Of a DNA stretch of 64,000 nucleotides, positions 1 through 64,000 are shown piece by piece. Under the pieces are notes generated by a model that did not search any database, was not told the origin of the DNA, and saw only the letters and a list, made by a program, of their open reading frames with translations. The stretch is from Rossellomorea sp. AcN35-11 (GTDB taxonomy: Bacteria; Bacillota; Bacilli; Bacillales; Bacillaceae_B). Every line of letters starts with the position of its first letter. Position 1 is the stretch's first letter. Location: contig CP128835.1 in the NCBI GenBank assembly GCA_030388825.1, positions 1,002,501 through 1,066,500 on the forward strand, written 5' to 3'. Made by a program: the position numbers and the translations under genes.

Positions 1-183
1 GAATGGACGTCCATCCGCCTTCGTTTTCTCTATTACAAGCTCTGTTATATTGAATGCTTGTAGAACATTCAAGTGTTCTTCTTCGATTACAGTATTCTTT
101 GGAATGATCGGACTGACGGACATTCCCATGATATCTTCTGCCACGATGCACCCTAATTGTAACTCTCCACGATGTACCTTCAC
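1..183 (-). CDS. HD-GYP-type protein, N-terminal 61 residues (cut by window edge)
   Basis: The reading frame opens with GTG at 183-181 and stays open to the window edge. A GAGGTG ribosome-binding site lies 7 bases upstream of the GTG. The protein begins MKVHRGELQLGCIVAED and continues with an ITELVIEKT stretch. From memory, this N-terminus resembles the HD-GYP-domain proteins that sit beside gyrA in several Bacillus species. The catalytic HD-GYP domain would lie outside the window, so a cyclic-di-GMP phosphodiesterase role is inference only. The gene is separated from gyrA by a strong terminator and probably has its own promoter in 184-257. No rRNA operon follows gyrA here, unlike B. subtilis. 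Confidence 0.6.
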   Translation of the reverse strand, partial: MKVHRGELQLGCIVAEDIMGMSVSPIIPKNTVIEEEHLNVLQAFNITELVIEKTKADGRPF

Positions 184-257
184 CTGTTTACACCTCACAT
201 CATACCTTATTGTACTAGTTTATTTTACCAAATCCAGATGGTTATAGTGGGGTTTTT

Positions 258-298
258 CAAAAAAATAAGCAGTTTCCAGTATAAGTGGAAACTGCTTA
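258..298 (-). terminator. Rho-independent terminator after gyrA
   Basis: A perfect 12-bp stem (266-277 pairing with 287-298) with a 9-base loop is followed on the minus strand by a run of seven T. It ends the gyrB-gyrA transcription unit. Confidence 0.9.
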
Positions 299-307
299 CT
301 CTATTCT

Positions 308-2842
308 TTACTGTTCTGTATCATCATTTACATCTTCAATACTTCCTTCAATTTCACTATCTCCCGGCTGTTCGGTTCCTTCGGAAGTTTCAACTGGTGC
401 TTCCGTTTCTTCGTCTTCTTTTTCAACTTTGGCGACTGTTGAAACAAATTCACTTTCCTGAAGGCGGATCAGCTTGACTCCTTGAGTATTCCGGCCAGTA
501 GTGGAAATATCATTGACGTCCATGCGGATCAGGACACCATGTGCCGTAATGATCATGATGTCTTCTTCACCTGTCACGGCCTTAACAGAGACCAGATCTC
601 CGTTACGTTCCGTTACATTACATGTTTTCAATCCTTTTCCGCCACGTGTTTGAACTCTATATTCACTTGCAGGAGTACGCTTACCGTAACCATTCACCGT
701 TACGACCAGAACGTCGCTCTTTTCTTCCAGGATTTCCATTCCGACAACGATGTCATCGTCACTCAGGGTGATTCCTTTTACTCCTGTAGCTGTTCTTCCC
801 ATTGAACGAACATCCGTTTCAGGGAAGCGAATAAGCATTCCTTTTTTCGTTCCGATGATCATATCTTTTTCACCATCGGTCAGCTTGACGGAAATGAGTT
901 CGTCATTTTCCCGAAGGTTGATGGCGATCAGACCGTTTGTACGGATATTGGCGAAATCGGATACCGGTGTGCGTTTGGAAATACCTTGCTTCGTAGTGAA
1001 GAATAGGTACCAGTCATCTACAAACTCTTCTACCCGTATCATCGCGTTGATCCATTCATCTTTTTCTACGCCCAGCATATTGATGATTGGTAACCCTTTC
1101 GCTGTACGGCTGAATTCAGGAATTTCATATCCTTTGGCACGGTATGCTTTTCCTTTGTTCGTGAAGAATAGGATCGTATCGTGAGTGGACGTTGTCAGTA
1201 GGTGTTCAACAAAGTCTTCGTCATTTGTACCCATTCCCTGGATCCCTCTTCCCCCACGCTTTTGACTGCGGTAGGTTGATACAGGGAGACGTTTAATGTA
1301 TCCGTTGTGCGTAAGAGAAACGACGATGTTTTCCCTTGGGATCAAGTCTTCATCTTCAATATTCTCAATTCCGCCTGCTACGATTTCTGATCTTCTTTCA
1401 TCATTGAAGCGTTCTTTGATTTCTATAAGCTCTTCACGGATGATTTCAAGAACTTTTTCATCATCTGCCAAGATCGCTTTCAATTCTGCAATCTGCTTCA
1501 CAAGCTCTTGGTATTCATCTTCTATTTTTTCCCGTTCAAGACCCGTTAGACGTTGAAGACGCATATCAAGGATGGCTTGGGCCTGTTTATCAGAAAGGGA
1601 GAAGTTCTCCATCAAGCCCTGTTTCGCAAGCTCTGTTGTTTGAGACCCGCGAATAAGGGCGATAATTTCATCTATATGATCCAAGGCGATTCGCAAACCT
1701 TCTAAAATATGAGCCCTTGCTTCAGCTTTGCGTAACTCGAATTCCGTTCTGCGGCGAATGACTACACGTTGATGCTGAAGGTAATGATATAGGCACTCTT
1801 TTAAATTTAATACCTTCGGCTGACCGTCTACCAGTGCAAGGAGGTTGATACCAAAGCTTGTTTGGAGAGCCGTTTGTTTATATAGATTATTGAGGAGAAC
1901 GTTCGCATTCGCATCTTTTCTTACCTCAATCACGATGCGCATACCATTTCTGTCCGACTCATCACGTAAATCTGTGATTCCATCAATCTTCTTATCACGA
2001 ACGAGATCGGCTATTTTCTCGATCAGTCTTGCTTTATTTACTTGATAAGGAATTTGATGAACGATGATTGTTTCTTTCCCGTTGCTCTTTGTTTCGATTT
2101 CCACACGGGCGCGCATCGTAATGGAGCCCTTACCTGTTTCATAAGCACGGCGGATCCCGCTTCTTCCCACTATCAACCCTGCTGTAGGAAAATCAGGTCC
2201 ATAGATGAATTCCATCAGCTCTTGGATCGTGATATCAGGATCTTTACTTAACGCTAGGATTCCATCGATGACTTCTCCGAGATTATGGGGAGGAATATTC
2301 GTTGCCATACCAACAGCGATACCTGAAGAACCGTTCACCAACAGGTTGGGGAAGCGGGCAGGTAATACTTCCGGCTCTCTCTCGGTTCCATCATAGTTGT
2401 CCTTATAATCAATCGTATCTTTATTAATATCCCGAATAAGTTCCATAGAGATTTTGGACATACGCGCTTCTGTATAACGCATGGCCGATGCTGCGTCTCC
2501 ATCGACAGAACCAAAGTTACCATGACCGTCCACAAGCATATAACGATAGTTGAAATCCTGTGCCATACGGACCATTGTGTCATAGACGGCAGAGTCACCA
2601 TGCGGGTGGTACTTACCGATTACTTCGCCGACGATACGTGCTGACTTCTTATATGCTTTGTCAGATGTCATCCCCAGGTCATTCATCGCATATAAAATAC
2701 GGCGATGGACAGGTTTCAGCCCATCACGGGCATCCGGCAATGCACGGGAAACGATGACACTCATCGCATAATCAAGGAATGACGAGCGCATTTCGCTACT
2801 TATATTAATTTCTTTAACATTCGAATTAGGTGTTTCTGCCAT
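308..2842 (-). CDS. gyrA: DNA gyrase subunit A
   Basis: GyrA is the DNA breakage-reunion subunit of gyrase, which introduces negative supercoils using ATP hydrolysed by GyrB. The 844 residues include the catalytic tyrosine at about Y123 in the AMRYTEARM motif and the quinolone-resistance region HGDSAVYD at 81-88. The GyrA-box [12 protein letters not shown] lies near residue 530, followed by the C-terminal beta-pinwheel and an acidic tail rich in Glu/Asp. The start has a good AGGAGGT-type site upstream. Residues S84 and D88 are the usual susceptible ones. The gene lies 215 bases downstream of gyrB on the same strand and ends at a strong terminator. Confidence 0.99.
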
Positions 2843-2913
2843 AGTAAAAGGGACCTCCTTTTAAAGAAAGATTTGAACCTTTCTCATTCTTTACCTTGTC
2901 CACTATGTAAAAG

Positions 2914-2939
2914 ACAGGATAGCACACGGTCTATCCTGT
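2914..2939 (-). other. Inverted repeat between gyrB and gyrA
   Basis: An 8-bp perfect stem (2914-2921 with 2932-2939) around a 10-base loop is followed on the minus strand by a short C/T-rich stretch. It may be a weak attenuator that sets the gyrA:gyrB ratio. The T-run is poor, so full termination is unlikely. The rest of the 215-base gap shows no gene. Confidence 0.35.
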
Positions 2940-3057
2940 ACTATCTTATTTAAGGCTATTTCCGTAAATGACCCTGTTCCTTTAGAGCCGGTAATTGAAC
3001 GCTTCACACAGGAGTTTCTCACCCCTCCGCTCGAAACAACTTACTTGGAAGCTCTGA

Positions 3058-4992
<1,935 letters not shown>

Positions 4993-5031
4993 TCACCTAC
5001 ACTTTCTAACCTTCAGGGCTTAATATTTCTA

Positions 5032-5283
5032 TTATAAATTCTCATAGTTTGAGTATTTCTTTGATCGCTTTTTTAATGTACTTGATGCAAGTGGTGAAAG
5101 ATACAACTGTTTTGATGTGATGACAAGAGATTTATATGAACCCTTTGCAAGATTACAAAGGTTTTTATCTTTTGTTTTTAGAAAATGTTGGATTTCCTCT
5201 GAAAATTGAACGGTGTCTCGATCAATAATTGCAATGATTTCATCTGTACGTACCATGACATCTTCTCCTACATGTATGTACAA
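5032..5283 (-). CDS. remB: Extracellular matrix regulator RemB (YaaB)
   Basis: This small protein of 83 residues matches the RemB/YaaB family found between recF and gyrB in Bacillus. It shares the N-terminal MYIHVGEDV and the conserved LYLSPLASSTLKKR segment. In B. subtilis RemB works with RemA in the control of biofilm matrix genes. The start is TTG at 5283, chosen because GAGGTG lies a few bases upstream. It is 9 bases from recF and is presumably translated from the same yaaA-recF-remB message. The C-terminal tail (KYSNYENL) is not recognised. Confidence 0.9.
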   Translation of the reverse strand: MYIHVGEDVMVRTDEIIAIIDRDTVQFSEEIQHFLKTKDKNLCNLAKGSYKSLVITSKQLYLSPLASSTLKKRSKKYSNYENL

Positions 5284-5292
5284 GGTAACACC

Positions 5293-6411
5293 TCATTTCA
5301 GTCTTTTCATTGATCCGGCTTCGACTTCAAACGTAGTCGCTTCGTTTAAGGTTTGATGATCAATTCCGTCCACGTTTGTGGTCGTGACGAAGGTTTGGAC
5401 TTTCCCCTGGATGGTATTTAATAAATGGGATTGTCGATAATCATCTAATTCCGACAATACATCATCAAGAAGTAAGATGGGATATTCTTTTATTTCAGAA
5501 TGAATCAGCTCAATCTCCGCAAGCTTCACAGACAGGGCTGTCGTCCGTTGCTGCCCCTGTGATCCGAATGTTTGAACATCTCTTCCATTTACAATGAATT
5601 GAAGATCATCCCGATGGGGTCCGACCAGTGTCACGCCGCGGTCTATTTCCCGTTCGCGGATGCCATCGAATTTCTGCTCATATATATCTACCATTTTTGA
5701 CCATTCTTGATTATCTGATACCTCTAAAGACGGTTTATATACGATTTCCAAGGTTTCCAACCCCCTTGAAATTCCCGAATGGATCGGTTTCGCCCAATTT
5801 TCCAGGAGCTGGACGAACTCAAACCGTTTTTTCGTGATTTTCACGGCCATTTCGATAAACTGCTCCGTCAAGACATCAAGCATCGTCTGGTCTTTTTGCT
5901 TTCTAGTCTGCAATTGTTTCAAGTAGTGGTTGCGCTGCTGTAATATTTTTTGATAAAGGCTGATATCATGTAAATAAACAGGGGAAACCTGTCCGATTTC
6001 CATATCAATAAAACGACGCCTTACTTGAGGGCTCCCTTTTACAAGATGGAGATCTTCAGGCGCAAACATGACAACGTTCATATTGCCCACATATTGACTT
6101 AATTTAGATTGTTCAAGGTGATTGCTTTTCGCTTTTTTTCCCTTTTTGGAGAGAATAAGTTCCAGTGGCAATCCACCATTATATTTCTGAATCCTACCTT
6201 TTATTTTAGCATATTCCTCGTCCCAACGGATTAAATCTTTATCATTCGATGTCCGGTGGGATTTAGCCATTGCCAGTACATAAATAGACTCCATGATATT
6301 GGTTTTCCCTTGAGCGTTTTCCCCAAGTATCACGTTTACCTTATTTTCGAAACTCACGTCTATTGATTCGTAATTCCGATAGTTTCTTAATTCTAAATGT
6401 TCAATGTACAT
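5293..6411 (-). CDS. recF: DNA replication and repair protein RecF
   Basis: RecF is an SMC-like ATPase that helps load RecA at single-stranded gaps together with RecO and RecR. The 372 residues carry the Walker A motif GENAQGKTN near residue 35, an ABC-type signature around [14 protein letters not shown], and Walker [14 protein letters not shown] near residue 325. Length and position next to yaaA and dnaN are typical. The ribosome-binding site is AAAGGATG upstream of the ATG. Confidence 0.98.
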
Positions 6412-6428
6412 GGAAATAACATCCTTTA

Positions 6429-6656
6429 TTATTCTCCGGCAACCACAAAGACTCCTACCTCGGGAATTTCAATTGTGTCACCAATCGTCAGTTTTCTTCC
6501 TCGTCTTTGGTCTTGTTCCCCATTTATGTATACTTCATATTCACTTAAGAACCATTTCGCCATTCCGCCGGACTGAATCACTTCAGCCAGCTTCAGGAAT
6601 TGTCCCAACGTGATAATTTCTGTTTCAATGGTGATCTCTTTCGCCACTAAAATCAC
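6429..6656 (-). CDS. yaaA: S4-domain RNA-binding protein YaaA
   Basis: A 72-75 residue S4-domain protein containing [20 protein letters not shown] and [13 protein letters not shown], hallmarks of the YaaA family encoded between dnaN and recF. Family members have been linked to 50S ribosome assembly. The first possible start is ATG at 6656. A GTG at 6647 would give [10 protein letters not shown], which aligns better with known YaaA N-termini. The predicted transcription start near 6671 leaves a short leader in either case, so the start is unsettled. It is the first gene of the yaaA-recF-remB-gyrB-gyrA run. Confidence 0.93.
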
Positions 6657-6677
6657 TACTTTCCGTATAAAGTCTCT

Positions 6678-6707
6678 AATATCTTATTTTACTCTAAATG
6701 AAGTCAA
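6678..6707 (-). promoter_or_regulatory. Candidate sigma-A promoter for yaaA-recF-remB
   Basis: On the minus strand, TTGACT (6707-6702) is separated by 18 bases from GATATT (6683-6678). The six-base elements match consensus at 5 and 4 positions. It lies just upstream of yaaA. Confidence 0.5.
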
Positions 6708-6850
6708 GTCACAACTCATGAAAAATGGACAGATTTTTTAAGAGCTTGTCACAGACTTTTTTATCAACATTTTGGGGAGGTGACCTGATTCCCTCAAAGG
6801 ATCATTCCTATAATTACCAATTCTACTCTAAAATCTGAATTGAAATCCAC

Positions 6851-6893
6851 AAATAAAAAAGCCAACACCTGTTTTTCCCAAGGTGTTGGCTTT
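6851..6893 (-). terminator. Rho-independent terminator after dnaN
   Basis: A GC-rich hairpin with a stem of about 13 bp (AAGCCAACACCT paired with AGGTGTTGGCTT) and a loop of T and C is followed on the minus strand by TTTTTTATTT. It separates the dnaA-dnaN unit from yaaA. Confidence 0.9.
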
Positions 6894-6902
6894 CTTTGCG
6901 TT

Positions 6903-8039
6903 TTAGTACGTTCTAACTGGCAGAATCAACTGCAGGATGGAATCATCATGAAGCGGCTTCAATACGAACGGTCTCATGGCACCAGTGAAGTTTACGTAGA
7001 TTTCAGTTCCTTCAATGGCTTTCAATGCATCCATCATGTATTTCGCACTAAAGGATATCTTTAGTTCTTCCCCTTCAATGGATTGACTTTGAACCTGTTC
7101 GATTACTTTTCCAATTTCAGGTGTATTGGATGAAACCTCTATCATGCCGCCTTCAAGAGTAGAGAGTTTTACGACATTGTTTCGTCCCTCTCTTGCAAGC
7201 AGTGACGCACGGTCAATCGCCTGTAAAAATTCTTTCGTATTTAGGGTTATTTCCGTCTTTGTATCTGAAGGAATCAACCGGCTTGTGTCAGGATAGTTTC
7301 CTTCAAGCAATCTTGAGAAGAATAATAAATGCTTCGCTTTGAAAAGCACCTGATTTTCGGTAATCACGATTTCGACAGGCTCATCCGTATCGTCAAGGAT
7401 TTTGTTCAGTTCGTTCAAACTTTTCCCTGGAATGACAATATTGTATGAGGAATCGTGATTGGTTTCGATCGGCGCCTTTCTCATAGCAAGCCTGTGACTA
7501 TCTGTTGCAATACAGCTTAACTCACCGTTTTCAATCTGACAGTTTACACCTGTCAAGATCGGGCGTGTTTCTGAGGTGGACACTGCGAACACGGTTTGTC
7601 GGATCATTGTTTTTAAAAGATCCGTTGAAACTTTGATTCCGTTACCTTCTTCAATTTGCGGAAGATGTGGGTATTCTTCTGGATCCAGACCGTTTAAATT
7701 GAATTCTGCCTGACCTGAACGAATGACGGTTTGGAAATGATTTTGAACTTCGATTTCTACTGTATCTTTAGGTAATTTCTTTACAATTTCACTGAAGAAC
7801 TTAGCCTGAAGAACAATTCCTCCGGTTTGCATGATTTCAACGATTTCTGAATCATCTTCCTCAGTAGGGATGAAAGATTCAATCGAGATATCAGAATCAC
7901 TTCCTGTTAAGGTGACACCATCTTCTGTAGCAATTATTTTGATCCCTGTCAGAATGGGGATCGTGGTTCTTGATGTTACAGCTTTCATGACGTCTTGAAC
8001 ACTTTGAACAAGATAGTCCCTTTGAATAACAAATTTCAT
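6903..8039 (-). CDS. dnaN: DNA polymerase III beta subunit (sliding clamp)
   Basis: DnaN is the ring-shaped processivity clamp that tethers polymerase to DNA and recruits many repair and segregation proteins. The 378-residue protein starts MKFVIQRDYLVQSVQDVMKAV and ends in the typical LILPVRTY. It contains the conserved SRTTIPILTG and ATDSHRLAMRK segments of the three-fold clamp domains. The start has GGAGG 8 bases upstream. It lies 206 bases downstream of dnaA, with the origin unwinding element between them, and ends at a strong terminator. Confidence 0.99.
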   Translation of the reverse strand: MKFVIQRDYLVQSVQDVMKAVTSRTTIPILTGIKIIATEDGVTLTGSDSDISIESFIPTEEDDSEIVEIMQTGGIVLQAKFFSEIVKKLPKDTVEIEVQNHFQTVIRSGQAEFNLNGLDPEEYPHLPQIEEGNGIKVSTDLLKTMIRQTVFAVSTSETRPILTGVNCQIENGELSCIATDSHRLAMRKAPIETNHDSSYNIVIPGKSLNELNKILDDTDEPVEIVITENQVLFKAKHLLFFSRLLEGNYPDTSRLIPSDTKTEITLNTKEFLQAIDRASLLAREGRNNVVKLSTLEGGMIEVSSNTPEIGKVIEQVQSQSIEGEELKISFSAKYMMDALKAIEGTEIYVNFTGAMRPFVLKPLHDDSILQLILPVRTY

Positions 8040-8079
8040 GATTTATTCCTCCAATTTGCACATAATGTTATGGACTCAA

Positions 8080-8229
8080 TCATATACTAATAATTTATTT
8101 AAAAAATAGTACTAGAAGTAGTAGGGCCTGTTGATATGTGGATAAGTATGTGAATGGAACGTAAACACAGCCTATCCACATGTGGACAGACTGTGTGCTA
8201 GTTTGTCTTAGTTATTCACATTATCCAAT
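8080..8229. other. oriC: oriC, unwinding half: DnaA boxes, GC cluster, DnaA-trios, AT-rich DUE
   Basis: Between dnaA and dnaN, read on the minus strand, the order matches the basal unwinding system described for B. subtilis. DnaA boxes lie at 8229-8212 (TTATTCACA read on the plus strand), 8189-8172 (two abutting boxes) and 8145-8137 (perfect TTATCCACA on the minus strand). A GC-rich spacer (AGGCCC) follows, then a TACTACTTCTAGTACTAT trio tract at 8123-8106, and finally an AT-rich stretch at 8106-8080. Box matches are seen directly; the function is inferred from established knowledge. Confidence 0.85.
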
Positions 8230-8245
8230 CTTTGTGTGAGTAAAA

Positions 8246-9593
8246 TCAACCCTTTAAAGACTCACGAATTTCCTTCAATTGTTGTTGAAGAAGTGCATCG
8301 GCCCCGAGTAAAGTGCTGATCTTCTCATGGGCATGAATCACAGTCGTGTGATCCCGGCCGCCAAATTCCTCCCCGATTTTAGGAAGGGAGGAATCTGTCA
8401 TTTCCCTGGATAGATACATCGCAATCTGTCTTGGGAATGCGATAGATTTGGTCCGTTTCTTTGCTTTAAAGTCTTCTAACTTCACATTGAAGTGCTCGCC
8501 GACAACGCGTTGGATCTCCTGGATGGTAATGACCTTAGGCTTGGAGCTTGGAATGATATCCTTTAAAGCTTCTGCTGCGAGATCTGCATTTATATCTTTA
8601 TTTATAAGAGAAGAGTAGGCGACAACACGAATTAAAGCGCCCTCTAACTCACGGATATTGGAATCAATTTGATTGGCTATATAAAGCATGGCTTCATTTG
8701 GTATGTCTAATCCTTCAGCCTTTGCTTTTTTTTCGTAAAATGGCAATTCTCGTCTCCAGATCAGGTGGCGTTATGTCTGTAATCAGACCCCACTCGAATC
8801 GAGAGCGAAGCCTGTCTTCAAGCGTCGGAATCTCTTTAGGTGGCCGATCACTGGAAATGACAATTTGCTTGCTTTCTTCATGTAAGGTATTAAAAGTATG
8901 GAAAAATTCCTCTTGTGTCTGCTCTTTCCCTGCTAAAAATTGAATATCGTCAATTAATAGAACATCAACATTACGGTATTTATTGCGGAAATCAACGGCC
9001 TTATTGTCACGGATGGAATTAATGAACTCATTAGTGAATTTTTCAGATGATAAATAGACCACTTTAGCAGCAGGATTATGTTCCAATACATAATGCCCGA
9101 TAGCATGCATCAAGTGGGTCTTCCCGAGTCCCACTCCACCATAAATAAACAAGGGATTATAGGCTTTTGCCGGTGCTTCGGCCACGGCTAGTGAAGCGGC
9201 ATGAGCAAAACGGTTGCCTGAACCGATGACAAAGGTATCAAACGTATATTTAGCGTTCAGCATATTTTGATTTAATTCCTGTTGATCCTCGTCTTTCATC
9301 GACTTCTTTGGCGGCAATTGAATATCAAACTCTTCCGGTTCCTGGTTTTGAGGAATGATAAATTTCACGACTAATTCTTCGCCTGTTATATCATATAACA
9401 CTCCGGAGATGAGTTGAGAGTAGCGGCCTTCCAGCCAATCTCGTGCAAATTCATTTGGAGCTGTAATGACAAGAGTGTCCCCTTGAATGGAATGTGCCTT
9501 AGTGGATTTTAACCAAGTATCAAAGCTCGGTTTACTTATCTTTTTTTCGATACTTTCTAAGGCTTTGCTCCAAAGATCCCCGATATTCTCCAA
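8246..9593 (-). CDS. dnaA: Chromosomal replication initiator DnaA, apparent +1 frameshift
   Basis: DnaA binds DnaA boxes and opens oriC. The N-terminal part (residues 1-290) has the AAA+ Walker [11 protein letters not shown] and Walker [10 protein letters not shown]. The remaining part continues in another frame as [16 protein letters not shown] and ends with the helix-turn-helix signature [15 protein letters not shown]. The break lies in a run of eight A (minus strand; T8 at 8726-8733). Removing one A gives CGA AAA AAA GCA and a continuous protein of 448 residues, the normal length. Because dnaA is essential, a sequencing error is the likeliest cause. Transcriptional slippage on A8 is a remote alternative. 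Confidence 0.97.
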
Positions 9594-10112
9594 TCCTGAT
9601 CCCTCCTTTTCTTAGTTTGTATAAGTTCTGTACAATTGTTTCGTGCTATCAATCACGTTGTTTCACGTCGTTTTATAAAAATACAATAAGGTGCATGTGG
9701 AGAAAATATATAATAAGGAAAGAAAATGGTTTTTCGACAATATCCACCACTTGTGGACAACGTTTTACAAACCCTCTGAATAAGTTACCCACACGATATC
9801 CACATTTTGTGGATAAGTTAATACTGCTAATTAAGTTGTTAAGAGTGAAAACACAATAATCATATCAAAATATCCTTAGGGGTGCAATGCTTTTTGAATT
9901 TTATCCACAACCCATGTCTCTTGTGGAAACGTCTTGTCCACAAGCTATGAACTTGTGAAAAAGTTGTCAATATGTGTTGTGGATAATTTGAAACCGTGTC
10001 GAATACTATCCACAGGAAGGGTGAATAGAGAAATGGAATAAGATTTGTAGAAGGAGATGGATCAAGGAGAGATAGTTATTCGGTCGGTAATCAGTAATGT
10101 AAAGAAGCGGTA
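9594..10112. other. oriC: oriC, upstream half: DnaA-box array between dnaA and rpmH
   Basis: This gene-free stretch holds many DnaA boxes (consensus TTATCCACA, either strand). Perfect matches lie at 9808-9816, 9901-9909 and 9978-9986. One-mismatch sites lie at 9752-9760, 9785-9793, 9796-9804, 9934-9942 and 10006-10014. A degenerate site is at 9922-9930. On the minus strand a TTGTCG (9740-9735) and TATTAT (9715-9710) with 19-base spacing could be the dnaA promoter, which would place it within reach of autoregulation by bound DnaA. Two-part origins flanking dnaA are established for Bacillus. Confidence 0.9.
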
Positions 10113-10141
10113 AGCATCCTGCAGCGAAAATCAACGTCTAC
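10113..10141 (+). repeat. Remnant of the 126-bp palindromic repeat
   Basis: These 29 bases match the right end of the element at 18361-18486 plus five flanking bases. The shared core is AGCATCCT, then AGCG(A/G)AAATCAAC and TCTAC, with about four mismatches. The rest of the element is missing here. Confidence 0.5.
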
Positions 10142-10201
10142 TTTTTTTTCAGAATGGAACACTGTTTACGAATAGAGCCTAAAAGAAAAATAATATGAGT
10201 G

Positions 10202-10231
10202 TTGACTTTTTATGGGTACCGTCTTTATAAT
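10202..10231 (+). promoter_or_regulatory. Sigma-A promoter of rpmH
   Basis: TTGACT (10202-10207) and a perfect TATAAT (10226-10231) are separated by 18 bases, about 50 bases upstream of the rpmH start. This is one of the strongest vegetative promoters visible in the window, as expected for a ribosomal protein gene. Confidence 0.85.
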
Positions 10232-10283
10232 AGTGAGGAATGTCTTTAACTTTTTAAAGATATCCTTCAGGGAGGTGTCATAG

Positions 10284-10418
10284 ATGAAAAGAACGTTTCA
10301 ACCAAATAACCGCAAAAGAAAAAAGAACCACGGTTTCCGTGCACGTATGAGCTCTAAAAACGGACGTAATGTTTTAGCTCGTCGTCGTAGCAAAGGAAGA
10401 AAAGTATTATCTGCTTAG
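10284..10418 (+). CDS. rpmH: 50S ribosomal protein L34
   Basis: A 44-residue, highly basic protein beginning [14 protein letters not shown] and ending [11 protein letters not shown], diagnostic for L34. GGGAGGTG precedes the ATG. It is the first gene to the right of oriC, transcribed away from the origin, in the conserved rpmH-rnpA order. A terminator-like hairpin directly overlaps its stop codon. Confidence 0.99.
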
Positions 10419-10450
10419 ACCACTGAACTGACTCAGTGGTCTTTTTTTTC
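10418..10450 (+). terminator. Terminator after rpmH
   Basis: GACCACTGA pairs with TCAGTGGTC (9 bp, 6-base loop), followed by eight T. It would reduce read-through from rpmH into rnpA. Confidence 0.9.
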
Positions 10451-10582
10451 CTTTATGGCAGGGGAATGACGACTTGGCTCGTTCAGTCTTTAAATCAAGA
10501 GATGATTTACTTATAATTTCAATAGAATGAGCCAATAATGTCGAGGGTACATCAAGACAAAAATGAAAATTAGGTGTGGTCA

Positions 10583-10957
10583 ATGCGGAAAGATCAGAGA
10601 GTAAAGAAAAATAAAGAGTTCCAGGAAATATTCCAAAAAGGAACTTCTTTTGCCAATCGTCAATTCGTCTTATATCTATTAAAGAAAGAAGAACCTCAGC
10701 CTTTCCGGATTGGGATCTCTGTCAGCAAGAAAATCGGGAATGCCGTTTGCAGGAATCAAATTAAGCGGTATGTGAGGCAGGCTTTCCTGGAATTGAAAGA
10801 AGATGTACACGATCAGTACGATTATCTAATCATCGCCAGAAAACCGGCGGCCGAAATGAACTTTCATGAAGTGAAGGGAAGCCTCACCCATGTTTTAAAA
10901 AGAGGGAAAGTATTGAAAAGATCGTCAAATGGCAAACATGATAGAAAGAAGTCATAA
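10583..10957 (+). CDS. rnpA: Ribonuclease P protein component
   Basis: RnpA is the protein cofactor of RNase P, which matures the 5' ends of tRNAs. The 124-residue basic protein starts [20 protein letters not shown] and contains the family hallmark [12 protein letters not shown]. The ATG at 10583 was chosen over a GTG at 10574 because AGGTG lies 6-7 bases before the ATG and the family begins at this methionine. The neighbours rpmH upstream and the yidC-type insertase downstream are as expected. Confidence 0.97.
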
Positions 10958-11088
10958 CATTTTACGATATTGACAGGTTTCGTCATCACAATCTTCTTAA
11001 AAGATGATACAATACGAGAGATTGACCTTTTAAACGCGAGTCCTGTTTTACATTTACTTGAAACATATCAGTTGGGAGGAAAATAAGG

Positions 11089-11877
11089 GTGAAAAAGAAA
11101 ATTATAGCCCTGATGGGAATCATTGGGCTTATGGCTATTTTATCAGGTTGTATGGAATACAATCAGCCTATTACACCTGAGAGTAGCGGAATATGGAATG
11201 AATACATTGTCTATCCTTTATCACAATTAATTACAATGGTAGCCGAGTTCATGAGCGGTTCTTATGGACTGGCAATTGTCATCGTTACATTGCTTATTCG
11301 CTTAGCGATTCTGCCATTAATGATTAAACAAACGAAAAACTCAAAAGCCATGCAGGCTTTACAGCCGGAAATGAAAAAGCTGCGTGAAAAATATAGCTCA
11401 AAAGATGCACAGACTCAACAAAAACTTCAACAAGAAACGATGGCTTTATTCCAAAGTCACGGGGTGAATCCACTTGCCGGTTGTTTCCCATTGATTGTTC
11501 AGATGCCGATCTTAATCGGTTTTTATCATGCAATCGTGAGAACAGAAGAAATCAAAGCTCATAATTTCCTTTGGTTCGATCTTGGCAATCCGGACCCTTT
11601 CTATATTTTACCTTTAGTAGCAGGTGTGACGACCTTTATCCAACAGAAATTAATGATGGCGGGGACAGCAAATCAGAATCCGCAAATGGCGATGATGCTT
11701 TACATCATGCCGGTCATGATCATTATTTTTGCGATTAATTTCCCTGCAGCTCTATCCCTATACTGGGTAGTCGGTAACTTATTTATGATTGTTCAGACAT
11801 ACTTTATCAAAGGTCCTGAAATTAAAGAAGCTCAGACTGCTAAAGCTGGTGGGAATTCGGGAGGAAAGAAAAAGTGA
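11089..11877 (+). CDS. spoIIIJ: Membrane protein insertase YidC/SpoIIIJ
   Basis: This Oxa1/YidC-family insertase helps membrane proteins fold and enter the cytoplasmic membrane. In B. subtilis the SpoIIIJ paralog is also needed for sigma-G activity during sporulation. The 262 residues begin with a lipoprotein signal (AILSGC lipobox, Cys about 21). The conserved core follows with about five membrane segments, including [13 protein letters not shown] and the hydrophobic [12 protein letters not shown], and a basic tail ends it. The GTG start has GGGAGG upstream. The 3' end overlaps jag by 4 bases, so the two are translationally coupled. Confidence 0.96.
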
Positions 11878-12491
11878 GAGAAGTAGAAGTGACTGGTCAA
11901 ACGGTGGAAGAAGCCATTGAATCAGCCTTGTCTCAACTGAATATCACCAAAGAAGAAGCAGAAATTGACGTCATTGACCAAGGCAAAAAAAGCTTGTTCG
12001 GATTATTCGGAGGACGACCCGCAGTCGTTCACGTCAAAAAAGCGATAGATCCGGTAAATGAAGCAAAAGATTTTCTACTATCTGTTGCAAGGGAAATGGG
12101 AGTGAACGCTTCCATTGAAGTGAAAATAGATGGACGAGATGTAGAGTTCAACATTACCGGGGAAAAAATGGCTCTCTTAATAGGGAAAAGGGGACAGACG
12201 TTGAATGCACTTCAGCATTTGACTCAACTGATTGCGAACAGGGTTTCCGATCAGTTCATTACCATCCTGTTAGATGCTGAGAACTATCGTGAAAGAAGGA
12301 AGCAAACCTTAACAAATCTCGCTGAACGGTTAGCGGACAAAGCAGTGCGCACCAATCGTTCAGTTTCATTAGAACCTATGCCTTCCTATGAAAGGAAAGT
12401 GATTCATACAGCGTTGGTTGATTCAACGATTGTTGATACACATTCAGAAGGCAGAGAACCGAATCGCTATATTGTGATTGCACCTAAATAA
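11874..12491 (+). CDS. jag: RNA-binding protein Jag/KhpB
   Basis: The 205-residue protein has an N-terminal Jag domain ([18 protein letters not shown]), a central KH domain ([16 protein letters not shown]) and a C-terminal R3H domain ([18 protein letters not shown]). KhpB/EloR-type proteins bind RNA with KhpA and, in streptococci, affect cell elongation. The GTG start overlaps the insertase stop by 4 bases. A strong terminator follows directly. Confidence 0.96.
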
Positions 12492-12498
12492 GTATGAG

Positions 12499-12528
12499 AC
12501 GATCCCTTTTAAGGGATCGTTTTTTTTT
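12499..12528 (+). terminator. Terminator after jag
   Basis: ACGATCCCTT pairs with AAGGGATCGT in a compact stem, followed by nine T. Confidence 0.92.
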
Positions 12529-12756
12529 GTGTGCTTCGGGAGTCTGTGTGACGAGAAAGGAAATCCAGTATTGACAAATCTTTCAAAGACATAATGGCAT
12601 AAGCGGCGCTTTTGGGAAAAATAGAAGTGGTTTTCGGTAGGCCCGCTTTGGCTCGTCTGGAACACATGCAAAGCACGTTGCCTTCCAAGGTTTCCTTCAG
12701 TCTGCCTTCTTGACGCCCTCAGGCCGGTGGATGCTTATTTTCGTCCCGGTTTATTG

Positions 12757-12813
12757 TTATTCACATGTGGATAAGTTAAAATAGTAGAGATGAAGTATGG
12801 TATTTGTGGATAA
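12757..12813. promoter_or_regulatory. DnaA-box cluster upstream of mnmE
   Basis: Three boxes lie in the gap between jag and mnmE: TTATTCACA at 12757-12765 abuts TGTGGATAA at 12766-12774, and another TGTGGATAA lies at 12805-12813. The remainder of the 458-base gap holds the jag terminator, a GC-richer stretch (12530-12750) in which no gene was recognised, and an AT-rich segment before mnmE that should contain its promoter. Confidence 0.75.
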
Positions 12814-12949
12814 CATTATTTGGCGTTAAATAGAGGGTTTCCTTTCTTTAGTATTAAATAGGATTGTGATATTCTAATAATTTGGGGAAACTTTGCTCAA
12901 TACAAACATTTTTTATATAAATAGTTCTGTTATAAGAGAGGTGAATACG

Positions 12950-14335
12950 ATGGAGTTTGATACAATCGCAGCGATTTCCACTCCAATGGGAGAAGGAGCC
13001 ATTGCAATTGTCCGTTTGAGTGGTGACCAAGCCTTCGATATCGGTGATAAGATCTTTAAAGGAATGAAGGGAAGCTCAATGAAAGAGTTTGCTTCTCATA
13101 CTATTCATTATGGACATATTGTCGATCCTGACACAGAGCAAGTCGTGGAAGAAGTCATGGTTTCTGTCATGAGAGGTCCTAAAACCTTTACCCGTGAGGA
13201 TATTATCGAGATTAACTGCCACGGAGGACTCGTGTCAGTCAATAAAGTGCTGCAGCTCGTATTGAAAAATGGGGCAAGGATTGCTGAGCCCGGTGAATTT
13301 ACGAAACGGGCGTTCCTGAACGGACGTATCGATCTTTCACAGGCTGAAGCGGTAATGGATCTAATCAGGGCAAAAACCGATCGGGCAATGAATGTCGCAC
13401 TCAATCAGATGGAAGGCCGACTTTCCAATTTGATTCGAAAGCTTCGTCAGGAAATTCTTGAGACCCTTGCGCATGTTGAGGTGAACATCGATTACCCGGA
13501 GTATGATGATGTGGAAGAAATGACGCATAACGTACTATTGGAGAAATCGAAGCATGTCCGGGATGAAATTGACCGTCTGGTGCAAACATCAGAACAGGGA
13601 AAAATATTAAGAGAAGGCCTTTCAACCGTCATTATTGGACGACCGAACGTAGGAAAGTCTTCGCTGTTAAACAGTCTTGTTCATGAAAACAAGGCAATCG
13701 TAACCGATATTCCAGGAACTACCCGGGATGTCATTGAAGAATATGTGAATGTCCGAGGAGTTCCCCTGCGTCTCGTGGATACTGCAGGAATCCGTGAAAC
13801 GGAAGATATCGTTGAGCGGATCGGGGTGGAACGCTCACGGCAAGTATTGAAAGAAGCGGATCTGATTTTACTTGTGCTTAATAATGCAGATGACCTGACT
13901 CATGAGGATGAACAGCTGTTCGAAGCAGTAAGAGGAATGGACGTCATTGTTATCGTGAACAAAACCGATCTGCCTCAGAAGATCGATATCGATAAAGTAA
14001 GGAAGCTTTCTGAAAATCATCAGCTGGTGACAACGGCATTACTTGAAGAGCAGGGAATCGATGAGCTGGAAGAGGCCATTTCATCCTTATTCTTCGCAGG
14101 GTCCATTGAAGCGGGAGATATGACTTATGTGTCCAATAGCCGTCATATCGCTCTACTCAATCAGGCGTCCCTTGCCATCAATGAAGCGATCAACAGCGTA
14201 GAAATGGGAACACCGATCGATATCGCTCAAATTGACCTGACAAGGACATGGGAGTTATTGGGTGAAATTATCGGGGACAGCGTTCATGAAAGTCTGATCG
14301 ACCAACTGTTTTCTCAATTCTGCTTAGGGAAATAA
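12950..14335 (+). CDS. mnmE: tRNA modification GTPase MnmE (TrmE)
   Basis: MnmE works with MnmG to modify the wobble uridine (xm5U34) of certain tRNAs. The 461-residue protein has an N-terminal folate-binding domain ([20 protein letters not shown]), a helical region, and an inserted GTPase domain with G1 [12 protein letters not shown]3 [10 protein letters not shown] and G4 NKTD. It ends with the invariant C-terminal FCLGK. The ATG at 12950 is preceded by GAGAGGTG and matches the family start. mnmG follows after 57 bases. Confidence 0.98.
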
Positions 14336-14392
14336 TCACTATTATAATGTGGACGCATATTATGCGGTCCTACAAGGAGGAAAAAGTAAACC

Positions 14393-16288
14393 ATGCAATA
14401 TGACGCAGGGCAATATGATGTCATTGTCATTGGTGCCGGCCATGCCGGAGTGGAAGCGGGACTTGCTTCCGCCCGTATGGGGGCTAAAACGTTAATGGTG
14501 ACCATTAACTTAGATATGGTAGCCTTTATGCCGTGTAATCCATCTGTCGGTGGGCCGGCAAAAGGAATTGTTGTAAGAGAGATTGACGCCCTTGGCGGTG
14601 AAATGGGGCGTAATATAGATAAAACACATATCCAAATGAGAATGTTGAACACAGGAAAAGGCCCAGCCGTTCGTGCATTACGGGCACAGGCCGATAAATT
14701 CCTTTATCAGCATGAAATGAAGCGTACAATCGAAAATGAACCAAACATGACCCTTATGCAGGGGATGGTCGAGGAACTGATTGTGGAAGACGGTGAATGT
14801 AAAGGTGTTGTCACGATGACTGGTGCTGCGTACCGAGGGAAAACAGTCGTCATCACAACGGGAACCTTTCTCCGTGGAGAAATCATTTTAGGTGATCTGA
14901 AATATTCAAGCGGACCAAATAACCAGCAGCCTTCCATCAGACTATCTGATCACCTGCATGAATTGGGCTTCGACACCGTTCGTTTTAAAACGGGGACACC
15001 ACCGCGGGTCAATAGTTCAACGATTGACTATTCAAAGACAGAAATTCAGCCGGGGGGATGATGTTCCACGTGCATTCAGCTATGAAACGACAAAATACAT
15101 CACTGACCAACTTCCGTGTTGGCTGACGTATACGAACGAACACACTCATCAATTGATCGATGATAATCTGCATCGTTCACCAATGTACTCTGGAATGATT
15201 AAAGGAACTGGACCGCGATATTGTCCTTCCATTGAAGATAAAGTCGTCCGTTTCCATGACAAACCACGTCACCAGATTTTCCTGGAGCCTGAGGGAAGAA
15301 ACACTCAGGAAGTGTATGTTCAAGGATTATCCACCAGCTTACCTGAAGATGTTCAGCAAAAGATCCTTCAAACGATCCCTGGTCTTGAAGAAGTACAAAT
15401 GATGCGTGCCGGGTACGCCATTGAGTATGATTCAATCGTGCCGACCCAATTATGGCCGACCCTTGAAACGAAAAAAAATCAAAAATCTTTATACAGCGGG
15501 ACAAATCAACGGAACTTCCGGTTATGAAGAAGCGGCTGGACAAGGACTGATGGCTGGAATCAATGCTGCCTGCCGCGCTTTAGATAAAGATGAAGTCATC
15601 TTAGGCCGGTCCGACGCGTATATCGGGGTCCTCATTGATGATCTTGTGACAAAAGGAACGAATGAACCGTATCGTCTTTTGACTTCACGTGCTGAATATC
15701 GTCTGTTGCTGCGTCATGACAACGCCGATCTCCGCTTAACGGATATCGGTCATAAAATCGGCTTGATCTCTGATGATCGATACGAGCGCTTCACGGCCAA
15801 GAAAGAAGCGATCGCTTGCCGAGAAGAAGCGTCTTCAAGGCATCCGGATTAAGCCTACTGACGAAACACAGGCCGTCATCCGCGAAGCTGGAGGAAGTGA
15901 GCTGAAAGACGGAATCGTAGCGGTGGATCTTCTGAAGCGACCTGAAATGAACTATAGCCATATTAAATCCCTCGTCCCGAGTGAAGTCGAGCTGGATGCT
16001 GATGTTGAAGAACAGGTTGAAATCCAGGTGAAATATGAAGGGTATATTGAAAAGTCTCTTCAACAAGTCGATAAAATGAAAAAAATGGAAAACAAACGAA
16101 TTCCTGAGAACATTGATTACAACGCAATCAGCGGTTTAGCGTCTGAAGCAAGACAGAAATTGATTGAGGTTCAGCCTCTATCCCTTGCCCAGGCGTCCCG
16201 TATCGCAGGGGTGAATCCTGCGGATATCTCTATATTACTCGTCTACATCGAGCAAGGGAAAATCGCAAAAGTATCCGGTGATCAATAG
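14393..16288 (+). CDS. mnmG: tRNA uridine-modification enzyme MnmG (GidA), three apparent +1 frameshifts
   Basis: MnmG is the FAD-binding partner of MnmE. The N-terminus shows the dinucleotide motif [12 protein letters not shown]. The open frame shifts three times, each time by one extra base. A G6 run at 15052-15057 needs G5 to read [10 protein letters not shown]. An A8 run at 15471-15478 needs A7 to read [17 protein letters not shown] at 15816-15817 needs a single T to read [12 protein letters not shown]. With those three bases removed the gene encodes 630 residues, the normal length. Two of the changes sit in homopolymers, so sequencing error is preferred over true decay. A good GGAGG site precedes the ATG. 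Confidence 0.95.
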
Positions 16289-16308
16289 GGGCAAAGGAAG
16301 GATTAATT

Positions 16309-17028
16309 ATGAATATAAATGAATTTCAATCAATGCTGGAGGAGAAGGGGATTCCCCTCTCTTCTCAGCAAATGGATCAGTTTGAGCGTTATTATGAATT
16401 ATTGGTCGAATGGAATGAAAAGATGAATCTCACGGCCATCACTGAAAAGGAAGAAGTATACTTAAAGCATTTTTACGATTCAATCACATGCGCAACTTTT
16501 TATGTTGATTTTTCACAGGTGACAACCTTATGTGATGTTGGTGCAGGAGCCGGTTTTCCGAGTATCCCTCTAAAAATATGCTTCCCGCACTTACATATCT
16601 CCATTGTGGACTCTTTAAACAAGCGGATTACGTTCTTAAATCATTTATCAAATGAACTCGGACTTGAGCACACCAGCTTCTATCATGATCGTGCCGAGTC
16701 CTTTGGCAAAAATAAGGATCATCGTGAAAAATATGATATGGTAACTGCAAGAGCCGTAGCCAGGATGTCTGTTTTAAGTGAATTATGTTTACCTCTTGTA
16801 AAAAAAGGCGGCTTCTTTGTAGCCATGAAGGCTTCGAACGTTAACGAGGAGCTATCAAATGCAAAGAAAGCCATCAGTACCCTTGGTGGACAAACCGATA
16901 AAATGTATTCATTCGTTCTTCCTGAAGAAGAAAGTGAACGGAACATTGTGAAGATCGACAAAGTGAAAGAAACGCCAAACAAATATCCCAGAAAACCTGG
17001 GACACCCAATAAATTACCGTTAGAATAG
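16309..17028 (+). CDS. rsmG: 16S rRNA (guanine-N7)-methyltransferase RsmG (GidB)
   Basis: RsmG methylates G527 (E. coli numbering) of 16S rRNA using SAM. Its loss gives low-level streptomycin resistance. The 239-residue protein has the Rossmann SAM motif [14 protein letters not shown] near residues 78-91 and the conserved VTARAVA and LPLVKKGG segments. It starts 20 bases after mnmG with GGAAGG upstream, as in other Bacillaceae. It reads as intact. Confidence 0.97.
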
Positions 17029-17158
17029 CAGAAACAGTTCTCCTGCCTCCATTGCATCACCAACACGGAGATTGGATGATTTAATCGCGGGCAGGCAGGA
17101 ACTTGTCTAAGTTTAGAGAATATTAATAAAGGGAGTTTCTTAAAGGTGGTGTAGGAAG

Positions 17159-18022
17159 ATGAAGCATCCTTTCTCTCGTTTTTTTGGCCTAGGTGAAAAG
17201 GAGCAAGATGTTGAATCTGAAGAATCAAGTGTATTGGAAGAAGATCGAGATGAAGTGAAAAAGATACCCGTCTCACAAATCGTCCCTAATCGCTTTCAAC
17301 CAAGAACTGTGTTTAATGATGAAAAGATAGAAGAGTTATCCAGAACGATTCACACTCACGGTATTATCCAGCCGATTGTGGTTAGGCAATACGGTGATGA
17401 GCAGTTTGAAATCATTGCAGGTGAACGTCGATATAGAGCCGTACAAAAGCTTGGATGGGAAACCGTACCAGCGATTGTAAAGAATTTGAACGATACCGAA
17501 ACAGCTTCTGTTGCATTGATTGAGAACTTACAAAGAGAAGAGCTCTCTCCTATAGAGGAAGCAATTGCATATGGGAAACTGTTGGAGTTACATGACTTGA
17601 CACAAGAAGCCCTTGCTCAACGCTTAGGAAAAGGACAATCGACTGTGGCGAACAAGCTTCGTCTCCTAAAGCTTCCGGAAGAAATCCAATCAGCCCTTTT
17701 AGATAAACACATCACAGAACGCCACGCCAGGGCTTTGATTCCATTGAAGAATCCTGAAAAGCAGATTCAGCTCCTTCAAGAAATCATTGAGAAAAGCTTA
17801 AATGTAAAACAAACCGAAGACCGGGTTGTGAAAATGCAAGAAGGAAATGCTCAGAAACCAAAACCGAAACGAAAAGCATTCAGTAAGGATATGAGAATCG
17901 CTGTCAATACGATTCGTCAATCTCTTTCCATGGTTTCAGACAGCGGGATCAACCTTGACTCCGAAGAAGAAGAGCATGAGGAATTCTATCAGTTCACCAT
18001 CCGTATCCCTAAAAAAAAATAG
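17159..18022 (+). CDS. noc: Nucleoid occlusion protein Noc
   Basis: Noc is a ParB-like CTPase that binds its own DNA sites and the membrane to stop FtsZ rings forming over the nucleoid. The 287 residues begin with the membrane-targeting amphipathic stretch [15 protein letters not shown], which separates Noc from ParB. A ParB-type N-terminal domain follows ([41 protein letters not shown]), then a helix-turn-helix around [28 protein letters not shown] precedes the start. It lies just upstream of its paralog spo0J. Confidence 0.95.
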
Positions 18023-18033
18023 ATTCGTAGACT

Positions 18034-18072
18034 AAAAGTGAGAAACATAGAGGAGTGGTTTCTCACTTTTTT
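18034..18072 (+). terminator. Terminator after noc
   Basis: AAAAGTGAGAAAC pairs with GTTTCTCACTTTT (13 bp), followed by further T. The 670-base gap to soj otherwise holds no gene. Confidence 0.88.
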
Positions 18073-18360
18073 GTTTGGGTCGTTTTACGAATGGTTCCCC
18101 AATATGTAATCTGCCGGGATCTTTGTCAACCAGTATGTACTGGATGGTGAGAGAAACGACTCCCCTTGCTGTCAGAGTGCGGCCGTTCTTCCTTCAGGAT
18201 CCTCCTGCTCTTCCGTAGAAATCTACGCGGTTCTTTAAGTTTTTTTAGAATTCATTATCGAACTAAATAAAAATATCTAATCGATAAAAGGTATTCTAGC
18301 AGCTAATAGTAGAAAGTATATTTTATATCTACTAGCTTATTAAGAACACATGTTTTGAAA

Positions 18361-18486
18361 GTTGATTGCAGCGGAAGGATGCTCGACTCCTGCGGGAGTA
18401 GCTGGACAGGTGAGACCCCGGAGGCGTAGCCGAGGAGGCTCACCGCCAGCCCCGCGGAAAGCGAGCATCCTGGAGCGGAAATCAAC
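18361..18486. repeat. 126-bp GC-rich palindromic repeat element
   Basis: The element starts GTTGATT and ends AATCAAC, with a second inverted pair AGGATGCTCG / CGAGCATCCT just inside. The interior contains a short hairpin (CTCCTGCGGGAG) and a longer one opening GGTGAG and closing CTCACC. It is much richer in GC than its AT-rich flanks. Similar mini-elements are scattered in intergenic regions of many Bacillaceae genomes (from memory). A remnant of the right end lies at 10113-10141. No coding capacity is evident. Confidence 0.8.
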
Positions 18487-18610
18487 TTCTACAGTCTTCT
18501 TTTATAATGCAATCGGCAGATATTGCGTTGCAAAACAACAAATAAAACAGCTTATTTGAGAATAAAAAAACGATTTCCTATTTCTAGAAACACTGCTCTT
18601 TTTAAAAAAA

Positions 18611-18639
18611 TTGACAGACAATTCTAAGGGAATTTTGAT
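18611..18639 (+). promoter_or_regulatory. Candidate soj promoter
   Basis: A perfect TTGACA (18611-18616) is followed after 17 bases by TTTGAT (18634-18639). A better TAGAAT lies 22 bases downstream, which is too far. The assignment of the -10 element is therefore uncertain. Confidence 0.4.
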
Positions 18640-18703
18640 AGAATAGAAGAATACTGTAAAAAAAGATAGTCAATCTTAGGAAGTCAAAAGGTAGGTGACA
18701 ACC

Positions 18704-19465
18704 TTGGGCAGAATCATAGCCATTACAAACCAAAAAGGGGGCGTGGGAAAAACCACCACATCCGTCAATTTGGGGGCTTGTTTAGCTTATATAGGGAAAA
18801 AGGTTTTACTCGTGGATATAGATCCTCAAGGAAACGCCACTAGCGGTGTAGGCGTGGAAAAAGGGGATGTCCAGCAATGTATATATGATGTGTTAGTGGA
18901 CGATGTAGACATCTACGAAACCATAAAACAGTCTAAAGTTGAAAATTTATCCATTGTGCCTGCGACGATTTCATTGGCTGGAGCAGAAATTGAACTTGTT
19001 CCGACCATCTCACGTGAAGTGCGGTTAAAGAAAGCGTTAGAAAAAGTAAAGGATCAATTTGATTATATTATCATTGATTGCCCACCGTCATTAGGGTTAT
19101 TGACGATTAATTCATTAACCGCTTCAGATGCCGTCATCATTCCTGTACAGTGTGAATATTACGCTTTGGAAGGTTTAAGTCAGCTGCTGAGTACAGTTCG
19201 TCTAGTTCAGAAACATCTGAATCAGGATCTGATGATTGATGGTGTACTGTTAACGATGCTGGATGCCAGAACCAATCTCGGGATTCAAGTCATCGAAGAA
19301 GTGAAAAAATATTTTCAAGATAAAGTGTATCGCACAATCATTCCGCGTAATGTTCGTTTAAGTGAAGCGCCCAGTCATGGTGAGCCCATTATCATTTATG
19401 ATGCGAAGTCCAGGGGAGCAGAAGTTTATTTAGAACTAGCAAAGGAAGTGGTGGCGAATGGCTAA
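18704..19465 (+). CDS. soj: Chromosome-partitioning ATPase Soj (ParA)
   Basis: Soj is a ParA-family ATPase that acts with Spo0J in origin segregation and regulates DnaA. The 253 residues carry the deviant Walker A QKGGVGKTTT near the start and the Walker A' stretch VLLVDIDPQGNATSG. The TTG at 18704 was chosen because AGGTAGGTG sits 6-7 bases upstream and the family begins MGRIIAITNQKG. A GTG at 18695 overlaps that site. The end overlaps spo0J by 8 bases. Confidence 0.96.
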   Translation: MGRIIAITNQKGGVGKTTTSVNLGACLAYIGKKVLLVDIDPQGNATSGVGVEKGDVQQCIYDVLVDDVDIYETIKQSKVENLSIVPATISLAGAEIELVPTISREVRLKKALEKVKDQFDYIIIDCPPSLGLLTINSLTASDAVIIPVQCEYYALEGLSQLLSTVRLVQKHLNQDLMIDGVLLTMLDARTNLGIQVIEEVKKYFQDKVYRTIIPRNVRLSEAPSHGEPIIIYDAKSRGAEVYLELAKEVVANG

Positions 19466-20306
19466 AGGTTTAGGGAAAGGGATAAATGCTCTCTTTACTA
19501 ATATCCAATCAACTCAAAAAGAAGAGTCCGTACAAGAAGTAAGCTTGAAAGAAATACGGCCGAATCCTTATCAGCCAAGGAAAATCTTCGATGAGACAGC
19601 CATCGACGAATTAAAAGAATCGATCTTGGAGCACGGTATCCTGCAACCGATCATTGTTCGCAAAACGATCAAAGGTTATGAAATTGTCGTAGGGGAACGC
19701 CGTTATCGTGCGGCTAAAGCCGCTAAATTAGACTCCGCTCCTGTTGTGATCCGGGAATTGAATGATCAACAGATGATGGAGCTCGCCGTCCTGGAAAATC
19801 TTCAACGGGAAGATCTCACACCCATCGAAGAAGGCGCAGCTTACCAAATGCTCATGGATAAGCTTAAGCTCACTCAGGAGGAATTAGCTAAGAGATTAGG
19901 GAAGAGCCGACCTCATATTGCCAACCATATCCGTCTCTTGTCCCTGCCTGCCCCTGTCCAGGAACTTATCTCGGAAGGTAAGTTAACCATGGGACATGGC
20001 CGCGCGCTTCTTGGGCTTAAAAATAAAAAGAATTTATCACCGGTTGTAAATCGTATTCTTAAAGAATCATTGAACGTAAGGCAGTTAGAGAAAATCATTA
20101 AAGAACTAAATGAAAATGTTCCACGTGAAACAAAAAAGAAAGAACGGAAAGATGTCTTTATTCAGGAACAGGAATCCCTTCTGCGGGAACGCTTCGGCAC
20201 AACAGTGACCATTAAACAATCGAAGAAAAAAAGGAAAGATCGAGTTGGAATTCTTTTCAAAAGAAGATTTGGATCGAATTTTGGAGTTGCTGCAGTAGGG
20301 AGATAA
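19458..20306 (+). CDS. spo0J: Chromosome-partitioning protein Spo0J (ParB)
   Basis: Spo0J is the CTP-dependent DNA clamp that loads at parS and recruits SMC. The 282-residue protein has the CTP-binding motifs GERRYRAAKAA and ENLQREDLTPIEEG and the helix-turn-helix LTQEELAKRLGKSRPHIANH. A parS site lies inside its own gene at 20117-20132. It overlaps soj by 8 bases, forming the usual soj-spo0J operon. Confidence 0.97.
   Translation: MAKGLGKGINALFTNIQSTQKEESVQEVSLKEIRPNPYQPRKIFDETAIDELKESILEHGILQPIIVRKTIKGYEIVVGERRYRAAKAAKLDSAPVVIRELNDQQMMELAVLENLQREDLTPIEEGAAYQMLMDKLKLTQEELAKRLGKSRPHIANHIRLLSLPAPVQELISEGKLTMGHGRALLGLKNKKNLSPVVNRILKESLNVRQLEKIIKELNENVPRETKKKERKDVFIQEQESLLRERFGTTVTIKQSKKKRKDRVGILFKRRFGSNFGVAAVGR
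20117..20132. other. parS: parS site within spo0J
   Basis: TGTTCCACGTGAAACA differs from the palindromic consensus TGTTTCACGTGAAACA at one position. From memory, the parS inside B. subtilis spo0J has this same variant. Confidence 0.9.
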
Positions 20307-20308
20307 AT

Positions 20309-20352
20309 GGGACTGACTGAAAAGATCCAAACCTTTTTAGTCAGTCCTCTTC
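20309..20352 (+). terminator. Probable terminator after spo0J
   Basis: GGACTGACT pairs with AGTCAGTCC around an A-rich/T-rich inner stem, followed by TCTTCCTT. The T-run is imperfect. Confidence 0.6.
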
Positions 20353-20423
20353 CTTAAGATGCATAGAAGGCACTATTCTTTGGGAAATAATCTGCAATCA
20401 TATAGAAAGATAAGGGGAACATC

Positions 20424-21139
20424 ATGGTACTTTTAGGAACGCTGGTTAATGGAATATGTATTATAATCGGTACTCTTTTGGGGAAGGTCCTTCACCGCAT
20501 ACCTGAAGATATGAAGGGAACGGTCATGAAAGCCATCGGTTTAGCCGTAATCGTACTCGGTTTGCAGATGGGGTTGAAAAGTGAAAACTTTCTCATCGTC
20601 ATCATCAGCCTGGCTGTGGGTGCTGCCTGGGGAGAGTGGATGAATCTGGAAGGGAAACTTAACTCATTGGGAAACTGGTTGGAATCGAAGATTGGCAGTC
20701 ATAAGGAAACATCGATTTCTCAAGGATTTGTAACCGCAACCTTGATTTTTGTCATTGGTGCAATGGCGATTATAGGTGCATTGGACAGCGGCATCAGGGG
20801 AGATCATGATGTTCTGTTGACCAAATCCATCATAGATGGTTTTACATCCCCCTCATCCTCACGACGACGTTGGGGATCGGTGTCATGTTTTCAGCGATAC
20901 CAGTCGTCCTTTATCAAGGATTTATTGCTCTGTTTGCGACTCAGATTCACCAGTGGATCCCTGGTGATCTGATGGATGCTTATATTGTGGAAATGACGTC
21001 AACAGGAGGCATCATGATTTTCGCCATTGGATTGAATCTCCTTGGCGTTACGAAAATCAGAGTCGCGAATCTATTGCCGGGGATCATCGTGGTAGGTGTC
21101 GTCGTTGGGGTCATCTATGGGTATCAGCACTATATGTAA
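20424..21139 (+). CDS. DUF554 family membrane protein, apparent frameshift
   Basis: A hydrophobic protein of about 237 residues opening MVLLGTLVNGICIIIGTLLGK, typical of DUF554 (YdfK/YqgA-type) inner-membrane proteins of unknown function. The first frame runs to about residue 137 (SIIDGFTS) and the second continues LTTTLGIGVMFSAIPVVLYQG. The break falls in a C5 run at 20848-20852. Three C would give GFTSLILTTTLG, six would give one extra residue. Neighbouring genes are spo0J upstream and convergent yyaC downstream. About six membrane segments are visible. Confidence 0.85.
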
Positions 21140-21146
21140 TGCCTGG

Positions 21147-21202
21147 AAATAAAGAAGGGAGAGAATTCAGATTTGTTCTGAGTCCTCTCCCTTCTTTATT
21201 GC
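21147..21202. terminator. Bidirectional terminator between the DUF554 gene and yyaC
   Basis: AATAAAGAAGGGAGAG pairs with CTCTCCCTTCTTTATT, with A-rich and T-rich flanks that can serve both convergent genes. It overlaps the yyaC stop codon. Confidence 0.85.
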
Positions 21203-21816
21203 TGTAATTCTTCCCGCCATTTCTCCATGCTGAGTGCATTCCGATGCTCAACCGATTGACCTGCTAATACAATGGCTTCAGCAATCGTCTTCGCCATTTT
21301 CATCACAAGGTTTAAACGAGTATTTTGTAAGACAAAAAACTCCATGAACCCACTTACATTGACGATACCGGTGAGGTGGATTTCACCGACCTCTGGAAGC
21401 TCTTTATTCACTCCTGCACCAGGCTTTAAAGGACCTTCGCTTAGTTGAATGGCACCCACACTTTTTAACCTTCCGAGACATGCATCCACTCCAATCACAA
21501 ACGGGTTGATGTGCCGGGAAGCAATCTGACTCAGCTTCTCTTCCAGATTTACGGCATGTATCGGATCGTCCAATGTACCATAGACGTGAAAAGGCTTGAT
21601 ATTCTGTTCTTCTATTAACGTCCCAACTAATGGACCCAGTGAGTCCCCAGTTGAGCGGTCAGTGCCGATACACACGAACACGATGGGTCTTGTACGATAA
21701 TAAGTTGGAAGCATCGACGACAGATGAACGGAAAGATCCTGCGCCGCACGCTCTTCCTGATGAAGGACTCTAAAGGGTTCAGGTTTTCGGTCAAACAGCC
21801 CTTTTTTTAGATTCAT
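21196..21816 (-). CDS. yyaC: Spore protease YyaC
   Basis: YyaC is a GPR-protease-like protein found only in spore formers. The 206 residues contain VCIGTDRSTGDSLGPLVGT, GVDACLGRLKSVG and a C-terminal helical region, all typical of the family. The ATG at 21816 was preferred over one at 21873 because AAAGGAGTGG lies 4-5 bases upstream and the protein then begins MNLKKGLFDRK like its relatives. It is transcribed opposite to the neighbouring DUF554 gene. It supports the view that the organism sporulates. Confidence 0.92.
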   Translation of the reverse strand: MNLKKGLFDRKPEPFRVLHQEERAAQDLSVHLSSMLPTYYRTRPIVFVCIGTDRSTGDSLGPLVGTLIEEQNIKPFHVYGTLDDPIHAVNLEEKLSQIASRHINPFVIGVDACLGRLKSVGAIQLSEGPLKPGAGVNKELPEVGEIHLTGIVNVSGFMEFFVLQNTRLNLVMKMAKTIAEAIVLAGQSVEHRNALSMEKWREELQQ

Positions 21817-22104
21817 CGCTTCCACTCCTTTGGATGGCTGGTCAAAGTGACTAAACCGCCTCGGCTTTATCATTCATGCAGAGCTACCGTGGTCAAGGGT
21901 TCAGGGGTTATGCCGCCTCCGCTTATAGTGATACTATCAGTATACGGAGGATATCTTTTTTTCATACATAATAAAGACGTTTTTTCATAAAATAAAATTT
22001 TTATTAAACTTATATTATTATGAGGTTATATCTACACAAGGAGAGGGAAAGTTGATAGAATAAGGAATACTTCTTATTGAATAATAAGTGGAGGTTTTCA
22101 GTAG

Positions 22105-23043
22105 ATGTCAGCTACTAAAAATGAAGTCGAAGAGACCATTAAGACAATTAAGCAAAATGAAACGGTAGATAAACTCATAGATAATGAATTCTGGATGGCG
22201 ATCGGTTCAGGTGCCTTGAAAATTGCTGCCATCATGGTTATTACATATCTGGCTTTAAGGTTGGGGAAATCAGCGATCCGAAACGTATTCAAGGTTCGAT
22301 CACGTTCCCCCCTTAAATTCACCGAGAGGCGCGAAGCCACTTTATTAAAGCTACTGGAGAATGTATTGACTTATGTGATTTATTTCATCAGTTTGATGAC
22401 GATTCTGTCGACTCTTGAAATCGATGTAAAGGGACTTATTGCCGGTGCAGGAATTGTCGGTCTTGCCGTTGGTTTCGGTGCGCAGAATCTGGTCCGTGAT
22501 ATCATCACAGGTTTCTTCATCATCTTTGAAGATCAATTCTCGGTTGGTGACTACGTCCGAATCGGTTCTGCAGAAGGAACGGTTGAGGAAATCGGACTTC
22601 GGACGACGAAGATTAAAAGCTGGACAGGGGAATTGCACATCTTCCCCAATGGTAATATAACAGAAGTGACGAATTTCTCCATTCACAATAGCATCGCTGT
22701 TGTGGATGTCAGTATTGCGTATGAAGAAAACATTGAAGAAGCGGAAAAGGTTATGCAGGAACTACTCCTTAATCTACCCCAGAAATACGAAGATCTTGTC
22801 AATCCACCAGAATTGTTAGGTGTTCAAACGTTAGGGGCTTCGGATGTGGTCGTTCGGATCGTGGCTGAAACCGTCCCCATGAGACATTGGTATATGGCAA
22901 GGATGATACGTAAAGAGGTTAAACTTTGCCTGGATGAGCATGGTATTGAAATTCCATTCCCTCGCATGGTGATGTACTCGCGTAAGGATGAAGAAGAGAT
23001 CCACCCAAGTGAAGAAAAACAAAGAAAACTTGAAAGCGAATAA
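22105..23043 (+). CDS. MscS-family mechanosensitive ion channel
   Basis: A small-conductance mechanosensitive channel of 312 residues. An N-terminal membrane segment lies near residues 35-50 and a second near 85-105. The pore helix is the glycine/alanine-rich GAGIVGLAVGFGAQNLVRD near 112-131. The MscS beta-domain (DQFSVGDYVRIGSAEGTVEEIG) and a charged tail follow. Such channels release solutes on osmotic downshock. GTGGAGG precedes the ATG. The DUF951 gene follows within 14 bases, and this pair precedes ychF as in other Bacillaceae. The 230-base gap upstream contains an inverted repeat (CCTCCG/CGGAGG near 21916-21952) of unknown role. Confidence 0.95.
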   Translation: MSATKNEVEETIKTIKQNETVDKLIDNEFWMAIGSGALKIAAIMVITYLALRLGKSAIRNVFKVRSRSPLKFTERREATLLKLLENVLTYVIYFISLMTILSTLEIDVKGLIAGAGIVGLAVGFGAQNLVRDIITGFFIIFEDQFSVGDYVRIGSAEGTVEEIGLRTTKIKSWTGELHIFPNGNITEVTNFSIHNSIAVVDVSIAYEENIEEAEKVMQELLLNLPQKYEDLVNPPELLGVQTLGASDVVVRIVAETVPMRHWYMARMIRKEVKLCLDEHGIEIPFPRMVMYSRKDEEEIHPSEEKQRKLESE

Positions 23044-23056
23044 GGAGGAATATCCA

Positions 23057-23257
23057 GTGGAGCCAAAAACATTTACTTTACATGATATTGTAGAAATGAA
23101 GAAGCCTCATCCATGTGGTACGAACCGCTGGAAAGTGATCCGTATGGGGATGGATATTCGCATCAAGTGTGTAGGGTGCGGTCACAGCGTCATGATCCCC
23201 AGAAAAGACTTTTCAAAAAAAATGAAAAAAGTCATCAGCAGTGAAACTGAAGAATGA
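23057..23257 (+). CDS. DUF951 family small protein (YyzM-like)
   Basis: A 66-residue protein (MEPKTFTLHDIVEMKKPHPCG) with a CVGCGHSVMIPR zinc-knuckle-like stretch and RMGMDIRIKC, the signature of DUF951. The function is unknown. The GTG at 23057 is preceded by AAGGAGG 8 bases upstream; a longer reading from 22988 would overlap the channel gene and lacks a site. It is likely co-transcribed with the MscS gene. Confidence 0.9.
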   Translation: MEPKTFTLHDIVEMKKPHPCGTNRWKVIRMGMDIRIKCVGCGHSVMIPRKDFSKKMKKVISSETEE

Positions 23258-23322
23258 TTGTTCTTTTTTTACCCTTAATTCTTTTGACCTAATCCAGATG
23301 ATAGGTAAAAAATAATCATAGG

Positions 23323-23363
23323 AAGAGCATTCGGTTGATTCATCTCAATTGAATGCTCTTTTT
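23323..23363 (+). terminator. Terminator before ychF
   Basis: A stem of about 16 bp with two G-T type pairs (AAGAGCATTCGGTTGA with TCAATTGAATGCTCTT) and a six-base loop, followed by TTTTT. Confidence 0.9.
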
Positions 23364-23535
23364 CATGGGCTTCCCCTTTTATGTGTATCGATCCTCATCC
23401 TTAGGGAAAGCCCTAAGCTTCACTTGTCTTTTCCCTCCATTATCTCTATAATTGTGAAAGGTTCGACCGTTTTCATGGTTTTTAATCTTACAGGATTTTT
23501 AATAGATATGAATTTTTTAATGAGGAGTGACCCAA

Positions 23536-24636
23536 ATGGCATTAACAGCTGGTATTGTGGGATTACCTAACGTAGGAAAGTCCACTTTATTTAACGCAAT
23601 TACAAAAGCAGGTGCAGAATCTGCCAACTACCCTTTCTGTACCATTGATCCAAACGTCGGAATCGTAGAGGTTCCCGATCACCGTCTAGATAAGTTAACT
23701 GAGCTTGTAGAACCGAAGAAGACAGTACCTACTGCCTTTGAATTCACTGATATCGCCGGGATTGTAAAAGGAGCGAGCAAAGGAGAAGGATTAGGAAATA
23801 AATTCTTATCCCACATTCGTCAGGTGGATGCGATCTGTCAGGTTGTCCGTTGTTTCGCCGATGATAACATTACGCATGTTGCCGGTAAAGTTGATCCGAT
23901 TGCCGATATTGATGTAATCAACCTTGAATTAATCTTAGCTGACCTTGAGACAGTAGATAAGCGTATTGCCAAAGTTCAGAAAATGGCTAAGCAAAAAGAT
24001 AAGGAAGCCGTATTCGAGCATGAAATCCTTGTGAAAATAAAAGAAGCGTTGGAGGCGGAGCAGCCTGCACGCACAGTTGAGTTCTCTGATGAACAAATGA
24101 AGCTTGTGAAACAGCTCCACCTGTTGACTTCAAAGCCTGTATTATATGTGGCAAACGTAAGCGAAGATGAAATTGCCGATCCTTCCGGTAACGAATATGT
24201 ACAGAAAGTACGTGAATTCGCTAAGGAAGACAATGCAGAAGTGATCGTGGTCTGTGCGAAAATCGAATCAGAAATCGCTGAGCTCGATGATGAAGAAAAA
24301 GCGATGTTCCTGGAAGAGCTAGGAATCGAAGAATCCGGTTTGGATCAACTCATCCGTGCTACGTATTCATTGTTGGGACTTGCTACTTACTTCACAGCTG
24401 GTGTCCAAGAAGTACGTGCCTGGACGTTCCGTGAAGGCATGAAAGCCCCTCAATGTGCCGGTGTCATCCACACCGACTTCGAAAGAGGCTTTATTCGTGC
24501 CGAAACCGTATCCTATGAAGACCTCATTGCAGCCGGAACAATGGGTGCCGCACGCGAAGCTGGAAAAGTACGCCTCGAAGGTAAAGAATACCTCGTTAAA
24601 GACGGAGATATCATTCACTTCCGTTTTAATGTGTAA
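23536..24636 (+). CDS. ychF: Ribosome-binding ATPase YchF
   Basis: YchF is an Obg-family P-loop NTPase that prefers ATP and binds ribosomes. The 366-residue protein has G1 GLPNVGKSTLFNA, G3 DIAGIVKGAS, the ATP-favouring NVSE-type G4 region, a coiled-coil insert and a C-terminal TGS domain ending DIIHFRFNV. The ATG at 23536 (MALTAGIVG) has GAGGAGTG upstream and fits the universally conserved start. It is a single gene with a terminator after it. Confidence 0.98.
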   Translation: MALTAGIVGLPNVGKSTLFNAITKAGAESANYPFCTIDPNVGIVEVPDHRLDKLTELVEPKKTVPTAFEFTDIAGIVKGASKGEGLGNKFLSHIRQVDAICQVVRCFADDNITHVAGKVDPIADIDVINLELILADLETVDKRIAKVQKMAKQKDKEAVFEHEILVKIKEALEAEQPARTVEFSDEQMKLVKQLHLLTSKPVLYVANVSEDEIADPSGNEYVQKVREFAKEDNAEVIVVCAKIESEIAELDDEEKAMFLEELGIEESGLDQLIRATYSLLGLATYFTAGVQEVRAWTFREGMKAPQCAGVIHTDFERGFIRAETVSYEDLIAAGTMGAAREAGKVRLEGKEYLVKDGDIIHFRFNV

Positions 24637-24647
24637 GTGTATGTTGA

Positions 24648-24678
24648 AAGACTAGATGTGAATCTAGTCTTTTTTTTA
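24648..24678 (+). terminator. Terminator after ychF
   Basis: AAGACTAGAT pairs with ATCTAGTCTT around a four-base loop, followed by eight or more T. Confidence 0.93.
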
Positions 24679-24685
24679 CGTCATA

Positions 24686-24714
24686 TTGCAATAATAGATA
24701 AGCTATGCTATAAT
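24686..24714 (+). promoter_or_regulatory. Sigma-A promoter of rpsF-ssb-rpsR
   Basis: TTGCAA (24686-24691) and perfect TATAAT (24709-24714) with the optimal 17-base spacing. Confidence 0.85.
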
Positions 24715-24719
24715 TTTAT

Positions 24720-24797
24720 TTCGTGAGTAATGAACGCATTGCTCCTTGTTCTTTCACAAAGAAAGGACCGCATAGACCACGAGGAGGTGACATTCAG
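24720..24797 (+). promoter_or_regulatory. Candidate ribosomal S6 (S6:S18) leader
   Basis: The roughly 75-base leader between the promoter and rpsF contains GGACCGCATAGACCACGAGG directly before the ribosome-binding site. S6 leaders bound by S6:S18 carry a conserved CCG in a bulge at this position, allowing feedback on the operon. The location and CCG fit, but the fold was not computed. Confidence 0.5.
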
Positions 24798-25085
24798 ATG
24801 AGAAAGTACGAAGTTATGTACATTGTCCGCCCAAACATTGACGATGAGTCAAAGAAGGCAGTAGTTGAGCGTTTCGATAACGTTTTAACAACTAACGGCG
24901 CGGAAATCATCGAGTCAAAAGATTGGGGTAAACGTCGTTTAGCGTATGAAATCAACGATTTTCGCGATGGTTTCTATCAACTAGTTAAGATGAGCGCTAC
25001 TTCTGATGCAGTGAACGAATTCGATCGTTTAGCTAAAATCAGCGATGATATTATCCGTCATATCGTTGTTAAAGAAGAAGAATAA
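24798..25085 (+). CDS. rpsF: 30S ribosomal protein S6
   Basis: The 95-residue protein begins [17 protein letters not shown] and contains [19 protein letters not shown], diagnostic of S6. GAGGAGGTG precedes the ATG at 24798; a reading from 24723 would run through the leader. S6 pairs with S18 on the 30S platform, and both are encoded in this operon with ssb between them. Confidence 0.98.
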
Positions 25086-25119
25086 TCCGTACGTTTTTTA
25101 AGATATACACTTCTATATC

Positions 25120-25135
25120 TGTTTCACGTGAAACA
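25120..25135. other. parS: parS site between rpsF and ssb
   Basis: TGTTTCACGTGAAACA, a perfect match to the Bacillus parS palindrome, in the 78-base intergenic gap. Confidence 0.96.
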
Positions 25136-25163
25136 GTAAACTAGAAGGAAGGGGTTGATTCTG

Positions 25164-25673
25164 ATGATGAACCGAGTTGTATTAGTAGGGCGTTTAACCA
25201 AAGACCCTGAATTAAAATATACTCCAAGTGGAGTGGCTGTTGCTTCGTTTACACTGGCTGTCAATCGTAGTTTTACGAATCAATCAGGTGAACGGGAAGC
25301 AGATTTTATTAACTGCGTTGTATGGCGTCGCCCTGCAGAGAATGTAGCAAACTTTCTTAAAAAAGGCAGCTTAGCTGGCGTTGACGGTCGTATTCAAACA
25401 CGTAATTTCGAAGGACAGGATGGACGTCGTGTGTTTATGACGGAAGTTGTAGCAGAAAGCGTTCAGTTCTTAGAGCCGCGTAGTGCGAATCAAGGCGATC
25501 GTGGAGGAAGTCCGGGCTATTCGGGTGGAGGTCAGCGTGACCAGGGAAATCCTTATAGTCAGAATCAGAATCAACAGCGCAATAACAACAACAACTATAC
25601 ACGTGTAGATGAGGATCCATTTGCAAATGACGGTCAGCCGATCGACATTTCCGATGATGATCTGCCATTCTAA
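25164..25673 (+). CDS. ssb: Single-stranded DNA-binding protein
   Basis: SSB of 169 residues with the OB-fold opening [17 protein letters not shown] and [20 protein letters not shown] low-complexity Gly/Gln/Asn-rich linker (about 115-150) and the conserved acidic tip DISDDDLPF, which binds partner proteins, complete it. It lies between rpsF and rpsR in the conserved operon. The start ATG at 25164 follows AAGGAAGG. A TTG at 25155 is less likely. Confidence 0.98.
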
Positions 25674-25702
25674 ACGAACGATACTAAATCCAAACAAGAT
25701 AG

Positions 25703-25951
<249 letters not shown>

Positions 25952-25963
25952 GATTATCGGTTG

Positions 25964-25997
25964 AAAGCAGCAGAGACTTGTCTCTGCTGCTTTTTTT
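25964..25997 (+). terminator. Terminator of the rpsF-ssb-rpsR operon
   Basis: AAAGCAGCAGAGAC pairs with GTCTCTGCTGCTTT, followed by more T. Confidence 0.93.
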
Positions 25998-26099
25998 AAT
26001 GCTTTTTTCCTCCAATCCCCCTAATGCTATAAAGAATTGACGAAAATTGTCGATGTAAAAGTGTAGATAAAACGTGGAACTGTCAAAGGGGGAACTTAT

Positions 26100-28157
26100 A
26101 TGAAAAAGAGCAAGGCAAGAAAGGGTGGCCAAAAGAAAGATTTTCTTCTTTCATCCATTCGCATGAAATTAATCGTCATTATATCCATATTATTTATGCT
26201 TTCACTTGCCGTCATTATTGCGATCACCAGTCTGCAGACTAGAAATATGACTGAGAAAGAAGTCATTAGTCAAACGGAGGGAATCGTAGGAGAACTGAAT
26301 AATTCAGTGCAGCTCTTTCTTGGGCAATATGAAAAGAGCATTGATCAATATTCAATCTCCAATTCCTTAAAAGATTATGCCAAGGTTCAGTTACAAGCAG
26401 ACCCTGATGTCGACACTACCGGGACGTTTGCCAATATTCAATCTGATTTTGATAATTATTTAAGTCTTTATCAGGAGGCTACATCTATTTACTTCGCTTC
26501 CCCTAATAAAAAGTTAAAAATTGTCCCTTCCGTCTCACTCCCAAGTGATTTTGATCCAACCAGCAGGGGATGGTATCAAGAGGCAGAGGAAGTTAGGGCC
26601 GGAGTCGTATGGAGCGAGCCTTATATTGATACAGCTACAGAAGAATATATCATCACAGCATCCAGGGCGATTGTTTCTGATAATAAGGTCGTTGGGGTGC
26701 TGGGCGTCGACATTAATCTGACTAAGCTTACAGATCGGGTTTCCCAAGTGGATATTGGGTATAATGGGTATCCATTCCTGATTGGGCTTGACGGTACGGC
26801 CATCGTTCATCCCACTAAACGGGGGGAAGACCTCTCTTCTTTACCGGTAATCAGTCAAATGCTCTCTTCTGAAAAGGAATCAGATACGATCCGCTACGAA
26901 CTGGACGGAGATGAAAAGGTAATGGTGTATAGTACGGTCCCTAAAACGAACTGGAAAGTGGGATCTGCCTATAATATGAAGGATCTCATTCAGTCATCTA
27001 AGGACATTGAGCGTCTTCTCATCCTGACAGCTCTTGTTACACTGGCTGTCATGCTGGTATTGGTTGTATTCATCTCTAATAAGATCACTAAGCCGATCAA
27101 ACAGCTTCAAAAAACCGTAACCGATGTCTCTTCAGGGGACCTGTCCATTCAATCTGATATACGCTCAAAAGACGAAACAGGGTTACTTGCAACGGATTTA
27201 AACAAAATGATCGTTAATATGAAAGATACGATCCGGGTCGTCCAGCAATCGATCTATAATGTCCGTGAATCCGCCGAAGGATTAAGTGCCGTTTCCGAGG
27301 AAACCAATGCTTCAAGTGAAGAAATGGCAAGGGCTGTTGCAGAGATTGCCACAGGGGCTTCCCAGTCGGCTGCAGACTCTGACCGGGCACAGCACCAAAC
27401 AGAGCAACTGGGCACAAGAATCAAGGGTGTATATGATAAATCAAAAGACATGTCTGAGATGGCCGGACAGGCAGATGTCATGAACCAGAACGGGGTAAAT
27501 CAGGTAAAAGAATTAGAAACAGCTTACCGCTCCTCCAATGAGTATATTTCTTCCATGGAGAAGGTTATCTTAAGCCTGGAAGCGAAAGTAAAGACGATTG
27601 AATCGGTAATGGGAACCATAACGGATATCTCTTCCCAAACAAATCTACTTGCCTTAAATGCGAGCATCGAAGCAGCTAGAGCCGGCGAGCACGGGAAAGG
27701 GTTCGCTGTCGTGGCAGAGGAAGTGAGAAAGCTAGCCGATCAGTCCGTAAGAGCAACGGAGGAAGTAAAACGCACGATTGTGGAAATTCAGCAAGGTTCT
27801 CATCAAGCCGTTGATGAAATGATGAAAACAAAAGAAACCTTCGAGGTTCAGAATGAAGTGATCCAACGTACGAATCAAGTCTTTGATCAGACCTCACAGC
27901 TAATGAAATCCATGCAGGATGAAATTGAACGGATGTACGAAGAGGTTGGACAAATCAATCTTGAAAAAGACGAAGTGGTCAATGTCATTCAAATGATGGC
28001 AGCTACAGCTGAAGAAACGGCAGCTTCCTGTGAAGAAATGAGTGCTTCTACAGAGGAGCAGGTAAGGGCGGTTCAATCAGTCACTGAAGCGGCCGAACGT
28101 TTGACGGATTTAAGTCAGGAGCTTCAGTCTTCCATCGAGCGATTTAAAATTTCATAA
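26100..28157 (+). CDS. Methyl-accepting chemotaxis protein
   Basis: A 685-residue transmembrane chemoreceptor. A basic N-terminus leads into a membrane helix (about 25-45). An extracellular dCache-type sensor follows (about 50-300, with [16 protein letters not shown] and VLGVDINL). The second membrane helix (about 305-328) is followed by HAMP and a long signalling domain. The receptor hairpin tip is [22 protein letters not shown]-like (near 515-535), the contact for CheA/CheW. The 3' third is rich in Glu pairs for methylation. The ligand cannot be deduced. AAAGGGGG precedes the ATG. The gene stands alone between rpsR and yybS. Confidence 0.96.
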
Positions 28158-28487
28158 TGATTATCAGAGGGTGTTCCTGAACCATTGCCATTCTTTGTCT
28201 CGAACGTATACTCCTTTTTGAAGTGAGTGCATACTAGAGTAGATGAAGAAGTGAAGCATGTTGAAGGGACTCCCTTTTTTTGTGAACATAAATGAATCTG
28301 AACCATAATCGTTATGGATATGTGCAAGTTGGTACGGGTTTTGGTGAAAGTGGTACAACAAAATTAAAGAGCGGCCATGAACGAATCCCTGTCGTCTTGG
28401 GATCAGCATCCCCCAGGTGAAATCTACTTCCAAAATTGATATGATAGTGTTATTGCATGTTTGAATTTATCGTAAGGAGCGTTTTCA
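28158..28487. other. Intergenic region between the chemoreceptor gene and yybS
   Basis: A 330-base stretch without a supportable gene. A minus-strand frame at 28164-28433 exists but has no ribosome-binding site and no recognisable similarity. A T-rich tract after GGGACTCCC (about 28265-28280) could end the chemoreceptor message, but the hairpin loop would be too small to be convincing. Confidence 0.5.
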
Positions 28488-29408
28488 GTGAAAAATCCCC
28501 GTATATTAACGGAAGGTGCGCTTATGCTCGCCATCTTTACTGTTTTGTTATTATTGGCTTTATATGTTCCCATTATTGGAACCCTGGCATTCTTCGTATT
28601 GCCGCTGCCCCTTATCCTGTTCAGTTCAAAGTATTCGCTGCTGAATTCTATTTACGTGTTGATCGGGGGCCTGGGATTGTCTTTCCTGTTTGGGGGCCTT
28701 ATTGCACTGCCTGTTGCCTTTATGGTTGCAACGACAGGGGTTGTGATTGGCTGGTGTGTGCAGGCGAAGGTAGATAAAATGAGGCTGTTCATGGCATCAA
28801 GTCTCACATTAGTCATCAATATCGTGATAGGTTTTGTTTTTTCTAACCTCCTCTTCGATGTTAATATAATAGAAGACAGCCTGGCGGAATCAAAGACTTT
28901 ATATTATTCTCTATTTGAACAGCTCGGTCAGGAACCGGACCGGAAGTTGGTGGAAAGTATCGATAGCTCAGTTGATCTTATCCAGACATTGATGCCCACC
29001 CTGTTCCTGGGAATAGCTGTTGTCCTGGCTCTATTCTTTATGCTCATCAACTTCCCTATCATGAAGCGATTAGGAAGAGAAGTACCCGTATTCAAGCCAT
29101 TTAGGGAATGGATGCTTCCCAAGAGCATCCTTTGGTATTATTTGATCACCCTTATCCTTTCCATGATTCTGCAGCCTGAGAAAGGAACGTATGCCTATAC
29201 GGCTCTGCTTAATATCCTGTATGTCCTGCAATCATTGATGGCGGTACAGGGCCTGTCTTTCCTTTATTTCTTCGCCCATTTAAAAGGCTGGTCAAAAGGG
29301 ATTTTGGTATTGATTACAATCATTTCGATTCCTCTTCTTTATCTCGTGCGAATTTTAGGTATAATTGACTTAGGATTTGATCTAAGACAACGCCTGCAGA
29401 AGTCATAG
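28488..29408 (+). CDS. yybS: YybS family membrane protein (DUF2232)
   Basis: A 306-residue, very hydrophobic protein with about eight membrane segments, opening MKNPRILTEGALMLAIFTVL. This N-terminus and the position directly upstream of gdpP identify the YybS/DUF2232 family. The fold resembles ECF-type substrate-binding membrane subunits, but no ligand is known. The GTG start is preceded by AAGGAG. It lies 26 bases from gdpP, so the two are likely co-transcribed with rplI. Confidence 0.92.
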   Translation: MKNPRILTEGALMLAIFTVLLLLALYVPIIGTLAFFVLPLPLILFSSKYSLLNSIYVLIGGLGLSFLFGGLIALPVAFMVATTGVVIGWCVQAKVDKMRLFMASSLTLVINIVIGFVFSNLLFDVNIIEDSLAESKTLYYSLFEQLGQEPDRKLVESIDSSVDLIQTLMPTLFLGIAVVLALFFMLINFPIMKRLGREVPVFKPFREWMLPKSILWYYLITLILSMILQPEKGTYAYTALLNILYVLQSLMAVQGLSFLYFFAHLKGWSKGILVLITIISIPLLYLVRILGIIDLGFDLRQRLQKS

Positions 29409-29434
29409 AAATTTAAGGTCCAGGAGCTGAAATC

Positions 29435-31408
29435 ATGCCATCTTATTTTAATAAGCGAATGATCCGTTATCCATTGTACGGCCTTGCTATATTAACAGCT
29501 CTATTTTTACTATCTGTTTCCTTTTACCAATGGATCATTTCGTTAATAGGGTTGATTGTCTTTGGAGTTGTGTATTATCTTGCTTTCTATTTTGAAAGAA
29601 GATCCCACGAAGAAACAGAGGAATACATCTCTACCTTATCCTATCGTGTGAAACGCGTTGGGGAAGAGGCATTAATGGAGATGCCCATCGGGATCATGCT
29701 GATCAATGATGAATATTACATAGAATGGACGAATCCTTTTCTAGCCTCTTGTTTTAATGAAGACACAGTCGTTGGTCGATCCCTTTACGATGTGGCAGAA
29801 ACTCTTGTCCCTCTAATCAAGCAGGAAGTAGATTCAGAAATTGTGACAATTAATGAGAGAAAGTATCATGTCGTATTGAAACTGAAAGAAAAACTTCTCT
29901 ATTTCTTTGATGTAACCGAACAAAAAGAAATAGAAAAACAATATCATGAGGAACGCACGAATATCGGGATCATCTTCCTGGACAATTATGATGAATTGAC
30001 CCAGGGGATGGATGACCAGACAAGAAGCAGCTTAAACAGCTTAGTGACGTCGATCTTGAACAAGTGGGCAAAAGAGTATGGCTTGTTTTTAAAGCGCGTG
30101 TCCTCAGAACGGTTCATTGCCGTTTTCAACGAGAAGATCCTTCAAGTGCTGGAGAAGGAAAAGTTCGGTATTTTGGACGATGTCCGCGATACCACTTCCA
30201 AGCAGAATGTCCCCCTTACCCTGAGCATTGGAGTAGGGACGGGCGTTTCTTCACTGCCTGAACTGGGTACCCTGGCTCAATCAAGCCTAGACCTTGCTCT
30301 AGGCCGGGGCGGCGATCAGGTGGCCATCAAGCAGACCAACGGAAAGGTTAAGTTCTACGGTGGAAAAACCAATCCAATGGAGAAGCGTACCCGGGTACGT
30401 GCAAGGGTCATCTCACACGCCCTGAAGGAAATCATGATTGAAAGTGATAAGGTCATCATCATGGGACATAAACATCCCGATATGGACGCCATCGGAGCGT
30501 CAATCGGGATACGGAAAGTGGCCCAGATGAATCAGCGTGAAGGCTATGTGGTCCTAAACTTTAATGAAATCGATAATGGTGTGAAACGATTGATGAAGGA
30601 GATCAAGGCAAATTCCGATCTTCATTCCCGGTTCATCACACCCGAGGAAGCGCTGGAAATGGCTACGGAGGACACCCTGCTTGTGGTGGTCGATACCCAT
30701 AAGCCTTCGTTGGTCATTGAAGAAAAGCTGTTAAACAAATTGGATAAAGTCGTGGTCATCGATCATCATCGCCGTGGCGAAGACTTTATTAAGAATCCAT
30801 TACTTGTTTACATGGAACCATATGCTTCGTCAACAGCTGAACTTGTGACGGAACTGTTGGAATATCAGCCTAAACACGAGAAGATTTCCATGCTTGAAGC
30901 GACTTCTCTCCTGGCGGGGATCATTGTGGATACAAAGAGCTTCACCCTCAGGACGGGTTCGAGGACGTTTGATGCCGCTTCTTATTTAAGGGCACAAGGG
31001 GCAGACACTGTTTTGGTTCAGAAATTCCTGAAAGAAGACGTCGATACCTATATTAAGCGGTCAAGATTAATTGAATCGGTTCAATTTTTCCACGAAGGCG
31101 TTGCGATAGCAAAGGCTGATGAGGATGTCATTTATGATCCCGTTCTGATCGCACAGGCAGCGGATACGTTACTGACCATGGATGAAGTGATTGCTTCCTT
31201 TGTCATCTCAAAGCGTGATCCTGAAACGATCGGGATCAGTGCCCGTTCTTTAGGCGATGTGAACGTACAGATCATTATGGAAAATTTAAACGGCGGCGGT
31301 CATTTAACGAATGCGGCTACTCAAATCAAACAGATATCGGTGCTTGAAGCAGAAGAACAGCTGAAAGAAGCATTGGATGATTATTTTGAAGGGAGAAAAG
31401 AGACATGA
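29435..31408 (+). CDS. gdpP: Cyclic-di-AMP phosphodiesterase GdpP
   Basis: GdpP degrades the essential second messenger c-di-AMP and so affects wall, potassium and beta-lactam responses. The 657 residues show two N-terminal membrane helices (about 10-55), a PAS-like domain (about 80-165) and a degenerate GGDEF domain (about 170-300). The DHH/DHHA1 phosphodiesterase has motifs [30 protein letters not shown] and GGGH. AGGAG precedes the ATG. Its stop overlaps the rplI start by 4 bases. Confidence 0.97.
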
Positions 31409-31851
31409 AAGTAATTTTCTTAAAAGACGTTAAAGGTAAAGGAAAAAAAGGCGAAGTAAAAAACGTGGCAGACGGGTATGCGCATAACTTCCTCTTGAAG
31501 AAAGGTTTGGCCGTGGAAGCGACGAATGCCAATATGGGCCAGCTTGAGGGCCAAAAGAAGAAAGAAAAGCAAATGGCCCAGGAAGAGCTGGAAGAAGCCA
31601 AAAGATTAAAAGAGACGCTTGAAAATATCACTGTTGAAATGAAAGCGAAATCCGGTGAAGGCGGTCGATTATTCGGATCGATCACAAGCAAGCAAATTGC
31701 GGATAACCTGAAAAAAGAACATGACCTGAAAATTGATAAACGTAAAATTGAAATGAACGATGCGATTAGGGCCCTGGGATATACGAACGTTCCTGTGAAG
31801 CTCCATACGGACGTTTCTGCAACACTGAAGGTACATGTAACGGAAGAATAA
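31405..31851 (+). CDS. rplI: 50S ribosomal protein L9
   Basis: The 148-residue L9 protein starts [21 protein letters not shown], has the conserved N-terminal domain with [16 protein letters not shown], a long connecting helix, and the C-terminal domain with [16 protein letters not shown]. It is coupled to gdpP by a 4-base overlap, the usual Bacillus arrangement. Confidence 0.99.
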
Positions 31852-31929
31852 GAGTTTCTATGAGAGAAATATACGAAATTTGGTAACTTCATTTTGAGAA
31901 AAACATGTTAAAATGAATATAGCTTGATG

Positions 31930-31966
31930 AAAATGTGATCTGGATGTCGTCCTGATCACATTTTTT
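31930..31966 (+). terminator. Terminator after rplI
   Basis: AATGTGATC pairs with GATCACATT around a 13-base loop, followed by TTTT. Confidence 0.85.
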
Positions 31967-32052
31967 CGGTAGGACTAAATTCTTATTTTGATATAGATTA
32001 AAGTGGTGACTCGCGAAGCCCCTTCGCAGTTTGTATTGGAGGTTATGCATAG

Positions 32053-33405
32053 ATGAATGAAGTGTTCCAGGACAGGGTCCCGCCCCAGAATATTGAGGCA
32101 GAACAAGCGGTATTAGGTGCCATCTTCCTAGAGCCAAGCGCCTTGACGACCACGTCGGAAATATTGATACCAGAGGATTTTTATCGTCATTCCCATCAGA
32201 AAATATATAATGTCATGCTGAACCTGGGAGACGGGGGAAAAGCCGTCGACCTCATTACCGTGACAGAAGAACTGGCAGCGGCGAAAGAGCTTGAGGATGT
32301 CGGCGGGGTCGCTTATTTGAGTGAACTTGCCGCATCTGTTCCCACGGCTGCCAATATCGAGTACTACGCAAAGATTGTAGAAGAGAAATCATTATTAAGA
32401 AGATTGATCCGCACAGCGACTGATATCGCTTCAGACGGGTATGCACGTGAAGATGAAGTGGACAGCCTGCTGAGCGAAGCGGAAAAAAACATCATGGAAG
32501 TGGCACAGCGCAAGAATGCAGGCGCATTTCATAATATTAAAGATGTATTGGTGCGTACCTATGATAACATTGAAACCTTAACGAACCGTAAAGGTGACGT
32601 AACGGGAATTTCAACGGGATTTGCCGATCTTGACCATATGACGGCCGGTTTCCAGCGAAATGATTTGATCATTGTAGGAGCGCGTCCTTCCATGGGTAAA
32701 ACAGCCTTTGCCCTGAATATCGCCCAAAATGTGGCTGTGAAGGCGAAAGAAAACGTCGCGATCTTCTCCCTTGAGATGGGAGCGGAGCAGCTTGTCATGC
32801 GTATGCTGTGTGCAGAAGGCAATATCAATGCCCAAAACCTACGTACAGGTGAGTTAACCGACGAAGACTGGAGAAAGCTTACCATGGCCATGGGAAGCCT
32901 CTCCAATGCCGGGATCTATATTGATGATACGCCCGGTATCAAAGTGGGGGAAATCCGCTCGAAATGCCGACGTCTCGCTCAGGAGCACGGCCTCGGAATG
33001 ATCCTCATCGACTACCTGCAACTCATCCAGGGAAGCGGACGGTCAGGAGAAAACCGTCAGCAGGAAGTATCTGAAATTTCCCGTTCCCTAAAAGGACTGG
33101 CACGTGAGCTTCAAGTGCCTGTCATCGCCCTGTCCCAGCTCTCCCGTGGAGTGGAGCAGAGACAAGATAAGCGCCCGATGATGTCGGATATCCGTGAATC
33201 GGGAAGTATCGAGCAGGATGCCGATATTGTAGCCTTCTTATACCGTGAAGATTACTACGACAAAGAGGCTGAAAATAAAAACATCATTGAGATCATCATC
33301 GCCAAGCAGCGTAACGGTCCTGTCGGGAATGTGTCCCTTGCCTTTGTGAAGGAATATAATAAATTCGTAAATCTGGAGCGGCGGTTCGACGACGCACCGG
33401 CTTAA
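32053..33405 (+). CDS. dnaC: Replicative DNA helicase (DnaB family, DnaC in B. subtilis)
   Basis: The hexameric helicase of the replication fork, named DnaC in B. subtilis and DnaB elsewhere. The 450 residues comprise the N-terminal helical domain (PPQNIEAEQAVLGAIF), a linker, and the RecA-like C-terminal domain with Walker A GARPSMGKTAFALNIA and Walker B MILIDYLQLIQG. DnaB signatures SRSLKGLARELQVPVIALSQ and RESGSIEQDADIVAFLYR are also present. TTGGAGG precedes the ATG. It closes the plus-strand run and ends at a strong terminator. Confidence 0.98.
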   Translation: MNEVFQDRVPPQNIEAEQAVLGAIFLEPSALTTTSEILIPEDFYRHSHQKIYNVMLNLGDGGKAVDLITVTEELAAAKELEDVGGVAYLSELAASVPTAANIEYYAKIVEEKSLLRRLIRTATDIASDGYAREDEVDSLLSEAEKNIMEVAQRKNAGAFHNIKDVLVRTYDNIETLTNRKGDVTGISTGFADLDHMTAGFQRNDLIIVGARPSMGKTAFALNIAQNVAVKAKENVAIFSLEMGAEQLVMRMLCAEGNINAQNLRTGELTDEDWRKLTMAMGSLSNAGIYIDDTPGIKVGEIRSKCRRLAQEHGLGMILIDYLQLIQGSGRSGENRQQEVSEISRSLKGLARELQVPVIALSQLSRGVEQRQDKRPMMSDIRESGSIEQDADIVAFLYREDYYDKEAENKNIIEIIIAKQRNGPVGNVSLAFVKEYNKFVNLERRFDDAPA

Positions 33406-33411
33406 TTAAAA

Positions 33412-33443
33412 AAAATCCAGGCCTCATGAGGCCTGGATTTTTT
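33412..33443. terminator. Bidirectional terminator between dnaC and the ABC exporter gene
   Basis: AAATCCAGGCCTCA pairs with TGAGGCCTGGATTT almost without a loop, flanked by A8 on one side and T7 on the other. It serves both converging genes. Confidence 0.93.
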
Positions 33444-33447
33444 TGTG

Positions 33448-35172
33448 TTAAAGAATGGTTGCATGCTGATGAGCATGAAGCCTTGTAAAGATTCCGTCTT
33501 CATTTGACAGGAGTTCTTCATGAGTCCCGTCTTCTGCAATTCCCGTTTCCGTTACAACGAGGATGCGATCGGCTTTACGGATGGTAGCGAGACGATGGGC
33601 GATCACAAGGGTCGTACGGTCTTTAGCCAGTTCGTTCAAAGCCTCCTGGATGATGGCTTCTGTTTCTGTATCCAGGGCAGACGTAGCCTCATCCAGAATC
33701 AAGATGCGAGGATTTTTGAGGAACATGCGGGCGATGGACAAGCGCTGCTTCTGCCCTCCCGATAGCTTCAGGCCCCTCTCCCCGATTTGTGTATCATAGC
33801 CGTCGGGAAGGGAGGCGATAAGATCGGTCAGATGAGCACGCCTGGTCGCTTCTTCTATTTCTTCCTGGGTTGCGTCGAGTTTTCCATAGGCGATATTTTC
33901 CCTGAGGGTTCCCGTGAACAGGAACACATCCTGCTGGACGATCCCGATCTGGGAACGGAGGGATTCCTTCGTCATCTCACGGATATCCATTCCATCAATG
34001 GTGATGGCCCCTCCTTCAATATCATAAAAGCGGGGGATCAACGAGCAAATCGTCGTTTTCCCTGCCCCTGATGGCCCGACAAATGCCACGGTCTGCCCTG
34101 GTTGAATGCTAAAGGATAAATTCTTCAGTATAGGACGGTGTGGTTCATATCCAAAGGTCACATCTTTGAAAGCGATGTCCCCCCGTAAAGTCGAAACTTC
34201 AATGGCGTGTGGTCGATTTTCAATGTCAGGCTCCATATCCATGAGCTCGGTGAATCGTTTAAAGCCCGCCATCCCTTTTGGATACAGCTCAAGAAGGGCA
34301 GAAATTTTGTCGATCGGTTTAAAAAGGACATTGATATAAAGAATGAAGGCAACGAGCTCTCCGTAAGAGAGAACCCCTGAAAAGCTTAACCAGGCACCGT
34401 ATACCAAGATGATCAATGTCATCAATCTTGTGGTGATATAGATCCCTGATAGATTCACGCTCATGACATTATAGGCTTTCAGCTTTGATTTCCGGAAAAA
34501 TTGGTTATTTTCATTGAATCTTTCCATTTCATGGGATTCGTTCGTGAACGATTGAACGACTCTTGCTCCTGAAACACTGTCCTCTACGCGACTGTTGACA
34601 TCAGCGATATTCCCGTACATTTTTGTCCAGGCTGCGTTCATTTTGATATTGGAATAGGAAATCAGCCAAACCAGGAAAGGGACGATGATAATGGCAACCA
34701 GTGCAAGCTCCACATTGATTGTGAGCATGATCCAGAATGCACCGATAAAGGTCATGACCGCAATGAAGAGATCCTCAGGTCCATGATGGGCAAGTTCTCC
34801 GATATCCATCAGATCATTGGTCACCCGACTCATGATATGCCCGGTTTTCGTATTGTCGAAAAAGCGGAAGGACTGCCGCTGAACATGGTGGAACAGTTCC
34901 CTTCTCATATCCGTCTCGATATTAATCCCGAGCTTATGTCCCCAGTAGTTCACTACGAATTGCATACTGGAGCTGAGGAGGTAAAGGACGAGTAGTCCCG
35001 CCGAAACAGCCAGAATCGTACTCCAGTCTCCCTCAGGAAGGAGGGAATCAATAAACCATGAAACGGCAATGGGAAACCCTAATTCTAAAAGCCCGACCAG
35101 GACTGCGCAGGCGAAATCGATATAAAAAAGCCGTCTGTGTGGACGGTAATAACTGAAAAACCGTTTAATCAT
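33448..35172 (-). CDS. ABC exporter, fused permease and ATPase (YwjA-like)
   Basis: A 574-residue half-transporter of the MsbA/type IV exporter kind. An N-terminal six-helix domain (about 15-300) is followed by an ATPase domain with Walker A GPSGAGKTT, Q-loop GIVQQDVFLF, signature LSGGQKQR, Walker B ILILDEATSALD and H-loop AHR. The opening MIKRFFSYYRPHRRLF and overall length resemble B. subtilis YwjA. The substrate is unknown; lipids or drugs are typical of the family. It probably acts as a homodimer. GAGGTGA precedes the ATG. It converges on dnaC and diverges from purA. Confidence 0.95.
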   Translation of the reverse strand: MIKRFFSYYRPHRRLFYIDFACAVLVGLLELGFPIAVSWFIDSLLPEGDWSTILAVSAGLLVLYLLSSSMQFVVNYWGHKLGINIETDMRRELFHHVQRQSFRFFDNTKTGHIMSRVTNDLMDIGELAHHGPEDLFIAVMTFIGAFWIMLTINVELALVAIIIVPFLVWLISYSNIKMNAAWTKMYGNIADVNSRVEDSVSGARVVQSFTNESHEMERFNENNQFFRKSKLKAYNVMSVNLSGIYITTRLMTLIILVYGAWLSFSGVLSYGELVAFILYINVLFKPIDKISALLELYPKGMAGFKRFTELMDMEPDIENRPHAIEVSTLRGDIAFKDVTFGYEPHRPILKNLSFSIQPGQTVAFVGPSGAGKTTICSLIPRFYDIEGGAITIDGMDIREMTKESLRSQIGIVQQDVFLFTGTLRENIAYGKLDATQEEIEEATRRAHLTDLIASLPDGYDTQIGERGLKLSGGQKQRLSIARMFLKNPRILILDEATSALDTETEAIIQEALNELAKDRTTLVIAHRLATIRKADRILVVTETGIAEDGTHEELLSNEDGIFTRLHAHQHATIL

Positions 35173-35332
35173 CGTAAGGTCACCTCATGTTCAATTGTAT
35201 GTAAAATTCAAAATGCTTATTTTAGATTAGCAAAAATTTCTATAATAGGCTATGCTAACTTAGCTTACCTTTACAACTTTTATGTATCATAAGAGTTTCC
35301 TGATTGGTAGTCTCAGGATGAAAGACGGTGTT

Positions 35333-35376
35333 TATACGAACATAAACACAAGTACCTATTAAATTGTTCGTGTTTT
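35333..35376. promoter_or_regulatory. Paired PurBox (PurR operator) upstream of purA
   Basis: A plus-strand TATACGAACAT (35333-35343) faces a minus-strand box AAACACGAACAAT (35375-35363), with about 17-19 bases between them. Both carry the central CGAAC of the PurBox, consensus AWWWCCGAACWWT, and their inverted, closely spaced arrangement is what PurR requires in B. subtilis. They lie directly upstream of the purA promoter. Confidence 0.75.
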
Positions 35377-35378
35377 CA

Positions 35379-35407
35379 TTGACTTTCCCTTATGGTGTTG
35401 ATAAAAT
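35379..35407 (+). promoter_or_regulatory. Sigma-A promoter of purA
   Basis: TTGACT (35379-35384) and TAAAAT (35402-35407) with 17-base spacing, about 50 bases before the purA ATG. Confidence 0.8.
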
Positions 35408-35458
35408 GAGTTTGTTTGATAAAAGAGGGAATACTAATTCCTGTCGGAGGTGCTTAAT

Positions 35459-36751
35459 ATGTCTTCAGTAGTAGTAGTAGGAACGCAATGGGGAGACGAA
35501 GGAAAAGGAAAGATCACTGACTTCCTTTCCGAACATGCAGAAGTGATCGCGCGTTATCAAGGTGGGAACAATGCGGGTCATACAATTAAGTTTGACGGTG
35601 AAACCTATAAATTACACTTGATTCCATCAGGTATTTTCTATAATGAAAAAACATCCGTAATCGGAAATGGGATGGTTGTGGATCCAAAGGCTCTTGTCAA
35701 AGAGTTGAAGTATCTTCACGATCGTGATGTGAAAACAGACAACCTAAGAATCAGCAACCGTGCACACGTCATTCTTCCATATCACCTGAAACTGGATGAA
35801 ATTGATGAAGAACGTAAAGGTGCCAACAAGATCGGTACAACGAAAAAAGGAATCGGTCCTGCTTATATGGATAAAGCTGCTCGTGTAGGAATCCGTATTG
35901 CAGATCTTCTGGATCGTCAATCGTTCGAAGAAAAGCTTGCCCGTAATCTGGAAGAGAAAAACCGCCTGTTTGAAAAATTCTATGAAACAGAAGGCTTCAA
36001 CATCGAAGATATCCTGGATGAGTATTATGAGTACGGTCAGCAAATCAAGCATTATGTTGTCGATACATCCGTTGTGTTAAACGATGCGATCGATAACGGC
36101 CGCCGTGTTCTTTTCGAGGGTGCTCAAGGGGTTATGCTTGATATCGATCAAGGTACATATCCATTCGTTACCTCTTCAAACCCGGTAGCAGGTGGAGTAA
36201 CGATCGGTTCTGGAGTGGGCCCTACGAAAATCAACCACGTAGTGGGAGTGTCTAAAGCCTACACCACCCGTGTTGGTGACGGACCTTTCCCTACTGAACT
36301 GACGAACGAAATCGGAGATCAAATCCGTGAAGTGGGCCGTGAATACGGAACCACGACTGGCCGCCCCCGCCGTGTGGGCTGGTTTGACAGTGTGGTTGTC
36401 CGTCATGCCCGTCGTGTAAGTGGATTAACCGATCTTTCACTAAATTCCATCGATGTCTTAACAGGGATCGATAAATTGAAAATCTGTGTAGCTTACAAAT
36501 ACAAAGGTGAAGTCATGGAAGAATTCCCTGCCAACCTGAACATTCTTGCTGAATGTGAACCAGTGTACGAAGAGCTTCCAGGCTGGACGGAAGATATCAC
36601 AGGATGCAAAACGTTAACGGATCTGCCAGAAAACGCACGTCACTACCTAGAGCGTGTATCCCAATTAACAGGCATCCCTCTTTCCATCTTCTCAGTCGGA
36701 CCTGACCGCTCTCAAACAAATGTTGTTCGAAGCGTATGGAGCCCGAATTAA
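35459..36751 (+). CDS. purA: Adenylosuccinate synthetase
   Basis: PurA converts IMP, aspartate and GTP to adenylosuccinate, the first committed step to AMP. The 430-residue protein shows the GTP-binding [10 protein letters not shown] loop, [31 protein letters not shown], and the C-terminal SVGPDRSQT. The ATG at 35459 has GGAGG 7-8 bases upstream. The paired PurBox suggests repression by PurR when purines are plentiful. Size and motifs are normal. Confidence 0.99.
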
Positions 36752-36753
36752 CG

Positions 36754-36793
36754 AAAAAATCTCAGTCCCTGAAACAGGGACTGAGATTTTTTT
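36754..36793. terminator. Bidirectional terminator between purA and the potassium channel gene
   Basis: AAATCTCAGTCCCTG pairs with CAGGGACTGAGATTT, a 15-bp perfect stem, flanked by A-run and T-run. Confidence 0.95.
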
Positions 36794-37814
36794 ATTGGTT
36801 CAATTGTTCGTACACTCTGTCGTGGCAAACGACATAAAGGATATCATCAGCATGCAGTTCCCGGTTCATGGCATCGGTGAAATCCATATTATCATTCACA
36901 GCGAGGAGAATAGCTCCTTTTTCCAGGAGTTCGTCCGATGCCTGCTTGATGTTAGTCCAATTCTCTTTGACGCTCAGTTCGTGTATATTATTACCGTATC
37001 GTTTACTGAGCAATTGCCTGAACAAATTAGTGGTACCTGGGTGAAGGGTCGCTTTCGCCATCAGGAGGGAAACGGAATCATTCGATAGGATGAAATCCTC
37101 GACGGCGATATGCTGAAACTTCGGAATGTGACGGTCTTCCGATACTTCCACGATAGTATGAACCTCCCTCTTATGGGTTTTCGATAATCCTTCAACGGCA
37201 GATGCAATCAGCAGAGTCTTGCCATCCATAAGGGAAGCATCCTCAATTTTCGAATCAGAGAAGATGGCCACACGTTTTGCCTCGAAGATATTTGCTTTCA
37301 GCAGTACAGCTTCATCTGAGGGATCACCCTGGATGAAATGGACCTGCTCATGCTCCATCGGTGTAGTGGGCAGCTTATCGATGAGGACGATTTCAGCGTC
37401 TGGTACATGAGCCAGGACTTCTTCAATGGCTCTTTCCGTTTTCTTTGACCAATTGATGTATATATAATGGTCTTCATATGTATACACTAGCTTTCCCTCC
37501 CTTTTAAATTTCTGAAATGTAGTGATGGAATCAACGGTCTTACTGATCAACACCCCGATGATCCCGATTCCGAAGATAAATAAGAAGATCCCAAGCAGTC
37601 GTCCACCAACCGTGACGGGGAAGTAATCTCCATATCCGACAGTGGTCAAGGTCGTCATCGTCCACCAGAACCCGTCAAAAAGCGAAGGAAAGGTTTCAGG
37701 CTCCAAATAATGGCTGCCAAAGGTTCCAAACAGGACGATAATCAGAGATAATAAAAGAATGAAGCCGAAGTCCATCTTCGTAATCTGTTTCCAAATCCTT
37801 TGAAATATGATCAT
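36792..37814 (-). CDS. Potassium channel with RCK (TrkA-N) domain
   Basis: A two-helix potassium channel of 340 residues. Membrane helix 1 lies near residues 13-35. The pore loop contains the selectivity filter TTVGYGDYFP (about 57-66). Membrane helix 2 is followed by a cytoplasmic RCK/TrkA-N-like regulatory region (about 105-330), as in MthK and B. subtilis YugO. The start was set at 37814 because AAGGAGGG lies 5 bases upstream; a longer reading from 37847 has none. The promoter region is shared with the divergent cluster beginning at 37939. Confidence 0.93.
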   Translation of the reverse strand: MIIFQRIWKQITKMDFGFILLLSLIIVLFGTFGSHYLEPETFPSLFDGFWWTMTTLTTVGYGDYFPVTVGGRLLGIFLFIFGIGIIGVLISKTVDSITTFQKFKREGKLVYTYEDHYIYINWSKKTERAIEEVLAHVPDAEIVLIDKLPTTPMEHEQVHFIQGDPSDEAVLLKANIFEAKRVAIFSDSKIEDASLMDGKTLLIASAVEGLSKTHKREVHTIVEVSEDRHIPKFQHIAVEDFILSNDSVSLLMAKATLHPGTTNLFRQLLSKRYGNNIHELSVKENWTNIKQASDELLEKGAILLAVNDNMDFTDAMNRELHADDILYVVCHDRVYEQLNQ

Positions 37815-37871
37815 ACATACCCTCCTTATCAAAAAATCATAGTTCAATCATACCAATGAACGTCAGGGAAA

Positions 37872-37900
37872 TGAAACTTTTTTCCTGATGGAATCGTATA
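37872..37900 (+). promoter_or_regulatory. ECF-sigma-type promoter (SigW/SigM/SigX-like)
   Basis: TGAAAC (37872-37877) and CGTATA (37895-37900) separated by 17 bases match the B. subtilis SigW-type pattern TGAAAC-N16/17-CGTA, including a T-rich stretch just after the -35 element. An overlapping TAGAAT (37899-37904) could alternatively act as a sigma-A -10, but no good -35 accompanies it. Confidence 0.6.
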
Positions 37901-37938
37901 GAATAAAAGAAATCATAGTGGGAGGCTGGATTCATAAA

Positions 37939-38403
37939 ATGAAAGAACCGATACTAGAATATCGATTGAGAAAAGGGAACGACACCTTCGAAGCGATTTA
38001 CCATTATCCTGAAATCGAGCTGGAACAGATCCTGGCGAGGCGGGAATGTGAGTTCTTCGTAAAAGAAGGCGTTACCTACCGTCAGCTTTCTTCTGCCATA
38101 GAAGGGAATCGATTCATCCTATATGTCGAACTATATGAAGAGGAACCGTTGAAGGATCCTTTGTTCCCTCCTGAAGGATTGATATTGGAAATTCGAGAAT
38201 TAAATCCGCGGAAACAAAACCCCATCTTAAAGATCGAACACCATGATGATCATCTGGATATTCTAAGTGTCATCGGTTCCGTTTATTATTATATAGATGG
38301 AAACGAATGGGAGCGGGATTCTGCTGAAATCGATGAAGATCGTTATGTGTATATACTATATGTAAAGGCAACGGGATATAAGCTGGAGGAGGAAAGAAGA
38401 TGA
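37939..38403 (+). CDS. Unrecognised soluble protein, first gene of the envelope-type cluster
   Basis: A 154-residue protein with no signal peptide or membrane segment, opening MKEPILEYRLRKGND and ending TGYKLEEERR. It has acidic patches (LYVELYEEEPL, HHDDHLDIL) and a YYYIDGNEWERD stretch. The family is not recognised. By position it could be the counterpart of the first soluble protein (DUF4178- or DUF2491-type) of related clusters, but similarity was not seen. The start at 37939 is the first ATG after the likely transcription start; GGGAGG lies 13 bases upstream, longer than usual. The stop overlaps the lipoprotein ATG (ATGA). Confidence 0.7.
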   Translation: MKEPILEYRLRKGNDTFEAIYHYPEIELEQILARRECEFFVKEGVTYRQLSSAIEGNRFILYVELYEEEPLKDPLFPPEGLILEIRELNPRKQNPILKIEHHDDHLDILSVIGSVYYYIDGNEWERDSAEIDEDRYVYILYVKATGYKLEEERR

Positions 38404-38709
38404 ACAAAACAAAAAAAAATGATGGCAGGAGTGGCCGCATCCGTATTGGCCATTGCTGTCACGGGCTGCGGAAATCAGGAGCTTCCGCCGGAACCGACGG
38501 ATGTGGACTGTGACGATTGGGATTGGGACGACGAAAGCGGCACGTATTATTGTGATGACGACCGTTCTCCCCATTTCGGTTATTTTTGGTTTGCCGGAAA
38601 AATGTTTAAAAACAAGTCGAGCCTGAAAAATTTCCCAAGCTATAAATCTTACTCAAAAAGCTATAAATCCGGAATTGGGAGCGGCTCTAAAGGCGGGTTT
38701 GGAGGGTAA
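38400..38709 (+). CDS. Small acidic lipoprotein, apparent frameshift near the start
   Basis: The protein has a hydrophobic leader (VAASVLAIAV) and lipobox TGCG, then an acidic Asp/Trp-rich segment (CDDWDWDDESGTYYCDDD). It ends in a Ser/Gly/Lys/Tyr-rich tail with repeated KSYSKSYKSG-type units. The natural start is ATG 38400 with GGAGGAGG upstream (MNKTKK). It is out of frame with the rest because of an A9 run at 38411-38419; A8 restores a protein of 102 residues. A start at 38419 would lack the basic n-region. DUF1190/YgiB-like lipoproteins accompany the same ligase family elsewhere. It overlaps the previous gene by 4 bases. Confidence 0.75.
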
Positions 38710-38710
38710 T

Positions 38711-39952
38711 ATGACTGCTTCCCACCGCGAAACAAGAACCCGGTTTTATAAGGAAATCCAAGATTTTTGGTATGACTTATATGGCATGGAATACGCACTA
38801 TTGGATATAAAGAAAGAATCACGTGAAACGGTTGAGAGAATACAGGAAGCATCCAAACGGGTGCACTCCATCTTTGTGAAAACAGCGGATCTGCTTCGGA
38901 GCTTGGAAGATGAGACCCTCCTTGAGCTTGGATACCCTGAGGAATCTCTTTCTTATATACGGTTTAAGTCCATACCCCAGGAATGTATCATCGGACGATT
39001 TGATTTCGTCGTAACAGAAGGAGGCATCAAACTACTAGAGTTTAATAGTGATACGCCTACCTTCCTTAAAGAGCTTTATCACGTGAATGAGAAGGTCTGC
39101 CGGTATTTCCGGTGTCCCAATCCAAACGAAGGCCTTGAAGTACAACTGGCCAGGGAATTAAAGCGGGGTCTCCTGTCTTCCTGGAAGTCCCTTCAACGGG
39201 AAGGGGAACCGAAAATCGTCTTCACCTCCCATAGGGATCATGAGGAAGACCACTTGACAACCAGGTATCTGCAGCAGCTATCAGGGGTTCCTTCAGAGTA
39301 TGTGGCCCTCGACCAGTTGCAAATACGACAGGATGGACTCTATACCCCGAATGGGGAGCGGATCGACGTATTATACAGACCGACATATCCCATCGAGCAT
39401 CTCGTGGATGATCGGGATCCACTGACCGGGGAACCTGTCGGACAGGAACTGATGCAGATGGTAGTCGAGAGAAAAGTAGCGGTGTTAAACCCACCTTCCG
39501 CCTTCTTGCTCCAATCAAAAGGAGTTCAGGCACTTATATGGGGACTTCACGAAGAGGGCAGTCCTTACTATACCGAAGAAGAACACCGGTGGATCGAACG
39601 CTACTTCCTTCCGACATACCTGGATCCCGAAACCTTCGTGGAGAATGGGATGACCTATGTTCAAAAACCTGCATTCGGCCGGGAAGGAGATACGGTCAAA
39701 ATCATGGAAGCAACCGGCCATATCCTGCTGGAAGATAAGAAAGAAACTTACAAACAGTCCCTTCCTGTCTACCAGCAGTTCACCCCTCTTCCCGTATCGG
39801 TGATTACAACCGATGACGGAAAGAAGGATGCAAGCCTGATGGTGGGGAGCTTTATTATCAATGGAGTACCAGGGGCGATCGGCATAAGAGCCGGCAACGC
39901 CATCACCGATAACGAATCATACTTTCTCCCTGTGGGATTACAGGGGAAATAA
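38711..39952 (+). CDS. Glutathionylspermidine synthase-like ATP-grasp ligase (YgiC/YjfC type)
   Basis: A 413-residue ATP-grasp ligase resembling the synthetase half of glutathionylspermidine synthase, without the amidase half. Visible family features are LLEFNSDTPT (about 113), KPAFGREGDTVKI (about 320) and GAIGIRAGNAITDNES near the C-terminus. The peptide or amine substrates are unknown, and glutathione is not expected in most Bacillus, so the name describes the fold and not the reaction. The ATG at 38711 follows GGAGGG; it begins 1 base after the lipoprotein stop. The DUF350 gene follows within 15 bases. Confidence 0.88.
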   Translation: MTASHRETRTRFYKEIQDFWYDLYGMEYALLDIKKESRETVERIQEASKRVHSIFVKTADLLRSLEDETLLELGYPEESLSYIRFKSIPQECIIGRFDFVVTEGGIKLLEFNSDTPTFLKELYHVNEKVCRYFRCPNPNEGLEVQLARELKRGLLSSWKSLQREGEPKIVFTSHRDHEEDHLTTRYLQQLSGVPSEYVALDQLQIRQDGLYTPNGERIDVLYRPTYPIEHLVDDRDPLTGEPVGQELMQMVVERKVAVLNPPSAFLLQSKGVQALIWGLHEEGSPYYTEEEHRWIERYFLPTYLDPETFVENGMTYVQKPAFGREGDTVKIMEATGHILLEDKKETYKQSLPVYQQFTPLPVSVITTDDGKKDASLMVGSFIINGVPGAIGIRAGNAITDNESYFLPVGLQGK

Positions 39953-39967
39953 AAAGGAGAGAAATCT

Positions 39968-40377
39968 ATGCAAATCATAACAAGTGAAGCTCTACTCAGC
40001 TTTCTGGCACACGTAGGAACAGGCCTTGGACTGATGATCCTCGGTATCACGGTCTTCGCCTTCACCACTAAATTCTCGGAAGCGAACCTGATCAGAGAAG
40101 GCAACATTGCCGTTGCCCTCAAACTGTGGGGGAAAGCCATCGGACTTGCCATCGTTATCTACACCGTCTGGGCGAACAGCCTGAATCTGCTTGACGCCTT
40201 TATCTGGGGACTCATCGGGATCGCGACCCAGGTCATCGCCTACTGGATCATCGAGTACGTATTGACTCCCAAGACAAATTTAGCGAAGAAAGTGGAAGAA
40301 GGGAATATTGCCATCGGGTTCTGTTCTCTGCTGCGATTGTAGTGGGATTGATTGTAGCTGCGAGTTTGACGTATTGA
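39968..40377 (+). CDS. DUF350 membrane protein (YjfL-like), apparent frameshift near the end
   Basis: A four-helix membrane protein of 136 residues, formed by two repeats of about 65 residues, with the hallmarks TKFSEANLIREGNIAVAL and NLAKKVEEGNIAIG. A missing G in GGG at 40316-40318 shifts the frame. With GGGG the protein reads on as VLFSAAIVVGLIVAASLTY and stops at 40375-40377. DUF350 proteins are commonly encoded next to glutathionylspermidine-synthase-like ligases and PspA-type proteins. AAAAGGAG precedes the ATG. Confidence 0.85.
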
Positions 40378-40453
40378 TTTATGGGCCTGCTGTTGGAGTG
40401 ATTGTGTGGATGCTTTGGCAAGCGGGTTTTTGTTTTTTTAAGAGTGAAGATTT

Positions 40454-40577
40454 AAGTTGATAAAAAAAGTGGCAAAGTCGATAATATATCGAAAAAGTTG
40501 ATAAATTATAGTTCAAAGTCGATAAAAAATGGAAGTAAGTCGATAGAATATAGCTCAAAGTCGATAATAAAAAGTTT
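40454..40577. repeat. Tandem repeat, period about 21 bp, six units
   Basis: Six units begin AAGT(C/T)GATA at 40454, 40475, 40495, 40516, 40537 and 40558, so spacing is 21, 20, 21, 21, 21. Between the cores the bases are AT-rich and variable. The 296-base gap that contains it has no supported gene. A minus-strand frame through it only mirrors the repeat as LST-containing heptads. Confidence 0.85.
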
Positions 40578-40673
40578 CCGCATAAAAGACGAAGGGATTT
40601 CCACCCATTAGGAAGGAATCTTGTCATAAAAAGAGAAATAAATACAAAGTAAATCTAAGATTGGAGTGATGTA

Positions 40674-41474
40674 ATGGACGTAAATGAAAGGAAAGTTCCT
40701 CTTAAACTATTGAAGTTGGAAGCAATATTGGGACGCTTAGAAAAAGACTACCCCAAAATCCCCTTATTGAAGGAACACCTAAGAAAAATACAAGCAGGCT
40801 ACAATGGTGAAAAAGCAGTTGATTACCAGTTGGGTTATTTGTCCTCCAAAGACTACAATATTTTCTATGATCTAAGACTAGAAGTGAATGGTAGGTATTT
40901 TCAGATCGATACCCTCATATTGACAAGGAGTTTTATTTTAATTATAGAAGTTAAAAACATGTCAGGTGAAGTAAGCTTCGATACTACATTTAATCAATTC
41001 ATTCAGAGCAAAAATGGTTCAATAAATGCTTATCCTGATCCAATTCTTCAGATTAACAGGCAGGAATACCAATTAAAAGAGTGGCTGAAACAGAATCATT
41101 TCCCTCTCATTCCCATACATGGATTTGTCGTTATAAGCAATCCACAAACAATTATCAGTGCTAATAGTGGATCACTAAACAAAAAGGTCATACATGCCGC
41201 TTCCCTCCCCCATAAAATCACTCAACTACAACAACATTTCCATAAAAAATTCTTTTCAGATAAAGAGCTAAAAAAGGTCATCAGGTTTATGAAAAAAATG
41301 AATACTCCTCATAACAATCCGATACTTGAATTCTATAAAATAAGTAAAGATGATATTTTACCCGGAGTCATTTGCAAGGCATGTGGGTACCTCCCCCTAA
41401 CTAGGGAATACGGACAGTGGAAGTGTACAAACTGTCACAAAAATTCAAAGAATGCTCATATTCAAGCTTTATGA
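40674..41474 (+). CDS. NERD domain protein with C-terminal zinc ribbon
   Basis: A 266-residue protein with a NERD (nuclease-related) domain at about 40-160. The predicted PD-(D/E)XK catalytic residues are visible: E46 in GEKAVD, the Asp of FQIDTLIL (about 80) and EVKN (about 92-95). The C-terminus carries CKACGYLPL and CTNCHKNS, a four-cysteine zinc ribbon. Function is unknown; a DNA-processing role is inference from the fold. GGAGTGATG precedes the ATG. The gene is AT-richer than its neighbours and lies between the repeat tract and the tRNA cluster, a typical place for acquired genes. Confidence 0.88.
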   Translation: MDVNERKVPLKLLKLEAILGRLEKDYPKIPLLKEHLRKIQAGYNGEKAVDYQLGYLSSKDYNIFYDLRLEVNGRYFQIDTLILTRSFILIIEVKNMSGEVSFDTTFNQFIQSKNGSINAYPDPILQINRQEYQLKEWLKQNHFPLIPIHGFVVISNPQTIISANSGSLNKKVIHAASLPHKITQLQQHFHKKFFSDKELKKVIRFMKKMNTPHNNPILEFYKISKDDILPGVICKACGYLPLTREYGQWKCTNCHKNSKNAHIQAL

Positions 41475-41489
41475 GATTACTTTTTACTA

Positions 41490-41642
41490 ATGAATGACGT
41501 CATTACTAGCAGACAAGTAAGAGAGTTCTTACTTATTTCTTCCCCTTCCTTAACCACCAGAATAATGAAAAATGCCTACCCAAATGCACACCCAATCGGT
41601 GATACAAAGGGCAGGATCTACAAACTGGACTTCGATAAATAA
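41490..41642 (+). CDS. Possible short helix-turn-helix (excisionase-like) protein
   Basis: A 50-residue frame reading MNDVITSRQVREFLLISSPS and ending GRIYKLDFDK. The SRQVREFLLIS and GRIYKLDF segments recall MerR/excisionase-type winged-helix proteins in which a DNA-binding domain is followed by the target-site wing. No ribosome-binding site is visible, so it may be a degraded remnant. The rest of 41475-41819 contains an imperfect inverted repeat around 41650-41690 and the probable tRNA promoter. Confidence 0.35.
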   Translation: MNDVITSRQVREFLLISSPSLTTRIMKNAYPNAHPIGDTKGRIYKLDFDK

Positions 41643-41727
41643 TAAAAAAGATGTGGAATCACATCAGGTAATTCCCCACCTTTATTCCCCAAGAAATAAT
41701 TTTTCGACAAAAAACACAAAAAAACTA

Positions 41728-41757
41728 TTGCCCTCGACAATCATCCTGTGATACTAT
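41728..41757 (+). promoter_or_regulatory. Candidate promoter of the tRNA cluster
   Basis: TTGCCC (41728-41733) and TACTAT (41752-41757) with 18-base spacing, about 60 bases upstream of tRNA-Lys. Confidence 0.5.
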
Positions 41758-41819
41758 TAATTTCGTTGTCACGAAAGAGGTTTTGATCAAGCCTTTGTTC
41801 GTGTTTATATATACTTAGA

Positions 41820-41895
41820 GAGCCATTAGCTCAGTTGGTAGAGCATCTGACTTTTAATCAGAGGGTCGAAGGTTCGAGTCCTTCATGGCTCACCA
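41820..41895 (+). tRNA. trnK: tRNA-Lys (TTT)
   Basis: Acceptor GAGCCAT pairs with ATGGCTC, the anticodon loop CTTTTAA carries TTT, the T-loop is GGTTCGAGTCC, and CCA is encoded. Confidence 0.97.
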
Positions 41896-41903
41896 TTTTT
41901 TAT

Positions 41904-41975
41904 GGCCCATTGGTCAAGCGGTTAAGACACCGCCCTTTCACGGCGGTAACACGGGTTCGAATCCCGTATGGGTCA
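41904..41975 (+). tRNA. trnE: tRNA-Glu (TTC)
   Basis: Acceptor GGCCCAT pairs with ATGGGTC (one G-T pair), the anticodon loop CTTTCAC carries TTC, and the T-arm is CGGGTTCGAATCCCG. No CCA is encoded. Confidence 0.97.
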
Positions 41976-42085
41976 TTTTATTTCTGTGAAGATAGATTGA
42001 TAGTTTACGAGATGTCGCTTCGCTTCATGGAAGTAGATTGCTGGCGCAAGATAATGAAAGTTATTTTGCTATCGCGAAAAACTCT

Positions 42086-42162
42086 GGTCCGGTAGTTCAG
42101 TTGGTTAGAATGCCTGCCTGTCACGCAGGAGGTCGCGGGTTCGAGTCCCGTCCGGACCGCCA
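42086..42162 (+). tRNA. trnD: tRNA-Asp (GTC)
   Basis: Acceptor GGTCCGG pairs with CCGGACC, the anticodon loop CTGTCAC carries GTC, and the 3' end is GCCA with CCA encoded. Confidence 0.97.
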
Positions 42163-42255
42163 TTTACATAGTTGATTTTTATACGGCTCAATGAGCATCA
42201 TGGAAAAGTTCATCGGCTATCGGGCGAATGCTTGAATCTGATGTATATCAAATGC

Positions 42256-42328
42256 GGCTCAGTAGCTCAGTTGGTAGAGCAATGGACTGAAAATCCATGT
42301 GTCGGCGGTTCGATTCCGTCCTGAGCCA
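42256..42328 (+). tRNA. trnF: tRNA-Phe (GAA)
   Basis: Acceptor GGCTCAG pairs with CTGAGCC and the anticodon loop CTGAAAA carries GAA. No CCA is encoded. The cluster order is Lys-Glu-Asp-Phe. Confidence 0.96.
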
Positions 42329-42334
42329 TCTTAC

Positions 42335-42376
42335 AAAAAGTACTGCGATGACTTTGACTCTCGTAGTACTTTTTTA
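42335..42376 (+). terminator. Terminator of the tRNA cluster
   Basis: AAAAAGTACT pairs with AGTACTTTTT around a 20-base loop that can form extra pairs, ending in a T-run. Confidence 0.8.
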
Positions 42377-42426
42377 TTTGCTTTGTTACACATATGTAAT
42401 ATACCACAGGGAAACCCCTCTATTTT

Positions 42427-42543
42427 TTTCCAGTATTATTACAATCCTCATCTGACTTTAGACCCACACAATCTTAAGGTTACCGCTTAAAATCTACATG
42501 ATCTATTAAAATACCACCCGTTAAATTATACAGTTATATTACA
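42427..42543. promoter_or_regulatory. Two WalR-box-like sites upstream of the M23 peptidase gene
   Basis: Read on the minus strand, 42443-42427 is TGTAAT-N5-TGGAAA and 42543-42527 is TGTAAT-N5-TGTATA. Each differs at one position from the WalR box TGTWAH-N5-TGTWAH. The orientation is opposite to the gene, which weakens the case. The rest of the 350-base gap should contain the peptidase promoter, which was not pinned down. Confidence 0.4.
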
Positions 42544-42679
42544 ATCCTGATTCTATGTCCCGGATTTCGTCGAATTATGGTAAATTAGTAAAGTACGAAT
42601 TTTATAGATTTTTTACTAAAATAGGCTTAATGAACTACAATAACTGGGATTTTTGCTTTAGTTTATAGGAGGCAAGTCA

Positions 42680-44167
42680 ATGAGTTTTGGAGAGAAATTA
42701 TCACCCATCTTAGAAAAATATAAAAAACTTAATATTCGACATAGATCTAATCAATTGATGAAAAGAGTCGGTATCACAACACTCGCTCTTACGACGCTGA
42801 CGTTTTCATCGGCGGCAGCGAATTCAGGGACGGATCAGGATCTGCAGACCATCTACCATGTGTATATGGGGAATGAATATGTAGGAGCCGTTACGAACAA
42901 GGAAGAAGTAGAAGCTGTGCTAGATGAGAGGCTGGATAAGGCTCAAGGGGAGCACTCTGATTATCAGGTGGATTTCAATCATGAAGTAACGTACATACCT
43001 GAAAATGTGTTCAGTGCAGTAAAAACTAACAATCAACAGGTTATGGAAAGTCTAAATCAATCTTTATCAGTTGAAGCAAATGCGTTTGCATTGGTTGTTA
43101 ACAATAAACCCGTAGCATATGTGAAAGACGAAAAGGCAGCTGAAGAAGCATTGAAAGCCTTTAAGCTGAACTATGTTACGGAAGAAGAGCTAAAAGAGCT
43201 GGAATCAAGGGAAAAGGTCGATTCCTCTAATCCATTACCCGCTTTAAAAGAGAATGAAACACGTTTATTGGAAGTTTCTTTTAAAGAAGAGGTAGGGTTG
43301 GAACAGATGCAGGTGAAGCCTGAAGAATTGAAGTCTTCTGAGGAGGCTGCAGAGTTTCTTAAAAAGGGTACGTTAGAAGAGAAGGCGTACAAGGTCCAAG
43401 AAGGGGATGTCCTTGGGACGATTGCAGAGGATCATCAATTGACTACTGGGAAGTTGCTCGAGCTGAATCCTGAGTTGAAAGAAGACGACGCGATAAAGGT
43501 CGGTTCGGAACTGAACGTAACCGTATATGAACCTCTTCTTCATGTTTTGGTGAAGAAAGAAGCCCATAAAATCGAAAAAATTGCCTACGATAAAGAAGTA
43601 GTAGAGGATTCCTCTATGAATAAAGGTGATACGAAAGTGAAGCAGGAAGGCCAGGATGGAGAAAAATCCGTCACATTTGAAACGACGGAAGTGAATGGCT
43701 CGCAAATCGAGAAGAATGTAAAAGAAGAAAAGAAGTTAAAAGATCCAGTGAAATATATAGTAGTAAAGGGAACGAAAGCCACTCCGTCCAGGGGCTCAGG
43801 AAACTTTGCCTGGCCGACCAATGGAGGGTATATTTCCTCTAAACAAGGTCCCAGATGGGGCAAGATGCATAAGGGGATCGATATAGCACGACCAAGTGAT
43901 CCTACCATCAAATCGGTCGATAATGGAAGAGTCATTTCAGCCGGTTGGGACGATGGCGGTTACGGAAATAAAGTGGTGATCGATCATGGTAACGGGTATA
44001 AAACCATTTATGCCCACTTGAAATCGATCTCTGTGTCTGCCGGGCAAACGGTGGAAAGAGGTCAAAAAATAGGTATCATGGGTTCAACCGGTGAATCGAC
44101 AGGTGTCCACCTCCATCTCGAGGTATACAAAAACGGTTCACTTATCAATCCATTGGATGTCTTATAA
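42680..44167 (+). CDS. M23 family peptidoglycan endopeptidase with LysM and G5 domains
   Basis: A secreted or membrane-anchored wall hydrolase of 495 residues. A basic N-terminus leads into a hydrophobic helix (VGITTLALTTLTFSSAAA, about 28-48) with a likely signal-peptidase site. A central LysM module (YKVQEGDVLGTIAEDH, about 235-280) binds glycan. A G5-like domain spans about 285-360. The C-terminal LytM/M23 domain shows the zinc ligands in HKGIDIA and HLHLEV. It would cleave peptide cross-bridges. GGAGG precedes the ATG. Its place beside walRK, together with WalR-like sites upstream, suggests control by that system. Confidence 0.93.
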   Translation: MSFGEKLSPILEKYKKLNIRHRSNQLMKRVGITTLALTTLTFSSAAANSGTDQDLQTIYHVYMGNEYVGAVTNKEEVEAVLDERLDKAQGEHSDYQVDFNHEVTYIPENVFSAVKTNNQQVMESLNQSLSVEANAFALVVNNKPVAYVKDEKAAEEALKAFKLNYVTEEELKELESREKVDSSNPLPALKENETRLLEVSFKEEVGLEQMQVKPEELKSSEEAAEFLKKGTLEEKAYKVQEGDVLGTIAEDHQLTTGKLLELNPELKEDDAIKVGSELNVTVYEPLLHVLVKKEAHKIEKIAYDKEVVEDSSMNKGDTKVKQEGQDGEKSVTFETTEVNGSQIEKNVKEEKKLKDPVKYIVVKGTKATPSRGSGNFAWPTNGGYISSKQGPRWGKMHKGIDIARPSDPTIKSVDNGRVISAGWDDGGYGNKVVIDHGNGYKTIYAHLKSISVSAGQTVERGQKIGIMGSTGESTGVHLHLEVYKNGSLINPLDVL

Positions 44168-44212
44168 TAGACTTCGTCTGAAACGATTCTAATTTTATAT
44201 TATTACAATCAT

Positions 44213-44252
44213 GGGACTGACACGATCATTTTATTTGTCAGTCCCCTTTGTT
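44213..44252 (+). terminator. Terminator after the M23 peptidase gene
   Basis: GGGACTGACA pairs with TGTCAGTCCC around a 13-base loop, followed by CTTTGTT. Confidence 0.8.
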
Positions 44253-44406
44253 ATATTTAGATTGTAGACAAAAAGGATGAAATAAAGGGTATCATAGAGT
44301 AAAAGATGAATTTATATGGAGATAGTGATAAATTTAAAGGAAGAACCTTATACTAATCACGACTTTATGATGATACATTACTTTTTTCTAAAGGAGATCA
44401 TTGGAT

Positions 44407-45114
44407 ATGGAAAAGAAAATCTTAGTTGTTGACGATGAAAAACCGATTGCCGATATACTACAGTTCAATTTGAAAAAAGAAGGCTATGAAGTGCACTGTG
44501 CATATGATGGGGATGAGGCCGTGAAGATGGCGGAAGAAATCAAGCCTGACCTCGTTCTTCTCGATATTATGCTTCCAAATCGCGATGGCATGGAAGTGTG
44601 CCGTGAAATCAGGAAGAAGTATGAAATGCCGATTATCATGCTGACTGCGAAAGACTCGGAAATTGATAAAGTATTGGGGCTGGAGCTAGGTGCGGATGAT
44701 TATGTGACGAAGCCTTTCAGTACACGTGAGCTTATTGCCCGGGTAAAAGCCAATTTAAGAAGGCATCAGCAGGGATCACAACAAAATGTAGAAGAAGAGA
44801 ACAATGAGATTACGGTTGGTTCTTTGACCATCCACCCGGATGCTTACGTCGTTTCCAAAAGAGGAGAAACCATCGAGCTGACGCATCGTGAGTTTGAGCT
44901 TCTTCATTATTTGGCGAAGCATATCGGACAAGTGATGACCCGTGAACATCTTCTTCAAACCGTGTGGGGGTATGATTACTACGGAGATGTCCGGACGGTG
45001 GATGTTACCGTGAGACGTCTGCGTGAGAAAATTGAGGACAACCCAAGTCACCCTACCTGGATCGTAACACGTAGAGGAGTCGGTTATTACTTACGAAATC
45101 CTGAACAGGAGTAA
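44407..45114 (+). CDS. walR: Essential response regulator WalR (YycF)
   Basis: WalR controls cell-wall hydrolase genes in response to WalK. The 235-residue protein has a receiver domain with acidic pocket VVDDE, phosphorylated Asp in LVLLDIMLP (about D53), Thr in LTAKD and Lys in TKPF. An OmpR-type winged helix ending [13 protein letters not shown] follows. The ATG at 44407 has AAGGAGAT about 8 bases upstream; the TTG at 44401 is too close. It is first in the five-gene wal operon. Confidence 0.98.
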
Positions 45115-45120
45115 TTGGTA

Positions 45121-46944
45121 ATGAAGAAAGTTGGTTTAACCCGTTCCATTCATCTGAAATTCGTATTGATTTATGTTCTGCTTATTCTTCTTGCCATGCA
45201 AATCATCGGTGTTTATTTCGTAAGGGCTCTTGAAGAAAAGCTGGTCGATAACTTCCAAACCTCCATTAAAAACAGGGTGGAATTATTGGAGTATACCATT
45301 CGCGAAGAACTGGTAAAGATCCGCAGTGAGGATGATCCCACTCTCGAAGAGGATATCGGTAGAGTGCTGGATGATAGTAAAACAGCGGACATCTCAGAAA
45401 TTCGAGTCATTAATGATCGAAGTAAAATCATCGGGACCTCTGATCCCAATAAACAAAACATCGTTGGTCAAGTGAGTGGAGAGAAAGAAGTCAAAAGAGC
45501 TCTCGCCGTTGGACTGGGGCATGAGGACATCTATCTCGATAAGCAAACGAGAGACCGAATCTGGGTGTATACAGCACCAATTACTTCAAATGAAGAAGTC
45601 ATTGGTGCTATTTATCTTGTAGGTGAAATCGAATCGGTTTATGACCAGATGAGTGAAATCAATAAGATTTTCACAAACGGTACACTGATTGCGTTGGTCA
45701 TTACAGCCGTATTGGGTGTGTTGTTGGCCCAAACCGTCACAAGGCCGATTTCGGATATGCGGAAGCAGGCCCTCGCTATGGCCAAAGGGAATTTCTCCAG
45801 AAAAGTAAAGGTATACGGTTACGATGAAATAGGCCAGCTTGCGATCACGTTTAATAATCTGACCAAGCGTCTGCAGGAAGCCCAGGCAACGACAGAGGGT
45901 GAGCGAAGAAAGCTTTCGTCCGTCCTATCCTACATGACGGACGGTGTCATTGCCACAGATCGAAAGGGCCGGGTCATACTCATTAATGATCCTGCAGCGG
46001 AAATGCTGAATGTTTCACGTGAAACAGTCGTCTCCCAACCTATCGTATCCTTACTGGGACTCGATGAGGAATACACCTTTGATGACCTGTCCAATGAACA
46101 GGATTCGATCATTCTAGATTACAGCACGAAAGAAAAGCCATATATCCTTCGGGCGAATTTCTCTATCATTCAAAAAGAGACTGGATTCGTGAACGGCCTG
46201 ATAACAGTTCTGCATGATATTACGGAGCAAGAGAAAATTGATTTGGAGAGACGGGAATTTGTCGCAAACGTATCTCATGAACTCCGCACACCCCTTACAA
46301 CCATGAGGAGTTATTTAGAGGCATTGGCTGAAGGGGCATGGCAGGATGAAACCATTGCACCGCAATTCCTCGATGTGACGCAGAATGAGACCGAGAGAAT
46401 GATCCGGTTGGTCAATGATCTTCTTCAATTATCGAAAATGGATAGTAAGGATTATCGTTTTAATAAAGACTGGGTGGATTTCATCCTCTTTTTCCATAAG
46501 ATCATCGATCGGTTTGAAATGACGAAGAACGTTAATGTAACCTTTAAGCGCATCTTGCCGGACAAAGCGATGTTTGTGGAAGTGGATCAGGATAAAATCA
46601 CTCAGGTATTGGATAATATTATTTCCAATGCGTTGAAATACTCACCAGAAGGCGGAATGATTACGTTCAAAGCGAAAGAAAAGAACGGATTCATTGAAAT
46701 CAGTGTATCCGACCAGGGATTGGGGATCCCGAAGGAAAACCTGGAGAAAGTCTTCGAGCGCTTCTATCGCGTCGATAAAGCAAGAACCAGACAAATGGGC
46801 GGAACAGGACTCGGTCTTGCCATAGCAAAAGAAATGATTTCAGCACACGGTGGGGACGTATGGGCAACGAGTACGGAAGGAAAAGGAACCACGATCACGT
46901 TCACACTCCCATATGATGCCACACAAGAGGATGATTGGTCATGA
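45121..46944 (+). CDS. walK: Essential sensor histidine kinase WalK (YycG)
   Basis: The 607-residue kinase has membrane helix 1 (about 10-32), an extracellular Cache/PAS-like domain (about 35-180), and helix 2 (about 183-203). HAMP (about 205-255), a cytoplasmic PAS, HisKA with the phosphorylated His in VSHELRTPLTTM, and an ATPase domain (DNIISNALKYSPEGG, GTGLGLAIAKEM) follow. The ATG at 45121 follows AGGAG by about 9 bases. The stop overlaps the walH start. A perfect parS lies inside the gene at about codons 297-302. Confidence 0.98.
   Translation: MKKVGLTRSIHLKFVLIYVLLILLAMQIIGVYFVRALEEKLVDNFQTSIKNRVELLEYTIREELVKIRSEDDPTLEEDIGRVLDDSKTADISEIRVINDRSKIIGTSDPNKQNIVGQVSGEKEVKRALAVGLGHEDIYLDKQTRDRIWVYTAPITSNEEVIGAIYLVGEIESVYDQMSEINKIFTNGTLIALVITAVLGVLLAQTVTRPISDMRKQALAMAKGNFSRKVKVYGYDEIGQLAITFNNLTKRLQEAQATTEGERRKLSSVLSYMTDGVIATDRKGRVILINDPAAEMLNVSRETVVSQPIVSLLGLDEEYTFDDLSNEQDSIILDYSTKEKPYILRANFSIIQKETGFVNGLITVLHDITEQEKIDLERREFVANVSHELRTPLTTMRSYLEALAEGAWQDETIAPQFLDVTQNETERMIRLVNDLLQLSKMDSKDYRFNKDWVDFILFFHKIIDRFEMTKNVNVTFKRILPDKAMFVEVDQDKITQVLDNIISNALKYSPEGGMITFKAKEKNGFIEISVSDQGLGIPKENLEKVFERFYRVDKARTRQMGGTGLGLAIAKEMISAHGGDVWATSTEGKGTTITFTLPYDATQEDDWS
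46011..46026. other. parS: parS site within walK
   Basis: TGTTTCACGTGAAACA, a perfect 16-bp palindrome, encoding NVSRETV of the WalK PAS region. Confidence 0.95.
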
Positions 46945-48281
46945 ATTACGAAAAAATCAAATCGATAATTCTTACGTTGCTCGTATGCATCAGTATATTC
47001 CTCACTTTTAACCTTTGGACGTACCAGCCAGGGTACGATACGATTAATAGTGATGAAGCTTATGATGTATCAGTGGGAGATAAAATACCGGAAAATGAAC
47101 TTAACAACGTTTTGATCAAACCTTTTAAACTCTTTTATCACACAGGAAATCGGACAGTCGGTACGGCTGATGAATTCGAAATCAAAAAGGTGATAGATCA
47201 GTTAAGGAGCTTTACACTGTTTGATATGAAAGACCTTTCAAGAGAGTATAGTATGTCTGAAATTGAAGCTGTCATTCACGGTGCTCAAAAGGTGGAAATT
47301 GTTTTTCCGGACAGTGTTCCACTGTCTACTTATACACAGGGGCTGAAAGTAGAGGAAGAGAATAGACTGAATGGTTTATTTAACCGAATCATTCTTGATT
47401 TAAATCATAATGGGTCGGATACTGGTTCCATATATTTTGCTTTATATAAAGAAGGAGAAAAGAAATTCTATGAAAGCAGGGTAGACCGTACCAGTTTAGA
47501 AACTTTTGAAGAGAATTTTGTTCAAAAAGCGGTTTACAATTATAACGAGTATTTCAAGCAAACATTAACGAAAAAGACGATCTTTTTACCTAAGAATCCA
47601 GAAGATTATTACAGATATAAATACTATACGGACCTTGATTCCCATGAGGATTATGTAAAAGCACTGTTCAGTGATCCTAACAGTGTAGATAAGTCATTTA
47701 CCGACCAGGGCGAAAAATATACAAATGTGTATAGTCTATTAAAAACGAATAAAGAGCATAATACGCTGTCCTATGTGAATCCATCAGAAGAGAAAAATGG
47801 TGGATCGTCTGCCACAAGCCTGCTGCAAAACAGCATGGAGTTTGTAAATGATCATGGCGGCTGGACAGATGAATATCGCTTGTTTTCCATCAGCCCTTTG
47901 GAGAACAAGATTGTCTATCGTTTGTTCATGCAGGACTATCCTGTTTTTAACGATAATGGGATGGCCGAAATTTCTTTGGTCATGGGGAAGGAAACAATCA
48001 ATGAATATAATCGTCCGTATTTTAGCCTAGATTTCTCTGATGATTTAGAAGAGGTCACTCTGCAGTCCGGCGAAAGTGTAATAGATACACTTTTAAGCGA
48101 TAGAACAATCAATCTTGATTATGTAGAAGATGTGATTGTCGGATATAAGATGACAAGGGATGCCAGTGAAACGAATAGCAAATTCCTCGTATTCGAACCT
48201 TCCTGGTATTACAAATATGATGGCAATTGGCTGCGCCTACCTTTAAAAGATAAGGAGGGGCTGGAATTTGGACTGGAGTAA
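46941..48281 (+). CDS. walH: WalK regulator WalH (YycH)
   Basis: WalH restrains WalK through membrane contacts. The 446-residue protein has one N-terminal membrane helix (IILTLLVCISIFLTFNLW, about 9-26) and a large extracytoplasmic domain, as in B. subtilis YycH. The ATG at 46941 overlaps the walK stop and follows AGAGGATG. The end overlaps walI by 14 bases. Confidence 0.95.
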   Translation: MNYEKIKSIILTLLVCISIFLTFNLWTYQPGYDTINSDEAYDVSVGDKIPENELNNVLIKPFKLFYHTGNRTVGTADEFEIKKVIDQLRSFTLFDMKDLSREYSMSEIEAVIHGAQKVEIVFPDSVPLSTYTQGLKVEEENRLNGLFNRIILDLNHNGSDTGSIYFALYKEGEKKFYESRVDRTSLETFEENFVQKAVYNYNEYFKQTLTKKTIFLPKNPEDYYRYKYYTDLDSHEDYVKALFSDPNSVDKSFTDQGEKYTNVYSLLKTNKEHNTLSYVNPSEEKNGGSSATSLLQNSMEFVNDHGGWTDEYRLFSISPLENKIVYRLFMQDYPVFNDNGMAEISLVMGKETINEYNRPYFSLDFSDDLEEVTLQSGESVIDTLLSDRTINLDYVEDVIVGYKMTRDASETNSKFLVFEPSWYYKYDGNWLRLPLKDKEGLEFGLE

Positions 48282-49077
48282 AACAAAGAGTATATTCATT
48301 ATTGTTTTTCTGATTTTAGATATCTTTCTGATGTCCTTGTTCATTAACAAAGTATCGGAAAGCAATCCGGAAACGTTAAGTCAAGTATCGTTTGAAGAGC
48401 AGCTAAAGGCTGATAAAATTGATTATCCGAAAAATCTTTCAAAGGAATCATTGAAAGAAGCCTATATCAGTGCGAAAACCAAAGTATTCACCGAAAGTGA
48501 AATTGAAAAGCTGAAAAATCAAGACGTCAATGTCGTTACGGATAATACGATTCATTCCACCCTGGAAGAACCCTATTCCATCAGTGAAAAGTTCTCACCT
48601 GAAGAGTTGAACGACTTTATGAAAAACCAGGTGGTGAATGGTGAAAAGTACAGCTTCTGGAAATACAATAAAGAGGAGCAGACGATCATCTATTATCAGA
48701 CGTATAATGACTGGCAGATTTTTAACAACTCGAATGGTAAGGTGATATTGAACCTTAATAAGGAAAATGAAATCGTCTCCTACAAACAAACATTGCTAGA
48801 GGGTTTAGAAGAATTAAGTGGGGAAAAGAAGAGTTTGCTTACATCCCTTCAGGCTCTTCAAGTACTGTGGACCAATCATAGGATCAGCTCGGGGAGTACC
48901 ATACAAAAGCCTGAACTAGGATACTACACCTTTTTATCCCGTGAGGAATCACAGGTCCTTGCACCTACCTGGCATTTTGTTGTCGAATCAGGGGATAAAA
49001 AGGAAGACTTATTTATTAATGCAGTCGAGGGACAGATTTTCGAAGTCACCAAACCAGAAAAAGAAACATTGGAGTGA
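48268..49077 (+). CDS. walI: WalK regulator WalI (YycI)
   Basis: The 269-residue partner of WalH begins [21 protein letters not shown], a short cytoplasmic stretch and one membrane helix, then an extracytoplasmic YycI domain. Translation starts at TTG with AAGGAGGGG upstream. It is coupled to walH by a 14-base overlap and precedes walJ. Confidence 0.95.
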
Positions 49078-49082
49078 GAGAT

Positions 49083-49877
49083 ATGACGATGCATTTTAGT
49101 GTACTTGCCAGCGGGAGTACAGGAAATGCAATATTTGTAGAGTCTGAAGAGCATTCCTTCCTAGTTGATGCCGGATTGAGCGGGAAGCAGATGGAAGGTT
49201 TGTTCAGTCAAATCGGACGGAGGATTGAAGATTTATCGGGTATTCTTGTCACTCATGAGCATAGTGATCATATTAAGGGGATCGGAGTCCTTGCAAGAAA
49301 GTACAAGCTCCCGGTCTATGCCAACGATAAAACGTGGAACGCCATGGACGGGTTAGTAGGGAAAATAGAGAGTGATCAGAAATTTTCATTCGATATGGAA
49401 ACGGCGAAGCACTTCGGCGGATTGAGCATAGAATCCTTCGGGGTTTCCCATGATGCGGCAGAGCCGATGTTCTATATTTTCCATCACGGCGATAAAAAGC
49501 TCGTCCTCGTCACAGACACAGGCTATGTAAGCGACCGGATGAAAGGGATCATTGCCAATGCCGATGCCTATGTGTTCGAGAGCAATCATGATGTGGGCAT
49601 GCTCCGGATGTGCCGTTATCCTTGGAATATCAAACGGCGGATCCTTAGTGATTATGGACATGTATCCAATGAGGATGCGGCCATTGCCATGAGCGAAGTG
49701 ATGGGTGATAAGACAAAAGGTATTTACCTTGCCCACCTGAGCCTGGATAATAACATGAAGGACCTGGCAAGAATGAGTGTCACCCAGACACTGGAGTCAA
49801 AAGGAATAGTAGTGGGAGAACAAATTGATTTATTTGATACGGATCCTAAAGTACCGACACCTTTAGTTGAGATTTAA
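49083..49877 (+). CDS. walJ: Metallo-beta-lactamase fold hydrolase WalJ (YycJ)
   Basis: A 264-residue MBL-fold protein opening [20 protein letters not shown], with the metal motif [10 protein letters not shown]. Further metal-site residues lie in VTDTGYV and AHLSLDNN. YycJ-type enzymes act as 5'-exonucleases in some species and have been linked to mismatch repair and coordination of replication with division. The ATG at 49083 fits the family start and follows GGAGTGAG; a GTG at 49074 overlaps walI. It is the last gene before a terminator. Confidence 0.95.
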
Positions 49878-49916
49878 GCCGATTCAAATGTTTACGATTT
49901 TTCTTTTGAAGGTATG

Positions 49917-49950
49917 AAAAAGGTGAGGGCCGTTGTCTTCACCTTTTTTT
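49917..49950 (+). terminator. Terminator of the wal operon
   Basis: AAAAAGGTGA pairs with TCACCTTTTT, followed by additional T. The remaining 49951-50189 shows a TATAAT at 50128-50133 that probably belongs to the htrA promoter, preceded by TTTTTTCATC-type repeats without a clear -35. Confidence 0.85.
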
Positions 49951-50189
49951 AATCCTGAGCAATTGAGGGATCCTACTGCTGCTTTCTCCTCAAAATAGAA
50001 ATATATAACGCCTTTTGGCATACGCAGTATAAAAAATCACACAAATCCATTCACCATCAACGTTTACATATCCATCAAGATAATGAAATTCTTACCCTTT
50101 TTTCATCATTTTTTAATTTAACCTGACTATAATCAGGGTTGTAAAGATAAAATAACAAAAGGAATAGCTGCTAGAAAGGATGAAGTTAG

Positions 50190-51432
50190 ATGGGTTATTA
50201 TGATTCGGACCATAATTCAGAAAGCAGGAGCAGACAAAAGGGCAATCGGGGAGGCATGTTCCTTGCAGGGTTATTGGGCGTCATACTGGGGGCAGTCCTG
50301 GTCATTGTGGCGGTTCCCCAATTAGCGAACTATAACATATTACCCTATTCCATTCAGCCGGATGAGGATTTGAAAGAAACAGATGAGGCCTATCATAATG
50401 GTGCCACAAAGAGTGTTTCCGTGGATGTGACGACAGATGTGACGAAAGCTGTGGAAAAGGCAGGGGATTCTGTTGTTGGTATCACGAACATTCAATCACA
50501 AAGCTTCTGGGGACAGGGCGGAGGACAAACCCAGGACCAGCAGGCAGGGACAGGCTCCGGGGTGATGTATAAAAAAGAAGGCGACAAGGTTTATATTGTC
50601 ACCAATAATCACGTGGTGGAAGGTGCTGACCAGCTTGAAGTGACCCTTGCCGACGGTACAAAGGTTCCGGCTGAAATGCGGGGTACGGATATTTGGACAG
50701 ACCTTGCCGTCATTGAAATTGATGGCAGTAAAATTGAGAATGATGACATTGCTGAGTTTGGAAATTCAGATAAACTGAAAGCGGGAGAGCCCGTTATCGC
50801 CATCGGGAATCCACTTGGACTCCAGTTTTCAGGATCGGTTACACAGGGGGTTGTTTCAGGAGTGGAACGAACGATCCCTGTCGATATCAACCAGGATGGA
50901 ATGGAAGATTGGAATGCAGAAGTACTTCAAACCGACGCAGCCATCAACCCCGGTAACAGCGGTGGAGCGTTGATCAACATTTCCGGACAGCTGATCGGGA
51001 TCAATTCCATGAAGATTGCCCAGCAAGCTGTAGAAGGCATCGGACTTGCGATTCCCATCAACTATGCTCAGCCGATCATTGCGGATCTGGAGCAGTATGG
51101 TGAAGTGAAGCGACCTGCAATGGGTGTGACCCTTGAGGATGTGAATAAAATATCTGCTTACCACCAGCAGGAAACCCTTAAGCTTCCGAACGGAATCAAT
51201 TATGGTGTCATGGTCAGACAAACCGTCCCGAACTCCCCGGCAGCCACAGGCAGGCTTACAGGAGCTCGATGTAATTACGGAGCTGGACGGAGAAAAAATT
51301 GAGAATGTCATTGAGTTAAGAAAGCATCTTTATAACAAAAAAGATGTAAATGATCAGATGAAAGTCACGTTCTACCGCAATGGTGAAAAGAAAGAAGTCA
51401 CCATGAAACTGACGGATGAATCCCGTCTATAG
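50190..51432 (+). CDS. htrA: HtrA/DegP-family serine protease, apparent frameshift in the PDZ domain
   Basis: A membrane-anchored trypsin-like protease and chaperone for misfolded exported proteins. The protein has a cytoplasmic start, one membrane helix (GGMFLAGLLGVILGAVLV, about 22-42), and a protease domain with His in TNNHVVEGAD, Asp in TDLAVIEID and Ser in NPGNSGGALIN. A C-terminal PDZ domain follows. The frame breaks near 51249-51256 where CACAGGCAGG has one extra G. Restoring CACAGCAGG reads TAGLQELDVITELDGEKI and joins the two parts into about 413 residues. The position after walJ is the usual yycK/htrC location. Confidence 0.94.
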
Positions 51433-51445
51433 GATGTGGATAAGC

Positions 51446-51485
51446 AAAAAGCAGGAAGGCGAAGTGTCCTTTCCTGCTTTTTCTT
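51446..51485 (+). terminator. Terminator after htrA
   Basis: AAAAAGCAGGAA pairs with TTCCTGCTTTTT around a 14-base loop. Confidence 0.88.
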
Positions 51486-51552
51486 TACATGTTATGATAA
51501 TTGTGGATAAGTATATAAAAATGGATAGAAAACATTTTTAGGAGGAAACAAC

Positions 51553-51711
51553 ATGATTTACTGCTGTTTGGAGCATGTGGAATTAGCGATGGATATTGTC
51601 GTAGATGAGCATGAGGTAGCGCCTCAACTGAAAGAGCTTTCTGAAGACGAAAAGTTATCCACAACATGTGAATATTGTGGGAATAACGCAATATATATAG
51701 TGGCGAACTAA
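51553..51711 (+). CDS. CxxH/CxxC miniprotein (YyzF-like)
   Basis: A 52-residue protein beginning MIYCCLEHVELAMDIVVDE with CCLEH and CEYC motifs, which match the CxxH/CxxC family known between htrA and rlmH in Bacillus. The four Cys/His residues suggest one bound zinc. Function is unknown. TAGGAGG lies 7-8 bases upstream of the ATG. A perfect DnaA box is embedded in its coding sequence (codons 35-37). Confidence 0.9.
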   Translation: MIYCCLEHVELAMDIVVDEHEVAPQLKELSEDEKLSTTCEYCGNNAIYIVAN

Positions 51712-51805
51712 TATTCCCATACGACATGTGGATGGTATTTGTGGATATGTGGATAAAGTCTGTGGATAACGTGTTTGTAAATTGTTTGTAAAGCGAGTGT
51801 GGATA

Positions 51806-52285
51806 GTGAATATCACCATTGTAACAGTTGGTAAATTGAAAGAGAAATACTTAAAACAAGGAATAAGCGAATATATCAAGCGCCTGGGAGCCTATGCCAA
51901 GATTGAAATTGTCGAGCTTGCCGATGAAAAAGCACCGGAAGTGTTGAGCGAATCTGAGATGCAGCAGGTAAAGAATAAAGAAGGTGAGCGGATCCTCGCC
52001 AAGATCTCCCCGGACCACCATGTCATCGCTCTCGCCATCCAAGGCAAAATGCGCTCATCAGAAGACCTGGCCGATAATCTGGACAGGCTGGCGACGTACG
52101 GAAAAAGCAAAGTGGCGTTTGTCATAGGCGGTTCTTTAGGGTTGAGTGATGACGTCATCAAGAGATCCAATGAGACCCTCTCGTTTTCGAAGATGACCTT
52201 CCCCCATCAGCTGATGCGGTTGATTTTGGTGGAGCAGATTTATCGGGCGTTTCGGATTAATCGGGGGGAACCGTACCATAAATAG
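51806..52285 (+). CDS. rlmH: 23S rRNA (pseudouridine1915-N3)-methyltransferase RlmH
   Basis: RlmH, a SPOUT methyltransferase, methylates pseudouridine 1915 in helix 69 of 23S rRNA. The 159 residues start [17 protein letters not shown] and contain the SAM-binding [11 protein letters not shown] and the C-terminal [23 protein letters not shown]-type end. The GTG at 51806 matches the family start; an upstream ATG at 51782 lies in the DnaA-box tract. Length is exactly as in B. subtilis. Confidence 0.97.
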
Positions 52286-52343
52286 AAATAAACCAGAGAG
52301 TAATACTAATTCAGGATATAAACCAAGGCTAATATCACCAACA

Positions 52344-52380
52344 GGAGACCGTTTATATGATAAACAGTCTCCCTCTCTTT
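52344..52380. terminator. Terminator between rlmH and the VOC gene
   Basis: GGAGAC and GTTTA pair with TAAAC and GTCTCC with one mismatched base per side, followed by CTCTCTTT on the plus strand. It probably serves both converging genes. Confidence 0.65.
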
Positions 52381-52383
52381 ATC

Positions 52384-52761
52384 TCAAACGTATACCTCAC
52401 TCATCAAGGCAAGAGTATGATCTTCAGTATCTTTGAAAAATACCATCCATGTTTCTCTATCCCCCATTTTCGCCACCACATGTGGTTCATCGATAAAAGA
52501 CACTTCTTGACCTGCTAAGCGCTCATAAGTCTCCCCAATATCATTCACCTTAAAATAAATAACGGAACTTGAGTGGGCAAACTCCTCTTTTTCTGGAAGT
52601 GTCAACATAAGCCGCAACCCATCACATTCAAAGAATGCCATACGATCCGTGTTAAATAAAAGGGTGAGGCCTAATTGCTCCTGATAAAAGGTTAGTGCTC
52701 GGTTGATGTCTTTAACAGGAACTCCGATTTGCCCAACTTTACTGATCATTCCCTTTTCCAT
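52384..52761 (-). CDS. VOC/glyoxalase-fold protein
   Basis: A 125-residue vicinal-oxygen-chelate protein (QIGVPVKDINRALTFYQEQL, then VIYFKVNDIGETYERL and VFFKDTEDHTLALMSE). It is probably a small metal-dependent enzyme or resistance protein whose substrate is unknown. The ATG at 52761 follows GGGAG at a good distance; a longer reading from 52812 has none. It is just downstream of an AraC-type regulator on the same strand, which may control it. Confidence 0.85.
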   Translation of the reverse strand: MEKGMISKVGQIGVPVKDINRALTFYQEQLGLTLLFNTDRMAFFECDGLRLMLTLPEKEEFAHSSSVIYFKVNDIGETYERLAGQEVSFIDEPHVVAKMGDRETWMVFFKDTEDHTLALMSEVYV

Positions 52762-52812
52762 TAAACATTCTCCCTTCGAATATCGTTCACCAATAAGAAT
52801 AAATGAAATCAA

Positions 52813-53676
52813 TTAAAACTTCTTATCCAATATCACCTGTTTTCGATAGTCTCTAGGAGATAGACCGACATGCTGCTTAAACATTTTGCTGAACGATACA
52901 GGGTTTTGAAATCCCAGTTCAAACGTGATATAGGTCATAGTATGGTCTGACTCTGTTAGGAGTTGTTTGGCTTTGTGTATTCTGAATTCTGAAATATGCT
53001 GATGAGGTGTTTTGCCGTATACTTGATAGTAAGTCCTTAGTAGATGGTTAGGTGATAAAGAAGCAGCCTTAGCCATTTCCTCCAGTTTGATAGGGGTATG
53101 AAAAAAGGCTCTGATATAATCATGTGCAATCATGATCCTTCTATAAAGCTCTTCACGTGTAGAATGACGAATGGCTTGTAATGATTCAATTTCGTTGTAT
53201 GTATGAAAGTGTTCATTCAAAATAGAAAGCATGATCTGATGGAATTGTTCTTCATAACCGATAGAATCAATTGGAAGAGAAGGGTATATCTGCTTGAAAT
53301 GATCCAGCTGCGAAGAAAGAGCGGGATTTTTATAATACGTTTTTTCGAAAAAGCCAATTGAATGTGTATCCTTAAATGGATCGGTTAAAAGACGATCCTC
53401 CGTTTCACGTAAAGAATGAAAGACTTCTTCAGCAAACCCCGTTTTGAAGAAAATACAAAAGGATTCCACAACCTGAGGTTCGTCGATTGACAGTGTGTAT
53501 TCACCTTCATTGAGGAGTAGGTATCGATTGTCTTCAACAGCAAAAAAGCCTTTATTCGTCTTATAACGGGCTTGGCCATTAGAGAATGTCTTAATGGATA
53601 GTTGCCCGGTTCCTTCCCAGTAAAACTGGTCACTTTTTGCATGCAAAACGAAATTGGTAGAATCATTTTTTATCAT
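52813..53676 (-). CDS. AraC-family transcription regulator
   Basis: A 287-residue regulator. A cupin-like N-terminal half (about 15-110) is followed by two helix-turn-helix motifs in the last 100 residues (LEEMAKAASLSPNHLLRTYYQ and the typical FELGFQNPVSFSKMFKQH with GLSPRDYRK). TGGAG precedes the ATG. The effector is unknown. It is divergent from a second AraC-family gene and precedes the VOC gene by 51 bases. Confidence 0.92.
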   Translation of the reverse strand: MIKNDSTNFVLHAKSDQFYWEGTGQLSIKTFSNGQARYKTNKGFFAVEDNRYLLLNEGEYTLSIDEPQVVESFCIFFKTGFAEEVFHSLRETEDRLLTDPFKDTHSIGFFEKTYYKNPALSSQLDHFKQIYPSLPIDSIGYEEQFHQIMLSILNEHFHTYNEIESLQAIRHSTREELYRRIMIAHDYIRAFFHTPIKLEEMAKAASLSPNHLLRTYYQVYGKTPHQHISEFRIHKAKQLLTESDHTMTYITFELGFQNPVSFSKMFKQHVGLSPRDYRKQVILDKKF

Positions 53677-53804
53677 TTTACAATCTCCATCTAGATAACA
53701 TATTTTTCTATAGTATGATTATACATAATTATGGAAATTTTAATATGTCACATGCACCTTGGTACAGAATGATCCTATTACTTAAAGGAATGAGGGCTCG
53801 TTAT

Positions 53805-54506
53805 ATGGAACATGCCAACCAAATCACTTGTGAGAAAAGGTCTTATTCCAAACAGTATATGTCTCATCAACATGAATTTGGCCAGCTTCTCTTTCCATTG
53901 CAAGGATCCTTGGATATACAAACGGAGCGGCAGGAAATCCATCTGAATGAAGATTACTGTTTTTATCTTCCTCCAACATTTAATCACCATTTCCGATCCC
54001 TCGATCGGAACGAGTTTTTAATTTTAGATATTCCGACGCTGTATTTACCAGAGAACACGAGCAGTATGTATATACGGTTGGATCAGCAATGGACTGCTAT
54101 CCGATATTTACTGTTGGAAGAGGCGACGGCCCATGAGAACATGTCTTCCTTAGTCGATTTGACCAGGTATATCACCAACAAGCTTCATATTTCTCATCCC
54201 GCTTCTATTGAGTATATTCATCGTCATTATAAGGAGTTCATCACTTTAGAAGCATTAGCAAAAATAGAGCACTATCATCCAGTCTATTATTCAACATGGT
54301 TTAAGAAAAAAACCGGGAAAAGTGTAAAAGGGTATATATCTGAACTTCGAATGAAAGAGGCAAAACACTTATTAGATTCAACGGGCTGGTCCATGTCAAG
54401 GATTAGTGAGGAATTAGGTTTTGAGAATGCTTCATCGTTCACAAGATGGTTCGTGCATACGGAAGGAATCCCTCCACAAAAATATAGAAATCTTAATAAA
54501 GGATAA
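53805..54506 (+). CDS. AraC-family transcription regulator
   Basis: A 233-residue regulator with a cupin sensor (QHEFGQLLFPLQGSLDIQ, YLPPTFNHHF) and a C-terminal double helix-turn-helix (LEALAKIEHYHPVYYSTWFKK and EELGFENASSFTRWFVH, ending PPQKYRN). The start is uncertain. The ATG at 53805 has GAGGG about 9 bases upstream; longer readings to 53715 lack a clear site. It lies upstream of the EamA transporter gene (93-base gap) and probably regulates it. Confidence 0.9.
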   Translation: MEHANQITCEKRSYSKQYMSHQHEFGQLLFPLQGSLDIQTERQEIHLNEDYCFYLPPTFNHHFRSLDRNEFLILDIPTLYLPENTSSMYIRLDQQWTAIRYLLLEEATAHENMSSLVDLTRYITNKLHISHPASIEYIHRHYKEFITLEALAKIEHYHPVYYSTWFKKKTGKSVKGYISELRMKEAKHLLDSTGWSMSRISEELGFENASSFTRWFVHTEGIPPQKYRNLNKG

Positions 54507-54599
54507 AAAGGCTATTAAACTTGGTAAAGAAAATTCCTGAAAAATTTTCTAAGATGAGTTTAACGATTCTTTTTATCTTTTTTTATTGAGGTGAACAAC

Positions 54600-55490
54600 A
54601 TGAAGGAAAAAGTCTCTCCTTTTTTCATTTTACTTTCAGCGGTACTTTGGGGGACAACGGGAACCACACAGGCCCTGGCTCCAGCAACAGCACACCCCAT
54701 CGCCATTGGCGCAACTCGCTTAGCGGTGGGGGGTCTCTTTTTACTCCTTCTTGTTCTCATAAGGGGAAACCTGAATGTGAAACATTGGCCAATCAGGATA
54801 ACGGTAGTGGCCTCTTTAAGTATGGCTGTGTATCAACCATTATTTTTCTCTGCTGTCACGATAACAGGGGTTGCCATTGGGACAGTCGTAGCCATTGGGA
54901 GTGCTCCTGTTTTATCTGGTTTCTTGGAGTGGATCTATTATCGAAAGCGTCCGAATATGATTTGGTGGTGTTCTACTTTCTTGTCTATCATAGGTTGCTT
55001 TATGCTCTTTATGAATAAAGAATCCATCTATGTGGACCCTGTCGGTATAGTGATGGCTTTGGGAGCCGGCTTATCATTTGCCATTTATACGCTGGTAAGT
55101 AGAAAGTTAGTTGAAGCATACTCATCTTTATCAGTAGTTGCGGTTGTTTTCTCTTTGAGTGCCGTTTGGTTATCACCATTTTTATTTATGTATGACATGT
55201 CCTGGATAGCAAGTGTCAGAGGTGTGAGTATCAGTCTTCATCTTGGAATCATGGCGACCGGGATTGCCTATTTTCTTTTTGCTAAGGGCCTTACGTATGT
55301 TTCTACTTCAACTGCTGTTACACTTGCGTTGGCAGAGCCGTTAACAGCAGCGTTATTAGGAGTTATGTTATTAGGAGAAAGCCTGAATCTAACTTCCTGG
55401 ACAGGGATCTTCCTCTTAATGCTGGGGATTGGCCTATTGATACGGTCTTCCAAAAGATCGGAAAGCAATAGGGAAATCGTCTTTAGATGA
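54600..55490 (+). CDS. EamA/DMT-family transporter
   Basis: A 296-residue transporter with ten predicted membrane helices arranged as two EamA repeats, opening FFILLSAVLWGTTGTTQAL. The second repeat includes ALAEPLTAALLGVMLLGESL, typical of drug/metabolite exporters of the YdcZ/RhaT type. The cargo is unknown. GAGGTG precedes the ATG at 54600. The AraC gene directly upstream is a plausible regulator. Confidence 0.93.
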   Translation: MKEKVSPFFILLSAVLWGTTGTTQALAPATAHPIAIGATRLAVGGLFLLLLVLIRGNLNVKHWPIRITVVASLSMAVYQPLFFSAVTITGVAIGTVVAIGSAPVLSGFLEWIYYRKRPNMIWWCSTFLSIIGCFMLFMNKESIYVDPVGIVMALGAGLSFAIYTLVSRKLVEAYSSLSVVAVVFSLSAVWLSPFLFMYDMSWIASVRGVSISLHLGIMATGIAYFLFAKGLTYVSTSTAVTLALAEPLTAALLGVMLLGESLNLTSWTGIFLLMLGIGLLIRSSKRSESNREIVFR

Positions 55491-55508
55491 GAGTGATTCA
55501 GTGCTTTA

Positions 55509-56586
55509 TTATTTCGCTCCAAATAAGGTTTTCGCAACTGTTAAGCGTTTGATGAAAAGATAATAGAACAGACCGATGGCGATGAACGTAAATAAGTTAA
55601 TGAGGATGAATTGATATCCTGTGGGAATAGAAAGCTTTTGAATAAAGTACCCGATTACCACAATCAGTGTCTGGTGAAGAATATAAATGGTAAACACCTT
55701 TTTGTTTATAGACGTGATCCATTTATTCTCTTTATTCAAATACGTTTTAACATAACCGATCATGGTAAAAATCCATGCAAACGTGGTGATGGACTGGAGC
55801 AGGATGAATAATACCCGAGGAGCTGCAAAACCGTTTGTGAAGTGAAGCCAATATGCGAATAGCACAGCACTCATGCTTACAACAGCAAGTAACAATAGGC
55901 GGGCCCGTTCTTTTACAATCATGTGCTCTAACGCCGTTTCTTTTACAAGGAAAGCCCCATAGAGAAAAAAGGTAAAGTAGTGGAATGGGTTAAATTCCAT
56001 TCCCAATAAGGCAATGTCTGTAATAAAAATAGGGACAATCAGTAAGTAAAGAAACTTTGAAGAAGTAGAAGAGGCTATCAAACTTTCCTTTTGTTGGATC
56101 AAGCGGAATACAGATATACTGATGAGGGAGAACACGACTAAAAATAATATGAACCACATGTGAGCAGGAGTAAACGTACCAGTAAATCCATCTATCTGTG
56201 AGAGATCAAAGGTAAAGAAAGTAGGGTAATAGTCCCAATAACTTGTTGTGGGGGGGGATGATTCCCTTTTGTAAGGCGGCATAATACCCTTGAGGGGGTA
56301 CAATCACCACAACAGCAAATATAAAAGGAATGAGCAATCGTTTCAGTCGATCACCGATGAAGGCTCTGTTGCTTCTGGAACGAAGGATAAAATAAGTCCC
56401 AACACCAGAGACTAAGAAAAGGATCGGCATCCGCCACTGTGACAAAAAGATAGCAAATAGTTGAAGTATCAAGCTTTCGTCATCTTTTATGTAGAAAGGG
56501 TAATAATCAAAAATTCTTGCAGTGTGGAAGGGAATGAGCAACATAATGGCCACGATTCTTATTACATCGATATAGTGTTTCCTCAT
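55509..56586 (-). CDS. Acyltransferase-3 family membrane protein, apparent frameshift
   Basis: A protein of about 358 residues with about ten membrane helices, resembling membrane O-acyltransferases (MRKHYIDVIRIVAIMLLIPFHTARIFD, then WRMPILFLVSGVGTYFIL). Such enzymes acetylate surface glycans or teichoic acids. The frame breaks in a run of eight G at 56250-56257. Seven would read GIIPPTTSYWDYYP and join both parts. GGGGG precedes the start. The product may act on cell-surface polymers, but no neighbour suggests which. Confidence 0.88.
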
Positions 56587-56737
56587 TGATTTTCCCCCAT
56601 ACTCTCAGTATATGTTGTACAACCGTATTATACATGAACCAATTGGAGAGGAATAGACGAAAGGTCCCCATACAGTTTTAAAGTGAGAATATTGGAACGT
56701 TATCAATAAACCTTCAATCCATTGCTTCAAGACGGCG

Positions 56738-56785
56738 AAAAAAGGGTCAGGCCCCCAGTTTCTCACTGAGGGCCTGACCCTTTTT
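56738..56785. terminator. GC-rich bidirectional terminator-like palindrome
   Basis: AAAAGGGTCAGGCCC pairs with GGGCCTGACCCTTTT (15 bp) around a 15-base loop, with T-runs on both strands. It lies between dus and the acyltransferase gene, which point the same way, so it ends the latter. The core GGGTCAGGCCC recurs in Bacillus intergenic DNA (from memory). Confidence 0.8.
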
Positions 56786-56794
56786 GAAATGGCT

Positions 56795-57790
56795 TTACTT
56801 TGTCACAGAAAAGCCTTCCTCATCTTTCACTCCATCTGCATACTCATCAAGGAGAGCGCGAACTTCATCGGTGGTGACTGTTTCCATCAGACGATTTCTC
56901 AGCTCGCTCGCTCCGCGGAACCCGCGGACGTAAATCTTGAAGAACCGGCGCAGCGGTTTGAACTGCCGAGGCTCGAGTTCATCATTATATTTATCATGAA
57001 GGTCCAGCTGCAGTCTTAGAAGGTCAAGCAGTTCTTTGCTTGTATGCTCCTTCTTTTCTTTTTCGAAGGCAAACGGATTATGGAAGATTCCTCTTCCAAT
57101 CATAATCCCGTCTACACCGTATTTCTCCGTGAGTTCGAGTCCCTTCTGACGGTCAGGAATATCGCCATTGATCGTCAGTAGTGTATGAGGGGCGATTTCA
57201 TCACGAAGTTTCTTGATCTCAGGAATCAGCTCCCAGTGAGCATCAACGTCGCTCATTTCCTTTTTCGTGCGGAGATGAATGGAAAGATTGACAATATCCT
57301 GTTCCAACAGGTGCTTCAGCCAGTCGTGCCATTCCTCCACCTTCGTATAACCGAGGCGGGTCTTTACGCTGACGGGAAGTCCTCCTGCTTTCGCTGCCTG
57401 AATGATTTCAGCAGCCACATCCGGACGACGGATCAGACCGGATCCTTTTCCGTTCGCTGCCACATTGTGCACAGGACAGCCCATATTGATATCGATGCCG
57501 CGGAAGCCCATTTCAGCCATTCCGATACTCATTTGACGGAAGTATTCGGGCTTGTCTCCCCAAATATGAGCGACGATCGGCTGCTCATCATCCGTGAATG
57601 TCAGACGACCGCGGACACTGTCTTTTCCTTTCGGGTGACAGTAGCTTTCAGTATTCGTAAACTCTGTGAAAAACACGTCAGGTCTCGCCGCTTCACTCAC
57701 GACATGACGAAAAACGACATCGGTCACGGCTTCCATCGGTGCCAAAACAAAAAACGGCCGAGGCAACTCATGCCAAAAATTATTTTTCAT
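56795..57790 (-). CDS. tRNA-dihydrouridine synthase
   Basis: A flavin-dependent enzyme reducing uridines in tRNA D-loops. The 331-residue protein starts [28 protein letters not shown] and has the catalytic Cys in [20 protein letters not shown], the SVKTRLG and SIHLRTKKE stretches, and the FMN-binding GIMIGRG. It resembles the Bacillus Dus paralog distinct from DusB, which is encoded elsewhere. It has its own promoter region (57791-57941), not resolved here. Confidence 0.94.
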
Positions 57791-57941
57791 AATCTATTTA
57801 AACCCTTTCCTTAAGGGAAACAAGTTCCCCAAATTAAAAAGTAAGAATGTTATCATTCGCTACAGGCTACAAGACAACCAGTATATACTTTAATAGTAAT
57901 AGCCAAAAAGTGCAAGAGGACATTCCTTCCTGCTGTACCCT

Positions 57942-59132
57942 CTATACCATCTTCTCATGCTTTCGGTCCAGGCGGTGACTCATGAAAGTCAGTAAGCTTG
58001 CACATATGGCAACCAGTCCGCCGACAAGCGTCACATTCAACAATGGCCCTTGATGGTAAACAATACCTCCGAGTGCAGAGCCTAAAGCAATCCCGACATT
58101 GCTGGCAACCGGCATCAGTGAAGCAGCCAGTCCTGTAGCTTTTGGTTGATAAACACCGGCAAGGTCTATTAAATACAGCTGGGTGGACGTTGTTAAGAGA
58201 ATGGCCATCAATGACATCAATCCAATGTTAATCAATCCAATGATAAAGTGGCCGGTAGTCCAATATAATCCGATCAGGACAAGTGCCTAGATAAGGAAAA
58301 CATACCGAAGACGACCGATCGGATTGTGGCTGGCAATCTTTCCGGCTAGGATGTTGCTGAAGATGGAAATGAATCCGTAGCCAAACAGGATCAAGCTGAT
58401 GGAGTTGTTTGGTGCGCCCATCATGTTGAGAATCGGCACCAGATACGTAAAGACGGCATACGTCGCCCCAAATCCGAGAGAAGGAATGAAAAAAGCCATT
58501 AAGATCCTTGGGTGTGTCAGTAAGGAAAATTGATCACGCATGGAACTGCGGAATTGACTGAGTTTGCGGGGCAGATTCATGAAAGATGCCAGAAACGCAA
58601 CGATACCAAGAAACGTCGTCAATACGAACGTCCCATGCCAGTTATACCATTCAGCGATGACCGTGCCGACGGGTACCCCGATCACGTTGGCAAGTGTGAA
58701 TCCACCGAAAACAAATGATATGGCGATTCCCCGTTTGGTTACGGGTATGACTTCACTGGCCACCGTCATGGCAAGGGAAATCAGCACTCCTGTGACAACG
58801 GCTGTCATCATTCGAAGTGCCAGGAGAATGACGTAGCTAGTTGAAATGATGCATAGGGCATTCAGAATAATAAAAGCCCCTATCAAAAACAACATCCATT
58901 TACGCTTAGGAAAATGACTGGTTGCCGACATCACGAGGGGAGTGGCGACGGCAAACGTAATGGCAAAGGCGGAAACGAGTGTACCTGCTTTTGCATTTGT
59001 AATATGGAGACTTGAAGAAATCTCTGTTAAAATCCCGACGATGACAAACTCGCTCGTCCCGAGAACAAATGTTAATAACGAAAGTGTAAAGATGAGAAAC
59101 CAATGTTGTTTAGTTAATACAGTCTCTTGCAT
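57942..59132 (-). pseudogene. MFS transporter interrupted by an in-frame TAG
   Basis: A major-facilitator of the AraJ/YdhP drug-efflux type with about 12 helices (TSEFVIVGILTEISSSL, FPKRKWMLF, ASEVIPVTKRGIAISFVFGG). The reading frame stays the same throughout but has TAG at 58287-58289, between YVFLI and ALVLIGLYW. Without it the protein has 396 residues. The ATG at 59132 follows AGAGG. Unlike the other broken genes this is a nonsense change and not an indel. It could be a real pseudogene or a one-base error (for example TGG or CAG read as TAG). Confidence 0.85.
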
Positions 59133-59240
59133 AAGTACCTCTTTTCTTAGATGAACGTTTAGTAAGAATAGAATGGGCAAACAATTTAATCATCATACCA
59201 TAAAACGTTTTAATGGAGCACCCCTTGTCTGGAGGGTAAA

Positions 59241-59290
59241 AAGCCAAAAAGCCCTTCCCCCGGTGAGTTCATTCTCTGGGGGAAGGGCTT
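59241..59290 (-). terminator. Terminator after adh
   Basis: AAGCCCTTCCCCC pairs with GGGGGAAGGGCTT around a 16-base loop. On the minus strand TTTTT follows. Confidence 0.9.
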
Positions 59291-59303
59291 CATTTCTTCT
59301 AAT

Positions 59304-60336
59304 CTATTCGTTACACGTGCGTTGTTTAAAATTGATCACCATACGACCTTGAATCTTTCCTTGTTCCATTTCTTCGAAGACATCTTGAACCTCGTGTAAG
59401 CAGCGGGTTTGAACGATTGGTACGACTTTACCTTCTGCACCGAATTGGAAAGCTTCTTCTAAATCTCTCCTTGTACCGACCAAAGAGCCGACAACTTCGA
59501 TTCCATCGAGGACAAGACGTGGAATGTTCAGATCCATCGTTTCTGAAGGCAATCCAACGGCGACCACTTTACCACATGCACGGACTGCGTTGACTGCTGA
59601 GTTGAAAGCTGCTTTAGAAACGGCCGTTACAACTGCGGCATGGGCGCCTCCGAGTTGTTCTTGAATGATTGTATCCGCATCTCCCTGTGTGATAGGGTTG
59701 ATGGTCATATCTGCACCGATTTCTTTGGCCAGGGCTAATTTGTCATCATTAATATCGACAGCAATGACCTTTGCGTTAAACACATGCTTTGCATATTGAA
59801 TGGCAAGGTTCCCCAGACCACCGCAACCATATATGACCACCCATTGGCCTGCTTTTATGTCAGCGACCTTGATGGCTTTGTACGTAGTGACACCGGCGCA
59901 TGTGATACTGCTGGCTTGGGCGGGATCCAGTCCCTCAGGTACTTTTACTGCATAATCAGCTGTTACAATGCATTGTTCCGCCATTCCGCCGTCCACGCTG
60001 TATCCTGCATTCTGGGCGTTTCGGCAAAACGTTTCCCGTCCTGTTACAATATTCACATCTGCCGCAAGAGTGGAACATCCAGGCGATGCTGACTCGATCA
60101 CCGACCTTTAAGCTGGTCACATCATCAGCCACTTTAGAAACGAGACCGATTCCTTCATGACCCAGGATTCGACCCTCGACATTTCCGAAGTCACCTGCTG
60201 CAACATGGAGATCTGTGTGACATACACCACAGTATTCCACCTCTACCAGGGCCTCCCCGGATTTCAAAGGCCTTAATTCTTTTTCAATGACTTCAATGTT
60301 TGATTTAGCATTTGGATTAACGACGACTGCTTTCAT
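59304..60336 (-). CDS. adhA: Zinc-dependent alcohol dehydrogenase, apparent frameshift
   Basis: A medium-chain zinc dehydrogenase of about 344 residues, similar to bacterial AdhA/AdhT that interconvert ethanol and acetaldehyde with NAD. The catalytic zinc site is seen in CGVCHTDLH and GHEGIG, the structural zinc Cys in CGRCEYC, and the coenzyme motif in [14 protein letters not shown]. The frame breaks near 60062-60068 (minus strand TGTAACAGGACGG). Restoring two bases, for example a lost AC, gives [14 protein letters not shown] as in relatives. AAGGAG precedes the ATG. Confidence 0.93.
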
Positions 60337-60729
60337 AATGTGATTTCTCCTTTATGATCTTTTGGCTTTTTAAAGAATTTCCCGCCCCAATTAAAAGGGG
60401 TGCATCATGCATCAAATCTAAGTAAATCATCATTACAACTTCATCTTAACAACTTCTGTGAAGATTAGATTGTGAAATATTGAACAATCTTTGAACGTTG
60501 TTCTGCTGTCTATCTATTTCCTTACTGAACAAACAAGCCATAAATAGTGAAAAGATCCTTCTCTTATTTATCAAGACCATAAGAGCAAGAATAAGGAGGA
60601 ATTGTCAGCTGCCATCCTGATAAAATAAAATAAATAAAAAGCGGTGCATAAAAAATGGAATGCGGCTGATTACGATTGCGTAAAAGAGATGACCATAGTG
60701 ATAAGAATGATGAAGGAAGGGGTGTGCTG
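60337..60729. other. Intergenic region between adh and adaA
   Basis: A 393-base, AT-rich stretch between divergent genes. It must contain both promoters, but no clear -35/-10 pair, Ada site or gene was recognised. Confidence 0.5.
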
Positions 60730-61302
60730 ATGACTGGAATGAACCTTACGTTTGAAGAGATGTGGGAAAAGATTATAGCTTGTGATCAGAAGTATGACGG
60801 GATCTTTTTTACGGCTGTGAAAACGACTAAGATCTACTGTCGCCCTTCTTGCAGGTCCAGGAAGCCGAAAAAGGTGAATGTGGAATTTTATTTTGACATG
60901 GATGAGGTGGAGAAGGCTGGGTTCCGGGCCTGTAAAAGATGTCAGCCGGAAGTTGAATTTTCTCCAAATATCGAGCTTGTCAGAAACGTCGTCAGCTACT
61001 TGGTCAATCATACGAACAGGCAACTCGTTCTTAAAGATATCGCCGATCATGTCGGCTTAAGCCCTTATTATCTCGAGCGCATGTTCAAACAGGAAACAGG
61101 TGATACACCGCGGAGCTATTTAGAGAAAATACGCGTTGATAAAGCGTCTCATCTGCTTATGTCTACGGAACTGACAAATCTTGAAATAAGCTATGAAGTC
61201 GGCTTTCAAAGCCCTTCCAACTTCTATAGGGTGTTTAGACGTCTGAAAGACTGTTCACCGAGTGAATACCGAAAGGGGGTAACAAAGAATGAACTGGATT
61301 GA
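60730..61302 (+). CDS. adaA: AdaA: methylphosphotriester-DNA methyltransferase and transcription activator
   Basis: AdaA takes methyl groups from DNA phosphotriesters onto a cysteine and then activates the adaptive-response operon. The 190 residues contain the four zinc cysteines C37 and C41 (IYCRPSCRSRKP) and C68 and C71 (RACKRCQP). An AraC-type double helix-turn-helix follows (LKDIADHVGLSPYYLERMFK and GFQSPSNFYRVFRRL). AAGGAAGGGG precedes the ATG at 60730. Its 3' end overlaps alkA by 14 bases, so the two are coupled. Confidence 0.95.
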   Translation: MTGMNLTFEEMWEKIIACDQKYDGIFFTAVKTTKIYCRPSCRSRKPKKVNVEFYFDMDEVEKAGFRACKRCQPEVEFSPNIELVRNVVSYLVNHTNRQLVLKDIADHVGLSPYYLERMFKQETGDTPRSYLEKIRVDKASHLLMSTELTNLEISYEVGFQSPSNFYRVFRRLKDCSPSEYRKGVTKNELD

Positions 61303-62236
61303 CGGCCGATCGTGGATCAAGTTTTATCCTCCTAAGGAATTCAATTTTGCTGAGTGCTTATTGTTTCTTGGGAGGTCGGATCAAGAAATCCTTCATCAAA
61401 TAAAAGATGAGTGCATAACCAAACTGGTTCATATACATGAAGAACTCATTTTATTTAAGATTGAAGATAACGGGGAATTCATGAAGGTTGAATTTCTTAA
61501 CGGCACCCCCTCTCAAAGGGCGAGGGAGCAAGTGGCGGAATATATATGGGAATGGTTTGAATTGGATGTGAACCTGGAGCATTTTTACCAATGGGCTGCT
61601 GCCGACCCTATCTTATCCATACTGACACAGAAGTATGACGGTTTGCGGATGATCTCCATTCATGACCTGTTCGAAGCATTGGTGTGGGCGATTTTGGGTC
61701 AGCAAATCAACTTGACCTTTGCCTACACATTGAAAAAGAGGTTTGTTGAGCAGTTTGGAGAAGGTTTGACGTTCAGAAATGAGAAATTCTGGTTATTCCC
61801 ACGATTTGAAGAAATAGCCTCTATGGATGTAGAGGATTTAAGGGATCTCCAAATTACACGTAGAAAAGCAGAATACATCATTGGGATCGCTAAGGCGATG
61901 AATTCGGGTGAATTGCAGAGAGAGTCCTTGTTGAAACAAGACGAGGAGCAGGTGAGAAACTCCCTCCTGAAGTATAAAGGAATAGGGGCATGGACAGCAG
62001 ACTATGTCATGATGAAATGTCTGCATATCCCATCGTCTTTTCCCATCGCAGATGTCGGCATTCAAAACGCGTTAAAGAATGTATTGGGATATGAGCATAA
62101 ACCGCCCATGGAGGAATTGGAACAATTTTCAGCAAAATGGGAAGGGTGGCAGGGATATGCTGCCTTTTATCTTTGGAGGTCTTTATATGATGACGATATA
62201 CAAGCAAGTATACCAATCGCCCATCGGAATGATTGA
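61289..62236 (+). CDS. alkA: DNA-3-methyladenine glycosylase II
   Basis: AlkA removes alkylated purines to start base excision repair. The 315-residue protein has an N-terminal mixed domain, then the helix-hairpin-helix fold with QQINLTFAYTLKKRFVE and LLKYKGIGAWTADYVMMK. The catalytic Asp lies in FPIADVGIQNALK. It sits between adaA and ogt with overlaps at both ends (14 and 50 bases), forming an adaptive-response operon against alkylation damage. Confidence 0.94.
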   Translation: MNWIDGRSWIKFYPPKEFNFAECLLFLGRSDQEILHQIKDECITKLVHIHEELILFKIEDNGEFMKVEFLNGTPSQRAREQVAEYIWEWFELDVNLEHFYQWAAADPILSILTQKYDGLRMISIHDLFEALVWAILGQQINLTFAYTLKKRFVEQFGEGLTFRNEKFWLFPRFEEIASMDVEDLRDLQITRRKAEYIIGIAKAMNSGELQRESLLKQDEEQVRNSLLKYKGIGAWTADYVMMKCLHIPSSFPIADVGIQNALKNVLGYEHKPPMEELEQFSAKWEGWQGYAAFYLWRSLYDDDIQASIPIAHRND

Positions 62237-62684
62237 AATAATGGGCACAGATGAAAAAATCACATCGATTCTATTTCTTGAAGAAGAAAACCCGTCTACA
62301 GAAAAAAAGTATGATTGCCCCGAGGTCTTACAAGCATGCCAACATCAGCTGGATGAATATTTTCGAGGCATACGCCGTGAGTTTACATTCCCCTATCAAG
62401 TAGAAGGAACGGCTTTCCAAAAGAAAGTATGGAGTGCACTAACGGAAATATCCTATGCAGAAACGGCTTCGTACAAAGACATAGCTGTACTAATAGGGAA
62501 TGAAAAGGCATCACGGGGAGTCGGCAGCGCAAATGGAAGAAACCGATTAAGCATCGTCATTCCCTGTCATCGCATCATCGGCTCAAATGGCAAGCTGACG
62601 GGCTATGCCGGAGGAATGTGGAGAAAGGAATGGCTGCTACGGCATGAAAGGTTTTTAAAGGACAAGGCAGAAACAGAACGTTAG
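62187..62684 (+). CDS. ogt: Methylated-DNA-protein-cysteine methyltransferase
   Basis: This suicide enzyme moves O6-methyl groups from guanine to its own cysteine. The 165-residue protein has the helix-turn-helix and arginine finger ASRGVGSANGRN and the active-site motif VIPCHRI with Cys127. The ATG at 62187 follows GGAGG within the 3' end of alkA, giving a 50-base overlap. It completes the adaA-alkA-ogt repair operon. Confidence 0.95.
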   Translation: MMTIYKQVYQSPIGMIEIMGTDEKITSILFLEEENPSTEKKYDCPEVLQACQHQLDEYFRGIRREFTFPYQVEGTAFQKKVWSALTEISYAETASYKDIAVLIGNEKASRGVGSANGRNRLSIVIPCHRIIGSNGKLTGYAGGMWRKEWLLRHERFLKDKAETER

Positions 62685-62854
62685 AAAAGGACCGGTCCAG
62701 CTATTCTATCGATATATAGTACAGCTCGCACTCTCTATATTAAATATGGAATAAATCGTAGCTTTCATCCTATATTTATAACAATATCTGTAAAAAATTG
62801 TTATAATCATCCTATGGTAACAATGTGGTTACAGTAGAAAAGGGGGAGCGGGCA

Positions 62855-63328
62855 TTGTCTAATATGAATGAAAACCCGTTAATGAAGAGCGATGAAACCA
62901 AGCCTAAGATCAAGGTGGCAAGAAAAGAAGGGGAACCGACTGCGGCTTTTAAAGGGGCGAGTTGGGCCGCCTTAGTAGTGGGTGTTTCTGCTTATCTGAT
63001 TGGCCTGTTCAATGCGACAATGGAACTGAATGAGAAAGGGTATTACTTTGCTGTATTGGTATTCGGACTGTATGCGGCTGTATCCCTGCAAAAAGCGGTG
63101 AGGGACAAAGAAGAGAATATCCCTGTCTCGGGCATCTATTATGGTCTTAGTTGGTTTGCCGTTATGGTAGCCATCTCCCTGATGGCCATCGGACTTTATA
63201 ATGCTGGTAGTATCATCTTAAGCGAAAAAGGATTTTATGGTATGTCATTTGTTCTTAGTCTATTTGCTTCCATCACCATCCAAAAAAATATCCGGGATAC
63301 TCAATTAGCTAGAGAAAGAGAAGAATAG
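62855..63328 (+). CDS. YiaA/YiaB family inner membrane protein
   Basis: A 157-residue membrane protein made of two YiaA/YiaB repeats. Each has a pair of helices (about 40-60 and 67-87; 103-123 and 130-150) and the motifs AYLIGLFNATMELNEKGYY and AIGLYNAGSIILSEKGFYG. Function is unknown. The TTG at 62855 was selected because GGGGGAG lies 6-7 bases upstream. A TATAAT at 62802-62807 may belong to its promoter. A terminator follows. Confidence 0.9.
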   Translation: MSNMNENPLMKSDETKPKIKVARKEGEPTAAFKGASWAALVVGVSAYLIGLFNATMELNEKGYYFAVLVFGLYAAVSLQKAVRDKEENIPVSGIYYGLSWFAVMVAISLMAIGLYNAGSIILSEKGFYGMSFVLSLFASITIQKNIRDTQLAREREE

Positions 63329-63334
63329 TCAGGG

Positions 63335-63363
63335 GCGGTACTGTAACCAGTACTGCTTTTTTT
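63335..63363 (+). terminator. Terminator after the YiaA-type gene
   Basis: GCGGTACTG pairs with CAGTACTGC around a four-base loop, followed by seven T. Confidence 0.93.
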
Positions 63364-63651
63364 CGTTTTGAGTATATATTGAACCATCAGCCACATAAGG
63401 GACTGTCTTCTTAGTCATGATATATTCATAAACATGACATGATAAGGTCAAAGCTGATATGGTCATGTTAAGAGAGAGAATTTATTTGATAAGGGCCGGA
63501 GACTTAAAAAAGGCTGCATAAGTGCTAATAGACGGCACATTTTCATCATTCTTGGCTTTTGAAAGCGGACTTTGCACTTTTTTAAAAGCTCTAAATAGTA
63601 TATAATTATCAGATAATGGTAGATGTTTAGATCCCTAAATCATGTTATTGG

Positions 63652-63742
63652 CTATAATAGAGTTGTAACTGAAAAGAGTGAGTTCCAGGGTGGCGCCTTG
63701 CTTTAATTGAGACCTGAGCAGGAGCGTTTACTCTTTTTTTGA
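63652..63742 (+). promoter_or_regulatory. Promoter -10 and attenuator-like leader upstream of mqo
   Basis: A TATAAT lies at about 63653-63658. About 15 bases later AAAAGAGTGA begins a stem that can close on TTACTCTTTT, directly followed by a T-run at about 63733-63740, as in an intrinsic terminator. The 45-base interior is GC-richer and contains GGTGGCGCC and a CCTTGCT/AGCAGG pair. The rest of 63364-63650 shows no gene. A regulated leader is inferred from this layout; no known riboswitch class was recognised. Confidence 0.45.
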
Positions 63743-63778
63743 AAATATAAAGAGTAAGGAAGGTTATCATGAGCAGCA

Positions 63779-64000
63779 TACAGAAAAAAACAGACGTTAT
63801 CTTAATTGGTGCCGGAGTCATGAGCGCGACTCTGGGATCGTTACTGAAAGAGTTAGTGCCTGAATGGGATATCAAAGTGTTTGAGAAGCTTTCAGATGCA
63901 GGGGAAGAAAGTTCGAATGAATGGAATAACGCGGGTACGGGACATGCTGCATTGTGCGAGCTCAACTATACATCAGAGAAACCTGATGGATCAGTGGACA
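63779..64000 (+). CDS. mqo: Malate:quinone oxidoreductase, N-terminal 74 residues (cut by window edge)
   Basis: Mqo is a membrane-associated FAD enzyme that oxidises malate to oxaloacetate and passes electrons to the quinone pool. The visible part begins [20 protein letters not shown] with the FAD-binding [10 protein letters not shown] motif. [13 protein letters not shown] and [16 protein letters not shown] follow, which are diagnostic of the Mqo family. AAGGAAGG precedes the ATG. The remaining four-fifths lie beyond the window. Confidence 0.93.

Follow-up and report, generated by a model that had tools for sequence, protein, structure and literature searches.

Close described relatives of the cluster analysed here are found in E. 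coli, where YgiB and YjfM carry a GGFG or GGYG motif, end in GG and are encoded adjacent to the ligases YgiC and YjfC. The initial annotation had described the chemistry of these two ligases as unknown, but both are annotated as peptide-spermidine ligases: 'peptide--spermidine ligase' is their RefSeq product name and recurs in the title of a paper within reference lists. PspA/polyamine operons with much of the same gene content have also been described already (Ravi 2024, PMC11237479), and in the third group of these operons, according to passages of that paper, an ATP-grasp ligase, DUF350, a potassium channel and a lipoprotein occur together, as they do here. The words glycine, lysine and YgiB are absent from the paper's main text, and the passages in question do not name the family of the first gene described below. 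No publication on modification of the C-terminal tails of these lipoproteins is recognisable from titles and abstract openings.

Here, we analysed a window of 64,000 nucleotides from Rossellomorea sp. AcN35-11 (contig CP128835.1). What is new, on sequence comparison, is that lipoproteins linked to such ligases end in Gly, Ser or Ala, in contrast to the Lys ends found in sister operons that encode a spermidine-synthase-like enzyme. At a probability of about one half, we read the cluster as an envelope-stress module whose enzyme would attach a polyamine to the C-terminal tail of the lipoprotein.

The Rossellomorea cluster and its promoter

The cluster consists of four co-directional genes, for an unknown protein (gene 1), a lipoprotein, a GspS-like ATP-grasp ligase and a DUF350 protein. 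Its features are as follows.

36792..37847, minus strand: potassium channel with a TrkA_N domain, divergent (PF07885, 60.4 bits; PF02254, 30.7 bits)
37872..37900, plus strand: predicted ECF-sigma (SigW-type) promoter, TGAAAC-N17-CGTATA, with a similar element in genus loci
37939..38403, plus strand: gene 1, a 154-aa protein of a family without a Pfam or NCBIfam model
38400..38709, plus strand: lipoprotein with lipobox VTGC, its frame open as read from 38419
38665..38706, plus strand: C-terminal tail of the lipoprotein, KSGIGSGSKGGFGG, conserved in the genus and the proposed ligase substrate
38711..39952, plus strand: GspS-like ATP-grasp ligase of the YgiC/YjfC type, 413 aa (PF03738)
39968..40342, plus strand: DUF350 membrane protein (PF03994, 104.7 bits despite a broken 3' end)

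The stop codon of gene 1 overlaps the lipoprotein ATG (ATGA, 38400-38403), a single base (38710) lies between the lipoprotein stop and the ligase ATG, and 15 bases (39953-39967) lie between the ligase stop and the DUF350 ATG. On re-reading, gene order and gaps match the four-gene unit of the initial annotation, and the gene set is conserved in relatives, the unit being common to the 19 genus loci compared. Two elements had been overlooked: a second copy of the cluster, on contig C2, and a TrkA-type potassium channel, encoded divergently, which makes up a fifth member and whose gene adjoins the cluster in all 19 genus loci (in one of them, L040, it is split across two frames). Besides the channel, the neighbours are purA, assigned by reading its ORF, and a NERD-domain gene; a CesT/Tir-PspA dyad was absent from the neighbouring genes inspected.

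Taken alone, the promoter sequence TGAAAC-N17-CGTATA is within chance expectation (one match against a shuffle mean of 0.11, with at least one match in 11 of 100 shuffles). In an alignment, TGAAAC-N16/17-CGTAT sits 61-86 bases upstream of gene 1 in all 19 genus loci, the first hexamer being exactly TGAAAC in 18 and CGAAAC in one, and this conservation upholds the ECF-type promoter first recognised in the single sequence. It suggests that the cluster would be an envelope-stress module switched on by a SigW-type ECF sigma factor. The sigW gene of this genome spans two overlapping frames, which score 210.5 and 117.7 bits, each alone below the cut-off of 243.1.

The cluster shares its ligase family with the E. 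coli YgiBC and YjfLMC systems (26% identity to both YgiC and YjfC), its placement of a lipoprotein gene adjacent to the ligase with both, and DUF350 with the yjf operon. Unlike these systems, it has the gene 1 family, a SigW-type promoter and the divergent potassium channel, and unlike the yjf operon it has no neighbours resembling yjfI, yjfJ (PspA family) or yjfK. It also differs from the operons described in passages of Ravi 2024 (PMC11237479) in having no PspA or CesT/Tir gene.

The ligase and its lipoprotein partners

The ligase scores 198.4 bits against PF03738 (cut-off 29.3) and matches the structure entries PDB 7uk6-7uk8 and 7uka. It resembles GspSA in its PF03738-type ATP-grasp domain, and its residues R96, D98, E110, N112 and E179, invariant in 11 ligases, align with GspSA R316, D318, E330, N332 and E391, which we take to be active-site residues. 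It differs from GspSA in being a stand-alone enzyme, with no amidase model matched in its 413 residues.

The lipoprotein consists of an acidic, Cys-bounded domain followed by a Lys/Ser/Gly tail, and in the predicted structure pLDDT falls from 81-92 in the body to 45-62 in the tail. Across 20 genus sequences, 18 of the last 20 residues are invariant while synonymous sites vary, and the tail is under purifying selection (mean dN 0.019, dS 2.1). In contrast to YgiB and YjfM, the body of the Rossellomorea protein has no DUF1190 match (PF06693, at E 1), yet after the lipobox Cys it bears the hallmark of DUF1190 proteins, G-[FYI]-G and a small C-terminal residue. A weak NCBIfam match to TrbK (18.7 bits against a cut-off of 23) was rejected, as it covers residues 5-31 and little beyond the signal peptide.

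To see the tail in context, we compared the best 80 of at least 551 ligase relatives, with loci from many phyla. A partner was defined as an upstream, same-strand ORF with a lipobox, a rule blind to the C-terminus, and was present in 63 of the 80 loci. The last residue is Gly, Ser or Ala in 62 of these 63, compared with 127 of 688 control ORFs (non-overlapping, at least 120 aa and from the same loci, some of which may not be genes); GG ends occur in 34 of 63 and 5 of 688, respectively. With an adjacency rule added for the remaining loci, 75 of 78 partners end in one of the three residues, as do 25 of 26 when the set is thinned to ligases below 50% identity. The corresponding p-values (7e-50 for the lipobox rule, 2e-18 for the adjacency/thinned set) overstate independence because the loci share ancestry. 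In these best 80 loci, the ligase-neighbouring lipoproteins also carry a G-[FIV]-G tail ahead of the Gly, Ser or Ala end. Among 33 partners chosen from the 63, five match DUF1190 (PF06693) at E 0.01, and invariance is confined to the lipobox Cys and one Gly; the bodies of the lipoproteins differ, although the tail accompanies the ligase gene in many phyla. Comparison over many ligase loci thus makes the Lys/Ser/Gly tail a likely substrate, where the initial annotation had called it plausible. Overall, its observation of the cluster is confirmed and its interpretation holds in part, in the choice of substrate but not in the chemistry assigned to the E. coli relatives.

Five of the 80 loci have no fitting partner (L129, L132, L136, L151 and L153), and L163 was counted on an ORF that is probably spurious. 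In L132, the match begins close to the end of a contig, 67 bases away. Fused double-ligase proteins (L060, L061 and L066) had no such partner in the stretch inspected, and the tail counts leave out the distant PF03738 loci L067-L078. Two other rules were dropped. A strict GG-end rule fits just over half of the partners, the others ending otherwise, and a nearest-lipobox rule on either strand (an ORF in 71 of 80 loci, with Gly, Ser or Ala last in 62) picked spurious-looking ORFs in several loci; the latter was replaced by the same-strand upstream rule, still ignoring the C-terminus, with missed loci judged by adjacency.

Sister operons and the proposed chemistry

Sister operons have the order DUF4178-PspA-lipoprotein-DUF350-spermidine-synthase-like enzyme. 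They resemble the ligase cluster in having DUF350 (17 of 18), a polyamine-type enzyme and a lipoprotein or secreted protein with a Gly-rich tail, but their enzyme is a spermidine-synthase-like protein of 495-557 residues and their tail ends in Lys. The Lys end is found in 18 of 18, 14 of them identified by a lipobox rule and four that fail it (L198, L200, L226 and L227) assigned by position and reading. This count omits the DUF4178 loci L201-L206, where the enzyme is absent in six of six, L209, where the enzyme is present and the contig ends before any lipoprotein, and L208 and L213, which have a shorter related enzyme (433-434 aa) and no operon. In L203 and L205, two of the DUF4178 loci without the enzyme, the lipoprotein has RRR or GRR at its C-terminus.

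Within the genus, 20 genomes carry the ligase and the remaining five, which may be one clade, carry the spermidine-synthase-like enzyme. Replacement is not general outside the genus, since G033 has both systems (with GG at the end of the ligase's partner and GK at the end of the other lipoprotein) and G079 has a sister operon together with a weak PF03738 match (37.4 bits). Because the lipoproteins of the two systems belong to different families, descent rather than function may account for the Lys/Gly contrast. We offer only tentatively the wider proposal that many phyla share polyamine addition to a lipoprotein tail through two unrelated enzymes, an ATP-grasp ligase acting on a Gly, Ser or Ala carboxylate and a membrane-fused aminopropyltransferase acting on a terminal lysine, one replacing the other within the genus.

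In our preferred reading, the lipoprotein would present a folded acidic domain with the flexible tail KSGIGSGSKGGFGG at its end, and the YgiC/YjfC-type ligase would phosphorylate the C-terminal carboxylate of the tail and couple a polyamine to it, by analogy with GspS acting on the C-terminal glycine of glutathione. Spermidine would be the likeliest polyamine; speE is matched in 41 of 41 genomes, above cut-off in 39. G-[FIV]-G may be the recognition element and the terminal Gly, Ser or Ala the acceptor. Gene 1 might hold or present the precursor, in place of the CesT/Tir-like protein of the E. coli operon, DUF350 might anchor the lipoprotein precursor or aid its export, and the potassium channel might tie the module to ion balance. 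The end product would be a lipoprotein at the cell surface whose polycationic tip binds anionic polymers or lipids; in sister operons, the spermidine-synthase-like enzyme would achieve this instead by aminopropylating the C-terminal lysine. A point against this reading is that the ligase is cytosolic and ATP-dependent and would thus have to act before the lipoprotein is exported. The tail pattern names a candidate substrate and residue for YgiC/YjfC-type ligases, sets the Gly/Ser/Ala ends of ligase loci against the Lys ends that go with the spermidine-synthase-like enzyme as an internal contrast, and leaves the tail hypothesis open to direct test in laboratory E. coli and Bacillus. Should the hypothesis hold, it would add a new lipid-anchored polycation to the cell surface and help account for the polyamine genes that recur in PspA-type envelope-stress operons.

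The next relatives of the ligase with solved structures, GspSA and trypanothione synthetase, would suit a different reading, in which the substrate is a small peptide or thiol, just as GspS uses glutathione, the lipoprotein is a sensor or receptor and the tail is a linker. We consider this unlikely. A profile search for PF04262 (glutamate-cysteine ligase) alone found none in the genome, a further difference from GspSA that agrees with the initial claim of no glutathione pathway; moreover, a linker would be expected to drift, yet the tail is nearly invariant, and tail type follows enzyme type. The strongly conserved, GG-ended flexible tail and the location of the lipoproteins at the envelope would also suit a ubiquitin-like reaction, in which the ligase joins the lipoprotein C-terminus not to a free polyamine but to an amine on a large partner such as a protein lysine, an amino-lipid or a peptidoglycan cross-bridge. 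That the characterised relatives are named for spermidine, that sister operons combine a polyamine-type enzyme with Lys ends and that ATP is cytosolic make this reaction about as unlikely. Lys/Ser/Gly-rich tails can bind anionic polymers without modification, but it is least probable that the tail is a wall- or membrane-binding element for its own sake, with the ligase modifying other envelope proteins or DUF350, given that tail and ligase gene stay together across many phyla though lipoprotein bodies differ.

Gene 1 and the broken reading frames

Judging from the sequence, gene 1 probably starts at ATG 37939, since homology begins there and the site follows the promoter. Neither Pfam nor NCBIfam gives a match at E 1, and 31 members of its family reach a best Pfam E-value of 0.018 with no Pfam family shared by more than one member; these searches found no described family, in line with the initial view that the gene is novel. 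DUF4178, which occupies a like position in sister operons, was rejected as its identity because PF13785 is unmatched in the 31 members, and no DUF4178 was found in the Rossellomorea genome itself. The predicted structure (mean pLDDT 92.4) shows a beta-beta-alpha-beta-beta-beta pattern twice. Fold searches gave a best Foldseek E-value of 0.005 and a best VIA Z of 5.5 over about half of the model, and the matches include protein L and glutamine synthetase, a hint that the halves may be beta-grasp-like; the lack of a clear fold match is no proof of a new fold.

As read, the lipoprotein frame is broken at a poly-A tract near its start (38411-38419), and the DUF350 frame is broken near 40320-40330, ending at 40342 instead of 40377. 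By comparison with the C-termini of relatives, homologous reading of DUF350 resumes in another frame up to 40377. Neither break had been noticed in the initial annotation. Broken frames are common in this assembly and intact copies of both genes exist in 19 genus loci, so sequencing error is likelier than gene decay. Decay in AcN35-11 was set aside, as speE and sigW are also disrupted in this genome and, among 35 window genes that ORFs of one relative (G017) match, four are split over frames. Nor is programmed slippage at the poly-A tract supported, since a single frame runs through it in the 19 genus loci.

The five-family gene set and its promoter

The window corresponds to positions 1,002,501-1,066,500 of contig C1. 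The initial annotation had described four genes as a unit, and the gene order, overlaps and gaps that it reported were the same when re-read in the window sequence. It had left out the divergent potassium channel gene, which we count in the set because all five families occur together in 19/19 loci fetched from the same genus.

36792-37847, minus strand: potassium channel bearing a TrkA_N domain (profile match)
37872-37900, plus strand: predicted promoter, TGAAAC-N17-CGTATA
37939-38403, plus strand: gene 1, 154 aa from the ATG at 37939
38400-38709, plus strand: lipoprotein
38711-39952, plus strand: PF03738 ATP-grasp ligase (198.4 bits)
39968-40342, plus strand: DUF350 protein (104.7 bits)

Downstream of the cluster and on its strand lies a NERD-domain gene (40674-41474), with short repeated words at about 40440-40570 in between. 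Gene 1 matched no Pfam or NCBIfam family in a profile search. In an alignment of 31 members of its family, Y8, D132 and R135 (window numbering) are invariant and the motif S-x-E-I-D-E-D-R is conserved. Its predicted structure (mean pLDDT 92.4) contains one strand-helix pattern twice, and comparison of the model with solved structures gave no confident match.

Of 41 genomes, the source genome included, 25 had gene 1 and 26 had the ligase. Within the genus (25 genomes), 20 carried both and 5 neither, one of the latter being 84% complete. Outside it, G026, which belongs to the same taxonomic order, had nothing matching gene 1 and bears two ligase genes 0.6 kb apart on contig C7 (303571-306467). 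Among 398 genomes drawn from the phylum, PF03738 matched in 42 and gene 1 in 9, all within those 42; the gene 1 profile itself came from sequences around ligase genes, in part from the 398 genomes. Outside the genus, the order and strand of the genes vary, and the set still stays together in many loci. Three Bacillota loci (L060, L061, L066) encode proteins of 822-861 aa in which a single long frame contains PF03738, with two matches to the model in two of these loci. A protein of about 200 aa lies downstream, and no Gly-tailed lipoprotein was seen within the stretch.

The promoter match inside the window, taken alone, is not significant. However, TGAAAC-N16/17-CGTAT recurs 61-86 bases upstream of gene 1 in 19/19 genus loci, in keeping with the ECF-sigma-like promoter first predicted from the window. 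TGAAAC is exact in 18 loci and reads CGAAAC in one, and the spacing is 16 in 17 loci and 17 in two, as it is in the window. The nearest locus outside the genus (L045) has TGAATC-N16-CGTAT. When 28 further loci were scanned whole, a like element preceded the first cluster gene in seven: L085; L047, which has CGTC; L093, at a distance of just 33 bases from the start used; and two pairs that each represent one stretch, L048/L086 and L053/L100. It was not seen there in the remaining 21, a second cluster copy on contig C2 of the source genome among them.

In the window, the lipoprotein frame is interrupted within a poly-A tract and the DUF350 frame near its 3′ end; intact copies of both are present among the 19 genus loci. 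The source genome (4.8 Mb, two contigs) has speE and sigW each spread over two overlapping frames, and 4/35 window genes with ORF matches in the relative G017 fall into two or more frames (14393-16285, 19458-20295, 20424-21136 and 50190-51429, one of them broken several times). The assembly is error-rich, and sequencing error is the likelier cause of both frame breaks. The second copy (L044, C2 424000-438000) is diverged and contains all five genes, with gene 1 transcribed away from the lipoprotein-ligase-DUF350 series; its ligase is 49% identical to that of the window. C2 is 628 kb long and may or may not belong to the strain, the assembly being rated 9.23% contaminated.

The lipoprotein tail and its pairing with the ligase

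The chemistry of the E. coli relatives of the ligase had been called unknown; in RefSeq, however, YgiC and YjfC are each named 'peptide--spermidine ligase', and the PDB holds structures of both (7uk6-7uk8, 7uka). The window ligase shares 26% identity with each of them, and the profile scores of these structures are inflated because both sequences were in the profile. Three articles (PMC12270671, PMC12568646 and PMC10948618) cite Pederick et al. 2023, by its title a paper on YgiC/YjfC.

The window lipoprotein ends in KSGIGSGSKGGFGG. Across 20 genus sequences, 18 residues of the last 20 codons are invariant with synonymous sites near saturation: mean dN is 0.019 and dS 2.1 for the tail (151/190 pairs that could be scored), and 0.065 and 1.4 for the body (85 pairs, 17 equal-length sequences). 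In the predicted structure, confidence is good for the body but not for the tail or the signal peptide, consistent with a tail that is free. The two E. coli lipoproteins have GHWGG (YjfM) and SRSMGG (YgiB) at their C-termini and, further in, RGGYG and RGGFG, respectively.

We surveyed tails at the 80 top-scoring loci out of at least 551 ligase relatives; 31 of the 80 are from Bacillota and 49 from elsewhere. Upstream partners were chosen only by lipobox, strand and a distance of no more than 1300 bases, irrespective of the C-terminus. This rule returned a partner in 63/80 loci.

Partner tails and control ORFs
Ending Gly, Ser or Ala (small end): partners 62/63; controls 127/688
Ending GG: partners 34/63; controls 5/688
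G-[FIV]-G motif plus small end: partners 58/63; controls 51/688
Small end among controls with a lipobox: 3/29

With adjacent ORFs added for loci that the rule missed, 75/78 had a small end; L129, L136 and L151 were exceptions, and L132 and L153 had no candidate partner. Thinning by ligase identity left 25/26 (<50%) and 37/38 (<60%). The ORF counted in L163 is probably not the true partner gene. We hand-picked 33 of the 63 partners for alignment, and just two positions were invariant, the lipobox Cys and one Gly. Loci from Selenomonas, Veillonella and related organisms (L064, L065, L109-L112) keep a K-SGFG tail motif and end in Ser, and in L109, L111 and L112 DUF350 lies upstream of the lipoprotein. 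Seven Bacteroidota partners (L120, L125, L128, L138, L156, L161, L162) have diverged tails with a VFG or AFG core ending in HA, HG, HS, SA or AS, and a family-model scan found no DUF350 near them.

Contrast with spermidine-synthase-like sister operons

Ravi et al. 2024 (PMC11237479) describe operons that share the ligase type, DUF350, potassium channel and lipoprotein with the window cluster and adjoin PspA, and others carrying a membrane-fused spermidine-synthase-like enzyme. The operon type is already known in kind, and the present gene make-up is a variant.

We read 18 sister operons (15 from Bacillota and three from the phylum of Geodermatophilus), each with a spermidine-synthase-like enzyme of 495-557 residues and a partner that is a lipoprotein or a secreted protein. 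In a scan that also took in L209, outside the 18, DUF4178 was present in 17/18 (absent from L214), DUF350 in 17/18 (absent from L200) and PspA in 14/18 (absent from L214 and L226-L228); DUF4178 matched in only 1 of 30 non-Bacillota ligase genomes (from 49 loci). The sister-operon partner ends in Lys in 18/18, typically RGGGPGAGK or RGGGIFGGK, in contrast to 0/78 ligase partners, counts that ignore relatedness.

All five ligase-less genus genomes carry the spermidine-synthase-like enzyme, the contig of G008 ending before the rest of the operon. In the 19 other ligase-bearing genus genomes, every speE-type match comes from a frame shorter than 350 residues. The source genome gave two weak matches: one yielded no hit on fetching, and the other, on C2, gave only a distantly related protein (468 aa, 23% identity) that is not set in the operon. 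Outside the genus the rule breaks once: G033 has both systems, its ligase partner ending GG and its other lipoprotein GK, and G079 pairs a sister operon with a weak PF03738 match.

The data above show the gene set, its promoter, and a conserved lipoprotein tail whose type goes with that of the enzyme. As the simplest reading of these sequences, we suggest that the target of the polyamine enzyme is the C-terminus of the neighbouring lipoprotein. The ligase would act on the carboxylate of the small terminal residue, in the way that GspS acts on glutathione at its glycine; the spermidine-synthase-like enzyme would act on the terminal lysine of its partner. Spermidine would be the amine and modification would precede export; gene 1, DUF350 and the potassium channel may each have a role in the module. 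Topology is the weakest point of this C-terminal polyamine reading, and G033, G079 and L163 count against it; they do not lower its likelihood, because exclusivity within the genus is not its main support. Ligase chemistry and related operons were already known; the tail rule, and with it the difference between the enzyme types, appears to be new here, a literature search by titles and the starts of abstracts having found no published account of either.

Two loci (L203, L205) are DUF4178-DUF350-PspA-like without the spermidine-synthase-like enzyme, and their lipoproteins, with RRR or GRR at the end, may represent a third tail type.
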